This document shows positions 1-64,000 of a DNA stretch of 64,000 nt, in pieces. Every line of letters starts with the position of its first letter. Within the stretch, counting starts at the first letter, position 1. Both the position numbers and the translations under genes were made by a program. The DNA is from an uncultured Anaerotruncus sp. (lineage in GTDB: Bacteria; Bacillota; Clostridia; Oscillospirales; Ruminococcaceae). The DNA lies in NCBI GenBank assembly GCA_944385965.1, contig CALWZG010000045.1:1-64000 (forward strand), given 5' to 3'. A model generated the notes under the pieces. The model made no database searches and was not told where the DNA came from. It saw only the letters and a list, made by a program, of their open reading frames with translations.

Positions 1-14
1 AGAGGGGGTTCATT

Positions 15-281
15 GTGAAAACTTTTATTCAATCCTATTGGAAAGAACTGCATGCCATGGGAAAAACAGCGCATGGATTCTTATTAACCGGGGCTATCCT
101 GTTTTTATTCTTTATCCTTTTGGCACTGGCGCTTGCTTGCCTTTCCATTTCCGGTTCTTCCCTGCCATGGGAACCTTGGGTCGGGGATGGCTTTTCCTTA
201 CTTGGAAGAATATCGGTTTTCTTCTTTGGCCTTTCTTACATATATGACTATCTTACCAGGCAAAACAATATGGGCACTTAA
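15..281 (+). CDS. small two-helix membrane protein, unknown function
   Basis: An 88-residue protein starting at GTG, preceded by a G-rich ribosome binding site at positions 1-8. About residues 20-46 form one strongly hydrophobic helix and residues 60-80 a second one, so it is probably a small integral membrane protein with a short charged N-terminus. It is followed by a bidirectional terminator and faces tuf on the other strand, so it belongs to whatever lies left of the window. No family was recognised. The start is fairly secure because the binding site sits right at the window edge, but an upstream in-frame start cannot be excluded. Confidence 0.55.
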   Translation: MKTFIQSYWKELHAMGKTAHGFLLTGAILFLFFILLALALACLSISGSSLPWEPWVGDGFSLLGRISVFFFGLSYIYDYLTRQNNMGT

Positions 282-318
282 CATTTGCTCAAAAATCTAA
301 TTTTTCTTATTATAACTA

Positions 319-350
319 AAACCGGCCAGCATTTGCTGACCGGTTTTTTT
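319..350. terminator. bidirectional terminator between the small membrane protein and tuf
   Basis: Inverted repeat ACCGGCCAGC / GCTGACCGGT with a 4-base loop and one mismatch, followed by seven T on the plus strand and with an A-rich side on the left, so it can stop both the plus-strand gene and the tuf transcript. Confidence 0.75.
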
Positions 351-366
351 AATCTGAACGATTCAA

Positions 367-1569
367 TTAGCTGTTGATCGCAGTAACAACACCGGAACCA
401 ACAGTACGGCCGCCTTCACGGATAGCAAAACGGAGGCCTTCTTCAATCGCGATAGGAGTGATCAGTTCAACGTCCATTTCGACGTTATCGCCAGGCATAC
501 ACATTTCAGTGCCTTCCGGCAGAGCAATTACGCCGGTAACGTCGGTGGTACGGAAATAGAACTGAGGACGATAGTTGTTGAAGAACGGGGTATGACGGCC
601 GCCCTCTTCCTTCTTCAGGATGTAAACCTGACCATGGAATTTGGTGTGAGGATGAATGGAGCCGGGTTTGCACAGAACCTGACCACGCTCGATCTCGGTT
701 CTCTGGATACCACGCAGCAGAGCGCCGATGTTGTCGCCAGCCTCAGCATAGTCCAGAATCTTGCGGAACATCTCGATACCGGTAACAACAGTCTTCTTCT
801 TCTCATCGGACAGACCAACGATCTCAACCTCGTCGCCGGTCTTCAGCTGGCCACGCTCAACACGGCCGGTAGCAACAGTACCACGACCGGTGATGGTGAA
901 CACGTCCTCAACAGGCATCAGGAAAGGCAGGTCGGACTTACGCTCAGGAGTGGGGATATACTCGTCAACAGCATCCATCAGCTCCAGGATACAAGCGTAC
1001 TCAGGAGCGCTGGGATCTTTGGAGTCGGACTCCAGAGCCTTCAGAGCGGAACCCTTGATGATGGGGATATCATCGCCAGGGAACTCGTAGCTGGACAGCA
1101 GATCACGGATCTCCATCTCAACCAGCTCCAGCAGCTCAGGGTCGTCCACCTGGTCAACCTTGTTCATGAAAACAACGATGTAGGGAACGCCTACCTGACG
1201 AGCCAGCAGGATGTGCTCACGGGTCTGAGGCATGGGGCCATCAGCAGCGGAAACAACCAGGATAGCGCCATCCATCTGAGCAGCACCGGTGATCATGTTC
1301 TTAACGTAGTCAGCGTGTCCAGGGCAGTCAACGTGAGCATAGTGACGCTTGTCGGTCTCGTACTCAACGTGAGCGGTGTTGATGGTGATTCCGCGCTCTC
1401 TCTCCTCAGGAGCCTTATCGATCATGTCATAAGCCTCAAACTGAGCCTGGCCTTTCAGAGCCAGAACCTTGGTGATCGCAGCGGTCAGAGTGGTCTTGCC
1501 ATGGTCTACGTGACCAATGGTACCGATATTTACGTGGGGTTTGTTTCTTTCGAAATGTGCCTTTGCCAT
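367..1569 (-). CDS. tuf: elongation factor Tu
   Basis: 400-residue EF-Tu, the GTPase that delivers aminoacyl-tRNA to the ribosomal A site. Visible motifs are G1 GHVDHGKT near residue 19, DCPGH near 81 and NKVD near 136, followed by domains 2 and 3 with the conserved [13 protein letters not shown] stretch. The start is the ATG of MAKAHFERN, 6-10 bases after a GGGAGG-type binding site; a longer in-frame extension upstream lacks any site and is not homologous. It is the last gene of the rpsL-rpsG-fusA-tuf block, 99 bases after fusA, and ends just before a bidirectional terminator. Length and motifs are those of the normal housekeeping enzyme. Confidence 0.98.
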
Positions 1570-1668
1570 CGAATATTTTCCTCCCTTGTTTAGAAAGTCT
1601 ATTTTGCCGAAGGTTGTTACTTGTATTCTAACAATTCCTTCTGGTTTTGGCAAGTGGTAAAAGGGGAA

Positions 1669-3753
1669 TTATTCCTCTTTTTTGCCTCTTGTCTTCATAA
1701 TCGCCTCAGCCACCGACTTGGGAACCTCGGTGTAGTGGCTGGGCTCCATTACATAGTTACCACGGCCCTGGGTCTTGGAACGCAGGTCGTTGGAGTAATT
1801 GAACATCTCGGACAGAGGAACGAACGCTTTGATCTCCTGGGCGCCGAAAACGGCTTCCATGCCCTGAATCTGGCCGCGGCGGCTATTCAGGTCACCGATG
1901 ACATCGCCCATGTAATCCTCCGGAGTATTGACAACCACCTTCATGATGGGTTCCAGCAGAACAGGATCTGCTTTCGCCATCGCCTGCTTGAAGGCCATGG
2001 AGGCGGCAATCTTAAATGCCATCTCAGAGGAGTCAACCTCGTGATAAGAACCATCGTACAGGGTAACCTTTACGTCAACCACGGGATAGCCGGCCAGTAC
2101 ACCAGCCTGCATAGCGCCCTGGATACCTTGGTCGATAGGACCAATGAACTCCTTGGGAATGGCGCCGCCCACGATGGCGTTGATGAACTCGTAACCCTTA
2201 CCGCTCTCGTTAGGCTCAATCTTGATCTTAACGTGACCGTATTGACCTTTACCACCGGACTGACGGGCATATTTGTGGTCCACATCAGCCATCTTGCGGA
2301 TGGTCTCTTTGTAGGCAACCTGAGGAGCGCCTACGTTGGCCTCTACCTTGAACTCACGGAGCAGACGGTCCACGATGATTTCCAGGTGCAGCTCACCCAT
2401 ACCGGAGATGATGGTCTGTCCAGTCTCCTGGTCGGTGTAGGTGCGGAAGGTGGGATCCTCCTCAGCCAGCTTGGACAGGCCGATGCCCATCTTCTCCTGA
2501 CCAGCCTTGGTCTTAGGCTCGATGGCCAGGGAGATAACCGGCTCGGGGAACTCCATGGATTCCAGAACAATCTCATGTTTAGGATCGCACAGGGTATCAC
2601 CGGTGGTGGTATTCTTCAAACCAACGGCAGCGGCGATATCACCGCAGTAGCACACTTCCAAATCCTTCCGGTGGTTAGCGTGCATCTGAAGAATACGGCC
2701 CATACGCTCACTGGATTGTTTGCTGGAGTTGTAAACAGTGGCGCCAGCCTCTACCATACCGGAATAAACACGGAAGAAGCAGAGTTTTCCTACATAGGGG
2801 TCGGTAGCAATCTTGAAGGCCAGAGCAGAGAAAGGCTCTTTATCTCCAGGATGCCGGACCTCCTCCTCACCAGTCTCAGGGTTGGTACCCTTGATGGCGG
2901 GAACGTCGGTAGGAGCGGGCATAAAGTCCACAATCGCGTCCAGCAGCTTCTGAACGCCCTTATTCTTGTAAGAAGTACCGCAGCAGACAGGCACCATGGT
3001 GTTGGCGATGGTGGATTTGCGGATAACCGCTTTAATCTCGTCGGTGGTGATTTCCTCACCGGCCAGATACTTCTCCATGAAGGCCTCGTCACACTCAGCC
3101 AGATGCTCCAACAGCTCCTCACGGTACTGCTGAGCCTTCTCCATCATATCCTCGGGGATTTCCTCCTCGCGGACATCCTTACCCAGGTCATCGTAGTACA
3201 CATCGGCCTTCATCTCAATCAGGTCGATGATTCCCTTGAACCAGGTCTCGGCGCCGATGGGCAGCTGAATGGGAACCGCGTTACATTTCAGACGAGCGCG
3301 CATCATATCCACAACATGGTAGAAATCCGCGCCCATAATGTCCATCTTGTTCACGTAACCCATACGGGGTACCTGATATTTGTTAGCCTGACGCCAAACG
3401 GTTTCAGACTGAGGCTCAACACCGCCCTTGGCGCAGAAAACGGTTACAGAACCGTCCAGCACCTTCAGAGAACGCTCAACCTCAACGGTGAAGTCCACGT
3501 GTCCAGGGGTGTCGATGATGTTGATGCGGTGGCCCTTCCAATAACAGGTGGTCGCCGCGGAGGTGATGGTGATACCACGCTCCTGCTCCTGCGCCATCCA
3601 GTCCATTGTCGCCGTACCATCGTGCGTCTCACCAATCTTGTGGTTGATTCCTGTGTAGTACAGGATACGCTCGGTGGTGGTTGTTTTGCCGGCGTCAATG
3701 TGGGCCATTATGCCGATATTACGAGTTAATTCCAAAGAAACGTCTCTTGGCAT
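1669..3753 (-). CDS. fusA: elongation factor G
   Basis: 694-residue translocase EF-G, which uses GTP to move tRNA and mRNA through the ribosome. The G domain shows [12 protein letters not shown] near residue 17, DTPGH near 82 and NKMD near 136, and the C-terminal domains IV-V are full length. The ATG is preceded by GGGAGGACACT. It lies between rpsG and tuf in the classical str operon order. A short G/C hairpin sits in the 100-base gap before the start, so a fraction of transcripts may end before fusA. Nothing suggests a tetracycline-protection paralogue: it begins with the EF-G type N-terminus and sits in the str operon. Confidence 0.98.
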
Positions 3754-3832
3754 AGTGTCCTCCCTTTTATTCGCTCCGACGCCGACACAACAAGACTGTC
3801 GCCGCCGGCAGAACTAAAATGAAGCGGCAAAG

Positions 3833-3851
3833 GGGGCCTTGCAGCCCCCAG
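3833..3851 (-). terminator. weak intercistronic hairpin between rpsG and fusA
   Basis: On the minus strand GGGGGC is followed by a short loop, CCCCC and TTT. It could act as a partial terminator or processing site. The T run is short, so most polymerases probably read through. Confidence 0.35.
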
Positions 3852-3855
3852 GCGA

Positions 3856-4326
3856 TTACCAACGATAGTGAGCAAACGCCTTGTTCGCTTCCGCCATCTT
3901 GTGAGTATCTTCGCGTTTTTTCACAGCGCCGCCGGTCTGGTTGATAGCGTCCATAATCTCGCCAGCCAGACGCTCTTTCATGGTCTTCTCACCACGGGCG
4001 CGGGAATAGGTGGTGATCCAGCGCAGGCCCAAGGTCTGACGACGCTCGGGGCGCACCTCCATAGGAACCTGATAGGTAGCACCACCTACACGGCGGGCTT
4101 TTACCTCCAGCACAGGCATGATGTTCTCCATAGCCTGCTCAAAAGACTCCAGGGGATCCTTGCCGGTTTTTTCCTTGACGATATCGAACGCGCCGTAAAC
4201 GATTTTCTGGGCTACACCCTTCTTTCCATCATACATGATGTTGTTGATCAGACGGGTGACCAGCTTGGAATTGTACAGCGGGTCCGGCAAAACGTCACGT
4301 TTTGCGATATTACCTCTTCTTGGCAC
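3856..4326 (-). CDS. rpsG: 30S ribosomal protein S7
   Basis: 156-residue S7, the primary 16S rRNA 3'-domain binder of the small subunit. The protein starts with the conserved [15 protein letters not shown] stretch, and the initiation codon is GTG at 4324-4326 with AGGAGGGAAG just upstream; an in-frame ATG further upstream would add 24 residues that S7 never has. The C-terminus [14 protein letters not shown] is normal. It is the second gene of the str block, with about 130 bases separating it from rpsL. S7 is the translational repressor of this operon in E. coli; no such site can be judged here. Confidence 0.97.
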
Positions 4327-4455
4327 TTCGCTTCCCTCCTTCATAAATATAATGAAATCATTGGTACTCGAAAGTGACAAAACCCTCGTGTGTGCCATTC
4401 AGAGGCTTACATCTATATGTTAGCCTGAAAATGGCAAAATACTCGAAAAGTTTTA

Positions 4456-4881
4456 TTACTTCTTGGCACCAGCCTTCGGACGTTTCGCACCATATTTGGA
4501 GCGGGCCTGCATGCGTTTGGCAACGCCTTGGGCGTCCAGGGTTCCACGGATGATGTGGTAACGAACACCAGGCAGGTCTTTTACACGTCCGCCACGGATG
4601 AGCACAACGCTATGCTCCTGCAGGTTGTGGCCGATACCAGGAATGTAGGAAGTTACCTCAAATCCATTGGACAGCCTTACCCTAGCTACCTTTCTCAGCG
4701 CGGAGTTAGGTTTCTTAGGAGTAGAGGTTCTGATCGCGGTGCAGACGCCTCTCTTCTGAGGAGAGTTCTGGTCGATCGCTACTCTTTTCTTGGAGTTCCA
4801 TCCTTTCAGCAGTGCGGGCGCGGTAGATTTTTTCTCCACAGCCTCTCTGCCTTTGCGTACGAGCTGGTTAAAAGTTGGCAT
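4456..4881 (-). CDS. rpsL: 30S ribosomal protein S12
   Basis: 141-residue S12, a decoding-centre protein. The start follows AAGGAGGTGCAAT. The conserved segments [10 protein letters not shown] and [12 protein letters not shown] are intact, with lysines at the positions whose substitution gives streptomycin resistance, so the sequence is the wild-type sensitive form at those sites. First gene of the rpsL-rpsG-fusA-tuf block, with its own strong promoter 110 bases upstream and a structured leader. Alkaline C-terminal tail as expected. Confidence 0.98.
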
Positions 4882-4905
4882 ATTGCACCTCCTTACTTCA
4901 TTGTT

Positions 4906-4958
4906 CGGCTTTCGCCGGATTTATTTCACGGGACAAGGTAGGCCTTGTCCCGTTGAAA
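4906..4958 (-). promoter_or_regulatory. structured rpsL leader: long hairpin plus GAAA-loop hairpin
   Basis: In the leader between the rpsL promoter and its start codon there is an 11-bp perfect stem, ACGGGACAAGG with CCTTGTCCCGT, around a 4-base loop (4928-4953), extended by a TTTCA/TGAAA pairing. It is followed in the direction of transcription by a CGGC-GAAA-GCCG hairpin (4906-4917) ending about 25 bases before the start codon. Neither is followed by a T run, so this looks more like a translational control or stability element than a terminator. Confidence 0.5.
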
Positions 4959-4990
4959 TCTCTTTCTGTGAGCCATTCTCACAGTATTTG

Positions 4991-5020
4991 ATTATACCGC
5001 TTCCCCCCGCTTTTTGTCAA
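4991..5020 (-). promoter_or_regulatory. rpsL operon promoter
   Basis: On the minus strand TTGACA, 18-base spacer, TATAAT: both hexamers are perfect sigma-A consensus. It lies between rpoC and rpsL, so the str block does not depend only on read-through from rpoBC. Confidence 0.85.
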
Positions 5021-5086
5021 TACATCCATTTCATTTTCTCCAAATTCGTACAGATGCACAACAAAGGCAGGTTCCGGGAGAGCGCA

Positions 5087-8000
5087 TCAGACGGTCTGCA
5101 TAGGTTCGTCGAAAAACTCATCCCCATCCATGGGCGCGTCAAGCTTGCCTGTGTCAGAAGCGCTTACCAGTTCCACATCATCATACTCAATCGTACCGGT
5201 ACCGGCCGGAATCAGTTTACCAATGATGACGTTCTCCTTCAAGCCCATCAGCTTATCGGATTTGCCCTTGATAGCCGCCTCGGTCAGGACACGGGTGGTC
5301 TCTTGGAAGGAAGCCGCGGACAGGAAGCTCTCGGTAGCCAGAGACGCTTTGGTGATTCCCAGCAGCACCGGGATACCCTCCGCCTTCTGACGCTGGCCTC
5401 CATCCTGGGCGTTCAGTTCATCAATCTGAGCATTGATGTTCAGCAGCTCGCTCTTTTCCACATTGGAACCGCTGATGAGCGGGGTGTCTCCTCCATCCAC
5501 AATGCGGATTTTCCGCATCATCTGACGGACGATAACCTCAATGTGTTTATCGTTGATGTCAACACCCTGGGTCCGGTAGGTGCGCTGTACCTCTTTAATC
5601 AGGTAATCCTGCACCGCCAGATGGCCGCTGACCGCCAAAATCTCGTTGGGCTCCACAGCACCCTCGGTAATCAAATCGCCCTTCTGCACCCGGTCACCCT
5701 CGGATACCCGCAGGGTAGAGCCGTAAACAACCTGACGCTCAAAGCGCTCCCCATCGTCCGCGGTGACGATAACAAAGTCGCCGCCTTTGGGGTCCTTCTC
5801 AAAGGAAACCACACCATCCAGATGGGAGATGATGGCGCTGTTCTTGGGCTTACGGGCCTCAAACAGCTCCTCAACACGGGGAAGACCCTGTGTAATATCC
5901 GCCGCCGATGCGATACCACCGGTATGGAAAGTACGCATGGTCAGCTGGGTACCAGGCTCACCGATGGACTGGGCCGCGATGATTCCCACCGCCTCGCCAA
6001 CCCCAACAGGCTGGCCATTGGCCAGGTTGGAGCCGTAGCACTTGGCGCAGACACCAATCTTGGACTCGCAGTTCAGCGGGGTGCGAATCTTAATCTTTGT
6101 ATAACCGGCCTCCACAATCTTCTTGGCGTCGAACTCGGTCATCATCTTATCTCTGGAGACAATCACCTCGCCGGTGGCAGGATCTACCACATCGTCCGCC
6201 ACATAGCGTCCAATCAGACGCTCCTCCAGGCCCTCAATGACACGGCCGCTGTCCATGATGTCGCATACCTCGATGCCCTCATGGGTACCGCAGTCATCCT
6301 CACGGATGATAACATCCTGGGAAACATCTACCAGACGACGGGTCAGGTAACCAGAGTCGGCGGTTCGCAGCGCGGTATCCGCCAAGCCCTTACGGGCGCC
6401 TCGAGAAGAGTTGAAGTACTCCAAGATGTTCAGACCTTCACGATAGTTGGCCTTAATGGGAATCTCGATGGCTCGGCCGGAGGTGTTGGCGATGAGTCCG
6501 CGCATACCTGCCAGCTGACGAATCTGGTCCATGGAACCACGGGCTCCGGAATCCGCCATCATAAAGATGGGGTTGCGCTCGCCGAAGGTCTTTTGCAGGG
6601 CATCTTTTACCTTGGCGGTACACTCGTTCCAGGTGGCAACCACCCGCTCATAGCGTACCTCATCGGAGATAAAGCCTCGGTCATACTGACGCTTAATCTG
6701 ATCTACCCGTTTCTCCGCCTCAGCGATGTACTCCGCCTTCTCAGGAGGAATTACAGCGTCGGAAACGGAAACGGTCAAAGCGCCCTTGGTGGAATATTTA
6801 AAGCCCTGGGCCTTAATTCTGTCCAGCACCTCAGCAGTCTTGGCGGTGCCATAAGTCCGGATGCAGCGCTCAATAATCTTTCCAAGCTCTTTCTTCCGAA
6901 CCAGGAAGCTGACCTCCAAATCAAACACATGCTCAGGGTCAGAACGGTCCACATAGCCCAAATCCTGAGGAATGGGGTCATTGAAGATAATCCGGCCCAC
7001 AGTGGCGTCAATAATCTTGGAAATCCGGGTATCTCCAACCTGACGGGTCACCCGCACCTTAATCGGGGCGTGGAGTCCCACCACACCGGCCTGATAAGCC
7101 ATGGTGGCCTCATTGAAGTCACGGAACACCTTACCGGCACCGATTTCATCCTCCCGGACCATGGTCAGATAGTAGGAGCCCAGTACCATGTCCTGAGTAG
7201 GAACGGCAACCGGCTTTCCGTCAGAGGGTTTCAGCAGGTTGTTGGCGGCCAGCATCAGGAAGCGGGCCTCTGCCTGAGCCTCGGCGGACAGGGGGACGTG
7301 TACCGCCATCTGGTCACCGTCGAAGTCAGCGTTGTAAGCGGTACAAACCAGGGGATGCAGCTTCAGAGCGCGGCCCTCTACCAGCACCGGCTCAAAAGCC
7401 TGGATGCCCAAGCGGTGCAGGGTAGGCGCACGGTTCAGCAGCACGGGATGGCCCTTGATAACAACCTCCAGGCAGTCCCAAACATCCTTCACCGCAGCCC
7501 GCTCTACCATCTTACGAGCGTTTTTAATGTTGGTGGCGACTTTCAAATCCACCAGCCGCTTCATAACAAAGGGCTTAAACAGCTCCAAAGCCATCTCTTT
7601 AGGCAGACCGCACTGATACATTTTCAGCTCCGGCCCTACCACGATAACCGAACGTCCGGAATAGTCTACACGTTTTCCCAGCAGGTTCTGGCGGAACCGT
7701 CCCTGTTTACCTTTCAGCATATCGGACAGGGATTTCAGGGGCCGGTTGTTGGGTCCGGTCACCGGACGTCCCCGGCGGCCGTTGTCAATCAGGGCGTCCA
7801 CCGCCTCTTGAAGCATCCGCTTCTCGTTGCGCACGATGATGTCCGGGGCACCCAGTTCCAACAGCTTTTTCAGACGGTTGTTCCGGTTGATGACCCGGCG
7901 GTACAGGTCGTTCAGGTCGGAGGTGGCGAACCGGCCGCCATCCAGCTGGACCATAGGACGGATGTCCGGCGGGATTACCGGCACCACATCCAGAATCATC

Positions 8001-8671
8001 CACTCTGGCTTATTGTGGCTATGACGGAAAGCCTCCACCACTTCCAGCCGTTTCAGCAGCTTGATGCGCTTTTGGCCGGCGGCGGTTTCCAGCTCGGTTT
8101 TCAGCTCTTTGGACAGGGCATCCAAGTCCAGGTCCGCCAGCAGTTCTTTTACTGCCTCGGCGCCCATGCCAGCCCGGAAGTCATCCTCATAAGCCTCTTT
8201 CAAATCCCGGTACTCCTTCTCGGAGAGGAGGGTATATTTTTTCAGGTTGGTCAGGCCTGGATCAATCACCACATAGGAGGCGAAGTACAGCACCTTCTCC
8301 AACAGACGGGGGGACATGTTCAGCAGCAGCCCCATCCGGGAGCTGGTCCCCTTAAAGTACCAGATGTGAGACACAGGGGCGGCCAGCTCGATATGGCCCA
8401 TCCGCTCCCGGCGCACCTTGGAACGGGTAACCTCAACGCCGCAGCGTTCACAAACCTTACCCTTATAACGGATGCGTTTATAGCGTCCGCAGTAACACTC
8501 CCAGTCCTTCATAGGTCCAAAGATGCGTTCGCAGAACAAACCGTCACGCTCCGGCTTCAGGGTGCGGTAATTGATGGTCTCCGGCTTCTTTACCTCGCCG
8601 TAGGACCATTGGCGGATCAGCTCTGGGGAAGCCAGGCCGATCTTAATTGATTCAAACACATTAAACTCCAA
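5087..8671 (-). CDS. rpoC: RNA polymerase beta' subunit
   Basis: 1194-residue beta' subunit carrying half of the polymerase active site. Visible: the N-terminal zinc cysteines CYCGRY and CERCG near residues 58-77, the Mg-binding motif [12 protein letters not shown] near 450, and the second zinc cluster region CGTHEG / CAKCYG. The length is that of Firmicute forms without the large insertions of proteobacteria. The start codon is TTG at 8669-8671 (TTGGAGTTTAAT), preceded by GGAAAGAGGGG; no ATG fits. It follows rpoB by 24 bases and is cotranscribed with it. No terminator is visible after it. Confidence 0.98.
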
Positions 8672-8695
8672 ATGCGAACCCCTCTTTCCTATTGA

Positions 8696-11600
8696 TTAGA
8701 AACTTTCGTCACTGGAAAGGTTATCCAGCCCCAACTCCTCTAAAGGATCGAAGCTGTTTGTCAGATCGTCCTCGTCCGGCTCCATATCCAACAAATCCAA
8801 ATCGCTGGGCTCAGCGTCCTCCCCGTCGGGATGCTCAATGTCAAATCCATCCTCAAACTCGGAGGCCACCTCGACTCCTTCCATCAGGCTGTCGTCCACT
8901 GGGGTCAAGCCCATGTTGTCATCATCATCAAAGGTCTGCTTCAGGTCAATCTCATTCTGGTCCTTATCCAGCACACGCACATCCAGACCCAGAGATTGCA
9001 GCTCCTTGATGAGTACCTTGAAGGACTCGGGGATACCGGGCTTGGGCACGTTCTTGCCCTTGACGATAGACTCAAAGGTCTTCACACGGCCCACCACATC
9101 ATCCGACTTGACAGTCAGGATTTCCTGCAGGGTATAGGCGGCACCATAAGCCTCCAGGGCCCAAACCTCCATCTCTCCGAAACGCTGTCCGCCGAACTGA
9201 GCTTTACCGCCCAGAGGCTGCTGGGTAACCAGAGAGTATGGTCCGGTGGAACGGGCGTGAATCTTATCGTCTACCAGATGATGCAGCTTCAGATAATACA
9301 TATAGCCAACGGTTACCGGGTTGTCAAACAGCTCACCGGTACGACCGTCTCTCAGCCAGGTCTTTCCGTCTCTGGACAGGCCGGCCTGCTCCAGGCAGTC
9401 GGCGATGTCCTCCTCGGTGGCACCGTCAAAGACTGGGGTCATAACCTTCCAGCCCAGCTCGGCAGCCGCACGGCCCAAGTGAACCTCCAAAACCTGACCG
9501 ATGTTCATACGGGAAGGTACGCCCAAGGGGTTCAGCAGAATATCCAGCGGACGTCCATCCGGCAGATAAGGCATATCTTCCTGAGGCAGCACCCGGGACA
9601 CAACACCCTTATTTCCATGGCGGCCCGCCATCTTGTCGCCAACACTGATTTTACGCTTCTGGATGATGTAGCAGCGTACCACCATGTTGACCCCTGGGGA
9701 CAGCTCGTCGCTGTTCTCACGAGTGAACACCTTCACGTCCACCACGGTGCCGTACTCTCCATGAGGTACCCGCAGGGAGGTGTCACGAACCTCTCTGGCC
9801 TTCTCGCCGAAGATGGCCCGCAGCAGGCGCTCCTCAGCGTTCAGCTCGGTCTCACCCTTGGGGGTTACCTTACCCACCAGAATATCACCGGAACGCACCT
9901 CGGCGCCGATGCGGATGATGCCCCGCTCGTCCAGCTCTTTCAGCGCATCATCGCCCACGTTGGGGATGTCACGGGTGATTTCCTCAGGCCCCAGCTTGGT
10001 GTCACGGGCCTCTGTCTCAAACTCCTCCACATGGATGGAGGTGTAAATATCATCACGGACCAGCTTCTCATTCAGCAGAACCGCGTCCTCGTAGTTATAA
10101 CCTTCCCAGGTCATAAATCCAATGAGCATGTTCCGCCCCAGGCTGATTTCTCCCTGGTCGGTGGAGGGGCCATCAGCGATAACCTGCCCTTTGGTGACCC
10201 GCTCCCCTTTATTGACGATGGGGCGCTGGTTGATGCAGGTACTCTGGTTGGAGCGCAGGAACTTAATCAAGTGGTAGTTATGGCACTCGCCCTGGTCGTC
10301 CCGAATCACAATCTCGTTGGCGGAAACAGAATCCACCACGCCATCCTGCTTAGCCAGCACAACCACGCCGGAATCCACGGCGGACTTGTACTCCATACCG
10401 GTGGCCACGATGGGAGCTTCCGGCTTCAGCAGGGGAACCGCCTGACGCTGCATGTTAGCGCCCATCAAAGCACGGTTGGCATCATCGTTCTCCAGGAAGG
10501 GAATCATGGCGGTGGCTACCGACACCACCATCTTGGGGGATACGTCCATGAAGTCTACCTTTTCACGCTCACAAATCATGACAGCGTCCCGATACCGGAC
10601 ACTGACCTTCTCGTTGGCGAAGGTGCCTTCCTCAGTCAGCGGCTCATTGGCCTGAGCCACGATATACATATCCTCAATATCGGCGGTCATATAGACCACC
10701 TCATCCAATACCTTACCGGTTTCCTTGTCCACCCGGCGGTAGGGGGCTTCAATGAAGCCATATTCGTTGATGCGGGCGAAGGTCGCCAGATAGGAAATCA
10801 AACCGATGTTGGGTCCCTCAGGGGTCTCGATAGGACACATGCGGCCATAGTGGCTGTAGTGTACGTCACGGACCTCAAATCCCGCACGGTCACGGGACAG
10901 ACCACCAGGGCCCAGGGCGGACAGACGCCGCTTATGGGTCAGCTCAGCCAGAGGGTTGGTTTGGTCCATGAACTGGGACAGAGGGGAGGAACCGAAGAAC
11001 TCCTTGATGCAGGCTACCACAGGGCGAATGTTAATCAGCGCCTGAGGGGTCACTACATCCATATCCTGCGCCTGAGTGGCCATCCGCTCCCGGATAACCC
11101 GCTCCATACGGCTGAATCCGATGCGGAACTGGTTCTGGAGCAGCTCACCCACCGAACGGATACGGCGGTTGCCCAGGTGGTCGATGTCGTCCACGGTGCC
11201 AATGTCATGGCCCAGGCCGCACAGATAGTTGATGGAGGAGAAGATGTCATCCTTGATGATGTGCTTGGGAATCAGCTCGTCCTTGTGGGCTACGATGAGA
11301 ACTTTCAGCTCGGTCTCGTCGCTGGCGGACTCCAAAAGGTCACGCAGTACAGCGAAGCGAACCTTCTCGTGGATGCCCAGCTCCTCATAGGGGTCAAAGC
11401 TGACGAAATCCGCCAGGTCTACCATGCCGTTGGAGAAAATCTTGATTTCCCGTTCCCCTTCCTGCACATAGACGGTATCCACTCCACATTTGCCGATGCG
11501 CTCGGCCAGCTCCCGACTGAGGACATCCCCAGCGTCCGCCAGCAGCTCACCGGTCATGGGGTCGGCTATCGGACGGGCGGCGGTGCGGCCCATAATTCTG

Positions 11601-12451
11601 GGGGCAATGGCCAGCTTCTTGTTATATTTATAGCGTCCTACTTTGGACAGGTCATAACGGCGGGGGTCAAAGAACAGAGCGTCAATATGGCTTTGGGCGG
11701 AATCCACCGTTGGGGGCTCGCCGGGACGCAGCTTGCGGTAAACCTCCAGCAACGCCTCCTCCATATTGGTGGTGGCATCTTTCTCCAGGGTGGCCAGAAT
11801 CCGCTCATCATCCCCGAAAAAGTCGATAATTTCCTCATTGGAGGCCAGGCCCAGGGCACGGATAAAGGTGGTTACCGGCAGCTTGCGGTTTTTATCGATG
11901 CGCACATAGAACACATCGTTGGAGTCGGTCTCGTACTCCAGCCAGGCGCCTCTGTTGGGAATCACTGTGGCAGTAAACAGCTGTTTACCGCTCTTGTCAT
12001 GGGCTGCTCCATAATAAACACCGGGAGAACGGACCAACTGGGAAACAATAACACGCTCAGCGCCGTTCTGGATGAAGGTACCGCTGTCGGTCATCAGGGG
12101 GAAATCGCCCATGAAGATGTCCTGTTCCTTCACTTCACCGGTCTCTTTATTCAGCAGGCTCGCCCGCACTCTCAGTGGAGCGGCGTAGGTAGCGTCCCGC
12201 TCTTTACATTCCTCGATGGTGTATTTGGGCTTATCATCCAGGCGGTAGTCGATAAACTCAAGCACCAGGTTGCCCTGGTAATCGGTAATCGGCGAAACAT
12301 CCTTAAAGACCTCTTTCAGCCCTTCGTCCAGGAACCACTGGTAGGAGTTTTTCTGGACCTCAATCAAGTTCGGCATCTGCAGAACCTCGTCAATCCGGGA
12401 AAAGCTCATACGAGTTGTTTTACCCTGTGTAACCGGTTTCACATTCACCAT
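8696..12451 (-). CDS. rpoB: RNA polymerase beta subunit
   Basis: 1251-residue catalytic beta subunit of RNA polymerase. The rifampicin pocket reads [19 protein letters not shown] then [20 protein letters not shown], with the Asp, His and Ser residues of the sensitive wild type. The C-terminus carries an acidic tail rich in Asp and Glu. The ATG is preceded by GGAGTG. It is transcribed with rpoC from promoters near 12.6-12.7 kb. rplKAJL, normally just upstream of rpoB, is instead at 47-50 kb. Confidence 0.98.
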
Positions 12452-12587
12452 AGGCTTTGCTCACTCCATTCATCTGATTTGCGGGAAAATTTGCCGGTGT
12501 TTCCCCACATGTCCGCCGCGCCCGTCGGACGCGTTTTTTGACCAACGTGAGGCATTATGCAAAACTTACAGATTTCCCTTTGTTTCC

Positions 12588-12616
12588 TTATAATTTTTGC
12601 AAATTCCTCTTGCCAA
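12588..12616 (-). promoter_or_regulatory. possible second rpoB promoter
   Basis: Minus strand TTGGCA, 17-base spacer, TTATAA, about 140 bases before rpoB. It overlaps the -35 box of an opposing plus-strand promoter. Weaker than the upstream rpoB promoter. Confidence 0.4.
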
Positions 12617-12638
12617 ACCCTTGGAAACATGCTATAAT
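12610..12638 (+). promoter_or_regulatory. plus-strand promoter divergent from rpoB
   Basis: TTGCCA, 17-base spacer, perfect TATAAT. No protein gene follows on the plus strand before the terminator at 12742, so it may drive a short RNA. Confidence 0.55.
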
Positions 12639-12683
12639 CTTAATCGGATTATGGCACAAATATCCATTTTGATACAGTGTATT

Positions 12684-12712
12684 ATTTTATCACATATTTT
12701 TTAAATTGTCAA
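12684..12712 (-). promoter_or_regulatory. main rpoBC promoter
   Basis: Minus strand TTGACA, 17-base spacer, TAAAAT in an AT-rich stretch, giving a leader of about 225 bases before rpoB. Confidence 0.75.
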
Positions 12713-12741
12713 CCAAATCAGGATTGCTAAATGCGACAAAA

Positions 12742-12770
12742 AACCGCCTTGAAAGGGCGGTTTTTTTATT
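12742..12770. terminator. bidirectional terminator
   Basis: AACCGCC / GGCGG stem flanked by a run of A on the left and seven T on the right; it ends the minus-strand gene at 12766 and any plus-strand transcript from 12645. Confidence 0.75.
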
Positions 12771-13075
12771 TTTTTCTCCCGTGAGGGGAAGCAGGAACTT
12801 CCACAGAACGAATCAGGTCTTGCCGGCAGCCTCTGTCCGGGTCAGGGATTTCCACCCAATCCAATTTCTCCAGTCCCAGCCCCCAGTCCTCCAAATCCTC
12901 CCAGGCGCTTTCCCAGTCTGGATACCAGTGGTCGGCGAAGCATCCCCCGTCCTCCGCCGTATTGTAGAGAAACAGGTAAGTTTCTCCCTGCTTCTCAGAA
13001 CAAAGCATCAGTTTACGCAGAAGCTGCCCCCCCACTAATGGAAACCGGCTCCGGTAAAATCACATATTTTCGCAT
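12766..13075 (-). pseudogene. small unknown protein, frameshifted in a seven-base C run
   Basis: A start ATG at 13073-13075 with AAAAGGGAAACGAC upstream opens MRKYVILPEPVSISGG and then hits a stop after about 20 residues. Dropping one base from the run of seven C at 13027-13033 joins this frame to the long downstream frame (QLLRKLMLCSEKQG and onward, with a Trp/Asp-rich middle and a C-terminal IPDPDRGC motif), giving about 102 residues. Without the correction only a poorly placed GTG in the run itself is available. It begins 12 bases after the DUF6882 gene and is probably cotranscribed with it. I do not recognise the family. It could be a sequencing error, a decayed gene or a phase-variable one. 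Confidence 0.55.
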
Positions 13076-13087
13076 GTCGTTTCCCTT

Positions 13088-13888
13088 TTATGTAGGTTTT
13101 GACAGGGTTCCTTTGATTTCAGACAGGCGCCAGCCCCCTTCCACCTGCTGGAATTGGAAGGTAAAGGGCGCTCCGTCCAGCTGGGCGGTCAGGCTGTCCT
13201 CCCCCTCCCATTGGAAGGGACAGCCATTTTGATACAGCAGGCTGGACAGGAACAGCTTATGCTCCAAAGGATACTGCTGGATACAATCGGTGGCCAGCTT
13301 CACCAGTTCCTGGGCGCCCATAGGGGAAAACACCTGCTCAGGAAGTCCAGTGAATCCCAGATAAGCCGCCCCATTCGCGTAAGGGGCCCGGAACAGACAA
13401 CTTTCCCCACGCAGGGCCGCCGCCACCATGGAGAGGGTGTAGCCATTCACCAGGTCATCCACCGGAAACTCCGCTTGGGTAAACTCCTTGAGGCCCCACT
13501 GTTCCCCCAGAGACTTCAGCTCCAGGGATTGGGCAAGGACCTTCTGGGAAAACTGGCTCGGATTAGCCCAGGCCCACAGCCAGGTGCCGCTGACATCCGA
13601 CTGGCTTCCCAGCAGCTGGGCTGGGTAAGCATCCTCCCCAAAGGAAAGGACCCCCTGTCCCAAATCCAGGTTCCAGTTTCTTCCTTGGACCACCAGCTGG
13701 GCAAGGGAGCGCTGCTTAGCCATCACCGGCCCGCAGCTGGCAGAGAGCAGGGACAAAAATTGGTCCCTATGAATCTCCTGCCCACATCCAAACAAATCCT
13801 TTCTGAAAGATTCCAACCGCTGAGGCGGCTGCTTTTTTTCGGGTTTCTTTTCTGCCCCGCCGAATAAAGCGCGGAAAAATCCCGCCAT
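13088..13888 (-). CDS. DUF6882-like protein
   Basis: 266 residues starting after AAAAGGGGAGAATGGT. A short N-terminal tail rich in Lys, Pro and Gln is followed by a cytoplasmic-looking domain whose centre reads SGTWLWAWANPS, the signature I associate with DUF6882, then helices and a C-terminal strand-rich segment with Trp. There is no signal peptide or membrane helix. Some members of this family sit near toxin-immunity genes, but none of the neighbours is a toxin. It is followed at 12 bases by the frameshifted small gene. The function is unknown; the family assignment rests on recall of the motif. Confidence 0.6.
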   Translation of the reverse strand: MAGFFRALFGGAEKKPEKKQPPQRLESFRKDLFGCGQEIHRDQFLSLLSASCGPVMAKQRSLAQLVVQGRNWNLDLGQGVLSFGEDAYPAQLLGSQSDVSGTWLWAWANPSQFSQKVLAQSLELKSLGEQWGLKEFTQAEFPVDDLVNGYTLSMVAAALRGESCLFRAPYANGAAYLGFTGLPEQVFSPMGAQELVKLATDCIQQYPLEHKLFLSSLLYQNGCPFQWEGEDSLTAQLDGAPFTFQFQQVEGGWRLSEIKGTLSKPT

Positions 13889-13935
13889 ACCATTCTCCCC
13901 TTTTGTTGATTTTAGGCTTGCTCATCCATAAAAAG

Positions 13936-13972
13936 GCAGGCGGCTCCCCTCCTGTGAGGAAAGCCACCCGCT
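13936..13972 (-). terminator. terminator after the M18 aminopeptidase gene
   Basis: Minus strand GCGGGTGGCTTTCCT with AGGAGGGGAGCCGCCTGC, followed by CTTTTTA: end of the DUF951-to-aminopeptidase operon. Confidence 0.7.
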
Positions 13973-13982
13973 AGAGTTTTCC

Positions 13983-15392
13983 TTATTCCGCCTCTACATA
14001 AGCTTTGAAGGCCTGATAGGTGGCGTATACGTCATTTTTGGAAACCACCTCGAAGGGAGCGTGCATAGACAGCACCGGAACGCCTACATCTACCACGTCC
14101 ACATCCAAAGCGGCCACATACTTGGCCACGGTACCGCCGCCGCCCAGGTCCACCTTTCCAAGCTCCCCAGTCTGCCAGGACACCTTGGCGTTATCCAGCC
14201 AATTCCGCACCTGGGCCATAAATTCGGCGGAAGCCTGGCTGGTGCCGTATTTCCCGCCGGAACCAGTGTACTGGGTCACCACCACACCATAGTTCAGATA
14301 AGCGCAGTTGCGTTTTTCCAGGGTGTCCCCAAAGGTGGGGTCGAAGGCAGCGTTCACGTCGGCGGACAGGCAGGTGGAATTGCTCAGCACATCCCGGCCG
14401 CACAGTCCTTCCAGCTTGGCCAGCCGCTCAATGAAGAACTCCAGATAATGAGAGTGAAGTCCGGTATTCCCATCGGAGCCGGTTTCCTCCTTGTCCGCGA
14501 ACACCGTCAGGGTGGTGTAGGCGGGGGTCTGGGCTTCCAGAGCCGCCATCAGGGAGGTATAGGCGCAGACCCGGTCGTCATGCCCATAAGCTCCTATGCA
14601 GGAATGGTCAAAGCCAATATCCCTGGCCTTGAAGGCGGGAACCATGGTCAGCTCAGCGGAGAGGAAATCCTCCTCCACAATCCCGTATTTCTCGTTGAGC
14701 AGGCGGATGATGTTCAGCTTCACCCGCTCACTGGCCTTGTCGTCCTTGAAGGGGCGGCAGCCTACCAGCACATTCAGCTCCTCCCCCTTAATTCCCTGGG
14801 AAAGGGTGCGTTTCATCTGCTCCTGGGCCAGATGAGGCAGCAGGTCATTCACTACGAAGATGGGGTCTGGCTCTTCCTCACCAATGGCTACCGAAAGCTT
14901 TTCCCCGTTCTTCTTTACAATGACCCCATGAAGAGCCAGAGGAATGGCGCTCCACTGATACTTTTTGATGCCCCCATAATAGTGTGTCTTGAACATGGCC
15001 AGCTCCGCTTCCTCATACAGAGGGCTGGGCTTCAAGTCCAGACGGGGGGAATCAATATGGCTGGCCATGATGCGGACGCCCTTTTCCAGAGGGTGACGCC
15101 CGAACGCCGTCAGAATCAGGGCCTTGCCCCGGTTGTTGTAATACACCTTGTCCCCTGCCTGATAGGAAGCCTTGGGGTCAAAGGGCTTGTAGCCAGCCTT
15201 TTCCGCCATCTCCACGATGGTCTCCACCGCTTCCCGCTCGGTCTTGCACCGGTCCAGGAACCGCTTATAAGGGGCGCAGAAGGCTTGAGCAGCCTGCTCA
15301 ACCGCCTCGCTGTCCTCTTTCATACCCATGTTTTTCCGTTTGAGCAGCAGCTTCTCTCCGAGAAGCTGTCCCTCAGTCTTTTGATTCTCCAT
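13983..15392 (-). CDS. M18 family zinc aminopeptidase
   Basis: 469-residue cytoplasmic aminopeptidase I type enzyme, which removes N-terminal residues from peptides using two metal ions. The metal and catalytic motifs are visible: ASHIDSPR near residue 110, DKEETGSDGN near 300, SADVNAAFDP near 343 and the C-terminal LSMHAPFEVVSKND near 440. The length is normal for the family. The start is preceded by AAAGGAGGCATCTCTT. Last gene of the DUF951-prfA-sua5-coaE-transglycosylase operon, 29 bases after the transglycosylase. Confidence 0.93.
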   Translation of the reverse strand: MENQKTEGQLLGEKLLLKRKNMGMKEDSEAVEQAAQAFCAPYKRFLDRCKTEREAVETIVEMAEKAGYKPFDPKASYQAGDKVYYNNRGKALILTAFGRHPLEKGVRIMASHIDSPRLDLKPSPLYEEAELAMFKTHYYGGIKKYQWSAIPLALHGVIVKKNGEKLSVAIGEEEPDPIFVVNDLLPHLAQEQMKRTLSQGIKGEELNVLVGCRPFKDDKASERVKLNIIRLLNEKYGIVEEDFLSAELTMVPAFKARDIGFDHSCIGAYGHDDRVCAYTSLMAALEAQTPAYTTLTVFADKEETGSDGNTGLHSHYLEFFIERLAKLEGLCGRDVLSNSTCLSADVNAAFDPTFGDTLEKRNCAYLNYGVVVTQYTGSGGKYGTSQASAEFMAQVRNWLDNAKVSWQTGELGKVDLGGGGTVAKYVAALDVDVVDVGVPVLSMHAPFEVVSKNDVYATYQAFKAYVEAE

Positions 15393-15421
15393 AAGAGATG
15401 CCTCCTTTATGAACGCCCGCT

Positions 15422-16009
15422 CTACAATCCATAAAGCCGGCGATAGATTTCCATAGTTTTCAGAACCTTTTCCACATAGGCTCTAGTGTCATCAAAGGGA
15501 ATATAGGTCAAGTTTTCCCCGTCCTGGGAGTAATCCGGATTCTCCAGCCACTGTTTCACGCTTCCCCAGCCCCCATGATACGCGGCCAAAGCGTTGGTGT
15601 TGGTTTCAAACTCGTCCAGCAGCAGCCGCAGCATCCGGCAGCCATACAGTGCCCCCACTTCCGGGTCATACAGCGCCTCGTAATCCGAATCCTGGGGTTC
15701 CCCCCAGCGCATCCGCACCCAATCATAGGCGTCCGGCATCAGCTGCATCAGCCCCCTAGCTCCCAGATGGGATTCCGCGGCGGGGTCAAAACCGCTCTCG
15801 GTGCGTATCACCGCATAAACCAGGGCTGGGTCCAAATCCAATTCCCGGCAGTTTTCCTCTACCAGGGTCTGGTATTTCAGAGGATAGGAAATCCGGTAAT
15901 ACCGGTCCATCCCCAGTTTCACCAGCTTCCAGCCCCCGTAAAGGACCAGAAGCAAAAGGGCCAGTTCCAGCAGCAGAACCAGAGGGGAAAAACGGCCAGC
16001 CTTTCTCAC
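15422..16009 (-). CDS. membrane-anchored lytic transglycosylase (SLT domain)
   Basis: 195 residues: a membrane anchor at about 9-31, then a Slt70-type lysozyme fold that cleaves the glycan strand of peptidoglycan. The catalytic Glu is E71 in ESGF, followed by ARGLMQLMP and, where most relatives read AAYNAG, by AAYHGGWG. The C-terminus ends a few residues after the fold, as in the minimal family. Its start overlaps the coaE stop by four bases (ATGA), implying translational coupling. Acts outside the membrane. Confidence 0.9.
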   Translation of the reverse strand: MRKAGRFSPLVLLLELALLLLVLYGGWKLVKLGMDRYYRISYPLKYQTLVEENCRELDLDPALVYAVIRTESGFDPAAESHLGARGLMQLMPDAYDWVRMRWGEPQDSDYEALYDPEVGALYGCRMLRLLLDEFETNTNALAAYHGGWGSVKQWLENPDYSQDGENLTYIPFDDTRAYVEKVLKTMEIYRRLYGL

Positions 16010-16746
16010 AGGGTCTCCGGGCTTTCCAGCTCCTGCAAGGAGCCTTCCTCGTCCCCCTCCTCAATGGAATCCTCCTCAGGCTGAGGGGATTCCTCAGGCA
16101 GCGCTTCCTCCAGTTGGGATTGCTCCTCCTCAGGCTCCCCAAAGGAACGAATCTGGTCCATCAGCCCAATAAACGACAGCCGCAGGCTGTCCAAATCCCC
16201 ATCATTGGTCACCACATGATTGGCCTTGCTGGTATAGAACTCATTTGGATTTTGGGCGTCCACCCGGCGCTGAGCGGCCTCCTGGGTCATGTTGTCCCGC
16301 TGGATAATCCGCTCCAGGCGGGTCTGCCTGTCGGCAATAACTGCCACCACCTGGTCACAATCCTTATCCATCCCCGCCTCATATAAGGTGGGGGCATCCA
16401 AAACCACCATCTCAGCGTCAGCACTTACCTCTCGCAGTTTGCCCCGGATAGCCTCAATGATGTATGGAAAGGTGATTTCATTCAAACGTCTCAGTTTCTT
16501 CTTGTCGGAAAAGCAGATGGCCGCCAATTTTTCCCGATTCAGGGTGGCATCTGGGTGAATCACCTCGGTGGAAAATTCCAGCACCAAATCCATAAGGCAA
16601 TCCTTGGACTGTTCCATGGTTTCCCGGGCCACCCGGTCCGCGTTCACCACCGGGATTCCATGCTGGGTAAACATCTCGCTTAGGGTGGACTTTCCCGCCC
16701 CTGTCTGGCCGGTCAGTCCAATTACTTTCGCCTGATACCCGTTCAT
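16006..16746 (-). CDS. coaE: dephospho-CoA kinase with acidic C-terminal extension
   Basis: Last step of coenzyme A synthesis: phosphorylation of dephospho-CoA at the ribose 3' OH. Walker A GQTGAGKST at residues 12-20, followed by VVNADRVARE and, near residue 125, VLDAPTLYEAGMD. The normal enzyme is about 200 residues; this one has 246 because roughly the last 40 are a Glu/Ser/Pro-rich tail with no family counterpart. It sits between sua5 (14 bases upstream) and the transglycosylase (overlap of four bases). Confidence 0.93.
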   Translation of the reverse strand: MNGYQAKVIGLTGQTGAGKSTLSEMFTQHGIPVVNADRVARETMEQSKDCLMDLVLEFSTEVIHPDATLNREKLAAICFSDKKKLRRLNEITFPYIIEAIRGKLREVSADAEMVVLDAPTLYEAGMDKDCDQVVAVIADRQTRLERIIQRDNMTQEAAQRRVDAQNPNEFYTSKANHVVTNDGDLDSLRLSFIGLMDQIRSFGEPEEEQSQLEEALPEESPQPEEDSIEEGDEEGSLQELESPETL

Positions 16747-16760
16747 CTATCTAAACCCCC

Positions 16761-17807
16761 TTATAATTGAATTTCATCAAAAGCCGCCGCCCGCAGGAGC
16801 CGGTTGTAAACCGCCTGGCCTACCCCTTCTTCTCCCGTGATACGGGCGTACACCAGGGAAAAGCCCTCCTTATCCAGTCGTCGCAACGCGTCGAACAGGG
16901 CATGGGCCTGGGAAGCAGGGTCCTGCTCCTTCCCGTAGGTGACGCATCGGGCGTTTAAAGCGGGGACATCCTCCTCAAAGCACAGCACCCCATATTCTTC
17001 CCGCTGATGCCGCAAAAACTCCTGGAACTGTTCCAGCGTTCCCCGCACCAGAATCACCCTGGCTTTCGGGGCGTAGTGCTTATATTTCATACCGGGGGAG
17101 GCCACCTTCCGGTCATCCGAAAGATGCTCAAAGACCCCCTCGTCCAGCTGGATGTCCGGCAGCACCTTCCGCAGCATCTCCAGAGTCACCGCCCCTGGCC
17201 GCAGGATTTTAGGCGGCTGGGTGCAGAGGGTCAGGACGGTGGACTCCACCCCCACCTGGCAAGGACCTCCATCCACAATGGCGGCGACCCGTCCGGTCAA
17301 ATCCTCCACACAATGCTGGGCCGTGGTGGGACTTGGCAGGCCGGAAAGATTAGCGGAAGGGGCCGCCAAAGACCTTCCACTGCGCTGAATCAGCGCTCTG
17401 GCGATGGGGTGGGCAGGCATCCGCACCGCCACCGTCTCCAATCCCCCAGAGGTGGTGCTGGGAATCAGTGGGGATTTCTCCATCACCACCGTCATGGGTC
17501 CTGGCCAGAAAGCCTCTGCCAGCTGTTTAAGCTGAGGCGGCACCTGCTTCACCAGAGGGGGAATCTCCTCCAAGGAGGACACATGCACAATTAAGGGGTT
17601 ATCACTGGGGCGCCCCTTGGCCTGATAGATGGCCGCTGCCGCCTTTGGGTTCAGGGCGTCCGCCGCCAGCCCATACACCGTTTCGGTGGGGATAGCCACC
17701 AGCTGCCCTTCCCGCAGCAGCGCTGCCGCCTCATCCAGCAGAGCCCCATCCTTTTCTATATCCGTAATTTTCAATACCTGGGTTTCCAAAAACTCTCCAT
17801 CTCCCAT
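16761..17807 (-). CDS. L-threonylcarbamoyladenylate synthase, Sua5 type
   Basis: Makes threonylcarbamoyl-AMP, the precursor for t6A37 in tRNAs reading ANN codons. The YrdC fold spans about residues 20-205 (PTETVYGLAADAL, then KGRPSDNPLIVHV and SAPSANLSG), and the C-terminal Sua5 domain about 235-348, so this is the long form, 348 residues. The ATG at 17807 has only a weak upstream site; a TTG six codons later with GGAGATGGAGAG before it is an alternative. Eleven bases after prfA. mtaB at 39 kb acts later on the same modified base. Confidence 0.93.
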   Translation of the reverse strand: MGDGEFLETQVLKITDIEKDGALLDEAAALLREGQLVAIPTETVYGLAADALNPKAAAAIYQAKGRPSDNPLIVHVSSLEEIPPLVKQVPPQLKQLAEAFWPGPMTVVMEKSPLIPSTTSGGLETVAVRMPAHPIARALIQRSGRSLAAPSANLSGLPSPTTAQHCVEDLTGRVAAIVDGGPCQVGVESTVLTLCTQPPKILRPGAVTLEMLRKVLPDIQLDEGVFEHLSDDRKVASPGMKYKHYAPKARVILVRGTLEQFQEFLRHQREEYGVLCFEEDVPALNARCVTYGKEQDPASQAHALFDALRRLDKEGFSLVYARITGEEGVGQAVYNRLLRAAAFDEIQL

Positions 17808-17818
17808 TGTTTCCCGCT

Positions 17819-18895
17819 TTATTCTTCCTCCGCCGCTTTCAGCTTTTCCGCCTGGTCATAGGTCATCAAGGCGTCCAGCAGCTCCTGCAAATCCCCATTC
17901 ATAATGCTGTCCAGCTTGTAAAGGGTCAGCCCAATCCGATGGTCGGTCACCCGGTTCTGGGGGAAATTATAGGTGCGAATCCGCTCGGAGCGGTCCCCGG
18001 AGCCCACCTGCAATTTCCGTTCGCTGGAAATCTTCTCGTTCTGCTCCCGGATTTTCTGGTCCAGCAGCCGGGAGCGAAGCACCTTCAGCGCTTTATCCTT
18101 GTTTTTAAACTGGCTCCGCTCGTCCTGACATTCCACCACCATACCGGTAGGCAGGTGGGTCACTCGGATGGCGGAGGAGGTCTTGTTTACATGCTGACCT
18201 CCCGCCCCGGAGGAGCGGAACACATCAATCTGCAAATCCTTGGGGTCAATTTCCAGCTCCACCTCTTCCGCTTCCGGCAGCACCGCCACGGTGGCCGCTG
18301 AGGTATGGATTCTGCCCTGGGTCTCGGTTTCCGGCACACGCTGCACCCGATGGCCCCCGCTCTCGTACTTCAGGCGGGAATAGGCCCCTTCCCCGTTGAT
18401 GGAAAAGGAGATTTCCTTATAACCCCCCAGCTCGGTTTCGTTGGCGTTGAGGACCTCGCAGGACCACCCCTGCCGCTCGGCGTACATGGTGTACATCCGG
18501 TAGAGGGAGCCAGCGAACAAGGCCGCCTCCTCCCCTCCCACACCGCCCCGAATCTCCACAATCACGTTCTTCTCGTCATTGGGGTCTCTGGGCAGCAGCA
18601 GAATCCGCAGTTCCTGGGCGGCCCGCTCCATCTGCTCTTTACCGGTGTCCAACTGCTCCTGGGCCAGCTCCCGCAGTTCTTTGTCAAGCCCGGTCTCGTC
18701 CAGCATCTCATGGGCTTCCTCAACCGCCTGTTTGGCCTTCTCATAGGTTTGATAGGTTTCCACAATCGGCTCCAGCCGCCGGTATTCTTTCATCAAGGTG
18801 GCGTATTGGGCCGGGTCCCCGGTCACCCCCGGCTCCATCAGCCGGTGTCCCAATTCCTCAAACCGGCCCGCTACCGCCTTCAGCTTCTCAATCAT
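17819..18895 (-). CDS. prfA: peptide chain release factor 1
   Basis: 358-residue RF1, which reads UAA and UAG and hydrolyses peptidyl-tRNA. The GGQ loop is in [14 protein letters not shown] near residue 233, and the stop-recognition region reads [14 protein letters not shown], the RF1-type P-x-T tripeptide. The start ATG overlaps the DUF951 stop by four bases. Its presence means UAG is an ordinary stop in this genome, relevant to the in-frame TAG in the M23 gene at 58.8 kb. Confidence 0.97.
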
Positions 18896-19134
18896 TTTTG
18901 TCGCTCCTGTTCCCGTGAGGGCGGGGCCTTTTTCGGCGCTTTTTCCACCTCCGCCCCATCCCGGATAATCTTTCGGATATTCTTCTCCACCTTGGCCCTG
19001 GGTACCATCACCTCATGGCCGCAGGTCTGGCATTTGATACGGAAATCCATCCCCACACGGCCCACCAGAAAAGTGTTCCCGCCGCAGGGATGGGGCTTTT
19101 TCATCTGTAAAAGGTCCCCTACCCGCACGTCCAT
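18892..19134 (-). CDS. DUF951 family protein
   Basis: 80 residues. The domain [18 protein letters not shown] followed by a CQTCGH knuckle is the DUF951 signature, giving three cysteines that could bind a metal; the last 20 residues are a Lys/Pro/Glu tail. The start at 19134 is chosen over one eight codons upstream because the promoter's predicted transcription start lies at about 19166, leaving no room for a binding site for the longer form. It overlaps prfA by four bases. The function is not known. Confidence 0.8.
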
Positions 19135-19172
19135 TTCATCGCCCCGCTCTGCACACAATATTACAGAATAGT

Positions 19173-19201
19173 ATTATACTCAAAATTCTCCCGTTAAGCA
19201 A
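19173..19201 (-). promoter_or_regulatory. promoter of the DUF951-prfA-sua5-coaE operon
   Basis: Minus strand TTGCTT, 17-base spacer, perfect TATAAT. Confidence 0.65.
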
Positions 19202-19284
19202 GAACACCAGCAAAAAAACGCCGCACATACCCAGCCCATTTTCCGCATATAGTGTTGTATGTGTAAAGAGAGGGGTCCTTTAAA

Positions 19285-20217
19285 ATGAATTTGTACCAAC
19301 CGGAAGGCGCTTTGCTGGATACCCCGGCCAACCGCCAATCCTTTCAGTCTCTCAGCGCTTTGGAGGAAGCCTGTGCCCAAGGCCGTATTTTGGAAAGCCG
19401 GGCCATTGTTTGTGATTCTCAGCATAACCTGATTGTGGATATGGGGCCATATCGGGGCATTATCCCCCGTGAGGAATGTGCCATGGGCATCGCGGAGGGG
19501 ACTACCCGGGACATCGCCATCATCTCCCGGGTCAACAAACCTGTCTGTTACAGAATCACAGGGTTCTCCCGAAGCGGCAACGGGGTGGTCATCCCCCAGC
19601 TCTCCAGAAGGGCGGTTCAGCAGGAGTGCATGGAGCGCTACCTGGGGCGGCTGATTCCTGGGGACATCCTGCCCGCCAGGGTCACCCATCTGGAAGCCTT
19701 CGGATGTTTTGTGGATGTTGGCTGCGGGGTCCCTTCCCTCATTCCAATCGACGCTATCTCCATCTCCCGCATCAGTCATCCCCGGGACCGGTTCCATCCT
19801 GGGCAGGAGATTTTCGCTGTGGTGAAAGCTCTGGAGCCAGAGGGCCGCATCTCCCTGAGCCACAAGGAGCTTTTAGGGACCTGGGAGGAAAACGCTGCCC
19901 TGTTCCAGCCAGGGGAGACGGTAGCGGGGGTGGTGCGCTCGGTGGAGCCTTACGGGGTGTTTGTGGAGCTGGCTCCCAATCTGGCGGGGCTGGCGGAGCC
20001 AAAGGAGGGCATCGCCATTGGTCAGCACGCCAGTGTATACATCAAAAGCATCCTTCCTGAGAAAATGAAGGTGAAGCTGATTCTGGTGGATGCCTTTGAG
20101 GCGGATTATCCCCAGCCTTCCGCCCATTATTTTCTCACCGAAGGGCATATCAATCGTTGGAAATATTCCCCAGAAAGCGCAGACCGGGTGATTGAAACTG
20201 TTTTTCAGCAGGTTTAA
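19285..20217 (+). CDS. S1 RNA-binding domain protein (RpsA-like)
   Basis: 310 residues with a tandem of S1 folds: a divergent one at about 38-105, a clear one at about 125-190 (GDILPARVTHLEAFGCFVDVG) and another at about 205-265 (GETVAGVVRSVEPYGVFVELAP). It is shorter than ribosomal protein S1 and lacks the IspH fusion, so it is the S1-like protein found in many Clostridia, probably binding mRNA or ribosomes. Starts 12 bases after AGAGAGGGG. Single-gene plus-strand transcript with a strong terminator. Confidence 0.85.
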   Translation: MNLYQPEGALLDTPANRQSFQSLSALEEACAQGRILESRAIVCDSQHNLIVDMGPYRGIIPREECAMGIAEGTTRDIAIISRVNKPVCYRITGFSRSGNGVVIPQLSRRAVQQECMERYLGRLIPGDILPARVTHLEAFGCFVDVGCGVPSLIPIDAISISRISHPRDRFHPGQEIFAVVKALEPEGRISLSHKELLGTWEENAALFQPGETVAGVVRSVEPYGVFVELAPNLAGLAEPKEGIAIGQHASVYIKSILPEKMKVKLILVDAFEADYPQPSAHYFLTEGHINRWKYSPESADRVIETVFQQV

Positions 20218-20230
20218 AGTGAGCGTACAT

Positions 20231-20264
20231 AAGGCGTACTCCCACATGGGAGTACGCCTTTTTT
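20231..20264 (+). terminator. terminator of the S1-domain gene
   Basis: Perfect 13-bp stem AAGGCGTACTCCC / GGGAGTACGCCTT with a 4-base loop and a run of six T. Confidence 0.85.
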
Positions 20265-20285
20265 CACTGGATATATCTTGATGGC

Positions 20286-21233
20286 CTAAATCAGCACCAG
20301 CTGCTTGAAGGCGAAAATCCAAAGGAAGATGGTGACAATAGAGCAAACCGCGCTGAACACAACCACCTGTCCCGCCAGTTCCGCGTCCCCGTCCATCTGC
20401 TGGGCCATGGTGAAGGAGGAAACTGCCACCGGAACGGTAAGCATTACCACCAGGATACCCAGTTCTGGGCCTCGGAATCCCAGCAGAATAGCCGCTCCCA
20501 GCCCCAAGGCGGGCAGCACTATCAGCTTACCGATGAGGATAATCAGCAGAGGCCGCAGGTTGTGCCGCACCTGGGAGAAGTAGAAGCTGCCTCCCAGAAT
20601 CACCATAGAAAGGGGGGTGGTGATTTTGGCCATGTCAGAAATGCCCTTCTCCACCGCTGAAGGAAGGGTGATGTGGAACAGCAGGCATACCACCGCCGCC
20701 GCAGCCCCTAGAATCAGGGGGTTGGTCAGCACACCCTTCACCATCTTTTTCACGTTGGGCTTTCCGCCCCGGAAGCCTTCCAGCACGATAACCGCCACCA
20801 CGTTGTAAACCGGCACAATACAGCCCACAATCACCGCCGCCAGGCCCACATAATCCCCGCCATACAGGGATTCGGTGATGGGGATTCCAAACAGCAGAAT
20901 GTTACCCCGGAACAGTCCCTGAATCATTACCCCCTGTTTTTTCCGGTCCGGCTCCAGATGGGGAATCAAAATCCAGGAGCCTACAATCACCGTAAACAGG
21001 TACACCAGCATAAAGCTCAGCATGGAGGGATTGATAGCGGAGGACAGGTCGGTTTGGTAGATGCTCATAAAAATGTACATAGGGAAAAAGGTTTTAAACA
21101 CAATGCCGTTGAGCTTGGTGAGATAGGGGTCGTCCCACATGCCCCGCACCCGCATAAAATACCCCAATGCCAGCATGATAAACATGGGGAATACGATGTT
21201 GAAAGATAATACCGCGTTTTCGATGCCACTCAC
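20286..21233 (-). CDS. AEC (auxin efflux carrier) family transporter
   Basis: 315 residues with about ten membrane helices in two halves separated by a loop near residues 150-165, the layout of AEC/BART-type permeases that move small organic acids or amino-acid derivatives. Start codon GTG, five bases after the rarA stop; it is therefore in the rarA transcript, though no functional link is evident. The substrate cannot be told from the sequence. Confidence 0.85.
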   Translation of the reverse strand: MSGIENAVLSFNIVFPMFIMLALGYFMRVRGMWDDPYLTKLNGIVFKTFFPMYIFMSIYQTDLSSAINPSMLSFMLVYLFTVIVGSWILIPHLEPDRKKQGVMIQGLFRGNILLFGIPITESLYGGDYVGLAAVIVGCIVPVYNVVAVIVLEGFRGGKPNVKKMVKGVLTNPLILGAAAAVVCLLFHITLPSAVEKGISDMAKITTPLSMVILGGSFYFSQVRHNLRPLLIILIGKLIVLPALGLGAAILLGFRGPELGILVVMLTVPVAVSSFTMAQQMDGDAELAGQVVVFSAVCSIVTIFLWIFAFKQLVLI

Positions 21234-21238
21234 ACCCT

Positions 21239-22501
21239 TTATTCTGACTCCCGCAGCAGCTTTTCCCGATACGCCTGAGCCGCCGCCTCTGTTTTATTGC
21301 TGCCAAAGTGGTAGTACACCCTGTCCTTTAAAGGGTCCGGCAGATACTGCTGCCGCACATACCCATTTTTATAATCATGGGCGTACTGATACCCGATGGC
21401 ATGCCCCATCTTCTGGGCGCCGCCATAATGCCCATCCCGCAGATAGGCCGGTACCTCTCCTGTTTTTCCTTCCCGCACATCCGCCAGGGCCGCATCAATA
21501 GCCACAATGGCAGAATTGGATTTTGGGGCGGTGGCCAGGAGAATCACCGCCTGGGCCAGGGGGATTCTGGCCTCTGGAAGCCCCAGCTGCATAGCGCTGT
21601 CCACACAGGCTTTCACAATAGCCACCGCTTGGGGATAGGCCAGACCCACATCCTCACTGGCGATGACCAAAAGCCGCCGGCAGGGGGAAATCAAATCTCC
21701 AGCTTCCAGCAGGCGGGCCAGGTAATGGAGCCCAGCGTTTTCATCCGAGCCCCGAATGGATTTTTGGAACGCGGAAAGGATGTCATAGTGGGCGTCCCCA
21801 TCCCGGTCATAGCGCATAGCGCTGCGCTGGGCCACCTGAGCAGCGTCCTCCAGGGTCACTTTTCCCCCGTCTCCAGCCGCCAGCGCCAGCATTTCTACCG
21901 CGTTGATGGCCTTGCGCACATCTCCCCCGCAGGCGTGGGCCAGATACCCGCAGACCCCCTCCTGGATAGAAAGCCCCCCTTCAAAAGCCTCCCCCGCCCT
22001 GAGAAAAGCACGGTTGACCGCTTCCGCCACCTTTTCCGGCGGTACCGGCTTGAACTCAAAGACGGTACTCCTGGAAAGGATGGCGTTATAAACATAAAAA
22101 TAGGGGTTTTCCGTGGTGGAGGCAATCAGGGTGATGGAGCCGTTCTCGGTAAATTCCAAAAGGGTCTGCTGCTGCTTTTTGTTCAGGTATTGAATCTCAT
22201 CCAGATAAAGCAACACCCCGCCGATACCCTCAATGGTATTGCACCCTTCCACCACCTCCCGAATATCCGCTGTGGAGGCGGTTGTGCCGTTGAGCTTGTA
22301 AAGCTTCTTCCCGGCCTTTCGGGCGATGATGGAGGCCACCGTGGTTTTCCCCACCCCGGATGGCCCGTAAAAAATCAGATTGGGGATATTGCCACTCTCA
22401 ATCATCCGGCGGAGTACCTTGTCCTGTCCCAGCAGGTGTTCCTGTCCCACCACCTCGTCCAATGTCTGAGGCCGAATCCGGTCAGCCAACGGAGCGCCCA
22501 T
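21239..22501 (-). CDS. rarA: replication-associated recombination protein A (MgsA/RarA)
   Basis: 420-residue AAA+ ATPase that acts at stalled forks. Walker A GPSGVGKTT, then TTASTADIREVVEG and Walker B YLDEIQYLNK; the C-terminal half carries the MgsA tetramerisation region (YLARLLEAGDLISPCRRL, and near the end QYLPDPLKDRVYYHFG). I place the start at the ATG of MGAPLADRIRP, nine bases after AAGGGGTGA; a GTG four codons earlier overlaps the preceding stop but has no proper spacing. Follows the HEAT-like gene with almost no gap. Confidence 0.93.
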   Translation of the reverse strand: MGAPLADRIRPQTLDEVVGQEHLLGQDKVLRRMIESGNIPNLIFYGPSGVGKTTVASIIARKAGKKLYKLNGTTASTADIREVVEGCNTIEGIGGVLLYLDEIQYLNKKQQQTLLEFTENGSITLIASTTENPYFYVYNAILSRSTVFEFKPVPPEKVAEAVNRAFLRAGEAFEGGLSIQEGVCGYLAHACGGDVRKAINAVEMLALAAGDGGKVTLEDAAQVAQRSAMRYDRDGDAHYDILSAFQKSIRGSDENAGLHYLARLLEAGDLISPCRRLLVIASEDVGLAYPQAVAIVKACVDSAMQLGLPEARIPLAQAVILLATAPKSNSAIVAIDAALADVREGKTGEVPAYLRDGHYGGAQKMGHAIGYQYAHDYKNGYVRQQYLPDPLKDRVYYHFGSNKTEAAAQAYREKLLRESE

Positions 22502-22509
22502 ATACACAA

Positions 22510-22896
22510 TCACCCCTTTTTATTTTCAGACGCTTCTCCCAAGCGCCACCCTAAAAACCAGTTGATGTCCTCTAAAGCGTCCTGAATCCGCCAGCGATAG
22601 GTATGATTTTCCCGCAATTCCCGCAGCAGGTAGGGCTTTACCACTCGCTTGTCCAATTTTTTATGGTTGCGGGCGATGTAAGCCAATCCCATGGCTCCCG
22701 CTGAACGAATTTCCGGGTCCGGATGCTCCATGGAACGCAGACAGACCATCTGGGCGAATCCTTGGTCCTCCTCATACTCCCCCAAAGCGAAGGGAAGCAA
22801 CACCCGCTGTTGATGGGAGCCATTTTCTAAAATATCCAAAGCCTCCTGATGGGTGAAGCTTGGCAAAGATTCATATCGCATTTTTTCTAAATCCAT
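22510..22896 (-). CDS. HEAT-repeat-like small protein
   Basis: 128 residues, all alpha-helical in appearance, with pairs of helices of the HEAT type (HPDPEIRSAGAMGLAYIAR; KRVVKPYLLRELREN). Such proteins serve as binding scaffolds. It ends a few bases before the rarA start and is probably cotranscribed with it. No enzymatic residues are visible and I do not know a specific family name. Confidence 0.65.
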   Translation of the reverse strand: MDLEKMRYESLPSFTHQEALDILENGSHQQRVLLPFALGEYEEDQGFAQMVCLRSMEHPDPEIRSAGAMGLAYIARNHKKLDKRVVKPYLLRELRENHTYRWRIQDALEDINWFLGWRLGEASENKKG

Positions 22897-22932
22897 CCTA
22901 AAACATCAGGCAAACAAGATGCCGCAGAAACC

Positions 22933-22957
22933 AGGGCGGCGGTAATACCGCCGCCCT
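22933..22957 (-). terminator. hairpin after glyA
   Basis: Perfect 11-bp stem AGGGCGGCGGT / ACCGCCGCCCT with a 3-base loop, between glyA and the HEAT-like gene. The T stretch on the minus strand is short, so termination may be partial. Confidence 0.5.
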
Positions 22958-22978
22958 GAACATAATTCTCAAACTGTT

Positions 22979-24232
22979 TTATTCATACAAAGGGTATCTG
23001 CCGCAGAGTTCCTCCACACCAGCCCGAATCTGGTCCGCCTTGCCCTCGAAGTCGGTGCAGGCCAGATAGATATACTGGGCAATCTGGTCCATGTCCGCCT
23101 CCACAAAGCCACGGCTGGTGACGGCTGGGGTTCCCAGCCGGATGCCGCTGGTAATGAAGGGGCTTTGTGGGTCGTTGGGGATGGCGTTTTTGTTGACGGT
23201 GATATACACCTCGTCCAGCTTCTTCTCCAGCTCCTTGCCGGTCACGTTAAAGTTCCGCAGATCCAAAAGAATCAGATGGTTGTCGGTGCCCCCGGACACC
23301 ATCTTGAATCCTCTGGCTGCCAATCCGCCGGCCAGCGCCTTGCTGTTCAGAATTACCTGATGCTGGTAAGCCTTAAACTCCGGCTTCAGGGCCTCTCCAA
23401 GGCACACCGCCTTGGCCGCAATGATATGCTCCAAGGGGCCTCCCTGGGTGCCAGGGAATACCGCCTTATTGATTTTCGCGGCCAGCTCCTCTTTACAGAG
23501 AATCATGCCTCCTCTGGGACCTCTCAAAGTCTTGTGGGTGGTGGTGGTGACCACGTCGGCATAAGGTACCGGGGAGGGATGCTCTCCCGCCGCCACCAGG
23601 CCAGCGATATGGGCCATATCCACCATCAGATAAGCCCCTACCTCTTTGGCGATAGCACCCAGCCGCTCAAAATCAATCACCCTGGGATAAGCCGAGGCCC
23701 CCGCCACAATCATTTTGGGGCGATGCTCCATAGCCAGCTGACGGACCTTGTCATAGTCAATGGTTTGGGTTTCGTCATCCACCCCATAAGGCACAAAGTG
23801 GAAATATTTCCCCGACATATTCACCGGGGAGCCATGGGTCAGATGTCCTCCATGGGCCAGGTTCATTCCCAAAACGGTATCCCCTGGCTCCAGCAGAGCG
23901 AAGTAAACCGCCATATTGGCCTGAGCGCCGGAATGGGGCTGCACATTTACTGCGTCGGCTCCAAACAGCTTTTTGGCCCGCTCAATGGCCAGATTCTCCA
24001 CCTCATCCACACACTGGCACCCGCCATAATACCGTTTTCCAGGCAGGCCCTCCGCATATTTGTTGGTGAGAACTGTTCCCATGGCGGCCATAACCGCCGG
24101 GCTTACAATGTTCTCTGAGGCGATGAGCTCAATATTCCGCCGCTGTCTGGCCAACTCTCTGGCCATGGCGATGCCCACCTCTGGATCACTCTGGGCCACA
24201 AACCCAATCGTATCCATCATATTTTGAAACAT
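22979..24232 (-). CDS. glyA: serine hydroxymethyltransferase
   Basis: 417-residue PLP enzyme that interconverts serine and glycine and loads one-carbon units on tetrahydrofolate. The PLP lysine is in [15 protein letters not shown] near residue 235; the N-terminal [17 protein letters not shown] and the [15 protein letters not shown] stretch are typical. Full length. The start follows GGGGGTAAGCAGA. Preceded by the DUF2752 gene 25 bases upstream. One-carbon output could feed methionine and purine synthesis. Confidence 0.97.
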
Positions 24233-24257
24233 TCTGCTTACCCCCTTAACAAAGCTA

Positions 24258-24701
24258 TCATGAATATAATACCGTTTTCAAAAAACGGAACACCCGAGGA
24301 AAAATCGCCTGCGGCTCCACAAAATCCGGGGCCAGACCGTTCAAGTACAGCCCCCCATGAACCAGCCATAGAGCCAGCAAAATCAACGCCATAGGCATCC
24401 AAAAGCGGAAACTGCCCAGGGTTTTTGTGTCTCCCCTCAGCCATAAAAAAATAGCGGCCGCCAGATAGCACACCAGCGGATAAATTCCTGGATGGGCCAA
24501 AAAAGCTCCAGCGAAATCCAGCCTTAAAAGTGCCATAGCTGCCCTGGTCATACCGCAGCCAGGACAGCTGATTCCAAAGGTCCAGCGCAAAGGGCATCGG
24601 TATGGAATCCACAAAACGCTGATGACCACAAAAGCCCCTAAAACGGCCAGCGCCAGCACCAGCAATGCCAGCCGCTGAGAAAAACTGTATTTACGCATCA
24701 T
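24258..24701 (-). CDS. DUF2752 membrane protein
   Basis: 147 residues with three to four membrane helices and the family signature CPGCGMTRA at about residues 46-54, followed by the [10 protein letters not shown] segment. DUF2752 proteins are small integral membrane proteins of unknown role, common in Clostridia and Bacteroidetes. An overlapping frame at 24238-24612 is a shadow. It ends 25 bases before glyA and may share its transcript. Confidence 0.8.
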
Positions 24702-24828
24702 AGGTTTATTATAACATAATCCCCACTTAAAACAAGCGAATTCCTTGATTTCCTTACCACTTTTCTTTTTTACTTCAATATGCTACACTGAAAATACACA
24801 ACACCAAAAAACTTTGAGGAGGTTGTTT

Positions 24829-24945
24829 ATGTCCCTTTTTAACCGCCCCACCCCTTCCAACAAGCGGATTATTCTGTACTGTTTTCTGTCGGTGGGGCTT
24901 CTTTACCTGCTAGGACGGATTGTGGCTTTTTTCCAATGGGGTTAA
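24829..24945 (+). CDS. 38-residue membrane peptide
   Basis: MSLFNRPTPSNKR followed by a single hydrophobic helix (about residues 14-35) and a short end. The start is convincing because a full GAGGAGG lies eight bases upstream, and the gene is followed within six bases by a long perfect hairpin, so it is an independent small transcript. No family is recognised. Confidence 0.6.
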   Translation: MSLFNRPTPSNKRIILYCFLSVGLLYLLGRIVAFFQWG

Positions 24946-24950
24946 ACAAA

Positions 24951-24990
24951 GCATGGCGGGCGCCTTCCATAAAGGAGGCGCCCGCCATGC
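24951..24990. terminator. long inverted repeat between convergent small genes
   Basis: 14-bp perfect stem GCATGGCGGGCGCC / GGCGCCCGCCATGC around a 12-base loop. TTTGTTT follows on the minus strand, so it best serves the minus-strand gene at 25023, but it also ends the plus-strand peptide gene. Confidence 0.65.
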
Positions 24991-25022
24991 TGTATATAGG
25001 AGAAAAAAATGAAAAAACAGAT

Positions 25023-25349
25023 TTACGCGGTCCGGCTTACACGGGTATTGCCCTTTTGAAACTCCACATGGGTGGCTCTGGAGCGCTTTTTGGTTTTAAT
25101 CTCTTTTCCATAGGCCACCATGCTGCCGATGAACCATCCCAACAGGAACATGCACAGGGAGGCCACCAATTTATAGGAAAGCTTATATCCCAAAGCATAC
25201 ACAGCGGTATCCATCAGCCACGGAATCATACCTGCCTCTTTGGAAAACTCCAGAGCGCCGCTGTTGAATACAGACAGCAATAAAAAGGTCAAAACGGCTA
25301 ACAGAATGCCGCTGGGTATAGAAGATTTTCTTTTTTGCTTGTTTTTCAT
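25023..25349 (-). CDS. small two-helix membrane protein, unknown function
   Basis: 108 residues: a basic N-terminus (MKNKQKRKSS), hydrophobic helices at about 12-33 and 55-82, and a basic C-terminal tail. The ATG is preceded by AAAGGGGGAACGGCT. No family is recognised. It borders the long AT-rich stretch upstream of the tryptophanase gene, and its promoter must lie in that region. Confidence 0.55.
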   Translation of the reverse strand: MKNKQKRKSSIPSGILLAVLTFLLLSVFNSGALEFSKEAGMIPWLMDTAVYALGYKLSYKLVASLCMFLLGWFIGSMVAYGKEIKTKKRSRATHVEFQKGNTRVSRTA

Positions 25350-25971
25350 AGCCGTTCCCCCTTTAATAGTTACAATTTGTAACTTTTCATCTTAATAACA
25401 CCTACAAAAATAACTGCTTTTAATTACTACATCTATAATATACCATACTTCTGAAGAAAATCAAGAGGAAAACGGAATTTTATTTAAATTTTTTTCATAT
25501 TTGTTACGCTTTTGTAATGTAAATGTAATCAGATTGTAATTTTTAAATTTAAACATGGTGAAAACCCTCGTTTTTTCTCACAAAAAATTCTTTTCCTTCA
25601 TATTTAGTATATGCCAATTTCAGTTGTTTAGAAACCTGTCCATAAATTTCTTTTTCCAGTGGAAAATTTTCCCTCTATGAAAATTTTATCTGTTCTATTG
25701 TACTTTGTCTTACCGCTCTTTTTTGCAATAGGAGTATACCCATCACTTATTTATTTTATTTTGAATAAATAAGTGATTATTTTTACATTCAGATAATTAA
25801 ATATCTTGATGTCATTTAATTTTCAGTTAATTTTTTTACATAATGTTTCAATTTTATATGATTTGTATATTTTTTTAACTATTTTTTTACTATTGCGTGA
25901 AACAGTCCCATAAAAAGTTTATTTTTTCACTTTTGGATAAAAAATTATATAATATATATTATATTTACCAA
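25350..25971. other. very AT-rich intergenic stretch upstream of the tryptophanase gene
   Basis: About 620 bases without a credible gene on either strand, clearly richer in A and T than the rest of the window. It holds a perfect 12-bp inverted repeat, ATCACTTATTTA / TAAATAAGTGAT (25742-25753 and 25766-25777), followed by TATTTTT. It probably contains regulatory sites for the tryptophanase gene and the divergent small gene. I saw no TnaC-type leader peptide. Confidence 0.6.
25742..25783 (+). promoter_or_regulatory. perfect 12-bp inverted repeat, possible operator or terminator
   Basis: Arms ATCACTTATTTA and TAAATAAGTGAT with a 12-base spacer, then TATTTTT. An all-AT-rich stem is weak as a terminator, so a protein-binding site is at least as likely. 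Confidence 0.4.
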
Positions 25972-26000
25972 TTGAAAATAAATTTACAAAATGATAATAT
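25972..26000 (+). promoter_or_regulatory. tryptophanase promoter
   Basis: TTGAAA, 17-base spacer, TAATAT, about 55 bases before the start codon. The implied leader of under 50 bases leaves no room for a leader-peptide attenuator. Confidence 0.6.
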
Positions 26001-26054
26001 AGTGTCACAGAGAAAACAAACTATTATATACCAACTAGTTTGAAAAGGAGCGAC

Positions 26055-27446
26055 ATGATTATGAGATTCCAAACCGCTGAACCCTTCCGCATCAAAGTTG
26101 TAGAGCCCATCAAAAAAACCACCCGTGAGGAGCGTGTAGAAGCGCTGAAAAAAGCCCAGTACAACGCTTTCCGCCTGAAAGCGGAAGATGTTTATGTGGA
26201 CTGCCTGACCGACAGTGGTACCTCCGCTATGAGTGCTGAGCAATGGGCCGCTATGATGCTGGGTGACGAAAGTTACGCTGGATGCAAGAGCTTCTACAAA
26301 TTGGAAGCCTCTGTTCAGGACGTTTTTGGTATGCCTCATGTGCAGCCTACTCACCAGGGCCGCGGCGCTGACTACATCATGGCTCAATATTACGCCAAAC
26401 CTGGCAAATACGCTGTTGGAAACATGCACTTTGATACCTTCCACGGCAACGCTGAACTGATTGGCGCCTATCCTGTGGACTGCGTAATCGACGCTGGTCT
26501 GGACGCTTCCAGCGCTCCCGAACCCTTTAAAGGCAACATTGATATTGCTAAAATCCAGAAAATTTTGGATGAGCATGGCCCGGACTCCATCTCGGTCATC
26601 ATCATCACCATCACCTGCAACAACAACGGCGGTCAGCCTGTTTCCATGGCCAATATCCGTGCGGTCAGCGAGTTCGCGAAAGCCCACAAGATTCCTCTGG
26701 TACTGGACAGCGCCCGCTTGGCTGAGAACGCTTACTTCATCAAGACCCGTGAGCCTGGTTACGAGCATAAAGAAATCAAAGAAATCACCCGTGAGATGTT
26801 CTCCTACTGTGAGACCGCTACCATGTCCTCCAAGAAGGATGGTCTGGTAAACATCGGTGGTTTGATTGTTACCCGCAATGATGAGTTCTTCTCCTTTGCC
26901 AATCAAATGGCAATCGCCCATGAAGGCTTTATCACCTACGGTGGTATGTCCGGCCGTGACATGGAGGCTTTGGCAGTAGGTTTGCAGGAAGCCACCAGAG
27001 AGGATTATCTGGAGTATCGAATTGCTCAGGTCAAATATCTTGGTGACCAGCTGAAAGCACGGGGCATCCCCATCGTGGAGCCTACTGGCGGCCATGGTGT
27101 TTATGTAGATGGACGCCGTTTCTTCCCCCAGATTCCTCAGCATGAGTTCCCCTCTCAGCGTCTGGTAGCCGCTCTCTATGAGGAAGCTGGTATCCGAGCG
27201 GTAGAAATGGGTGCCTGCGCCTTCGGTTCCAAGGACCCTGTTACCGGTGAGCCTATCTGGCCAGCGCTGGAAACCATGCGTATCTGTGTTTCCCGCCGGG
27301 TTTACACCAACAATCATCTGGACTGCATCGTGAACGCTCTGGACTACATCTACCAGAATCGTGACAAGTACAGAGGCATGAAGCTGATTTATGAGGGACC
27401 CATCCTGGCTCTGCGGCACTTCACTGCCGGATTCGAGCTGCTGTAA
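26055..27446 (+). CDS. tnaA: tryptophanase (tryptophan indole-lyase)
   Basis: 463-residue PLP beta-eliminating lyase; expected to split tryptophan into indole, pyruvate and ammonia. The PLP lysine is K261 in MSSKKDGLVNIGG. The overall sequence, for example AMSAEQWAAMM, GKYAVGNM and GRDMEALAVGLQEA, reads closest to tyrosine phenol-lyase, but the substrate-choosing positions follow tryptophanase: Asp127 (Thr in tyrosine phenol-lyase), Met385 where that enzyme has Arg381, and His455 where it has Phe448. AAAGGAG lies four bases before ATG 26055 and ten before a second ATG at 26061, so the exact start is open. Followed by a symporter and a YheO-type regulator. No TnaC leader peptide. Confidence 0.87.
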   Translation: MIMRFQTAEPFRIKVVEPIKKTTREERVEALKKAQYNAFRLKAEDVYVDCLTDSGTSAMSAEQWAAMMLGDESYAGCKSFYKLEASVQDVFGMPHVQPTHQGRGADYIMAQYYAKPGKYAVGNMHFDTFHGNAELIGAYPVDCVIDAGLDASSAPEPFKGNIDIAKIQKILDEHGPDSISVIIITITCNNNGGQPVSMANIRAVSEFAKAHKIPLVLDSARLAENAYFIKTREPGYEHKEIKEITREMFSYCETATMSSKKDGLVNIGGLIVTRNDEFFSFANQMAIAHEGFITYGGMSGRDMEALAVGLQEATREDYLEYRIAQVKYLGDQLKARGIPIVEPTGGHGVYVDGRRFFPQIPQHEFPSQRLVAALYEEAGIRAVEMGACAFGSKDPVTGEPIWPALETMRICVSRRVYTNNHLDCIVNALDYIYQNRDKYRGMKLIYEGPILALRHFTAGFELL

Positions 27447-27464
27447 ACATTCATCTCTGTTTCA

Positions 27465-27494
27465 GCCGTCCCCAGCCTGTGGGCCGGGGGCGGC
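27465..27494 (+). promoter_or_regulatory. intercistronic hairpin between tnaA and the symporter gene
   Basis: GCCGTCCCCAGCC with GGCCGGGGGCGGC, a GC-rich stem with a few mismatches, followed by TATTACTTTACC. It may partly terminate or protect the tnaA message, so that the symporter is made in smaller amounts. Confidence 0.4.
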
Positions 27495-27552
27495 TATTAC
27501 TTTACCTGTGAGACAACATCCATCAGTCTTCTTGGTCTAAGGAGGGAAGATC

Positions 27553-28938
27553 ATGTCAGAGCAAAAGCCCACCGTCTCTACTGCAACGGAACAACCTGCC
27601 CGTGAACAATTTGGAAGCCGTTTAGGATTTGTCCTCGCCTCTATGGGGGGTGCCATTGGGTTAGGAAGTGTATGGAAGTTCCCCTATATTGTGGGACGTT
27701 ATGGAGGAGCCGCTTTTATCATTATGTACCTGCTGGCCCTGGTGCTCATCGCCATTCCAATTCTGCTGATTGAGTTCGCATTGGGGAGAAAAACCGGCAA
27801 GAGTTATACCAGCGCTCTCAAAGAGCTTTGCCCTGGTAAAAAATACTATATGATGGGAATTTTGGGTACCATTTCCCTGACCTTGACCTTATCCTTCTAT
27901 ATGGGCATCGCCGGATGGACCATCGCCTATATCCTGAAATCGGTTACAGGCTCCTACAACGGCGCCTCCGCCGAAACCCTCGGCGCCATGTTCGGCGCTT
28001 TTACATCCAATCCTGTCCAGGTGGTTCTCTGGCTTACCATCATGCTGGCCATTACCTCCTTTGTAGTGATGCGAGGGGTTCAGGGCGGTATTGAAAAGGT
28101 GTGCAACGTTCTGCTGCCGGTGCTGTTCATTATGATTATTGTACTGGCGGTGCAAGCGGTTCTGCTGCCAGGAGCCAGCGAGGGATTAAAGTTCTATCTG
28201 GTACCTGATTTCACCAGCCTGGATGGAGAAGCGATTATGAACGCCATTGGTTTGTCCTTCTTCACCCTTGGAGTGGGCGCTGGAAACCTGTGCGTCTACG
28301 GCAGCTATCTGGACAAAAAGCAGACCATCAGCAGCAGCACAATTATGGTAGCCTTTGGAACCACCATCGCAGCGATTCTCTTTGGGTTCATTGTCTTTCC
28401 CGCCTCCTTTGCCTTTGATATTGAGGTCGGAATGGGCCCGCCGCTGGTATTTATCACCCTGCCTACCATCTTCGCCCAGATGAAAATGGGTATGCTCTTT
28501 GGCACCCTGTTCTTTATCCTGCTGTTTTTCGCCTGCCTGACCTCCACCATCTGCATTATGGAAGCCATTGTGGGGTACGCGGTTGATGAATGGAAGTTTA
28601 ACCGCAAAAAAGCCACCTGGGTGGTCACCTTTGTGGTCTGGGTACTGGGTGTGATTATGATGTTCTCCTTTGGACCTTTGGCGGATGTTCTTATCTTTGG
28701 AAAAACCATCTTCGATTTCACCAATGATATTTTGGTCTCCGCCATTCTTCTGCCTTTGGGCGGCTTGTTCCTTCTGCTTCTGGGTGGATGGATTCTCAAG
28801 CCCAAGACCCTTCTGGATGAAATCAATACTGGAAAGGGTATGAAAATCAACCATTATTTTACCATTACTGTAAAATATATCGCACCAGTCGCGGTGGTCC
28901 TGATGTTCTTACAGTTAATCGGTGTCATCAAATTTTAA
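27553..28938 (+). CDS. neurotransmitter:sodium symporter family transporter
   Basis: 461 residues of the LeuT-type NSS family, which couples sodium to amino-acid uptake. The first membrane helix contains the family's unwound sodium/substrate site, IGLGSVWKFPYIVGRYGG; eleven or so helices follow. AAGGAGGGAAGATC lies before the ATG. It sits 106 bases after the tryptophanase gene, so tryptophan or another aromatic amino acid is the likely cargo; this is inference from position, since sequence alone does not fix the substrate. A strong terminator follows. Confidence 0.92.
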   Translation: MSEQKPTVSTATEQPAREQFGSRLGFVLASMGGAIGLGSVWKFPYIVGRYGGAAFIIMYLLALVLIAIPILLIEFALGRKTGKSYTSALKELCPGKKYYMMGILGTISLTLTLSFYMGIAGWTIAYILKSVTGSYNGASAETLGAMFGAFTSNPVQVVLWLTIMLAITSFVVMRGVQGGIEKVCNVLLPVLFIMIIVLAVQAVLLPGASEGLKFYLVPDFTSLDGEAIMNAIGLSFFTLGVGAGNLCVYGSYLDKKQTISSSTIMVAFGTTIAAILFGFIVFPASFAFDIEVGMGPPLVFITLPTIFAQMKMGMLFGTLFFILLFFACLTSTICIMEAIVGYAVDEWKFNRKKATWVVTFVVWVLGVIMMFSFGPLADVLIFGKTIFDFTNDILVSAILLPLGGLFLLLLGGWILKPKTLLDEINTGKGMKINHYFTITVKYIAPVAVVLMFLQLIGVIKF

Positions 28939-28963
28939 AAACATTCTTCCTCTCTACTGTCCT

Positions 28964-29006
28964 ACAGCCGCTGAATGCAGAAAACGCCTTCAGCGGCTGT
29001 ATTCTT
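28964..29006 (+). terminator. terminator after the symporter gene
   Basis: Perfect 12-bp stem ACAGCCGCTGAA / TTCAGCGGCTGT, followed by ATTCTTTCC. Confidence 0.7.
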
Positions 29007-29079
29007 TCCGCGGGAACTAGACTTTTTATCAATTTGGAGTATACTAAAAGAAAGAGTGTGATTTTGGGGGATAGACGAA

Positions 29080-29739
29080 ATGCCAACGAAAGATTTGACT
29101 TATTTTGAATCCCTGGTTCGTTTTATGGCGGAGATGCATGGACCAGATTGTGAGATTATCCTTTATAATGTGGAGACCCGTAAAGTCCACTGTGTGGAGC
29201 ATCCTTTCGATGAGGAGATGAAGCCCGGAAGTGAGATGAGGTCCCTGGAAAAAAGCTTCCTGGAGCGGAAGGATTATGAACGGGAGGATTATATCGTCAA
29301 TTACCGAGCGCTTTCCCGCACCAAGGAGAAGCTAAAATCCGCCACCCTGTTTTTGAAAAATCAGGCTGGGGAACTGCTGGCGATTTTGACCATCAATCAG
29401 AAGGTGGAACGGCTCATCGAACTGCGCAATATTATCGACACCATGATTTCTGGCGCCCGCCCCCCAAAACAGGAGCTTCCCTCCAAGAATTTTTATGAGA
29501 GCTTTGATATTTCCGTTCCTGAGATTGTGACAAAAACCATTCATGAGGAAGTCTCCACCCTCCGTGTAGAGCCAACCCGTTTGGACGCTAAGGAAAAAAT
29601 GCAGTTGGTGCACGTGTTGGATGACAAAGGGATTTTTCTTGTGAAGGGGGCAGTAGCGGAGCTGGCTTCCATTCTGGGAACCACCGAAACCACCATCTAC
29701 CGGTACATCAACCGCCTGAATGAAGATGAGGCTCGATAA
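29080..29739 (+). CDS. YheO-type PAS/helix-turn-helix regulator
   Basis: 219 residues. The N-terminal half (about 1-120) is a YheO-like PAS sensor domain beginning SLVRFMAEMHGPDCEIILYN; the C-terminal part (about 165-216) is the family's helix-turn-helix, KGAVAELASILGTTETTIYRYINRL. Relatives control amino-acid catabolic genes such as D-arginine or tryptophanase operons. The gene is transcribed separately from the symporter and is the natural candidate regulator of the tnaA-symporter unit. No cysteine cluster or enzymatic motif is present. Confidence 0.83.
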   Translation: MPTKDLTYFESLVRFMAEMHGPDCEIILYNVETRKVHCVEHPFDEEMKPGSEMRSLEKSFLERKDYEREDYIVNYRALSRTKEKLKSATLFLKNQAGELLAILTINQKVERLIELRNIIDTMISGARPPKQELPSKNFYESFDISVPEIVTKTIHEEVSTLRVEPTRLDAKEKMQLVHVLDDKGIFLVKGAVAELASILGTTETTIYRYINRLNEDEAR

Positions 29740-29754
29740 GAACCAGGAATTTAA

Positions 29755-29793
29755 AAAATGACAGGGATTTTAAAAAATCCCTGTCATTTTTTT
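29755..29793. terminator. bidirectional terminator between regulator and GGDEF-EAL genes
   Basis: Perfect 14-bp stem AAAATGACAGGGAT / ATCCCTGTCATTTT with T runs on both sides, shared by the two convergent genes. Confidence 0.85.
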
Positions 29794-31891
29794 AAAGATA
29801 TTTGCGTTCAAACTCCTTAACATCAATGGGTTTGCTGAACAGGTATCCTTGAAGGTCGTCGCATCCAGTCTCACGAATCAAATCCAGTTGTTCCTCCGTC
29901 TCCACACCCTCAGCAATCATTTTAATCTGGCGGGGATGACAGATTTTAGCCAACGCAGCCATCAGCTGCTGGGCCTTGTCATTGTCATGGAGCTTGTTGA
30001 CCACATGTTTATCCACCTTCAAAACATGGAAGTTTACATCAATCAAAAGGGAAATATTGGCGTTCCTCACACCAAAGTCATCAATGGCAATAAAAAAGTT
30101 GTTTTCTTGCAGCTGCCGCAAAGTTTCGGAAAAACAATCTGGGTCATCCGCTTCCACCGTCTCTGTAATCTCCACTTCCAGCAGTTCAGGAGGAATCTGA
30201 TATTTGTCCCTGATGGTTACCAGCTGATGGACAAAGTCGGGAGTGTTGATTGTAAGCCTGGAAAAGTTTGTGGAAATGGGTACCACTTCTTTTCCCGCAT
30301 CCAGCCATTTTCGCAATTGAGTGCAGACCTGCTCAAAAACATAAAAATCTAAAATAGGGATTAGACGACAACTTTCCAGAACAGGAATAAACTTATCCGG
30401 CGGACATCCATCCTGTCCCTCAGGCATCAGACGCACCAAAGCTTCCGCTCCTGTAAGTTTGCTGTCCGCCACAGAAAACTTAGGCTGGTAATAGATATGG
30501 AAGCTTCCCTCATGGATCAGTTTCTGAAGCATACCAGGTGTAGCCAGGCCCAGCACATCATCTATTTGATGCCGGTATCGTTTGGACGGTTTCTTACCGT
30601 GATAAAACCTTTTCTTGTCCTCATACATCCGCTCCTCCGCCTGCCTGACCACCTCACTGAGGTTTTCCTCGCAGTCCAGCCAGTTGCTTCCGATCGAAGC
30701 GGTATAATCTTTGTGGCCGCTGAAAAGCATTCTCAGCTGCCCTTCCAGCTCCATAAAATCAAAGTGGGAGATACCTTCACAGATGATGATAAACTCATCC
30801 CCACCTACCCGGTAACAGGACTGTTTTCCCTGTTTTATAAGGGCTTGTATGGTTTTGGAAGCGTCTATCAGAACATAATCCCCCACCTTATGCCCATCGC
30901 TGTCATTGACCTCTTTCATCCCATTGATATTTATGCAGAGTACACCAACAGGAAGTTCGGCTTGTTTTTCCATATCCTCAATAAACAGATTGCGATTGGG
31001 CAGACCGGTGAGGGAATCCCAGTAACTTAACTTTTCCAATTGGTCCAGCGCGTGCTGTTTCCATAAGGAAAATGCGACAAAAGACGCTACCGAGTGAAAA
31101 GCAGAAACCGCTTTGGATTCTGAGCGCTCTTGGAGATTACAGCCCGCCAGATAGCCTAAAAAATGATTCTCAATCCACAAAGGTACAGCCACCATAGAAT
31201 AAACCCCTAATGGATTCAGCAATGCGTATTCCTCTTGGTACTGGCCCTTTTGGAAATCCAGCTGGGTAATCATCACATACTTTTTGTCGTGAAACAGACC
31301 ACCCCATATTTTCAGCAGCGATTGAGACACGGTTCGCATCTTGTCAAAACGTGTTTCTACCTCGGGAGCGCACCACTCCACAGCCAACTCCTGCCTCTCA
31401 TCGGCAGTCTCAAACACATAGATTTGCTGGCAGTTCAGGTACTCTCCCACTATTTTCAAAATCTCTCGCAAAGATACACAGGGGGATTTGCCATCATATA
31501 AAGTTTCGGCGCATTTCGTAATCAGGTTTTCAATCCCTGATGCTCCTTCTGAGGATTGAATTTGTTCTTCTTTTTGGGTAACATCAAATGCAATTTCCAA
31601 TCTAGCTGGACACCCTTCCCATTCAATCAGCCTGTTTTTCAAAAGGAAATGCTGGTTTCTCTGAGGGTCAACATACTCCCAAGTGTAAAAACGATCCCAG
31701 CTTAACAGGTGATTGGTACACATTTTACAAGGGGAATCCCTTCCCTGAAGAATCTCATAACATTTCCCTAAACGGGAGGTGCTCAAGCTAATATTTCTCA
31801 GCGCTTCCCAATTGACATAAAGCAAATCATAAGTTTTTGGATCCACCACATAGACCCGCTCAGAGATTTCGTCCAAGATAAAATCCAACAT
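29792..31891 (-). CDS. GGDEF-EAL cyclic di-GMP protein with PAS and GAF-like sensor part
   Basis: 699 residues, no membrane helix. About 1-115 look like a PAS domain with an unusual cluster of cysteines (CYEILQGRDSPCKMC); about 125-285 are GAF-like; the cyclase domain has an intact GGDEF near residue 363; the phosphodiesterase domain has EAL near 483 plus the metal and catalytic motifs TNFSR, EITET, IDDFG, KVDK and AEGVET. Both halves therefore look catalytically competent, so net activity must depend on the sensor. Monocistronic, convergent with the YheO-type regulator. Confidence 0.93.
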   Translation of the reverse strand: MLDFILDEISERVYVVDPKTYDLLYVNWEALRNISLSTSRLGKCYEILQGRDSPCKMCTNHLLSWDRFYTWEYVDPQRNQHFLLKNRLIEWEGCPARLEIAFDVTQKEEQIQSSEGASGIENLITKCAETLYDGKSPCVSLREILKIVGEYLNCQQIYVFETADERQELAVEWCAPEVETRFDKMRTVSQSLLKIWGGLFHDKKYVMITQLDFQKGQYQEEYALLNPLGVYSMVAVPLWIENHFLGYLAGCNLQERSESKAVSAFHSVASFVAFSLWKQHALDQLEKLSYWDSLTGLPNRNLFIEDMEKQAELPVGVLCININGMKEVNDSDGHKVGDYVLIDASKTIQALIKQGKQSCYRVGGDEFIIICEGISHFDFMELEGQLRMLFSGHKDYTASIGSNWLDCEENLSEVVRQAEERMYEDKKRFYHGKKPSKRYRHQIDDVLGLATPGMLQKLIHEGSFHIYYQPKFSVADSKLTGAEALVRLMPEGQDGCPPDKFIPVLESCRLIPILDFYVFEQVCTQLRKWLDAGKEVVPISTNFSRLTINTPDFVHQLVTIRDKYQIPPELLEVEITETVEADDPDCFSETLRQLQENNFFIAIDDFGVRNANISLLIDVNFHVLKVDKHVVNKLHDNDKAQQLMAALAKICHPRQIKMIAEGVETEEQLDLIRETGCDDLQGYLFSKPIDVKEFERKYL

Positions 31892-32180
31892 TTTCTTTAG
31901 CTCCTTCTCTAAAAAGTGGAATTCATCTCTTTTTATCTTGAGGTTCTCCTATATCTCCTTATGATTCAGTATACTACATCTGGCAACTAAAATCTATGTT
32001 TTTCTAACAGATTTTTAAATTCTTAGGAAATATGATATAAATTTTATATAAATCTACCCAAAATCTACCAAAAAAATTTGTTTTTAGGCCAAGACATACT
32101 TATGACATTTTTCGATTAGTACAATTTCATTCAAGAGAGATTCTTACCTTATTCTTATAAAGAGCCTTTTGTAAAAATTC
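31892..32180. other. AT-rich gap between the GGDEF-EAL gene and the nucleoside ABC operon
   Basis: About 290 bases without a gene. It must contain the GGDEF-EAL promoter (a TATACT lies about 70 bases before the start, without a good -35) and the end of the ABC operon, for which I see no clear terminator hairpin. GGAGCTAAAGAAA before the GGDEF-EAL start is its ribosome binding site. Confidence 0.5.
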
Positions 32181-33137
32181 CTATCTTTCCTCTCGGTAAT
32201 AATTCAGTCCCAAGCTGGCTGGGATATTGACACCCTTGGATTTATGCATGGAGCTGACCACCAAAACCAAAGCGGTAATTAAGAACGGCAGCATATCATA
32301 AACGGCCACAGGTACATTCACATAACTCTTAGGTACATAGTACTTCAGCACCCGCAGCGCCCCGAAAATCAAGGAGCCATAGATAGCGTTGGCGGGCTTC
32401 CAGCCGGCGAAAATTACCAAGGCCACCGAAATCCAGCCCAAGCCGCCTACACAGTTGCTGATCCAAACGCCGCTGTTGATAATCATGGAGCAATAGGCCC
32501 CGCCAATACCGCAGATGGCCCCACCCAGCAGAATATTGATGTACTTCCACCGGATGACCCGAATACCTGCCGCGTCAGCGGCCGCTGGATTCTCACCGAT
32601 GGCCTGCACGTTCAAACCGGTTTTGGTGCGGCTCAGGTAGAAGCTGAGGGCGATGGCCAGCACAACCCCCAAATACACAAAGGGATTATAGGAGAACAGC
32701 AGCTCCCCTACAATGGGCAAATCGCTGAGCCCTGGGATATGGATGCTGCGCATGTGAGCGGTGATTCCTTCCGGCAGCTTCAGGGTTCCGTTGGGGCTGA
32801 AGCTGAGGGCGTACACCCCGATGAAATTGGAAAGCCCAATGCCAAAGATGGTGAGGGTCAGCCCGGTAACGTTCTGGTTGGCCATAAAGGTAACGGTCAA
32901 CACCCCATAAACCAGGGCTCCCAGCGCCCCGCCCAAAGCGGCGGCGATTAAGGCGATGAGGAAGCTGTCCGAATAATACCCCGCCATAAATCCGGCGCAG
33001 GCGCCTATGGACATCATACCCTCCACCCCCAGGTTCAAGTGGCCCACCTTCTCACTGACAATTTCTCCCGCTGTACCAAACAGCAGAGGGGTTCCCGCCA
33101 ACACAGCGGCTACCAAAAATTTAATGAACAAATCCAT
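32181..33137 (-). CDS. nucleoside-type ABC transporter permease
   Basis: 318 residues with eight to ten helices of the BPD_transp_2 family, reading GTAGEIVSEKVGHLNLGVEGMMSIGA near the start and GENPAAADAAGIRV in the central cytoplasmic loop that contacts the ATPase. It is the second permease of a BMP-type nucleoside importer; its start overlaps the stop of the first permease by one base (TGATG), so the two are translated together. It ends the operon. Confidence 0.92.
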   Translation of the reverse strand: MDLFIKFLVAAVLAGTPLLFGTAGEIVSEKVGHLNLGVEGMMSIGACAGFMAGYYSDSFLIALIAAALGGALGALVYGVLTVTFMANQNVTGLTLTIFGIGLSNFIGVYALSFSPNGTLKLPEGITAHMRSIHIPGLSDLPIVGELLFSYNPFVYLGVVLAIALSFYLSRTKTGLNVQAIGENPAAADAAGIRVIRWKYINILLGGAICGIGGAYCSMIINSGVWISNCVGGLGWISVALVIFAGWKPANAIYGSLIFGALRVLKYYVPKSYVNVPVAVYDMLPFLITALVLVVSSMHKSKGVNIPASLGLNYYREER

Positions 33138-34225
33138 CAGGAGGCGCCTCCCTTCTTCCGTACCACGAACCCATAACGAATGAAAAACTCACAGCCCAGA
33201 ACAAAAAACAGAATAATGGCCTGAAGCACATCGGCGCAGTCGGTGGAAAGCCCGAAACTGGACTGAACCACGCTGCTCCCCTTCTCCAAAACAGAGAACA
33301 AAAAGGAGACAATGGCGATGGTGATGGGGTTCAGCTGGGCCAGCCAAGCCACGATAATAGCGGTAAATCCCACACCGCCCGCCACATTTTCTGTCAGGGT
33401 GATGTCCGAGCCGGTAGCCTGCACCATTCCGGCGATGCCGCACACCGCCCCCGAAAGGAACATGGTGCGCAGGATAATTTTCCGTACATTCATGACGGCG
33501 TATTTGGCGGTAGGGCTGCTCTCCCCCACCACACTGATTTCATATCCCTGCTTGGTGTATCTCAAATAGATGTACAGCACCACCACCAGAATCAAGGCGA
33601 TAATCCATCCCATTTGGATGCCCAGCACCTTGTCCAGCATGGCGTTTTTGGAGAAGCGGGCAATCTTGGGAAAGCCTTGGGAGCCGGGGTCTTTCCAGGG
33701 GCCATCCCGGAGATAGTCCACCACATAAAGGGCGATGTAATTCAGCATCAGGGTGAACAGGGTTTCGTTGGTGTTCCATTTCACCTTGCACAGGGCCGGA
33801 ATCAGCCCCCACAGGCCTCCGCCGATGGCCCCCGCCAAGAACATCACCCCTACCAGCACCCAGTGGTTCCAGGTGTCATGATACAGGGCAAAATAGGAGG
33901 CCAGGATAGCACCGGCAATAATCTGCCCCTCCGCTCCAATGTTCCAGAACTTCATCTTGAAAGCCAGGGTGACCCCCAAAGAGGAAATCAACAGGGGAAT
34001 CATAATCTTCACGGTAGCCTGTACCGCCATGGTGCTGCGGAAAGCCCCTGAAAGGATGGTCCCATAGATAGAAATGGGGTTATAGCCCAGGCAGAGGATA
34101 AACACACCTCCCGCCACAATGGCCAGCACCAGAGCCAGTGCCCGCAGCATGGTTACCTGTCTGGGAGGGCGTTCCGCCCGCTTTATAACACGAATCAAAG
34201 GCTCCTTGGAGATTTGGGCACTCAT
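33137..34225 (-). CDS. nucleoside-type ABC transporter permease
   Basis: 362 residues with about ten helices of the BPD_transp_2 family. The central loop reads GESSPTAKYAVMNVRKI, the ATPase contact. The start at 34225 follows GGAGGTGATTTC and overlaps the ATPase stop by four bases (ATGA); a 33-codon in-frame extension upstream lies inside the ATPase gene and is not real. Pairs with the permease at 32181. Confidence 0.92.
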   Translation of the reverse strand: MSAQISKEPLIRVIKRAERPPRQVTMLRALALVLAIVAGGVFILCLGYNPISIYGTILSGAFRSTMAVQATVKIMIPLLISSLGVTLAFKMKFWNIGAEGQIIAGAILASYFALYHDTWNHWVLVGVMFLAGAIGGGLWGLIPALCKVKWNTNETLFTLMLNYIALYVVDYLRDGPWKDPGSQGFPKIARFSKNAMLDKVLGIQMGWIIALILVVVLYIYLRYTKQGYEISVVGESSPTAKYAVMNVRKIILRTMFLSGAVCGIAGMVQATGSDITLTENVAGGVGFTAIIVAWLAQLNPITIAIVSFLFSVLEKGSSVVQSSFGLSTDCADVLQAIILFFVLGCEFFIRYGFVVRKKGGAS

Positions 34226-35751
34226 GAAATCACCTCCTGCTCGGTTGAACCGGTCATCATCAGACCGATTTGTTCCTTTGTCATCTTTTTGGCATCTACC
34301 AGCCCAGTGATGTGCCCATGGCACAATACCAGAATCCGGTCGCTCAGCTCCAGCAGCACATCCAGGTCCTCCCCTACAAACATCACCGCCACACCCTTTT
34401 CCTTCTGCTCATTCAGCAGGTCGTAGACGGTGTAGGAGGAATTGATGTCCAGACCCCGCACCGGGTAAGCGGTAATCAGCACACTGGGGTTGGATTCAAT
34501 CTCTCTGCCCAGCAAAACCTTCTGCACATTTCCTCCCGACATAAGCCGCACAGGGGTCTCCACCCCTGGGGTCACAATCTCCAGTTTTTTCACCAGGCTT
34601 TCCGCCAGCTCCTTGGCGGGCTTACGGTCGATGAAAGGCCCTTTGCCGTTGCGGTAGGATTTCAGAAGCATGTTGTCCACCATACCCATAGAGGCCACCA
34701 GCCCCATACCCAAACGGTCCTCCGGCACAAAGCCCATATGGATTCCCAAATCAAAAATCTCCATGGGGCTTTTCCCCAGCAGCTCCTCACCATGGAACTT
34801 GATGGAACCGCTTTCCGCCTTGGTCAGCCCGGCGATGACCTCGCACAGCTCCTTCTGGCCGCTGCCGGCGATGCCCGCTACCCCAAGAATCTCCCCGGAG
34901 CGAATCTCAAAGGACACATCCTTTAGTCCCACCGTACCATCCGGCTTATTCACCGTCAGCCGCTCCACCTGAATGGAAGTGGCCACGTTTTTAGGCTCCG
35001 GCCGCTTGATGGACAGCACCACCGGCCGGCCTACCATCAGCTCGGTCAGCTGCCGGCGGTCGGTTTCCTTGGTGTTCACCGTGGCGATGCTCTTACCCTT
35101 CCACAAGATGGTCACCCGGTCACTGATTTCCAGCACCTCCTGGAGCTTATGGGTGATGATGATGATGGCGCAGCCCCGTTCCCGCATCCGCCGCAGGATG
35201 GCGAATAGTTTCTGGGTTTCCTGGGGGGTCAGTACTGCTGTGGGCTCGTCCAGAATCAAAATCTTGGCTTTCCGGTACAGCACCTTTAAAATCTCCACCG
35301 TCTGCTTCTCGCTGACCGACATTTCGTACACCCGTTTGTCCGGGTCAATCTCCAGGCCCACCGACTGGCAGATTTCCAGCACCCGCTGCCGCAGCACCTT
35401 GGGAGGCAGCTTTTTCTCCGGGGTTCCCAGCACGATGTTGTCCATAGCTGTGAACATCTCCACCAGCTTGAAATGCTGATGAATCATACCGATACCCAGA
35501 TTCATAGCGTCTACCGGGGAATTGATGGTCACCGCTTTCCCGCCAATCTCAATGGAACCGCCATCCGGGTGGTAAATGCCGGAAAGCATGTTCATCAGCG
35601 TGGTTTTTCCAGAGCCATTTTCCCCTAATAAAGCCAAAATTTCCCCGTAACGCACCTCCAGGTCAATTTTATCGTTTGCCACCACCGGCCCAAAAGTCTT
35701 TGTAATCTGATGGCATTGAATGGCGCTGGTCATGGATTCCTTTTGTGACAT
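34222..35751 (-). CDS. nucleoside-type ABC transporter ATPase, duplicated
   Basis: 509 residues with two ABC modules. The first has a complete Walker A (GENGSGKTT near residue 42) and Walker B ILILDEPTAVL; the second, as is usual in this family, has a degenerate Walker A (GIAGSGQKE) and a Walker B replaced by VLITAYPVRGLD, but a clear signature MSGGNVQKVLLGREI. The architecture matches the NupA/YufO ATPase of purine nucleoside importers. Start ATG after CAGAGGTGGTATT. Confidence 0.93.
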   Translation of the reverse strand: MSQKESMTSAIQCHQITKTFGPVVANDKIDLEVRYGEILALLGENGSGKTTLMNMLSGIYHPDGGSIEIGGKAVTINSPVDAMNLGIGMIHQHFKLVEMFTAMDNIVLGTPEKKLPPKVLRQRVLEICQSVGLEIDPDKRVYEMSVSEKQTVEILKVLYRKAKILILDEPTAVLTPQETQKLFAILRRMRERGCAIIIITHKLQEVLEISDRVTILWKGKSIATVNTKETDRRQLTELMVGRPVVLSIKRPEPKNVATSIQVERLTVNKPDGTVGLKDVSFEIRSGEILGVAGIAGSGQKELCEVIAGLTKAESGSIKFHGEELLGKSPMEIFDLGIHMGFVPEDRLGMGLVASMGMVDNMLLKSYRNGKGPFIDRKPAKELAESLVKKLEIVTPGVETPVRLMSGGNVQKVLLGREIESNPSVLITAYPVRGLDINSSYTVYDLLNEQKEKGVAVMFVGEDLDVLLELSDRILVLCHGHITGLVDAKKMTKEQIGLMMTGSTEQEVIS

Positions 35752-35807
35752 AATACCACCTCTGTTTCTTTTTTACCCAATTCCGCCTAAAGCGGCGGCA
35801 AGCGCAA

Positions 35808-35838
35808 AAGGGCGGCCTTCCAAGACCGCCCTTATCTG
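35808..35838 (-). terminator. attenuating hairpin between binding protein and ATPase genes
   Basis: Minus strand AAGGGCGGTCTTG / CCGCCCTT-type stem followed by TTTGCGC. It probably cuts most transcripts after the binding protein, giving the usual excess of that component. Confidence 0.5.
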
Positions 35839-35853
35839 GCTATTGAGCAATGG

Positions 35854-37056
35854 TTATTTTACGACTACGTTTTTGTAATACCAATGGATACCGCCGGTGA
35901 TGTCGGAATCGGACAGGGTCTCCCCTTCCGCCAGAATCACATTGCCCTCATTATCCTCGATGGGACCGGTGAATACATCCCACTCCCCAGAGAGGATTTT
36001 CTCCTTTGCCTCATCCACCTTCTCCTGGGTGCCTTCCTCACACAGGTCGGTCAAGGGAGCCATAACCACCAGACCATCCTTCATATCCCCGAAGTAATTC
36101 TCCCCGGTCCAGGTGCCGTCAATCACAGCTTGGGTAGCGGCGGTGTAGTAAACCGACCAATCCCACATGGTGGAGGTCAAAACGGATTTGGGGGCTTTCT
36201 CAGCCATATCGGAGTTGTAACCAACCGCCCACACGCCATGCTCCTCAGCCGCCAAAGCGGGGTTCGCAGTATCGCAGTGCTGGCCAATTACGTCGCAGCC
36301 CTCAGCGATTAAAGCCTCAGCAGCCTGTTTCTCACCCTCTGGGTCAAACCAGGAGCCGGTAACCTTTACATACACCTGAGCGTCAGGATTGACAGAAGCC
36401 ACACCCATAGCGAAGGCGTCACAGCCACCAGTTACCTCTGCGTTCTCCTGGTTCTGAGCCGCCACATAACCGATTTTGTTGGTCTTGGTTTTCAGGCCGG
36501 CGGCGATTCCGGTGAGGTAACGGGACTGATAAATCCGTCCAAAATAGTTGTTGAAGTTGGTTCCATTGGACTTGTAGCCGGTTCCGTGAGAGAAAATCAC
36601 ATCCGGGAATTCCTCCGCCAGAGCCTCACAGATGTCCATATAACCCCAGCTGGTAGCGAAAATCAGCTGAGCCCCTTCCTCGATGCACTCCCGCATAGCG
36701 GTCTCAATCTGGGTGGCGTCGGTGTCGGCCACGTTGATTTTGCGGATAATCTGGTCATCCGACAGGCCCAGGTTCTTCTGCATGCCCTGGATGCCCAAAT
36801 CGTGGGTGTAGGTGTAGCCGCTGCCCTCAGCGGGGTCGGTAATATGGATAACGCCTACCTTCAGTTCCTCCTTAGGAACCGCCGGGAACAAGCCCTCTCC
36901 TTGGGTCTGGGCCTCACCGGAGCTGGAAGCCTCCTGAGAAGATGCGTCCTGGCTGGAAGGGGCAGAAGATGCCTCCTCACCAGAGCTGGAACCGCCGCAG
37001 CCAGCGGCAAACATCATCGCGCCAGCCAGCATTAAAGCCAATAATCTCTTTTTCAT
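35854..37056 (-). CDS. BMP family substrate-binding lipoprotein
   Basis: 400 residues. A signal peptide ending in the lipobox AAGC (Cys near residue 20) anchors it outside the membrane; a Ser/Glu/Ala-rich linker of about 30 residues follows, then the BMP/PnrA fold (KVGVIHITDPAEGSGYTY, and the YIDE-type pocket). It is the receptor of the ABC importer encoded next (ATPase and two permeases). BMP proteins of this kind bind purine nucleosides; other cargos, such as riboflavin, are known, so the substrate is inferred. Confidence 0.92.
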   Translation of the reverse strand: MKKRLLALMLAGAMMFAAGCGGSSSGEEASSAPSSQDASSQEASSSGEAQTQGEGLFPAVPKEELKVGVIHITDPAEGSGYTYTHDLGIQGMQKNLGLSDDQIIRKINVADTDATQIETAMRECIEEGAQLIFATSWGYMDICEALAEEFPDVIFSHGTGYKSNGTNFNNYFGRIYQSRYLTGIAAGLKTKTNKIGYVAAQNQENAEVTGGCDAFAMGVASVNPDAQVYVKVTGSWFDPEGEKQAAEALIAEGCDVIGQHCDTANPALAAEEHGVWAVGYNSDMAEKAPKSVLTSTMWDWSVYYTAATQAVIDGTWTGENYFGDMKDGLVVMAPLTDLCEEGTQEKVDEAKEKILSGEWDVFTGPIEDNEGNVILAEGETLSDSDITGGIHWYYKNVVVK

Positions 37057-37095
37057 TTTTCTTCCTCCTAGTATCTCTTAAACGTGATTGTACTT

Positions 37096-37122
37096 GCGGC
37101 GGCGTTGGGTTTCTCCCGCCGC
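37096..37122 (-). promoter_or_regulatory. GC-rich hairpin in the leader of the binding-protein gene
   Basis: GCGGCG paired with CGCCGC around a 15-base loop, between the promoter and the start codon. It has no T run and matches no riboswitch I know; in particular, no purine riboswitch core is visible. Confidence 0.3.
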
Positions 37123-37159
37123 GAGCTGCCAGAAGTTGGAATATGATTCCTTTACATTT

Positions 37160-37188
37160 AGTTTACAAGAAAGTAGCGATTTGTTCAA
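37160..37188 (-). promoter_or_regulatory. promoter of the nucleoside ABC operon
   Basis: Minus strand TTGAAC, 17-base spacer, TAAACT, about 100 bases before the binding-protein gene. Confidence 0.5.
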
Positions 37189-37382
37189 TGGGACAAACTG
37201 TCAAAATCAGTTCCTATGTTCTGTGCAAAATTTTAGATGATTTCGCTATAAGCTATCCACAATTTTATGCAATTTATTCAGAAGATTGAACTATATGCCC
37301 ATCAAAAAGGTAGAACTACAAAATAGTATGACTTATTTTGTACGACGGGTCCGTAAAAATACAATAGCCCTCCATCTTCACT

Positions 37383-38468
37383 TCACAAAAAGAACTCTGG
37401 ATTAAGAAATGGGATGACCAGCTCCACCGCTTCCCCTTGCCCGTCCAGACCCCAGTATCCACTGTAAATACCATCTCCCATACCGCTTGAGAAGAGAACC
37501 AAGCGCTCCTGGGTTTGAGGCAGCCACCAAAGGAGAAAACTTCCGCCTGGGTTTTGCTGCTCTGGCAGCGCCTCATAGCTTTTTTGAAAAAGAGGCTGGA
37601 AATACTCCTGATACAGATTTTTCTGGGGATGCTCCCTCCGCCACTGGTCCTGAAAGTCCTGGTATTCTTTCCCAATCTGAGCGTCGGTGACGCAGGCCAA
37701 CCCTGTATCCACCCCGAAAAAGGTCCAAACCTTTGGTTTTCCAAAGTCCTCCAAAGTTTTCCCTTTGGGCATAGCGATTTCGTACCGCACCGCTGCTTTT
37801 TCGCTGATACGCAGCCTTGCCGCCGCCACCCGCAATCCCACCAGGGGAGAGCGCAAAACAGAAAGCTGTATGGGATACCGGCCAGGGGGAATCATCCTAT
37901 CCAGGCAGGTCTGATACTCCCCTCCCAAATAGGCCAGAGGATCCGCCAGAACCACCTCCCCTGTGGGAAAATCCCCTTCTCCCACAACCGTGGTCTCCAT
38001 CCACTGGTTTTTCTGGAAAAGCCCCTGGAAAAACTCCAAAGGATACTCTTTTTGATTGAGAAATTTTAAGTTCTTTTCAAAGGCCGCTTGGGCAGGATGT
38101 TTGACCCGTTCCCGAATCTCCTGTCCGGTTTTGGTATCCACAAAATAGGTTCCTGTCCGGTCCTTCCGAAGCTCCAGGTCGGTTCCAGCAGGCATGTAAA
38201 AGACATCTAAAATCGCTGGTTCTATCTTGGCCAGGGTATTGAAATCCACCACCCGCAGGTTTTTTGTGTCATCCACATAGGCCTGGGTATCGGTATCCCC
38301 GAAGGCGACCCAGCCATTTCCACGGTTGCTTTCCCTGCGGAAAAGCCACTTTAATTGAGCGGTGCCCTCTAAGATGGATTTACTGACAATGGTGTCTCCT
38401 GCCTCAGGAATAGGCGGTCTTGCCTTCTCCTTTGGCCCAGTCCCCTTATTTTTTGAAAACAGCTTCAT
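37383..38468 (-). CDS. DUF2185/DUF4241 protein, possible orphan immunity protein
   Basis: 361 residues with two recognisable parts: about 40-105, with SNRGNGWVAFGDTD, resembles DUF2185; about 150-255, with TGEVVLADPLAYLGG and RVAAARLRISEKAAVRYEIAM, is DUF4241. Both families are found among immunity proteins of polymorphic toxin systems and also alone. No toxin gene is adjacent. I start it at MKLFSKNKG; a longer version adds 12 residues. There is no signal peptide. Confidence 0.7.
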   Translation of the reverse strand: MKLFSKNKGTGPKEKARPPIPEAGDTIVSKSILEGTAQLKWLFRRESNRGNGWVAFGDTDTQAYVDDTKNLRVVDFNTLAKIEPAILDVFYMPAGTDLELRKDRTGTYFVDTKTGQEIRERVKHPAQAAFEKNLKFLNQKEYPLEFFQGLFQKNQWMETTVVGEGDFPTGEVVLADPLAYLGGEYQTCLDRMIPPGRYPIQLSVLRSPLVGLRVAAARLRISEKAAVRYEIAMPKGKTLEDFGKPKVWTFFGVDTGLACVTDAQIGKEYQDFQDQWRREHPQKNLYQEYFQPLFQKSYEALPEQQNPGGSFLLWWLPQTQERLVLFSSGMGDGIYSGYWGLDGQGEAVELVIPFLNPEFFL

Positions 38469-38533
38469 CTTTCCATGCACTCCTTTCCGTTTTTGGATGC
38501 CCAACCCGCCAAGCTCTGTTTTTTAACAAAATA

Positions 38534-38575
38534 AAAAACGCCTGGACGCTCATTGGCTCTGTCCAGGCAGTTTTT
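38534..38575 (-). terminator. terminator of the HPr-like gene
   Basis: GCCTGGAC / GTCCAGGC stem, on the minus strand followed by GTTTTTTATTTTG. Confidence 0.75.
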
Positions 38576-38587
38576 CTCAAGAATAAA

Positions 38588-38836
38588 TTAGTTGGATTTT
38601 TCTGTGGGGATAATGAAGTTTTTAACCGCCTCTAAAAATGGGGTGCAGTCCTCGGAGTAAATATCCATTTTGATGGGTTTGGACAAATCTAGGGAGAAGA
38701 TTCCCATGATAGACTTGGCGTCCACCGCATAACGTCCAGAAACCAAATCCACATCAAAGTCATATTTAGAAACAGTATTTACAAAATCCTTTACATCGTT
38801 AATGGTGTCCAATTTAATAGTTGTAGAAATCATCAA
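38588..38836 (-). CDS. HPr-like protein without the active-site histidine
   Basis: 82 residues aligned without gaps to HPr over SKYDFDVDL and KSIMGIFSLDL. At the position of His15 it has Thr11, and the following Arg17 and Pro18 are Asn13 and Asp14, so it cannot carry phosphate from enzyme I. The regulatory serine of the KSIMG motif (Ser46 of HPr) is kept as Ser42, as in the Crh proteins of Bacillus. It has its own TTGACT/TATAGT promoter and a strong terminator. Probably a regulatory, not a transport, protein. Confidence 0.85.
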   Translation of the reverse strand: MMISTTIKLDTINDVKDFVNTVSKYDFDVDLVSGRYAVDAKSIMGIFSLDLSKPIKMDIYSEDCTPFLEAVKNFIIPTEKSN

Positions 38837-38889
38837 GCAAACCTCCTTATGCTTTTCTTTTTTTATTTAATCATTTCCTCTACATCTCC

Positions 38890-38918
38890 ACTATAACAGC
38901 CGCTTATCTTTAAGTCAA
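38890..38918 (-). promoter_or_regulatory. promoter of the HPr-like gene
   Basis: Minus strand TTGACT, 17-base spacer, TATAGT. Confidence 0.7.
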
Positions 38919-38925
38919 CTGCTAA

Positions 38926-38954
38926 TTGTAATTATTTCCGAAATTCATTATAAT
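38926..38954 (+). promoter_or_regulatory. mtaB promoter, divergent from the HPr-like gene
   Basis: TTGTAA, 17-base spacer, perfect TATAAT; eight bases separate it from the opposing promoter. Confidence 0.65.
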
Positions 38955-39035
38955 AGGATTAGTTTTCGAAAATCCCTCAAATTCTTTTGGTAATTTTTCA
39001 CATCAAATAATCTTATGTTTTAGACGGAGTATACA

Positions 39036-40325
39036 ATGAAAATCGCTTTTTTTACCCTTGGCTGCAAAGTCAACCAATATGAGGCACAGATTCTCAGCCA
39101 GCAGTTCGCGGCTCATGGATATGAGGTGGTCCCTCATGACCAGCAGGCGGATGTATATGTCATCAACTCCTGCACCGTAACCGCTACCGGAGACAAAAAG
39201 ACCCGGCAGATGCTCCGGCATTTCAAGGCCCAGAACCCCCAGGCCAAGCTGGTTTTGACCGGATGCTTCCCTCAAGCCTTTCCCGATGCCGCCCAGCGTC
39301 TTCCTGAGGCGGACGTGATTACCGGTGCCAGAGGCCGGGCGGAGCTGACCCAGATGGTGGAGGAGGCTTTCCGCACCGGGGAACGTCAAATCTCCATCCT
39401 GGCCCACGAGCGGGGGGAGCCTTTTGAGCCTATGCAGGCGGATGGGTTCTCCCAACGGACCCGAGCCTTTGTAAAAATCGAGGATGGCTGCGAGCGTTAC
39501 TGCTCCTACTGCATCATTCCCACCGCCCGAGGTCCTGTCCGCTCCAAGCCTTTGGAGGATTTAAAGGGAGAGTTAACCGCCCTGTCCCAAGCTGGATACC
39601 AAGAAGTGGTTTTGGTGGGCATCAACCTCCCCAGCTACGGCAAAGAGCTGGGACTGCGGCTGATTGATGCGGTTGAGGCCGCCGCCCAGGTGCCTGGGAT
39701 TCAGCGGATTCGCCTGGGGTCTCTGGAACCGGAGCTGCTGACCGGGGAGGACATCGCCCGGATGGCGGCCCTGCCCCAGATGTGTCCCCAGTTCCATCTT
39801 TCCCTCCAAAGCGGCTGTGACGCCACCCTGAAACGGATGAACCGCCACTATGACACCGCTGAGTACGCCCGAATTGTGGCGGACCTACGGGCCCATTTCC
39901 CCAACTGCGCCATCACCACCGACCTGATGGTGGGCTTCCCAGGGGAAACGGAGGAGGAGTTCCAAGCCTCTTTGGCCTTTGCCCAGCAGATTTCCTTCGC
40001 TAAAACCCATGTGTTCGCCTATTCCCAGAGACCAGGCACCAGAGCCGCTTCCATGCCTGGACAGGTCTCCCGAAAGGAAAAGGAGACCCGCTCCGCCGCT
40101 ATGATTTCCCTCACTGACGCCACACGAAAGGAATTTTTGGAGCAGCAGGTGGGGCGCACCCTGATGGTGTTGTTTGAAAGCCCCGTCCGGGATGGCCTGT
40201 ATGAGGGCTACTCGGAAAACTATACCCCTGTCCGTGTCTCCTGCCAGAAAGACCCCAGAGGCTCTATCCTTCCGGTCTTTATCACCCAGGCCAGCGACAC
40301 CTTCTGTGTGGGAGAGCTGGCTTGA
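39036..40325 (+). CDS. mtaB: tRNA t6A37 methylthiotransferase
   Basis: 429-residue radical-SAM enzyme that adds a methylthio group to t6A37, giving ms2t6A in tRNA-Lys. Order: MTTase N-terminal domain with the cluster cysteines (FFTLGCKVNQYE, NSCTVT, TGCFPQ), the radical-SAM C-x3-C-x2-C in ERYCSYCIIPTARG near residue 150, and a C-terminal TRAM-like domain. The FTLGCKVN start is the MtaB rather than MiaB type. It acts downstream of the Sua5 product (16.8 kb). Followed at 19 bases by the TVP38 gene. Confidence 0.93.
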   Translation: MKIAFFTLGCKVNQYEAQILSQQFAAHGYEVVPHDQQADVYVINSCTVTATGDKKTRQMLRHFKAQNPQAKLVLTGCFPQAFPDAAQRLPEADVITGARGRAELTQMVEEAFRTGERQISILAHERGEPFEPMQADGFSQRTRAFVKIEDGCERYCSYCIIPTARGPVRSKPLEDLKGELTALSQAGYQEVVLVGINLPSYGKELGLRLIDAVEAAAQVPGIQRIRLGSLEPELLTGEDIARMAALPQMCPQFHLSLQSGCDATLKRMNRHYDTAEYARIVADLRAHFPNCAITTDLMVGFPGETEEEFQASLAFAQQISFAKTHVFAYSQRPGTRAASMPGQVSRKEKETRSAAMISLTDATRKEFLEQQVGRTLMVLFESPVRDGLYEGYSENYTPVRVSCQKDPRGSILPVFITQASDTFCVGELA

Positions 40326-40344
40326 TGTCATGGGAGGCGTTCCT

Positions 40345-41028
40345 ATGAAGGTTCCGAAAAAATGGCTGATTCTGGGGGCTGGTTTGCTCTGCTGCTGCGC
40401 CCTAGCTCTTTGGCGGCTGTGGCCCTGGCTCAGTGCCCTCACCCGCCCGGAAACCGCCGAAACCCTTCGGGGATTTTTAGATGGGCTGGGGGTTTGGGGC
40501 GCTTTCGGCCTGCTCATCCTGCAAGCCTTGCAGGTCCTCTCCGCCCTGATTCCCGCTTTGCCTATCCAGCTGGCTGCCGGGGCAGCCTATGGGCCGGTGG
40601 GCGGTTTGGCCATTTGCTTGGGCGGGGTGGCTCTGGGCAGTTCCTTGGTATTTGGAGGGGTTAAAAAATGGGGAAAACCTTTGGTTGACCGGGTATTTCC
40701 CTTGGAGAAGCAGCAGCGGATTTCCTTTCTGTCAAACGCCCGCCAGCTGAATTTTCTCACCTTTCTCCTATATCTGCTGCCTGCCCTCCCCAAAGATGTG
40801 TTTAACTATCTGGCCGCCCTCACCCCGCTGACCTTGAGGCGGTTTTTATCCATTTTGATTGTGGCCCGCACCCCCACCATTTTAGGGAACACCTTTGCCA
40901 GCAGCGCCCTTTTGGCTGGGGATACCACCGCCTCCATTCTGGTATTCTGCTTTACGGGAGGGCTGGGCCTCCTATGTATGATTTTCTGCAAGCCCATCCT
41001 CAGCTGGATGGAACGGCACAGTCATTGA
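40345..41028 (+). CDS. TVP38/TMEM64 family membrane protein
   Basis: 227 residues with five to six helices of the DedA-like VTT fold; the conserved stretch reads PIQLAAGAAYGPVGGLAICLGGVALGSSL. The start is fixed by GGGAGG seven bases upstream; a longer frame running back into mtaB is not real. Cotranscribed with mtaB. Family members are thought to move lipids or small solutes across the membrane; the specific role here is unknown. Confidence 0.85.
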   Translation: MKVPKKWLILGAGLLCCCALALWRLWPWLSALTRPETAETLRGFLDGLGVWGAFGLLILQALQVLSALIPALPIQLAAGAAYGPVGGLAICLGGVALGSSLVFGGVKKWGKPLVDRVFPLEKQQRISFLSNARQLNFLTFLLYLLPALPKDVFNYLAALTPLTLRRFLSILIVARTPTILGNTFASSALLAGDTTASILVFCFTGGLGLLCMIFCKPILSWMERHSH

Positions 41029-41044
41029 ATATTAAAAATCGTAA

Positions 41045-41087
41045 CAGGGCGGCTGTGGAATAGCTCCACAGCCGCCCTGCCCTTTTG
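41045..41087 (+). terminator. terminator after the TVP38 gene
   Basis: Perfect 15-bp stem CAGGGCGGCTGTGGA / TCCACAGCCGCCCTG with a 5-base loop; the T tract (CCCTTTT) is modest. Confidence 0.65.
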
Positions 41088-41100
41088 GAAAGCTTATAAT

Positions 41101-42141
41101 TTATTTGTCCTGAGCGTCCTCATCTGTGGTGCCCAGCTTCTGGTTCTCCTGAGTGGGAAGCCCTTTTTTCTGTTTTAAGGATTTTTGCCGTTTTTTGCTC
41201 ACCAGCACCACCACCAATATAATCACGCCCACACAAACCAGCCAGAAAATCAGGATGGGGCCAGCCTCCGCCAAGAAGAGCAGTGTACCTTGCAGGAAAT
41301 TGGCCAGATGTTCCTCTCCCCGATTGAAAGAGGCAGCCAGCTTCTCTCCGAAGCTCTTGGGGGCGGTTTCCATCTGCTGATACTTGCTGACCTCCCGCAG
41401 GTCAATATTCAGGTAGGAGTAGGTCACCTGGGAATCCATCCGGCGCAGGGAGGCGGTAATGGACTCAATCTGATACCGCACATCTGATAAGGCTGTTTCC
41501 AGCTGAATCACATCCTCCAATTTTTCCGCTTTGGACAGGATGTCCAGCAGGCGCTCCTCCTGCAAGGTTAGGGAATCCAGCCGGGCTTGGGCGTCATAGT
41601 AAGTATCGGTAATATCCTCCATATTTTCGCTCATGGAGGTCATGTTGCAGATGCCCTGCAAATCCGAGGTGGCCTGGTCCAGCTTTTCCGATGGAATCCT
41701 GGCGTTGATGCTGGCGCTGCGCTCATAGTATTTGCCACCATTATAATAGGATTGGCCTCCATCCATACTCTGGGATTCAATATACCCTCCCAAACTGGAG
41801 ATGGTTTGCTTAATCTGTTCCACCGCCTGGTCAAACTCCATGGTTTCCAGGGAGATATAACTGTGCCGGATAATCTTGCGTTCATCCAGGACAGGAGCCA
41901 TACTCACATCTGCGGTAGGGGCTTCCTCTGTCACTTGGGCCATTTCGGTCACCCTGTCGCTTTCCACCATGCCCATATCATTGGCCGCCATTTCATAACT
42001 GGCTGTGGAGCTTGTGACAGCGGCAGCCGCAGTATCAGCACCTTTCCCACTGCCGCCGCAGGCGGCAAACAGTACCGCGCAAGCTGCCATCAAGGCACAA
42101 AGCATCAAAATATTTTTCTTGGCTTGGTAAAACCGTTTCAT
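41101..42141 (-). CDS. DUF4349 lipoprotein
   Basis: 346 residues. Signal peptide ending in the lipobox LFAACGGSG, then a DUF4349 domain (about 80-290) with the typical IRHSYISLETMEFDQAVEQI opening and a long helical coiled coil, and a C-terminal membrane helix (about 293-320) with a basic tail. So the protein is tied to the membrane at both ends. The start follows AAGGAGGTTTGTTT. The function of the family is unknown; the coiled coil suggests a structural or sensing role. Confidence 0.83.
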   Translation of the reverse strand: MKRFYQAKKNILMLCALMAACAVLFAACGGSGKGADTAAAAVTSSTASYEMAANDMGMVESDRVTEMAQVTEEAPTADVSMAPVLDERKIIRHSYISLETMEFDQAVEQIKQTISSLGGYIESQSMDGGQSYYNGGKYYERSASINARIPSEKLDQATSDLQGICNMTSMSENMEDITDTYYDAQARLDSLTLQEERLLDILSKAEKLEDVIQLETALSDVRYQIESITASLRRMDSQVTYSYLNIDLREVSKYQQMETAPKSFGEKLAASFNRGEEHLANFLQGTLLFLAEAGPILIFWLVCVGVIILVVVLVSKKRQKSLKQKKGLPTQENQKLGTTDEDAQDK

Positions 42142-42256
42142 AAACAAACCTCCTTTGGTCTGGTTTCTTTTCTCTTTCATCTAATGAGTGCGGTTTTTCA
42201 TTGAATTCCCTGCAAATGTCTTTTCTTTTTCGGGACTTTTCCCTTATAAAATCGGC

Positions 42257-42287
42257 AACGGCCCGGAAGCGCCGCTTCCGAGCCGTT
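42257..42287 (-). terminator. hairpin after the carboxypeptidase-like gene
   Basis: AACGGC-CCGGAAGC / GCTTCCG-AGCCGTT, a long GC-rich stem between the carboxypeptidase-like and DUF4349 genes. On the minus strand it is followed by GCCGATTTTA, so termination efficiency is uncertain. Confidence 0.5.
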
Positions 42288-42317
42288 TTGTGTGAATTCT
42301 GTTTACCTATCCGCCTA

Positions 42318-43946
42318 TCACTGTCTGGGACGTCTGCGTCTCTGCTGCGAGGAAGGAGAGGGCTGTCTGCGTTTTGGGGCAGGTGTGGGAGCGGAAGGAT
42401 TGATTCTCTGCTGAGAAGGCCGCTTCCGGGGCCGCTGATATTTATACCTGCGGCGATTATGGTTGCGCAGAATCATCAGACCAATATAGGCTAAAATAAT
42501 CACAATCAGGAAGGTAATTAAAAACTTAAAGATGAACTGATTGCAGAACTGCTTCACCTGGTCCAGATAATATAAGGTAGCGCTGCGGTCCACATTGGAT
42601 TCCGCTACCAGGTCCACCCGGCCAACCTCTACCCCGCTGACCATCAGCTTTACTGACCCTACCTTGTCCCCTTTTTTCACAGGTGCTTCCAGATATTCTG
42701 GAATATCCATCACCGGCTCCAGGCTTTCCTCGGTGGTCTCTTTAGGCACCAGGGAGGCGAACTTATTGGCCGCCAGCAAAAACACTTTGTCCTGTTCCCA
42801 GTTGTATTTTACCGGGATTTCCCCAAAGCGCTCCCCGATTTCCACCAGGGTTTTTACCTCAAAGCTGCTGAAAGCCCAATTATACAGCTTGGCGCTGTCC
42901 AGCCAGGCCAGATTGTACATATACCGTTCCCCGCTCTCTGGGGCAGTCATGGGCGCTCCCATGCAGATTAACAGGTAGGTATAGCCATCCCTTGTGGCGA
43001 TGGAGGCGGCGTTCCGAGTTTGGGTGGTGGTCAGGGAGCCGGACATAACCCCTTTGACACCCTCAATATAGTAGTCAGTATCGGAAGGGTTCTGCATGGA
43101 GTTGTTGCTCACCCAGGTAATTCCATTTGGGTGCATCTCGGTGGGCTGGGAGGTATAGGTCCTGGTAGTAACAATCTCCATGAACTCCTCATTCTGCACC
43201 GCGTATTCCACAATCTTCGCCATATCGTAAGCGGTGGTATAGCTAGCCTCATTATATAAGCCGGTAGCGTTGGCGAAATTGGTGTTCATGGCCCCCACCT
43301 CTTTGGCCTTGTTGTTCATCAGCTCAAAGAAATACTCAGGGGCTCCGTCACTGATATAATCCGCTACCATCATAGCAGCCGAATCTCCCGATTGGAGCAT
43401 CATGGCGTAAAGCAGGTCCCGGATGGTCAGGTTTTCCCCCCGCACAATACCATCCGCCTGGCCCCCTCCGATGTTATACAATTCATTCTGGATGTAGGTT
43501 TTCAGCTCGGTCTTTTCTGCGTCCAGATTGATGTCGCTCTCCAGGGCAATGATACAGGTCATAATCTTGGTCAGCGCGGCAGGCTGCATCTTGACTTGGG
43601 AGTTGCGCTCCTGAAGCACTTCCCCCGAATCCAGGTTCATCAGATAGATGGCCTGGGACTGGATTTGCATATCTACTGGAAGGGAGTATTTGTTGGAGTC
43701 GGAGGAATCCCCTGGCAATGAGGTTCCTTGTTCCTCCTGGTTCTCCCCTTCTGAGGACGGGGAAGCCTCATCATCTGACGCACTTTCAGAGGATGCTTCC
43801 TCAGATGAGGTTTCACTGGAGGAGGCTTCACTGGACCCTTGGGAGGCGCTTGAGGAGGGGTCCTCCGCCATCAAGGGAAGGCTCAATGCGGAACACAGCA
43901 TCAACAGCGACAGAAAAACCACTAATTTTCTCATCTTTAAATTCAT
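42318..43946 (-). CDS. D,D-carboxypeptidase (PBP5-type) homologue with altered active site
   Basis: 542 residues: signal peptide, a Ser/Glu linker (about 28-80), a peptidase S11 domain (about 88-360), the PBP5 C-terminal beta domain (to about 455), one membrane helix (about 470-495) and an Arg/Pro-rich cytoplasmic tail. The fold is clear (QAIYLMNLDSGEVL, LLYAMMLQSGD), but S-x-x-K is A124-L-T-K127, S-x-N is S186-G-D188 and K-T-G is K298-G-V300. The catalytic serine codon is GCG at 43575-43577. It should not form an acyl enzyme, so it may be a structural or peptidoglycan-sensing pseudoenzyme. I leave it without a gene symbol. Confidence 0.9.
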   Translation of the reverse strand: MNLKMRKLVVFLSLLMLCSALSLPLMAEDPSSSASQGSSEASSSETSSEEASSESASDDEASPSSEGENQEEQGTSLPGDSSDSNKYSLPVDMQIQSQAIYLMNLDSGEVLQERNSQVKMQPAALTKIMTCIIALESDINLDAEKTELKTYIQNELYNIGGGQADGIVRGENLTIRDLLYAMMLQSGDSAAMMVADYISDGAPEYFFELMNNKAKEVGAMNTNFANATGLYNEASYTTAYDMAKIVEYAVQNEEFMEIVTTRTYTSQPTEMHPNGITWVSNNSMQNPSDTDYYIEGVKGVMSGSLTTTQTRNAASIATRDGYTYLLICMGAPMTAPESGERYMYNLAWLDSAKLYNWAFSSFEVKTLVEIGERFGEIPVKYNWEQDKVFLLAANKFASLVPKETTEESLEPVMDIPEYLEAPVKKGDKVGSVKLMVSGVEVGRVDLVAESNVDRSATLYYLDQVKQFCNQFIFKFLITFLIVIILAYIGLMILRNHNRRRYKYQRPRKRPSQQRINPSAPTPAPKRRQPSPSSQQRRRRPRQ

Positions 43947-44018
43947 TCCATTCCCCGCCGCCGAGCGGAAAAAAACGGCTGTCTTACGGCGAAATTTAAG
44001 TCAGCCCTTAGAAATTAT

Positions 44019-44126
44019 GGTCATTTTGAAACCACTTCTTACCAGGCTGATGCGCTAAACCGGGAATTCCAATTGCACAAACCGTGGTTGTGTGGTAAAA
44101 TAAAAAACTGTAAAATTAAAATGACC
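44019..44126 (+). promoter_or_regulatory. possible structured element upstream of metY
   Basis: GGTCATTTT (44019-44027) is perfectly complementary to AAAATGACC (44118-44126); inside are TTACCA / TGGTAA and GCACAA / TTGTGT pairings, giving a nested three-stem layout of about 108 bases, 150 bases before metY. The conserved cores of the S-box, SAM-II, SAM-III and SAH riboswitches are not present. It may equally be a chance fold. Confidence 0.3.
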
Positions 44127-44276
44127 CTTTCAGATTCTATTGGAGAAGGTGCCAGGACAAAACCTGCCCATTAGACAACTTCCGGATTTGTCTATACAGC
44201 TTATAGTATATCAAATCCCTCCATAAAAGAAAAGGGCTAAATCTGTGAATTTTATCTCTGTAAGGAGGAGTTTGCC

Positions 44277-45575
44277 ATGTTGGATTTTGAAAATCAGGGG
44301 TTTGGGTTTGATACATTGATGGTACACGCCGGCACCCAACCGGACCCTGTCACCCATTCGGTAACCCTGCCCATCTATCAGACCACCGCCTATACCTTCG
44401 ACAGTGTGGACCACGCCAAACGTCTGTTTGAGCTGAAAGAGCCAGGCAACATCTATACTCGTTTGAGCAACCCTACCGTGGACGCTTTGGAGCGCCGGGT
44501 AGCCGCCTTGGATGGCGGTGTGGGGGCTCTGGCCATGTCTTCCGGCCATGCGGTCATCTACAACGCCCTGCTAAACCTGGCCAACGAGGGGGATGAAATT
44601 GTTTCCTCCATCTGCATCTACGGCGGCGCCATCAATATGATGGGTGTCACTCTGAAACGGGTTGGAATTAATGTGAAATTCGTGGACCCGGATGATATGG
44701 ACGCTTGGGAAGCGGCTGTAACTCCCAAAACCCGAGCCTTCTTTGTGGAGGCCATCGGCAACCCCAACGCCAATGTGGCGGACATTGAGGCCATCGCTGA
44801 GATTGCTCATCGTCATGGAATCCCCTTGATTGTGGACTCCACCTTCACCACACCCTACCTGATTAAGCCTATCCAATATGGAGCGGATTTTGTGGTTCAT
44901 TCCGCCACAAAATTCCTTGGAGGACATGGAACGGCCATGTGCGGCCTCATCACCGATGCGGGCACCTTCCAGTTCAAGGACAACCCCCGGTTCCCCTTAT
45001 ATAACCAGCCGGATGTAAGCTATCACGGAATCGTGTTCGCTGACTGCGGACCTGGGGCCTTTATCCTGCGGATACGGGCTATGATGATTCGGGACCTGGG
45101 GGCTTGTGTGGCTCCCATGAACGCCTTTCTTATCATGCAGGGAATCGAAACCCTTTCCCTGCGGATGCGCAAACACTCAGACAACGCTTTGGAAATCGCC
45201 CGTTATCTGGAGAAACATCCTAAGGTTTCCTTTGTGCATTATCCGGGCCTGGAATCCAGCCCCTACTATGAGCGGGCACAAAAATATCTGCCTTTGGGCT
45301 GCGGCAGCGTGTTCACCTTCGGACTGAAGGGCGGCCGGGAGAACGGAGCTGTCTTTATCAACTCCTTAAAGCTGTTCACCCATGTGGCCAACGTGGGGGA
45401 TGTGCGGTCTTTGGTGATTCACCCCGCCACCACCACCCACAGCCAGCTTTCGGATGAGCAGCTGGTGGAAAGCGGCATCACCCCTCAGACCATCCGCCTT
45501 TCCATCGGCATTGAGGACGCTAAGGATTTAATCGCGGATTTGGAGCAGGCTATCAACGCCGCTATCCCGGATTAA
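44277..45575 (+). CDS. metY: O-acetylhomoserine sulfhydrylase
   Basis: 432-residue PLP enzyme of the Cys/Met metabolism family; makes homocysteine from O-acetylhomoserine and sulfide (or methionine from methanethiol). The PLP lysine is in HSATKFLGGHGTAMCG near residue 211. The beginning GFDTLMVHAGTQPDPVTHSVTLPIYQT and the length are those of MetY rather than of the shorter MetB/MetC. GTAAGGAGGAGTTTGCC precedes the ATG. Followed at about 30 bases by a phosphoesterase gene. Confidence 0.93.
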   Translation: MLDFENQGFGFDTLMVHAGTQPDPVTHSVTLPIYQTTAYTFDSVDHAKRLFELKEPGNIYTRLSNPTVDALERRVAALDGGVGALAMSSGHAVIYNALLNLANEGDEIVSSICIYGGAINMMGVTLKRVGINVKFVDPDDMDAWEAAVTPKTRAFFVEAIGNPNANVADIEAIAEIAHRHGIPLIVDSTFTTPYLIKPIQYGADFVVHSATKFLGGHGTAMCGLITDAGTFQFKDNPRFPLYNQPDVSYHGIVFADCGPGAFILRIRAMMIRDLGACVAPMNAFLIMQGIETLSLRMRKHSDNALEIARYLEKHPKVSFVHYPGLESSPYYERAQKYLPLGCGSVFTFGLKGGRENGAVFINSLKLFTHVANVGDVRSLVIHPATTTHSQLSDEQLVESGITPQTIRLSIGIEDAKDLIADLEQAINAAIPD

Positions 45576-45608
45576 GTCCACACCGCTGTTGTTTGGGAGG
45601 TGCTGTTG

Positions 45609-46283
45609 TTGATTTATGTGACTGGAGATGTGCATGGGGATTTGAGCCGCTTCAAAGGCCGGTCCGCCAAGAAGCTGAAGAAAAACGATGTGCTTATCGT
45701 TTGTGGGGACTTTGGCTTTGTGTGGGATGGCTCCAAAAAGGAAGCCGCCACCCTGAAATGGCTGGGCAAGCGTGGGTATGAAATTCTGTTTGTGGAAGGC
45801 ACCCACGATAATCTGGATTTGCTGGCCCAATATCCTCTGGTGGAATATCGGGGCGGCAGTGCCCGCCAAATCAGCGGCCGCTGCTATCAGCTCCTGCGGG
45901 GAGAAATCTACACCATCGAGGAGCGGTCTTTTTTCACCTTTGGCGGGGGAGAAAGTCCGGATATGGATACCCGGGTGCCAGGTGAAACCTGGTGGGAAAA
46001 TGAGCTTCCCTCTCAGCAGGAATTGTCCCATGGACGGGAAAACCTGGCCGCTCATAACAACCAGGTGGATTTTGTGGTCACCCACCAGCCTTCCTATACG
46101 GTGAACAACTTTCTGGAGCTGGACAGCGACCTGCACCACACCAATCAACTGGCAGCCTTCTTTGACGAAATCTCCCAAACTGTGGAATTTCAGCGGTGGT
46201 TTTTCGGTTGCTGCCATGTGGATAAATGGATTCCCCCCAGGTACAGAGCCTTATATCAGGAAATTTTACCCATCGACCTATAA
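45609..46283 (+). CDS. metallophosphoesterase, calcineurin type
   Basis: 224 residues with the two-metal signature motifs in order: GDVHGD near residue 5, GDFG near 32, GTHDN (for the usual GNHD) near 62, then THQP and a late GCCH. The start is a TTG (TTGATTTATGTGACTGG) eight bases after GGGAGG; a GTG three codons earlier would overlap the site. The substrate is unknown. It ends at a strong terminator and may be cotranscribed with metY. Confidence 0.83.
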   Translation: MIYVTGDVHGDLSRFKGRSAKKLKKNDVLIVCGDFGFVWDGSKKEAATLKWLGKRGYEILFVEGTHDNLDLLAQYPLVEYRGGSARQISGRCYQLLRGEIYTIEERSFFTFGGGESPDMDTRVPGETWWENELPSQQELSHGRENLAAHNNQVDFVVTHQPSYTVNNFLELDSDLHHTNQLAAFFDEISQTVEFQRWFFGCCHVDKWIPPRYRALYQEILPIDL

Positions 46284-46323
46284 AAATAATCCGCGGCCAT
46301 TGACAGCACCTCCGCCGCGGAGC

Positions 46324-46353
46324 AAAAAAGGGACCTTCACGGTCCCTTTTTTC
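46324..46353. terminator. bidirectional terminator
   Basis: Perfect 12-bp stem AAAAAAGGGACC / GGTCCCTTTTTT with a 5-base loop, between the phosphoesterase gene and a convergent minus-strand gene. Confidence 0.88.
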
Positions 46354-46400
46354 TTATCCTTTTTGAAGGGGAACGGATGCCTCATTTTAAAACCCAAACC

Positions 46401-46724
46401 TCACTCCAAATCCTGGGCCCGCATCTTTTCCAGCTGATTCTTTTTCCAATACTTCCGGCGGGCCAGATAATAGATAGCCAGCAGCAGCACGGTAGGGATA
46501 TTCCCCAACAGAAGCACTGTAAAAATTGCCAGCAGGTTTTGGAGCAGGTCTCCTACATCGGTCAGATTTACACAGAGCATCAAGCTATAAAGAGCTGTGA
46601 GAAGGGGCAAAATCAAACCCGGCCAAAATGGGCGGGTTCTGGACAACAAAAATTGCAGCCCTAAAAATAAGATGAAAATAGGTCCAATAAAAAGCAGACC
46701 CAGCATACCAGTGGCTACTGCCAT
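46401..46724 (-). CDS. small membrane protein next to a DUF2089 regulator
   Basis: 107 residues with about three helices, ending in a basic tail (YLARRKYWKKNQLEK). AAAGGGGGAACTGAT precedes the ATG, one base after the DUF2089 stop. Such membrane protein plus DUF2089 pairs are common in Clostridia; I know no function. Confidence 0.65.
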   Translation of the reverse strand: MAVATGMLGLLFIGPIFILFLGLQFLLSRTRPFWPGLILPLLTALYSLMLCVNLTDVGDLLQNLLAIFTVLLLGNIPTVLLLAIYYLARRKYWKKNQLEKMRAQDLE

Positions 46725-46725
46725 A

Positions 46726-47025
46726 TCAGTTCCCCCTTTTGATTTTTTTATATTCCTGAATCAGCAGTTTTGCTGTGTCCAGTTCCAGCTTTCCGTCCAC
46801 CGCCAGCCTGCGAATCAGCCCCACATAAGGCTCAGATTCCTTTTGGTCGCTGATTTGTATTTTTTGAATCAGACGGTCCAGCCGCAGCCGTACTGTGGGA
46901 TAGGTGACCCCATAGATGCCCGCCACCTCTTTCAGAGAACCAGAAGCCAGAAGAAATTTCTTGATAAAGGCCATATCTTCCTCTTCCAAATCTGACATCC
47001 ATTCTGGAAGCTGACGAGACTCCAT
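46726..47025 (-). CDS. DUF2089 family DNA-binding regulator
   Basis: 99 residues. The core EEDMAFIKKFLLASGSLKEVAGIYGVTYPTVRLRLDRLI is the DUF2089 helix-turn-helix; the zinc-ribbon half found in longer members is absent. Start at MESRQLPEW after GGGGGATGGTAACC. The promoter just upstream is bracketed by two copies of a 13-base repeat, so it may control itself. It forms an operon with the membrane protein at 46401. Confidence 0.85.
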   Translation of the reverse strand: MESRQLPEWMSDLEEEDMAFIKKFLLASGSLKEVAGIYGVTYPTVRLRLDRLIQKIQISDQKESEPYVGLIRRLAVDGKLELDTAKLLIQEYKKIKRGN

Positions 47026-47048
47026 GGTTACCATCCCCCTTTGCCATT

Positions 47049-47077
47049 AGTATACTCTTTAATTTTATGAAAGTCAA
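47049..47077 (-). promoter_or_regulatory. DUF2089 gene promoter inside a direct repeat
   Basis: Minus strand TTGACT, 17-base spacer, TATACT. Copies of ATAAAATTAAAGA (minus strand) occupy 47056-47068 and 47078-47090, 22 bases apart, one in the spacer and one just upstream of the -35. Confidence 0.7.
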
Positions 47078-47090
47078 TCTTTAATTTTAT

Positions 47091-47263
47091 TTATATTTTA
47101 ATTTTTATTTTCTTTCATTTTATAAATTCAAAGGATTTTTAGCCCAGAAACCCTCTATTACCCCCCTATTAAACTCCAGACTGAGCAGCCCACAACTAAT
47201 GTGAAACCGCTCCTCCACATAGCCGGGAGGTTCTATTCTGGTCCATCTTCCTCCTGCAATGAC
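47091..47263. other. intergenic stretch between the DUF2089 promoter and the rplL terminator
   Basis: About 170 bases, AT-rich on the DUF2089 side. I see no gene or RNA in it. Confidence 0.5.
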
Positions 47264-47296
47264 AAAGGGCCGCACCCGATTGGGTGCGGCCCTTAA
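47264..47296 (-). terminator. rplL terminator
   Basis: Perfect 13-bp stem AAGGGCCGCACCC / GGGTGCGGCCCTT, ends the ribosomal protein operon. Confidence 0.75.
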
Positions 47297-47307
47297 AATC
47301 CAGAAAC

Positions 47308-47685
47308 TTATTTCAGCTCGACAGAAGCGCCGGCATCTTCCAGTTTCTTCTTGATGTCCTCAGCGTCAGCCTTGGAAGCGCCCTCTTTGATGGGCTTGGG
47401 AGCGTTGTCAACCAGGTCTTTCGCCTCTTTCAGGCCCAGACCGGTGATTTCTTTCACCAGCTTGATAACGCCCATCTTGGAGCCGCCAGCAGAGGTCAGG
47501 ATAACATCGAAGGAATCCTTCTCAGCCTCAGCAGGAGCAGCGCCGCCCACAGGGCCAGCCATCATAACAGGAGCAGCAGCGGAAACGCCGAACTCCTCCT
47601 CAATGGTTTTTACCAGCTCGTTCAGCTCCAGAACGGTCAGAGTCTTCACATCTTCAACAATCTTGAGAATTTTCTCAGAAGCCAT
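47308..47685 (-). CDS. rplL: 50S ribosomal protein L7/L12
   Basis: 125 residues: N-terminal dimerisation helices, an Ala/Gly-rich hinge (about 36-55), and the C-terminal factor-binding domain with [18 protein letters not shown]. Start after AGGAGGTAACTACC. Last gene of the operon; binds L10 on the ribosome stalk. Confidence 0.98.
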
Positions 47686-47729
47686 GGTAGTTACCTCCTA
47701 AATTTCAAATTTAAATCAATTGGGTGTCT

Positions 47730-48266
47730 TTATTCAGCAGCAGCCTCAGCGGGAGCGGCTTCGGCGCCCTCGCCGTTCTTCTCAGCGATGGCATTGATAG
47801 CCACAGCCAGACCACGCAGGTTGCCCTGCAGCGCGCTGCACAGCATGGACAGCAGAGCCTCTTTGTTAGGCAGCTTGCCCAACTCGGCCACCTTGGCAGC
47901 GTCAATCACGCCGCCATCCACAAAACCAGCCTTGACAACGAATTTACCGTTGCTGCCCTCAGCGAATTTTGTCAGGATTTTAGCGGCAGCCACCTGGTCC
48001 TCGCTGCTGATGGCGATAGCGGTGGTACCCTCCAGAACGGAATCCAGAGCCTCATAACCAACCTCTTTCGCGGCGAAACGCAGCATGGTGTTCTTTACGA
48101 CGCAATACTCAACGCCAGCCTCACGCAGCTCCTTACGCAGCTTTGTGTCATCAGCCACATTGATACCCTTGTAATCCACCACAACGCCAGCCACAGCGCC
48201 CTTCAGCTTCTCGGTCAACTCGGCCACAGCCTGCTTTTTCTGCTCTAAAATCTTAGTGCTAGGCAT
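47730..48266 (-). CDS. rplJ: 50S ribosomal protein L10
   Basis: 178 residues of the stalk base protein that holds L7/L12 dimers and represses its own messenger by binding a leader RNA. The typical start KILEQKKQAVAELTEKLK and YKGINVADDTKLRKELREA are present; the Ala/Glu-rich C-terminal helix is intact. GGAGGTGAATGAAAC lies before the ATG. Its leader carries the L10-binding element. Confidence 0.97.
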   Translation of the reverse strand: MPSTKILEQKKQAVAELTEKLKGAVAGVVVDYKGINVADDTKLRKELREAGVEYCVVKNTMLRFAAKEVGYEALDSVLEGTTAIAISSEDQVAAAKILTKFAEGSNGKFVVKAGFVDGGVIDAAKVAELGKLPNKEALLSMLCSALQGNLRGLAVAINAIAEKNGEGAEAAPAEAAAE

Positions 48267-48344
48267 GTTTCATTCACCTCCAAGTCGATTCAAACATCTA
48301 TAAAGAAACCAAAAGCCCTTCCTCCCACCAGGAGAAAGAGCCAC

Positions 48345-48440
48345 ACAAAAAACCGCTGAAACAGCGGGATTCAGTTCGTTCTTCCTCGGCAGGCGGCACA
48401 AGCCTTTATGTCTTTAACGACACCTGCTGTCTTAGGACAG
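48345..48440 (-). promoter_or_regulatory. ribosomal protein L10 leader with attenuator
   Basis: On the minus strand CTGTCCTAAGACAGCAGGTG is followed by the conserved CCTGCCGAGG, the L10-L12 binding element known from Firmicutes, and then by a CCGCTG-AAA-CAGCGG hairpin with a run of six T (48345-48367). L10 binding would favour the terminator, setting stalk-protein synthesis. The rest of the gap to rplA holds the rplA terminator. Confidence 0.85.
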
Positions 48441-48523
48441 CTTTTATATTTTAGCATCCTTTTTCCCGGTTGTCAAGCCTTATTCCCCAGGAATCCCGGA
48501 TTTTCTTTCTATCCAAGGGAAAA

Positions 48524-48547
48524 GCCGCCAGCCTTTTGGCTGGCGGC
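48524..48547 (-). terminator. terminator after rplA
   Basis: Perfect 10-bp stem GCCGCCAGCC / GGCTGGCGGC with a 4-base loop, TTTT on the minus strand; separates rplKA from rplJL. Confidence 0.8.
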
Positions 48548-48566
48548 CTGGTAAATCCATTTAGAA

Positions 48567-49259
48567 TTACTGGAAGCGGCCGGGATTGATTTTGATGCCA
48601 GGGCCCATGGTGGTAGCAACCACGCAGGACTTCACATACTGGCCTTTGGCGGCGGCGGGTTTCGCTTTCATGATGGCGCCCATCAGAGTATCGAAGTTCT
48701 CCTGGAGCTTCTCAACACCGAAGGAAACCTTGCCGATGGGGCAGTGGATGATGTTGGTTTTATCCAAGCGGTACTCAATCTTACCAGCCTTGGCCTCGGT
48801 AACAGCCTTAGCCACGTCAGGGGTAACGGTACCAGCCTTGGGGTTAGGCATCAAGCCACGGGGTCCCAAGATTTTACCCAAGCGGCCCACAATTCCCATC
48901 ATATCAGGGGTAGCGATAACCACGTCGAAGTCCATGAAGTTTTCCTTCTGGATACGCTCCATCAGATCCTCAGCGCCTACTACGTCAGCGCCGGCGTCTT
49001 TGGCGGCCTGCTCTTTGTCAGCTTTGCAGAATACCGCTACACGCACGTTTTTACCAGTACCGTTGGGCAGAACCACAGCGCCGCGGACCTGCTGGTCAGC
49101 GTGACGGGAGTCAACGCCCAAACGCACATGGATTTCAACGGTCTCATCAAATTTCGCCTTTCCGGTTTTGGTGCAAAGGTCCAAAGCCTCAGGGGCGTCA
49201 TACAGCTTCAGGCTCTCGATGAGCTTTTTGCTGTCAGAATATTTCTTACCGTGTTTCAT
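48567..49259 (-). CDS. rplA: 50S ribosomal protein L1
   Basis: 230 residues of the L1 stalk protein, which binds 23S rRNA and controls its own operon translationally in many bacteria. Recognisable: [26 protein letters not shown] and [16 protein letters not shown]. Start after AAGGAGGATAAGATTCA. Follows rplK by 56 bases. Confidence 0.98.
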
Positions 49260-49315
49260 TGAATCTTATCCTCCTTAGAGTGGTCATTAGCGGATTTTTC
49301 CTCCCACCCGGGCGC

Positions 49316-49741
49316 TTAGTCTACTACTTCGATGCCCATGCTGCGGCAGGTACCAGCGATCATGCTGATGGCGGTCTCGATATTCGCAGCGTTCAGGTCG
49401 GGCATTTTCGTTTCAGCGATCTTCTGGAGCTGTTCACGGGTGATCTTGCCAACCTTGGTCTTGTTGGGGACACCGGAACCGCTTTGCAGATTCAGCGCCT
49501 TCTTAATCAAAACAGCCGCAGGGGGTGTTTTGGTGATGAAGCTAAAGGAGCGGTCTGCGTATACGGTGATTACCACAGGGATGATGAGGCCAGCGTCATT
49601 CTTGGTACGCTCGTTGAATTCCTTGGTAAACGCCATGATGTTCACGCCGTGCTGACCCAAAGCGGGGCCTACGGGCGGGGCAGGGGTTGCCTTACCTGCC
49701 GGGATTTGCAGCTTAATAAAGCCTACAACCTTCTGAGCCAT
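49316..49741 (-). CDS. rplK: 50S ribosomal protein L11
   Basis: 141 residues; binds the GTPase-associated centre of 23S rRNA. The proline-rich N-terminal [22 protein letters not shown] and C-terminal [10 protein letters not shown] are intact, the thiostrepton-sensitive pattern. GGAGGTGCTTTTTCA precedes the ATG. A 120-base gap with GC-rich hairpins lies between it and nusG. Confidence 0.98.
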
Positions 49742-49862
49742 TGAAAAAGCACCTCCAAAATTAGTGGTTCATTTCGGGCGGCGGGCTACGCCGCCCTCCC
49801 ACAAGCCAGCCTCAAAGCCGGCTCATACCGCCGGAATCCCACCGGCATCCTCATAAAAAAGC

Positions 49863-50384
49863 TTAGTCCAGCGATTCTATCTGGTCAAGCTCCAGTTCGA
49901 CAGGCACATCCTTGCCCATCATGGAGACGGTGACCCTCACCAGGGCGTTTTGCAGGTCGATCTCGTCGACCACCCCAATGAAGCCCTCCAGGTAGCCGTC
50001 GGCGACTCTCACCGAATCGCCCACCGCGAAGTTGACCTCCACGTTCTTCTGCTCCACGCCCAGCCGGGCAACCTCCTCATCGGTCAGGGGGACGGGCTTG
50101 CTGCCCGGACCCACGAACCCGGTGACGCCCCGGATGTTGCGCACCACATACCAGCTGTCGTCGGTCATAACCATCTTCACCATCACATAGCCTGGGAAGA
50201 TTTTGCGCTCCACTTCGCGTTTTTTGTTGTCTTTCATCTCGATGACCGTTTCAGTGGGGACCTTTACCTCACCGACCAGGTCATGCAGTTTGCGGTTCTC
50301 CACCGCTTTCTCAATGTCCGTGGCCACCTTGTTCTCATAACCGGAATAAGTATGGACCACATACCATCTCATCGCTTCCGCCAA
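49863..50384 (-). CDS. nusG: transcription termination/antitermination factor NusG
   Basis: 173 residues: NGN domain (RWYVVHTYSGYENKVATD, then FPGYVMVKM and VRNIRGVTGFVG) and a C-terminal KOW domain (VGDSVRVADGYLEGFIGVVDEID). The start is a TTG at 50382-50384 (TTGGCGGAAGCGATG), five bases after GGAGGTG, giving MAEAMRWYVV; a GTG five codons upstream lies in the binding site itself. Cotranscribed with secE, 16-31 bases upstream. Confidence 0.95.
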   Translation of the reverse strand: MAEAMRWYVVHTYSGYENKVATDIEKAVENRKLHDLVGEVKVPTETVIEMKDNKKREVERKIFPGYVMVKMVMTDDSWYVVRNIRGVTGFVGPGSKPVPLTDEEVARLGVEQKNVEVNFAVGDSVRVADGYLEGFIGVVDEIDLQNALVRVTVSMMGKDVPVELELDQIESLD

Positions 50385-50415
50385 GCCGGCACCTCCCACT
50401 TAAAAAGTCTGTTGA

Positions 50416-50634
50416 TTACAGCAGATTGACGAACAGTCTCACCAGTTCGGTCACAACCGTGTCAAGAACACCTACGAACACAGCGGAAATCGCCATGACG
50501 CACAGTACAATGCCTGTATTGTTCATAATCTGGGACTTGTCCGGCCAAACGACCTTCTTTAACTCGCCCTTTGTGTTCTGTAAGGAAACCTTAAGTCTCG
50601 CGATGAAGCCGGGTTTCTTTTGCGCTTCCGCCAT
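50416..50634 (-). CDS. secE: preprotein translocase subunit SecE
   Basis: 72 residues, with one membrane helix at about 40-68 preceded by the conserved amphipathic segment GELKKVVWPDKSQIMNNT. Stabilises SecY in the Sec channel. The standard neighbour of nusG and rpmG. Confidence 0.96.
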   Translation of the reverse strand: MAEAQKKPGFIARLKVSLQNTKGELKKVVWPDKSQIMNNTGIVLCVMAISAVFVGVLDTVVTELVRLFVNLL

Positions 50635-50655
50635 TCTTCAGCCCGCCTTTCGTCC

Positions 50656-50805
50656 TTACTTGGTCTCTCTGTGCAGGGTGTGTTTCCGGCAGAACTTGCA
50701 GTATTTGTTCATTTCCAGTCTGTCGGGGTCGTTCTTCTTGTTTTTCATCTTGTTGTAGTTGCGTTGTTTGCACTCAGTGCAAGCCAGAGTAACTTTGACT
50801 CTCAT
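50656..50805 (-). CDS. rpmG: 50S ribosomal protein L33
   Basis: 49 residues: [17 protein letters not shown], then [17 protein letters not shown], with four cysteines (CxxC twice), the zinc-binding form of L33. Too short for many gene callers. GGAGGTGCCGAAAC precedes the ATG. First gene of the rpmG-secE-nusG-rplK-rplA operon. Confidence 0.96.
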
Positions 50806-50906
50806 GTTTCGGCACCTCCTGATAATACCGGAATTTTTTGCCTCCCTCGTTCAAGGAAACGCTTGTTTTTGGACATAAAAAAATAACCCTTTTAAGAGGT
50901 GTTCCC

Positions 50907-50936
50907 ATTGTAGCACAAATCCACGAGCCCCGTCAA
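50907..50936 (-). promoter_or_regulatory. promoter of the rpmG-secE-nusG operon
   Basis: Minus strand TTGACG, 18-base spacer ending in an extended TG, TACAAT; a strong promoter about 100 bases before rpmG. Confidence 0.75.
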
Positions 50937-51032
50937 GCCCTGAAAACAGGCCTCCCGTCCAGATTTCCACGGGATTTTCCCCTGGAATTTGTGCAGATTC
51001 ACCTGTCTGCCCCTCCAACCCTGTTCACAGGG

Positions 51033-51293
51033 TCAGGTCAGGCAGTCCAGCATCAGCCGCACCCCCAGCCGGAACCCGGTTTGAAAGCAGTCGGCGCAGC
51101 GGCTCATTCCTTCCTCAAATTCCGCCCGCAGCAGCTCCTCCAAAACGCTTTTCAGCGGCTCCCCTTCAAAGAGCGACTGGTACTCCTGGCTTTTACGGAA
51201 GCTCTCCTCCATAGCTTTTACGGTTTCCTGGGACTGAAACTGGTCAAAATACTCAGTATGTTCCAGGTACAGGGCTCTTAAAAAATCTTTCAT
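51033..51293 (-). CDS. small helical protein, DUF6809-like
   Basis: 86 residues, all helical, beginning MKDFLRALYLEHTEYF and ending in GFRLGVRLMLDCL, which fits the small DUF6809 family of Clostridia as I recall it. The start follows GCGGGAGGATGTTGT. It is upstream of, and on the same strand as, the rpmG promoter but unrelated to that operon. The function is unknown; the family call is from memory of its pattern. Confidence 0.6.
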   Translation of the reverse strand: MKDFLRALYLEHTEYFDQFQSQETVKAMEESFRKSQEYQSLFEGEPLKSVLEELLRAEFEEGMSRCADCFQTGFRLGVRLMLDCLT

Positions 51294-51557
51294 ACAACAT
51301 CCTCCCGCAAGTTAAATTTTAATCGGAAATCACGGCCTTCCAGCACTGCCAATCCCGGGGCGGGGCGTGCCCTTTGGCTGGCGGCTTGGGGCTGAGGATT
51401 TTCCTCCTTTTCCGCAACCTGATTTTAGCTTAACCTTTCCCCAAAATCGACCTGTCCAAATATCTTCTTTCCATGGTCTGGAAGAGATGGCCTTTCTTTT
51501 TTGCGTTTTTCCTAATTTCTCCTCCCCCCGTCCCCTGATTATCCTAATTCATTCCAA
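51294..51557. other. intergenic region before ddl
   Basis: About 260 bases with no credible gene. It contains the start region of the minus-strand small gene and leads into the ddl promoter. Confidence 0.5.
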
Positions 51558-51586
51558 TTGCGTACTATCTTTGATTGTGTTAGAAT
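51558..51586 (+). promoter_or_regulatory. ddl-murI promoter
   Basis: TTGCGT, 17-base spacer, TAGAAT, 47 bases before ddl. Confidence 0.55.
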
Positions 51587-51632
51587 ATAGATTGAATTAT
51601 TATGGACTGCGCTATATTGTGAGGGATAGAAA

Positions 51633-52703
51633 TTGGAAAAGAAAACTGTGGCCATTCTGTTTGGCTCTATTTCCAGCGAGTATGAAGTGTCGCTCATTTC
51701 CGCCTCCTCTGTCCTGCGGAATATTCCCCAGGATAAGTACCAGGTGGTCATGCTGGGCATTACAAAGGATGGGCGCTGGCTGGAATATACCGGCCCCATT
51801 GACGCCATTGAAAAGGATTTATGGAACACACCGGAGTGGACCTGCCCCGCTGTCCTGTCCCCGGACCGGTCGGTGGGGGGCATCCAGCGTTTTACCCCCC
51901 ACGGGGTGGAAACTGTAAAGGTGGACCTGGTGTTCCCGGTACTCCATGGGGAGCATGGGGAAGATGGCACCATGCAGGGTCTTTTGGAGCTGAGCGGGAT
52001 TCCCTATGTGGGATGCGGGGTTCTTGCCTCCTCCACCTGCATGGATAAAGAGGTAACCCACATTCTGCTGGAACAGGCCGGCATTCCCACCGCCAAGTTC
52101 TCTGTTGTGACACGGGGCCAGCTTGACCGCTTTGAGGAGCTGGAAGCGTCCCTGGTTCAACAACTGGGATACCCCATGTTTGTCAAACCTGCCAATACCG
52201 GCTCCTCGGTCGGGGTGGGAAAAGCCAAGGACGCCCAAGGATTGCGGACCGCCTTGGAGGAGGCCTTCCGGTACGACCGAAAAGTGCTGGTGGAAGAAAC
52301 CTTGGTAGGGGCTGAGGTGGAGTGCGCGGTTCTGGGAAATTACCAAGACTGCCAAGCCTCTGTGGTAGGGGAAATCGTCCCTCACCATGAGTTTTATGAT
52401 TACAGCGGCAAATATCTGGATGATTCCAGCGACCTGTATATCCCCGCCCGTCTGCCGGAGGAAACCACCCAGCAAATCCGCCGGATGGCCTGTGCCGCTT
52501 TTGCCGCCATGGGCTGCACTGGACTGTCCCGGGTGGACTTCTTCGCCCTGAAAGATGGAGGCATCCGCATCAACGAAATCAACACCATTCCAGGCTTTAC
52601 ATCCATTTCCATGTATCCCAAGCTGTTCGAGGCGGCGGGCATCCCTTATGGAGAGCTGATTGACCGCTTGCTCACCTTGGCCCAGGAACGTAAAGCCCTG
52701 TAA
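51633..52703 (+). CDS. ddl: D-alanine--D-alanine ligase
   Basis: 356 residues of the ATP-grasp enzyme that makes the D-Ala-D-Ala dipeptide for peptidoglycan. Visible: FGSISSEYEVS at the start, HGEHGEDGTMQGLLEL, the loop DYSGKY that favours D-Ala over D-Lac or D-Ser as acceptor, and the metal site RINEINTIPGFT. The start codon is TTG (51633), preceded by GAGGGATAGAAA. Forms a cluster with murI 35 bases downstream. Confidence 0.95.
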   Translation: MEKKTVAILFGSISSEYEVSLISASSVLRNIPQDKYQVVMLGITKDGRWLEYTGPIDAIEKDLWNTPEWTCPAVLSPDRSVGGIQRFTPHGVETVKVDLVFPVLHGEHGEDGTMQGLLELSGIPYVGCGVLASSTCMDKEVTHILLEQAGIPTAKFSVVTRGQLDRFEELEASLVQQLGYPMFVKPANTGSSVGVGKAKDAQGLRTALEEAFRYDRKVLVEETLVGAEVECAVLGNYQDCQASVVGEIVPHHEFYDYSGKYLDDSSDLYIPARLPEETTQQIRRMACAAFAAMGCTGLSRVDFFALKDGGIRINEINTIPGFTSISMYPKLFEAAGIPYGELIDRLLTLAQERKAL

Positions 52704-52738
52704 AATCCAACCGATACACCATAAAAAGGAGGTGGCCT

Positions 52739-53563
52739 ATGGATCAGCGCGCCATCGGCATTTTTGACTCTGGAGTAGGGGGGCTCACCACCGTAAAGGT
52801 ACTGCGCCGCCTGCTGCCAAACGAGCGTATCATTTATTTCGGGGATACCGGCCGGGTGCCTTACGGCACCAGAGGGCGGGAGATTATCCGCCAGTACGCC
52901 ATGCAGGATATTGCCTTTCTCAAGAGGCATGAGGTGAAAATGATTGTGATTGCCTGCGGTACAGTCAGCTCCTGCATGACCCCGCAGATGCAGGATTCTA
53001 TTGGGCTGCCCTATTCCGGGGTGGTGCTTCCCGCTGCTCAGGCCGCCTGCGCTACCACCAGTTCTGGGCGCATTGGTATCATCGGCACCACCGCCACTGT
53101 TCGTTCCGCCGCTTACAGCCGAGCCATCCGCAATATTCTGCCCCACGCCCGCACCTTCGGGAATGCTTGTCCCTTGTTTGTGCCTCTGGTGGAAAACGGT
53201 TTTATCCAGCCGGACAATCAGGTGACCGAACTGGTGGCCCGCCAATATCTGGCCCCCATTCTGGAGGCGGATGTGGATACTTTGATTATGGGCTGCACCC
53301 ACTATCCGTTGATTGCCCCCATCCTGCAAAAAATTATGGGGCCGGACGTGACCCTGGTGGATGTTGGGGAGCAGGTAGCCCGATGGGCCCAGAGTTATCT
53401 CACCAGCAACGACATGCTGCGCCAGGGAGAGGGCGGCTGTGAGTTTTTTGTCAGCGACAGCCCAGAGAATTTTATCGAGACAGCAGGGCTTTTCCTGGGT
53501 GGGGACATCACAGGAGAGGTCCAGCAAATCAGTGTGGATTCCATTTCACCAAGCGCCATCTAA
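52739..53563 (+). CDS. murI: glutamate racemase
   Basis: 274 residues; converts L- to D-glutamate for peptidoglycan. IGIFDSGVGGLTTV opens the protein, followed by FGDTGRVPYG and the two catalytic cysteine motifs, IACGTVSS (usually ACNTAS) and GCTHYP. The Asn to Gly change after the first cysteine occurs in some clostridial relatives and need not abolish activity. AAAAAGGAGGTGGCCT precedes the ATG. Acts with Ddl in wall precursor synthesis. Confidence 0.93.
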   Translation: MDQRAIGIFDSGVGGLTTVKVLRRLLPNERIIYFGDTGRVPYGTRGREIIRQYAMQDIAFLKRHEVKMIVIACGTVSSCMTPQMQDSIGLPYSGVVLPAAQAACATTSSGRIGIIGTTATVRSAAYSRAIRNILPHARTFGNACPLFVPLVENGFIQPDNQVTELVARQYLAPILEADVDTLIMGCTHYPLIAPILQKIMGPDVTLVDVGEQVARWAQSYLTSNDMLRQGEGGCEFFVSDSPENFIETAGLFLGGDITGEVQQISVDSISPSAI

Positions 53564-53579
53564 AAGGACGGATACTGCA

Positions 53580-54011
53580 ATGAAAAAAGACGTACTCATT
53601 GAGATTAAAGGTGTTTACCGCCAGGACGGTCAGGAGGACCAGGTGGAGCTTTTGACCGAAGGCTCCTACTACAAACGAAATGGACATTATTATATCGCTT
53701 ATGACGAGTCGGAGGCCACCGGATTTGAGGGGACCCACACCGTCCTGAAGGTGGAGGAGGATGGGAAGGTCACCCTTATCCGCTCCGGGGGGACCCGCAG
53801 CCAGCTGATTATTCAGCGGGGGGTACGCCATCAGTGCCACTATGACACTGGGGTAGGCTCCATGACCATTGGCATCTCCGGGGACCGGGTGGACTCATAT
53901 CTGGACGACCATGGCGGGCGGCTGGAATTCGCCTACTCTCTGGACATCAACACCCTGCTGGCCAGTGAGAACCGGGTTTCCATCCATGTACGGGAACAGC
54001 CAACCCCCTGA
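53580..54011 (+). CDS. DUF1934 family protein
   Basis: 143 residues, a predicted beta barrel of the calycin type with TEGSYYKRNGHYYIAYDESEATG and GVRHQCHYDTGVGSMTIGI. The start at 53580 follows AAAAGGACGGATACTGC. DUF1934 genes (ywiB in Bacillus) typically sit immediately before argS, as here. No function is known. Cotranscribed with murI, 16 bases upstream. Confidence 0.87.
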   Translation: MKKDVLIEIKGVYRQDGQEDQVELLTEGSYYKRNGHYYIAYDESEATGFEGTHTVLKVEEDGKVTLIRSGGTRSQLIIQRGVRHQCHYDTGVGSMTIGISGDRVDSYLDDHGGRLEFAYSLDINTLLASENRVSIHVREQPTP

Positions 54012-54061
54012 CCCTTGTAAACTCAATCATGATATAAAAAGATAGGATGTGTAACAGAACC

Positions 54062-55759
54062 ATGATGACCAACCCTGTTTTTGACGCAAAGGAAACTGTT
54101 TCCTCCCTTGTAGCGGAAGCCATGCGGAAAGCCATCGCCCAGGGAGAACTGCCCTCCTGTGAGCAGCTGCCTGATTTCGTGGTAGAGATTCCGGCGGATA
54201 CCTCCCACGGGGACTTCGCCACCAACGCGGCTATGGTGGGGGCTCGGGCCTTCAAATCCGCCCCCCGCAAAATCGCTGAGTCCATCTGCGCCCATCTGGA
54301 GCTGGAAGGCTCCATCTTTGAGCGGGTGGAAATCGCTGGTCCCGGCTTCATCAATTTCTTTTTGGGGAACCAGTGGTTTGCCGATGTGGTGTCCTCTGTT
54401 CTTTCCAAAGGGGAGGATTACGGCCGTACCGATTTCGGCAAGGGGGAGAAAATCCAGGTGGAGTTTGTTTCCGCCAACCCCACCGGCCCCATGCACATGG
54501 GCAACGCCCGTGGCGGCGCCATCGGAGACTGCCTGGCAGCGGCTCTGGACTGGGCGGGCTACGATGTAACCAGGGAATTCTATGTCAATGACGCCGGCAA
54601 CCAGATTGAAAAGTTCGCTGCCTCTCTGGAGGCCCGTTATCTCCAACTGTTCCTGGGGGAGGAGGCTGTGCCCTTCCCGGAGGACGGCTACCATGGAGAG
54701 GACATCAAAACCAGAGCCCAGGAGTTCGCTGACGAAAACGGGGACAAGTATGTGCAGGCCGACAGCCAGCAGCGCAGGGACGCTTTGGTAGCCTTCGCCC
54801 TTCCCCGAAACATCGACAAGCTGAAAACCGATTTGGAGCGGTACCGGATTACCTACGATGTGTGGTTCCGGGAAAGCACCCTCCATCAGGGGGCTATTGA
54901 CCAAGCTATCCAGCTGCTGACCGACCGGGGAATGACCTACGAGAAGGAAGGGGCCTTATGGTATAAGGCCACCGAAAACGGCGGCGAGAAGGACGAGGTT
55001 CTGGTGCGGGCCAACGGCTTCCCCACCTACTTTGCGGCGGACATCGCCTATCATTACAATAAATTCGCTGTCCGGGGCTTCCAGCGGGTGATTAACGTCT
55101 GGGGCGCCGACCACCACGGCCATGTAGCCCGTCTGAAAGGGGCTATGGACGCCATCGGTCTGGACGGAAGCAAGCTGGACATTGTGCTGATGCAGCTGGT
55201 GCGTTTGATGAAGGATGGACAACCCTATAAAATGTCCAAACGGACCGGAAAGGCCATCTCCCTCACCGACCTGATTGAGGAGGTGCCAGTGGATGCTGCT
55301 CGTTTCTTCTTCAACATGCGGGAGCCTAACTCCACCTTGGATTTTGATTTGGACCTGGCGGCCCAACAGTCCACCCAAAACCCTGTATACTATGTCCAGT
55401 ACGCCCACGCCCGTATCTGCTCCATTCTCCATAAGCTGAAGGAGGAGGGCTTGGAGCCTCGGGCCTGCTCCAACCAGGAATTGTGCCAGCTGGTTCTGCC
55501 GGACGAGAAGGAACTGGCCCGCTGCCTGGCCCGGTTCCCACAGGAAATTGTTGACGCGGCTAAAAACTACGACCCAGCCCGCCTGACCAAATACGCCATT
55601 GAAACCGCCACGGTTTATCACAAATTCTATACCAACTGCCGGGTGATGTGCGGACAGGAGGCTTTGATGCAGGCCCGTTTGAATCTCTGCATGGCCACAA
55701 AAACTGTACTTCACAATGTACTCACCCTGCTGAAAATCACCGTCCCCGAGACGATGTGA
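54062..55759 (+). CDS. argS: arginyl-tRNA synthetase
   Basis: 565 residues, class I synthetase charging tRNA-Arg. HIGH motif as SANPTGPMHMGNARGG near residue 140, KMSKRTG near 385, and the DALR-type anticodon domain at the end. The start is chosen by homology at MMTNPVFDAKE; a further ATG fifteen bases upstream is possible, and no good binding site supports either. Follows DUF1934 by about 50 bases. Confidence 0.95.
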   Translation: MMTNPVFDAKETVSSLVAEAMRKAIAQGELPSCEQLPDFVVEIPADTSHGDFATNAAMVGARAFKSAPRKIAESICAHLELEGSIFERVEIAGPGFINFFLGNQWFADVVSSVLSKGEDYGRTDFGKGEKIQVEFVSANPTGPMHMGNARGGAIGDCLAAALDWAGYDVTREFYVNDAGNQIEKFAASLEARYLQLFLGEEAVPFPEDGYHGEDIKTRAQEFADENGDKYVQADSQQRRDALVAFALPRNIDKLKTDLERYRITYDVWFRESTLHQGAIDQAIQLLTDRGMTYEKEGALWYKATENGGEKDEVLVRANGFPTYFAADIAYHYNKFAVRGFQRVINVWGADHHGHVARLKGAMDAIGLDGSKLDIVLMQLVRLMKDGQPYKMSKRTGKAISLTDLIEEVPVDAARFFFNMREPNSTLDFDLDLAAQQSTQNPVYYVQYAHARICSILHKLKEEGLEPRACSNQELCQLVLPDEKELARCLARFPQEIVDAAKNYDPARLTKYAIETATVYHKFYTNCRVMCGQEALMQARLNLCMATKTVLHNVLTLLKITVPETM

Positions 55760-55792
55760 GGATTGCTTGGCAAACGCCGGAAAGGACTTGAA

Positions 55793-57022
55793 ATGGACGA
55801 CACTCGATTATCCCTGCCTCTGCTGCTGGGCGGCGGAGGGCACCCCCTCTATGAAAACGCTGGCATCTCCCAGGAAGCCTATCTGCCTGTTTGGGCGCTG
55901 CGCCAAGGAAAGCTGGTGAGCCAGCTGGCTTCGGACTGGGCCAAGGCAGGCTGCCAGGCGGTATGCGCTCCCACCGGCGCCGCCAACGGGCCTCTGCTGG
56001 AAGCCCAAGGCAGCGGCCTGCCTGGAATGCGGGAACTGAATGCCTCCCTGCTGGAGCTGACCAAAGATGGTGTGGCGGAACAGGCTCTGGTAGCCGGGGT
56101 TCTCTCAGACACAGGCTTGGACTGTGAGCCTTATGGGGAGGAGGAGCTGACCTCCTTAATCTCTATTTACAGCCATCAGGCTTCCGCTTTGGCGGAGGCT
56201 GGGGCTGACCTGCTGATGATTGAGGGAATCCGTTCCCTGGTAGAATGCCGGGCCGCGGTATTGGGGGCCCGACGGGTTCAGCTGCCGATTCTGGTGGTTC
56301 TTCCTTCCGATGACCAGGGGCGCACCCCTTGGGACGAGGACCTGCTGGCCTGCATGGTGGTGCTTCAGGATTTAGGGATTCATGGATTTGGAGTGCAAAC
56401 CATCCCCATGGACCATTTGGATGGGGAGAAGCTGGACCCTGAACAGTTGATTCCTGTACTGGAACGTCTGGCGCCTTACGCCAAACTGCCTTTGATGGCG
56501 TTCATTGAGCCAAACCAGCTAAGCCCCATCCAATACGCCCATCAAGCCGCCCGCTTGATGCGCCGGGGAGTAAAGGTCCTTGGGGGCATGAACGCCAGCC
56601 CCAGCCATTTGGCCGCCCTGCGCCACATGATGGATACCTTTGACATTTCAAGGATTAAGGTGGCTCCTGCCGACTATGAGCTTTTGGCGGCCTGCAAAGA
56701 GGTTTATTTCCTGGGGGACGATTTGGAGTACTCCCAGCCGGTGGAATGTGGATTGGATATGGCGGATACCCTGATGGAGCTGTGTCACGAGAATTTTGAC
56801 GCTTTGCTGATTCAGGTGGATACCCCTGATGATGGGTACCACTTCTCTCTCAACGCCCATCTGGTAGACCTTCCGGTAGCCTTCGAGTCAGAATCCCTCA
56901 CCGCTTTGGAAAGTGCCCTGCTCCATTATCCCGGCAAAGCCATTGTGGTGTCCACCTCCTGTGAGATTGAGCGGGAGGATTTGGAGACAGTGGCTTCCAA
57001 ATATGGAGCCATCGTTCTTTAA
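55793..57022 (+). CDS. homocysteine S-methyltransferase-like protein lacking zinc cysteines
   Basis: 409 residues. The first 270 or so resemble the homocysteine-binding barrel of MetH/BhmT (LLLGGGGHPLYE, then HQASALAEAGADLLMIEG and LPILVVLP), but the zinc ligands are missing: the GGCCG motif is GGM266-N267-ASPSHL, and no cysteine is seen at the other ligand position. The last 130 residues have no clear counterpart. AAAGGACTTGAA precedes the ATG. Placed 33 bases after argS, so probably cotranscribed. Function unknown; not a normal methyltransferase. Confidence 0.65.
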   Translation: MDDTRLSLPLLLGGGGHPLYENAGISQEAYLPVWALRQGKLVSQLASDWAKAGCQAVCAPTGAANGPLLEAQGSGLPGMRELNASLLELTKDGVAEQALVAGVLSDTGLDCEPYGEEELTSLISIYSHQASALAEAGADLLMIEGIRSLVECRAAVLGARRVQLPILVVLPSDDQGRTPWDEDLLACMVVLQDLGIHGFGVQTIPMDHLDGEKLDPEQLIPVLERLAPYAKLPLMAFIEPNQLSPIQYAHQAARLMRRGVKVLGGMNASPSHLAALRHMMDTFDISRIKVAPADYELLAACKEVYFLGDDLEYSQPVECGLDMADTLMELCHENFDALLIQVDTPDDGYHFSLNAHLVDLPVAFESESLTALESALLHYPGKAIVVSTSCEIEREDLETVASKYGAIVL

Positions 57023-57034
57023 CCGAAAAAGGAA

Positions 57035-57075
57035 AAGCCGCTTAGAGGAAGTTTCCTCAAGCGGCTTCTTTTTTG
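57035..57075. terminator. bidirectional terminator
   Basis: AAGCCGCTTAGAGGAA / TTCCTCAAGCGGCTT with T runs on both sides, between the methyltransferase-like gene and the convergent gene at 57077. Confidence 0.8.
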
Positions 57076-57076
57076 C

Positions 57077-57343
57077 TTATGGATGGGATAAAAGGCCATC
57101 CACCGCTTGGTGAATCTCCTCCAGCGTAATTTCATAAGGCATTGGGTCCACATCCTCAAAAGCTCCTCCATCGGCATATTCCTGCCGGTCGGTCCACTCA
57201 ATCACCCAGAAAGGATTCAATGTGGTCACCTTGAAAAATTCCCCATTCAAAGTCCAACATTCCCCCGAGTCTAATTTTATTTTTTTCGCCCCCATTTTCT
57301 GAAATCTGGCCTCCACCAATCGGCGTATCTCCATCTGTGTCAT
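57077..57343 (-). CDS. small unknown protein
   Basis: 88 residues, starting MTQMEIRRLVEARFQKMGAK, with a Trp-rich strand (NPFWVIEWTD) and an acidic C-terminal part. The ATG is six bases after GGGGGAG. No family recognised; it could be an immunity-type small protein, but there is no supporting neighbour. Ends at a bidirectional terminator. Confidence 0.6.
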   Translation of the reverse strand: MTQMEIRRLVEARFQKMGAKKIKLDSGECWTLNGEFFKVTTLNPFWVIEWTDRQEYADGGAFEDVDPMPYEITLEEIHQAVDGLLSHP

Positions 57344-57476
57344 TCCATACTCCCCCATTTCTAAACGCTTATTTTATCATTTTATTGGGCTACTGTCTAT
57401 CAGAACCTCTCCCTAAAAAATTTTCATTTTGAGATTCCCATTGTTTTTTGCTTTTCCGCTGATTTTGCCGCATAAA

Positions 57477-57520
57477 AAAAGCGCTGTGTGACAAGCTAAG
57501 GTCACACAGCGCTTTTCTCA
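57477..57520. terminator. perfect 16-bp hairpin upstream of the TauE genes
   Basis: AAAAGCGCTGTGTGAC / GTCACACAGCGCTTTT around an 8-base loop. The longer T run (seven bases) is on the minus strand, yet no minus-strand gene precedes it; on the plus strand it has TTTTCTC. It is either an attenuator for the TauE genes or a leftover. Confidence 0.6.
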
Positions 57521-57531
57521 GTTTCAGGGCG

Positions 57532-57909
57532 TTGTTTGAGAAAGGGGACGGTGGTATCCAAAAAGGAAAATTTTTGTTTACCGGGGCGTTTGCGGGCCTT
57601 TTAAACGGGCTGTTTGGAGCTGGCGGCGGAATGGTGGTGGTGCCAATGCTGCAAAAAAGCGGATTGACCGTCCAGGAATCCCATGCCACTTCCATCGCCA
57701 TCATTCTGCCGCTGTCCATCCTCAGCAGCCTGCTCTATTTGTCCATGGGCAGAGTGGGGCTCAGGGATGCGCTGCCTTATCTTCCTTTGGGATTGGCGGG
57801 GGCGGCGGTGGGAGGCTGGCTGCTTCCCCGGGTAAAGGCGGTTTGGCTCCATAAACTGTTCGGGATTTTGGTGCTGTATTCCGCCTTCCGTCTGTTTTTC
57901 TCCCCATGA
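57532..57909 (+). CDS. half-size TauE/SafE family permease, first half
   Basis: 125 residues with about four helices and the TauE/SafE signature GLLNGLFGAGGGMVVVPML. The first codon is uncertain: TTG at 57532 or a TTG fourteen codons later, six bases after AAGGA. Full-length TauE proteins have about 250 residues; here the second half is a separate gene whose start overlaps this stop by four bases, so the two should form one transporter, possibly for sulfite or organosulfonates. Confidence 0.75.
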   Translation: MFEKGDGGIQKGKFLFTGAFAGLLNGLFGAGGGMVVVPMLQKSGLTVQESHATSIAIILPLSILSSLLYLSMGRVGLRDALPYLPLGLAGAAVGGWLLPRVKAVWLHKLFGILVLYSAFRLFFSP

Positions 57910-58259
57910 GCTGGCTCACCATCGCCTTGGTCTCTTTTACCAGCGGCCTGCTGGGGTCCCTGGGAATGGGAGGGGGCGCTATCCTCCTGCTTTATCTGCG
58001 GGTGTATGGAGGGATGGAGCAGCTGGCCGCCCAAGGGGTCAATCTGCTGTTCTTTCTGCCAATCGCCCTGTTCTCCATCCTGCTCCATAGCAGAAGCCGC
58101 CTCATCCGTTGGAAAACGGTAGGTGTTTGTCTGTTGATTGGCCTTCCTATGGTGTTTGGCGGGATATGGCTGGGCAAGCTGATGGGAGCGGCATGGCTTT
58201 CCCGGGGATTTGCCCTTCTGCTGGCATTCATCGGTCTGCGGGAGCTGCTGCAAAAATAG
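57906..58259 (+). CDS. half-size TauE/SafE family permease, second half
   Basis: 117 residues with about four helices, repeating the pattern SGLLGSLGMGGGAILLLYL. The ATG overlaps the stop of the first half (ATGA), implying coupled translation. Two-gene TauE pairs are known in Firmicutes, so this is not a recent break. The cargo is not known. Confidence 0.78.
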   Translation: MSWLTIALVSFTSGLLGSLGMGGGAILLLYLRVYGGMEQLAAQGVNLLFFLPIALFSILLHSRSRLIRWKTVGVCLLIGLPMVFGGIWLGKLMGAAWLSRGFALLLAFIGLRELLQK

Positions 58260-58330
58260 CAGGGAAACAATCCCTATGGTATAAACCTGAAATTTCAAGT
58301 TCAAAATAATACCGGAGGTGTAACCACATT

Positions 58331-59095
58331 ATGAGCGAATTTCATCCAAAAAACAAATTCAGCAAATTCATGGCCGGAAAAGGATTTTACGTTGCCTTGG
58401 CGGTTTGCGTGATGGGCGCGGGTACCGCTGCCTGGGTAGCCGTAAACAAAACCATCGACCGTATCGACAACAGCAACAGCCAAATCATTCAGGAAGCCCC
58501 CTCTGCTTCCCAATCGGAGCCTTCTTACGGTTTCCCCGATTTAGAGGAAGCGGGAAAGGCGCAGAGTGGTGTCTCCGCTTCCTCTACCCCGTCTTCCTCC
58601 TCTACTGCCTCTTCATCCTCGTCCAAGGCGTCCTCCGAATCGTCCAAGCAATCCAAGTCGGACACGGCGCAGTCCGCACCGCAGGCTTTTTCCTTCGTCA
58701 TGCCGGTGGCCGGAGACATCAGCGCTCCTTTTAGCAACGGGGAACTGGTGAAAAATGTTACCCTGAAGGAATGGCGCACCCATGATGGAATTGACATTTT
58801 GGCGGAGGAAGGGTCTGTGGTAAAAGCCGCCGGCACTGGATAGGTCACTGCGGTCACCGATGACCCCCTTATGGGAATGACGGTGGAAATCCAGCACCCC
58901 AACAATTTGGTTTCGGTCTACTGTGGATTGGATAAAAAGGTGGATGTGAAGCAGGGCGACCAGGTACAGGCTGGACAGGCCATCGGTAAGGTGGGAGAAA
59001 TCCCCTCCGAAATCGCTTTGGAGACCCACCTGCACTTCTCTATGAAATCTGACGGCAAATGGGTAGACCCTTTAAAGGCTATGGGCAAATCCTGA
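58331..59095 (+). pseudogene. SpoIIQ-like M23 peptidase gene with an in-frame TAG
   Basis: MSEFHPKNKFSKF then a membrane helix at about 18-38, a Ser-rich linker, and a LytM/M23 domain of the SpoIIQ type. The reading frame stops at TAG 58841-58843 (GGC ACT GGA TAG GTC ACT), then continues in the same frame for 83 codons containing the rest of the fold. The metal residues are split: H and D of THDGIDI before the stop, H-x-H of THLHF after it. The site normally has Lys (AAG). SpoIIQ is a forespore protein that pairs with SpoIIIAH during engulfment. GGAGGTGTAACCACATT precedes the start. Confidence 0.8.
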
Positions 59096-59096
59096 C

Positions 59097-59134
59097 AAAT
59101 CAGGCGGTGAACCCCTCACCGCCTGATTTCTATT
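59097..59134. terminator. bidirectional terminator
   Basis: Perfect 14-bp stem AAATCAGGCGGTGA / TCACCGCCTGATTT with a 5-base loop; it closes the M23 gene and the minus-strand gene at 59130. Confidence 0.8.
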
Positions 59135-59348
59135 TGAGGCTTTCTTGTGAACTCTTGCCCGTCCATTTCCGAAGTTCCCAGCTTCCTTTTGCCGTTTGCC
59201 GCAGCTCCAAGCCCTGCTGCTGGCCCTGCCAACTCCAATGGCTCCACAGAAGCACTCGTTCCTGGGGCTCTTTCCAGGCACAGTGGGACGGAAGCTGGAC
59301 CATCCCCAAAATCAAAACCATCATTCCTACTAGAGCCCGCCTTCTCAA
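59130..59348 (-). CDS. small exported protein, unknown
   Basis: 72 residues from a TTG start four bases after GAGGGAG: a basic RRRA start, a hydrophobic helix or signal peptide (VGMMVLILGMVQLPSHCA), and a polar, Trp/Gln-rich tail. A perfect-spaced TTGAAA/TATAAT promoter lies upstream, and the stop is within a terminator, so the unit is complete. A longer frame starts at 59384. No family recognised. Confidence 0.5.
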   Translation of the reverse strand: MRRRALVGMMVLILGMVQLPSHCAWKEPQERVLLWSHWSWQGQQQGLELRQTAKGSWELRKWTGKSSQESLK

Positions 59349-59418
59349 GATGCTCCCTCTTTTCTGACCCATGTAACAACACACATTCTGAATTGTATGT
59401 GTTTATAAGTATAATTCT

Positions 59419-59447
59419 ATTATAAATTTAAATTTATTAAATTTCAA
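59419..59447 (-). promoter_or_regulatory. promoter of the small exported protein
   Basis: Minus strand TTGAAA, 17-base spacer, TATAAT, in an AT-rich gap. Confidence 0.6.
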
Positions 59448-59517
59448 GTATATATATACTTATCATTTATTTTATTTTCAATGGTTTTTCTTTATGATTT
59501 TTTCAGGGGGAATACCT

Positions 59518-59856
59518 TTGCAAGTAGATTATCAGTTATTAGGAAAACGAATCGCCGCCCTGCGCAAAGAGCAGGGTTATACCCAAGAGGCTTTGGCGGA
59601 GCGGGCGGGAATGACCAATGTATTTCTGTCCAATATCGAGAACTGCCGCTCCATCCCCAGCCTGGAAACCTTAATGAAACTCTGCGGTGCCTTATCCGCC
59701 ACCCCGGACCAGATTTTGTTAGGCACCCAAACCCAAAGCCCGGATTATCTCAATTCCGATATTCTGCGGAAGCTGGAGCGCTGCACGCCTCAGGAGCGGC
59801 GTCTGGTGGATGGGTTTCTGGAGCTTTTGGAACGGGAGCGAAACCGAGTGCCTTAG
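59518..59856 (+). CDS. XRE family transcriptional regulator
   Basis: 112 residues with a helix-turn-helix at about 8-62 (LGKRIAALRKEQGYTQEALAERAGMTNVFLSNIENCRSIPSLETL), then a short acidic tail. The start is TTG (TTGCAAGTAGATTATC), seven bases after GGGGGAA. Its targets are not known; it could control the nearby small exported protein or the SUKH gene. Confidence 0.85.
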   Translation: MQVDYQLLGKRIAALRKEQGYTQEALAERAGMTNVFLSNIENCRSIPSLETLMKLCGALSATPDQILLGTQTQSPDYLNSDILRKLERCTPQERRLVDGFLELLERERNRVP

Positions 59857-59879
59857 GGGTAAGGGCATCCAAATATAAA

Positions 59880-59925
59880 AAGAGAGATGGCGAATTTGTT
59901 TTCTTCTGCCATCTCTCTTAAATTT
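59880..59925. terminator. bidirectional terminator
   Basis: Perfect 12-bp stem AAGAGAGATGGC / GCCATCTCTCTT around a 16-base loop, TTTTTATA on the minus strand. Confidence 0.75.
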
Positions 59926-59944
59926 TCCCTTGTATAAATTGGAA

Positions 59945-60523
59945 TCAGGAGCAGTAGGTATCCTCAAAATCCTCATACAAGTCCCCGGACAGCTTCCAAA
60001 GGAACTCGCTGAAGGTAGGAGAAATCAGATGCTCTATTTTTACAACATCCTCATAACTGCTGACCTCCTCCGGGTCCAGACAGTCATCCAAATCCACCAG
60101 CACAATTTTGGGGTCCTGATTGCTGACCTGGTTTAAATCCATACAGACGGCCATGCCCCCTATGGTGGTAGCCAGGGTGACCAAGCCATACCGAATCAAA
60201 ATTCCTCCTGGGGCTCCGCTGGAATTTTCCGCCAGAATCCCCGCTAAATCACACATATAGATGCCCGCCTGGGTCATGGGGATGTGGTTTGGCTCATAGT
60301 CCCTGTAAAATTCCAGCACCGTCTCCGGCACCTGATAATTCCGCAGGGATTCCAGCTCATCCTGGAGATAGACCTGGCTGCGGCTATGAAAAGTTCCATA
60401 CAGGTCGGTCAAGCAGGCAAGTTCCTCAGGGGCAGCCTTTCCAAACCAAGGGGTCTCCCCTTCTTTGGCCCCATTTTTTTCAAAAGTCCTCTTAAATCGG
60501 TCCACAATTTCCTGATAATCCAT
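59945..60523 (-). CDS. SMI1/KNR4 (SUKH) family protein
   Basis: 192 residues. The SUKH pattern is visible as PETVLEFYRDYEPNHIPM near residue 67, then a strand-rich middle and the ending ISPTFSEFLWKLSGDLYEDFE. SUKH proteins are immunity proteins against contact-dependent or polymorphic toxins. No toxin is next to it, so it is an orphan or has a housekeeping role. Starts after ACAGGAGGATTCAGG. Confidence 0.75.
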   Translation of the reverse strand: MDYQEIVDRFKRTFEKNGAKEGETPWFGKAAPEELACLTDLYGTFHSRSQVYLQDELESLRNYQVPETVLEFYRDYEPNHIPMTQAGIYMCDLAGILAENSSGAPGGILIRYGLVTLATTIGGMAVCMDLNQVSNQDPKIVLVDLDDCLDPEEVSSYEDVVKIEHLISPTFSEFLWKLSGDLYEDFEDTYCS

Positions 60524-60599
60524 CCTGAATCCTCCTGTCTATCTGCCAGAGATTTACAAGAGGATTATACATCAAACCCGCAAAAATCACAACAATCCC

Positions 60600-60629
60600 A
60601 AAGGCCGCCCACAAATGTGGGCGGCCTTT
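60600..60629 (-). terminator. terminator after the NPxTG protein gene
   Basis: Perfect 13-bp stem AAAGGCCGCCCAC / GTGGGCGGCCTTT, TTTGGGATT on the minus strand. Confidence 0.65.
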
Positions 60630-60665
60630 ACCGCATATTTGGAGAGCGGAGATTGGGAACAGAAC

Positions 60666-61856
60666 TTATTTGTGGGCTTTCTTCACAGCCACAGCGCCAG
60701 CTGCGGTCAGGGAAGCGATGGCGGCCATCACAGCGGCATTGATCATGTCGCTGGCACCGGTGCCCGGGTTGTTCTTATCGGTGTTGGTGTTCTCGGACTC
60801 ATCCTCGCTGCTGGTATCCTCATTCTCCACGTCAGACACAATGGTGCCATCCTTGATGAGCTTGTTGGTCACAAAGAAGTTATCCAAACGGTTGGTGCGG
60901 AACTCAAGGGTATTGTCCTCCTCATTGAAGGTAGCCTTGATCCGATAGATACGGCCGTTGGCATAACGGTAAGTATACATCTGATCGAACTCGTCCATGA
61001 TGTCCTCTACATCCAGAGCCATCTTACCGGTAGCGGCGAAGGAAGGCTTGCCAGGGAAGGAGAAGAACTTGAAGTCCTGATCAGGGAACTTAGCCAAAAC
61101 CTCTTTGATTCCAGCGTTGGTGGAGAGCATGTTCTTGGTGCTCTCGTCGGTAACGTTTACAGTGAACTGCCACTCGGGACCAGCCAGAGTTACATTTCTG
61201 TAATCGTTGATCTTAGCGATCTTGTTGAACTGGGTATCGGTGATGACAGGATAATCCTGGTCAATCTCAACGATATCGCCCTTGTCCAGACCGGACACAT
61301 AGTCGCCATCCATCTCGGAATAGCCGTAGGAAAACTTCACTTCCTGAGTGAAGACCTCATCGTAACCATCTTTCTTGGTTACCTTCACACGGTACTTGGA
61401 ATCCAGCTCCTCGGTAGGAACGGTGTCCTTGGTCTCCACGTGCAGGTAGTAACCGTCACGGCTCTCCTCAATCTTGAAGGTCTTCATCCGGTTGCCGGAA
61501 ACGTGGGACAAGCTGATTTTGTAAACATCCAGGTGAGCCTCGGTCAGAGCCACATTGGCGCCGTCAATGGTCAGCTTCACAGGGAATTTGTACTCCTTGC
61601 CAGGCTCCAGCAAATCGGTTCCCAGCACGATGCCATCCTCATCAGCCTCAAACACGATGGCGGTGGGCTCAGAGGTGGACTCCACATCAGAGCTGGAAGA
61701 CTCCTCAGAAGAACTGGAACCTTCGCTGGAAGACTCCTCAGAAGAGCTGGAAGTGATGGGGCCGCTGTCACGGACACTCAAATCATCGGCAAACGCGGAT
61801 ACTCCGATGGACAGGGTAGCAGATACTGCAAGCAGAGCGGCAATCGCTTTTTTCAT
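60666..61856 (-). CDS. secreted wall protein with NPxTG sorting signal
   Basis: 396 residues: signal peptide (about 1-23, cut after AFA), a Ser/Glu linker (about 30-65), a strand-rich domain, another acidic linker, and at the C-terminus NPGTG followed by a hydrophobic helix and a basic KKAHK tail, the layout of a sortase substrate. Codon choice resembles that of the ribosomal protein genes, so it is probably made in large amounts. AGGAGGAAACCTAACC precedes the ATG. No sortase gene is in the window. The ectodomain belongs to no family I recognise. Confidence 0.8.
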   Translation of the reverse strand: MKKAIAALLAVSATLSIGVSAFADDLSVRDSGPITSSSSEESSSEGSSSSEESSSSDVESTSEPTAIVFEADEDGIVLGTDLLEPGKEYKFPVKLTIDGANVALTEAHLDVYKISLSHVSGNRMKTFKIEESRDGYYLHVETKDTVPTEELDSKYRVKVTKKDGYDEVFTQEVKFSYGYSEMDGDYVSGLDKGDIVEIDQDYPVITDTQFNKIAKINDYRNVTLAGPEWQFTVNVTDESTKNMLSTNAGIKEVLAKFPDQDFKFFSFPGKPSFAATGKMALDVEDIMDEFDQMYTYRYANGRIYRIKATFNEEDNTLEFRTNRLDNFFVTNKLIKDGTIVSDVENEDTSSEDESENTNTDKNNPGTGASDMINAAVMAAIASLTAAGAVAVKKAHK

Positions 61857-61936
61857 GGTTAGGTTTCCTCCTGAAAATAAAAAAGTTTCTCGCTTCCTGG
61901 GGAACCGTTCATCCGGTGTCCCTGGGAACGAGGCTC

Positions 61937-61965
61937 AGTATACCTGCTGCGCAACACTTTTTCAA
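61937..61965 (-). promoter_or_regulatory. promoter of the NPxTG protein gene
   Basis: Minus strand TTGAAA, 17-base spacer, TATACT, 80 bases before the start. Confidence 0.7.
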
Positions 61966-62235
61966 GAGGATTTTGTTACCAATTTGTCATTTTTATTATG
62001 CAATTATCACTAAATATATTTTATAAATATATATTTTTTGATTTTTTAGATAATTTCTAAAGATAGGCAGGGGAATTTACTAAAGGGGTGTAATAATCCT
62101 TCCAGTTTTGGGCATGCAGTTTCCAAGGGTTGGTTTTCAGAGGGTCTGCCAGAGGATATTCCCACAAAAAGCGGGCCTCTTTTTTATGACTGATACTCCT
62201 GAAAAGGGTTATTGGGGTGCCTTTGCCTGATTGAA
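61966..62235. other. AT-rich intergenic stretch
   Basis: About 270 bases between the NPxTG gene promoter and the terminator of the next gene. I see no convincing gene; a reading frame at 62057-62335 runs through that terminator. Confidence 0.45.
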
Positions 62236-62262
62236 AAGGGGACCCCGTTAAGACGGGGCCCC
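62236..62262 (-). terminator. terminator of the amidase-like gene
   Basis: GGGACCCCGT / ACGGGGCCCC stem with a 3-base loop, TTTTC on the minus strand. Confidence 0.65.
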
Positions 62263-62306
62263 CTTCCTCACCTTCAGAAAAACGTTTTTTCTTTGCCAAG
62301 CCATCT

Positions 62307-62732
62307 TTACTTATGATGGACCCCGCCCAGAACACGGGAATACATACGGAACAATCGGCTCCATGTCAATTCCTCAAGTCCGATGGTATTGGGCCGGACC
62401 CGGTTGCAGTCATAGGCCAGGATTCCATTTTTGGTTTTTCCCGCTACAATCAGAGCGTGCTGGGTCCCTTTCCGCATGGCGAAGGTGACACGATCCCCAG
62501 GGTCCACACCCTCAAAAAAAGCTTTTATCTCCTCGGCACTCCCAAAGTTTTTGGTAGGGCCAAATTGAGGGCCAGCTCCATAGGTGGCGTCCAGCACCAT
62601 CCGGGCAAAGCCCACACACTCCCATCCTCCGCCATAAGCGCCTTTCCAAATCTGCCCCACAAGCAAATCAGGCAAGGGATAATTCCCATTCCAAACCTGC
62701 GGTGTCACTTTGGTATTTCCCACAACAGCCAC
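62307..62732 (-). CDS. papain-like amidase/CHAP domain protein, short form
   Basis: 141 residues. Cys-containing motif WECVGFARMVLDATYG near residue 38 and the His motif QHALIVAGK near 92, as in NlpC/P60- and CHAP-type peptidoglycan hydrolases or amidases. The start is GTG, eight bases after a perfect AGGAGG. No signal peptide is visible, so either the protein acts inside the cell, for example on phage or spore material, or it is a truncated remnant of a longer protein. Confidence 0.6.
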   Translation of the reverse strand: MAVVGNTKVTPQVWNGNYPLPDLLVGQIWKGAYGGGWECVGFARMVLDATYGAGPQFGPTKNFGSAEEIKAFFEGVDPGDRVTFAMRKGTQHALIVAGKTKNGILAYDCNRVRPNTIGLEELTWSRLFRMYSRVLGGVHHK

Positions 62733-62762
62733 TGCAAAAGCCTCCTAAATCATTCTGAAACC

Positions 62763-63000
62763 CCATAAATAGAGAATTTATTTCATCCTCCCTTTGGGAC
62801 TTCCTGGATTTCATAAAACGTCCATCCACTATTCTATGCAAAAGACTTCTTTTAGGAAACAACGGCTGGTATTTGGAATTAGGCTGAACAAGGGTGCATT
62901 TTCCAGCAGATAAATCTTTTTTAAAAAGTCCTCAAGTCCCTGGTCCTCCAGATAAAATTGGACAAATCAAATACTCCCAAGACGGGGTCATTAGGTATAG
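62763..63000. other. intergenic region before the two-component genes
   Basis: About 240 bases that hold the start region of the amidase-like gene and no further gene that I can support. A switch in composition and codon use occurs between here and 63.2 kb. Confidence 0.45.
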
Positions 63001-63022
63001 GGAAAATGGAAAAACAGGCTAA

Positions 63023-63042
63023 TGGCATGACATGACATGCCA
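63023..63042 (+). promoter_or_regulatory. palindrome upstream of the response regulator promoter
   Basis: TGGCATG and CATGCCA separated by six bases (ACATGA), just before the promoter; a plausible operator for self-control by the regulator. Confidence 0.4.
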
Positions 63043-63054
63043 TTTTCAAAAAAC

Positions 63055-63083
63055 ATGACAAAGTTTTGATGGTATGCTATCAT
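63055..63083 (+). promoter_or_regulatory. promoter of the two-component operon
   Basis: ATGACA, 17-base spacer, TATCAT; about 130 bases before the response regulator gene. Confidence 0.45.
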
Positions 63084-63214
63084 ATGGAAGGTGCTGAACC
63101 TCTTGGACAGCCCGCAATGTACTGAACCAACTGCTTCAGGAGATGAATACCGACTCTGTGGATATAGGTCTGCTGCCGGTGAGATCATCTCCTTATAGGT
63201 TAAGGAGATTACTT

Positions 63215-63880
63215 ATGAGAATTTTGATCATAGAAGATGAACAGGAGTTATTGCAGGACATTGCAAAAGGTCTGACGCTCAAAGGCTACGCCGTAGATGG
63301 GGCGAATGATGGACAAGTGGGCTGCCAAATGGCATTAGATGAAGCATATGATCTCATCGTGCTGGATTTGAATTTACCGGGGATGGATGGCTTTACCATT
63401 CTGAAAGAGGTTCGGCAGGAACAGCCGCAGACAAAAGTGCTGATCCTGACGGCAAACTCCGAACTGGACAGCAAGTTATCTGGCTTTGAACTTGGGGCCA
63501 GCGATTACCTGACAAAGCCATTCCATTTCGCCGAACTGGAAGCGCGCATCCGAGTTTTACTGAACCGTCAGTTTATTCAGCGTGCCAACTGTTTGACCTA
63601 CGAGGGCATATCGTTGAATACTCTCAGCCGCACTCTACAAATAAAAGAAGAGCCTGTGGAGCTTACCGCAAAAGAACTTGCAATATTGGAATATTTCCTG
63701 CTGAACCAATGACGACTGATTACCCAGCAGGAACTGGTTGAGCATGTCTGGGACGGGAATGCCGACCCGTTCAGCAATTCTATCCGGGTACATTTGTCTG
63801 CCTTGCGCAAGAAGCTGAAAAGCAAACTGGGGCATGATCCTATCCAGACAAAAATCGGAGAGGGGTACCGTTTATGTTGA
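63215..63880 (+). pseudogene. OmpR-type response regulator gene with an in-frame TGA
   Basis: MRILIIEDE receiver domain with phosphorylation site Asp51 in VLDLNLPGMDG and the TKPFHFAELEAR segment, then an OmpR winged helix. The frame stops at TGA 63710-63712 (CTG AAC CAA TGA CGA CTG ATT) and continues in frame with ITQQELVEHVW, IRVHLSALRKKL and GEGYRLC to 63880, so one base change (normally GGA, Gly) cuts off most of the DNA-binding domain. TAAGGAGATTACTT precedes the start. The kinase start overlaps its end by seven bases. Confidence 0.8.
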
Positions 63881-64000
63881 AAAAAATACCGCTGCGTATC
63901 CGTTTTGTACTGGTTGCCAGCATGTTTTTGCTGGTTTCCTGCGTTGCATTGATGCTCCTTTCCAACGTGTCGGCTGTGCAGATGATGGAGGTAATTACTG
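63874..64000 (+). CDS. histidine kinase, N-terminal part only
   Basis: MLKKIPLRIRFVLVASMFLLVSCVALMLLSNVSAVQ and a few further residues before the window ends. A basic start, one membrane helix (about 10-31) and the beginning of an extracellular sensor loop are as expected for the kinase partner of the response regulator; its start overlaps the regulator gene. The rest is outside the window. Confidence 0.75.
   Translation, partial: MLKKIPLRIRFVLVASMFLLVSCVALMLLSNVSAVQMMEVIT

Follow-up and report, generated by a model that had tools for sequence, protein, structure and literature searches.

Repeated loss of catalytic residues in an exported, membrane-anchored PBP5-type (S11) protein of gut Clostridia

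The locus described here raises the question of what a protein with the architecture of a D,D-carboxypeptidase may do for the cell when the residues required for cutting have been replaced. The gene is located on the reverse strand (42318-43946) of the window, that is, the whole 64,000-nucleotide stretch of an uncultured Anaerotruncus sp. that was analysed, and encodes a PBP5-type (S11) protein of 542 aa, predicted to be inactive. The N-terminus contains a predicted signal peptide (approximately residues 1-27; 43866-43946), which is hydrophobic, ends near LPLMA, and forms a helix at residues 3-21 of the structural model. This is followed by a low-complexity linker rich in Ser and Glu (approximately residues 28-86; 43689-43865), a Peptidase_S11 domain (42960-43670; Pfam match at residues 93-299) with a PBP5-like fold, and a PBP5_C beta domain (residues 362-453; 42588-42863). 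The C-terminus is formed by a membrane helix (approximately residues 475-493; 42468-42524), which is kept in both the active and the inactive members of the orthologous group, and by an Arg/Pro-rich tail, presumably cytoplasmic, that starts RNHNRRRY (42321-42467).

The original prediction of an intact 542-codon frame and a PBP5 fold is borne out by several lines of evidence. The frame is open throughout, and both domains score above the Pfam gathering cut-offs, which were used as the threshold of membership (Peptidase_S11, 120.9 bits against 27.6; PBP5_C, 45.5 bits against 21.2). The top matches in a sequence search of solved structures were DacB of Bacillus subtilis, the PBP5 of Pseudomonas aeruginosa (4k91), and the PBP6 of Escherichia coli. 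An AlphaFold model of the ectodomain, of moderate quality (pLDDT 72.8) and built from only five sequences, returned PBP5 and PBP6 as the best fold matches in the PDB when searched with Foldseek (PBP5 1nzu, E 2.4e-24; DacB 3mfd, TM 0.68). An earlier model that included the linker and the tail was poor (pLDDT 58).

An active D,D-carboxypeptidase carries a nucleophilic Ser in the SxxK motif, and an active S11 enzyme also contains SxN (or SxC) and KTG, all three of which are altered in the window protein. In the alignment with homologues, the SxxK position reads A124-L-T-K127 (43566-43577), in which the nucleophilic Ser is replaced by Ala (codon GCG at 43575-43577) and Lys127 is retained, while the SxN position reads S186-G187-D188 (43383-43391), both as originally read from the DNA. 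The third motif had also been described correctly as altered, but it was placed one triplet too early, at K298-G299-V300 (43047-43055). The alignment with 30 homologues, in which 'VKGVMSG' stands against 'LKGVKTG', rules out K-G-V as the counterpart of KTG, and identifies M301-S302-G303 (43038-43046) instead. The residues at these positions indicate that the protein is probably biochemically inactive. Ala likewise occupies the position of the SxxK Ser in two further genomes of this genus (L012 and L014).

The breadth of this loss was assessed in a sample of 149 members of the orthologous group, drawn from the family and the order, with one genome per species. The catalytic Ser and/or Lys is missing in 34 of these members, of which 24 lack the Ser and 10 retain the Ser and lack only the Lys, so that the inactivity of these latter 10 is presumed from the residues. 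On trees built without the motif columns, these losses require 13 changes (153 rows), or 9-11 once the weakly supported branches are collapsed, and 12 when the outgroup is left out (149 rows), with orthology being less certain for a small number of inactive members on long branches (L035, L065, and L168). A single shared loss for the window gene, L012, and L014 was not rejected (p-AU 0.197). An order-wide search recovered 26 loci, of which 23 are active and three are inactive members that had already been counted; L035 is the only inactive member seen outside the family. The single conserved Ala clade that had been envisaged was not found, and is ruled out by the scatter of many separate losses with differing residues. 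SxC, a frequent variant of the second motif in the group, was not counted as a loss, because it is also the form found in the Streptomyces K15 DD-transpeptidase (PDB title 1es4, a C98N mutant). The K15 protein shares the S11 fold, and differs in being an active enzyme in which SxxK and KTG are present.

Genome G124 contains an inactive copy that belongs to the group (L065, with GLTA), together with a second S11 copy (L183) that resembles the window protein and has an intact SITK. This pair is a candidate for a recent split of roles.

The other S11 genes of these genomes provide a control. The window genome contains four of them, all with intact SxTK, SxN, and KTG, which answers the question of whether a second, predictedly active dacA is present. 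The neighbourhood of one of these genes (L002) is scpA-scpB-like and, with the gene names judged by eye, presumably recalls the spore dacB locus. No loss of SxxK was found among 77 other S11 paralogues, most of them from genomes with an inactive copy, the Ser and Lys being kept in all. At the rate of loss per branch length seen in the orthologous group, 8-11 losses would be expected among these paralogues, and the probability of finding none is approximately 5e-4 to 2e-5. The recurrence thus belongs to this orthologous group, and not to the S11 genes of these genomes at large. Variation of other kinds is seen in the paralogues. A separate group (L212-L286), which resembles L003, has K-L-G or K-V-G in the place of K-T-G in many species, with SxxK and SxN intact, and another paralogue group has S-G-A where SxN is expected.

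The distribution of evolutionary rates along the protein indicates which parts of it have been released from constraint. In the inactive lineages, the motif columns evolve 3.9-fold faster, in comparison with ratios of 1.24 in the neighbouring columns, 0.97 in the rest of the S11 domain, 0.87 in PBP5_C, and 0.75 in the membrane helix and tail. Strong acceleration is thus limited to the motif columns, and the constraint on the remainder of the protein is not relaxed. A loop serine near residue 162, apparently lost in all the inactive members, was dropped from consideration, as the alignment of this loop is poor and the residue is also absent from active members of the genus.

These rates bear on the possibility that D-Ala-D-Ala stem peptides are still bound, without being cut, in the former pocket, in which case the protein would be a wall sensor or a peptide shield. 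The retention of the fold would be expected of such a ligand binder, as would the SAN and/or KTG-like triplets that some of the inactive clades retain. The acceleration is nevertheless concentrated in the motif columns, which implies that the pocket is not being held constant, and two motifs that line the binding site, SxN and KTG, are both missing from the window protein. This reading is considered to be unlikely.

The replacements themselves are of many kinds. The first motif has become A-x-x-K, P-x-x-K, E-x-x-Q, M-x-x-G, A-x-x-A, Y-x-x-K, F-x-x-Q, G-x-x-A, A-x-x-D, or S-x-x-T, among others, depending on the lineage, with A, E, G, M, P, Y, or F at the Ser position, and Q, T, M, A, D, or G at that of the Lys. 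The Lys127 and Ser186 still present in the window protein speak for a re-specialised enzyme, in which another residue would act as the nucleophile in a different reaction. The lineages differ in their replacements, however, and no new shared motif has emerged, which makes this alternative quite improbable.

The remaining biological alternative is neutral decay, in which a gene that is redundant with other S11 genes is becoming a pseudogene. Redundant S11 genes do exist, but the frames are open, and the substitution patterns are those of genes under strong purifying selection. Using a codon model written for this analysis, dN/dS was estimated at 0.014-0.104 (median 0.045) in 11 species pairs inside the inactive clades, and at 0.018-0.078 (median 0.043) in 13 active pairs, with dN/dS = 1 being rejected in every pair (likelihood statistics of 108-478 in the inactive clades). 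Neutrality is also rejected on the branch of the window gene itself (lnL -9799.05 versus -9788.33; 2dlnL approximately 21), which is saturated at synonymous sites because the gene has no close relative, and at the L012 and L014 tips, both with Ala, by approximately 106 log units (2dlnL approximately 211). The genomes contain approximately four S11 genes whether the copy in question is active or inactive, which is a further point against decay, and which also rules out compensation by extra S11 copies. Neutral decay is thus strongly disfavoured, and the description of the protein as a selected pseudoenzyme finds support. The chance appearance of these motifs, or their origin in sequencing error, is very unlikely, since a single open frame contains several codon changes that are independent of one another, and L012 and L014 also have the Ala; an artefact of the fragmented assembly (72 contigs) is scarcely credible, as the changes are in frame and confined to the motifs, and losses recur in many genomes.

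Approximately ten separate losses of these residues, with the remainder of the protein under strong selection, suggest a lasting job that is not cutting. The window gene probably encodes an inactive protein of the S11 fold, exported and anchored in the membrane, with a selected function that is independent of catalysis, and which would most likely be that of a scaffold or regulator of the wall enzymes. The selection on the inactive copies argues for a second, non-catalytic function being retained, and a membrane-anchored scaffold or partner of the wall machinery is the best guess as to what this may be. The ancestor would have been an active, D,D-carboxypeptidase-like orthologue, of the type present in most of the family. 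The protein would be exported and then anchored by its C-terminal membrane helix, from where the ectodomain, helix, and basic tail may position or modulate other cell-wall enzymes at the membrane. Peptide trimming would be left to three or so other S11 enzymes, the trimming step of this protein having become dispensable in some lineages. A broader proposal, put forward tentatively and at slightly less than even chances, is that the core role of this near-universal membrane-anchored S11 protein is non-catalytic throughout this gut Clostridia family, with the carboxypeptidase activity being an accessory that has been discarded repeatedly.

The closest known systems are the low-molecular-weight PBPs of MEROPS family S11, such as PBP5 and PBP6 of E. 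coli and DacB of B. subtilis, which share with the window protein the combination of S11 and PBP5_C, a signal peptide, attachment to the membrane at the C-terminus, and matches in sequence and fold. In contrast with these enzymes, the window protein lacks the catalytic Ser, SxN, and KTG. PBP5 is known for its amphipathic membrane anchor, whereas the window protein has a full membrane helix and a basic tail. A precedent for the proposed role is found in PBP 2B of B. subtilis, which has a structural role in the division complex that is independent of its own catalysis, with the activity being supplied by its paralogue PBP 3 (PMC5656894). This protein is, however, a class B high-molecular-weight PBP with an intact native active site, of which the inactive form is an engineered mutant (PMC5656894). 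Mycobacterial CwlM, a homologue of the peptidoglycan hydrolases, likewise has an essential role that is regulatory and not enzymatic, but it is a cytoplasmic amidase homologue that activates MurA, and thus differs in both fold and location (PMC4946905).

A search of the open-licence literature found no prior description of the orthologous group. The case for a pseudoenzyme usually rests on a single unusual sequence, whereas here the loss is repeated approximately ten times within a single orthologous group. Active orthologues and intact paralogues serve as controls, so that a non-cutting role of a D,D-carboxypeptidase homologue becomes directly testable. The idea of a selected pseudoenzyme is thereby widened to that of a protein in which catalysis is lost repeatedly, and for which the conserved function appears to be a non-catalytic one. 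The annotation of these proteins as D-Ala-D-Ala carboxypeptidases or beta-lactam targets would be wrong for approximately one fifth of the sampled group.

The Ser/Glu linker belongs chiefly to the genus, and is mostly missing elsewhere in the family, where the ORFs are shorter. Nearly the entire group has a C-terminal membrane helix followed by a short basic tail, and these features are therefore not peculiar to the window gene. The tail had been singled out as unusual, which holds for its extra length, but not for the basic tail itself, of which it is a lengthened version. Basic residues that follow a membrane helix are also what the positive-inside rule alone would predict, and their presence does not require a binding role for the tail. 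In one member of the group (L177, genome G097), the usual basic tail is replaced by a long acidic tail rich in Asp and Tyr.

The genomic background was searched for features that might accompany the loss. SpoIVA was found in all 50 genomes sampled from the family and the order, both active and inactive, which rules out the loss of sporulation as the driver. L,D-transpeptidases (YkuD) use the tetrapeptides made by D,D-carboxypeptidases. They were found in only one of the 50 genomes, and therefore represent a shared background that does not separate the active species from the inactive ones, although their near absence may ease or permit the loss of catalysis.

Throughout most of the genus, the S11 gene sits between a divergent gene for a PLP enzyme of Cys/Met metabolism (44277-45575, forward strand, in the window) and an adjoining downstream DUF4349 gene (41101-42180, reverse strand), with which it may be co-transcribed. 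A strong terminator-like hairpin of 18 pairs, which is a consensus match only, lies 3' of the DUF4349 gene (41043-41081, reverse strand). These neighbours are kept mainly within the genus, and therefore no partner gene stands out from the synteny. The product of the DUF4349 gene is a membrane protein. Elsewhere in the window (37383-38504, reverse strand), a single protein combines an Imm33 immunity domain with a DUF4241 domain.
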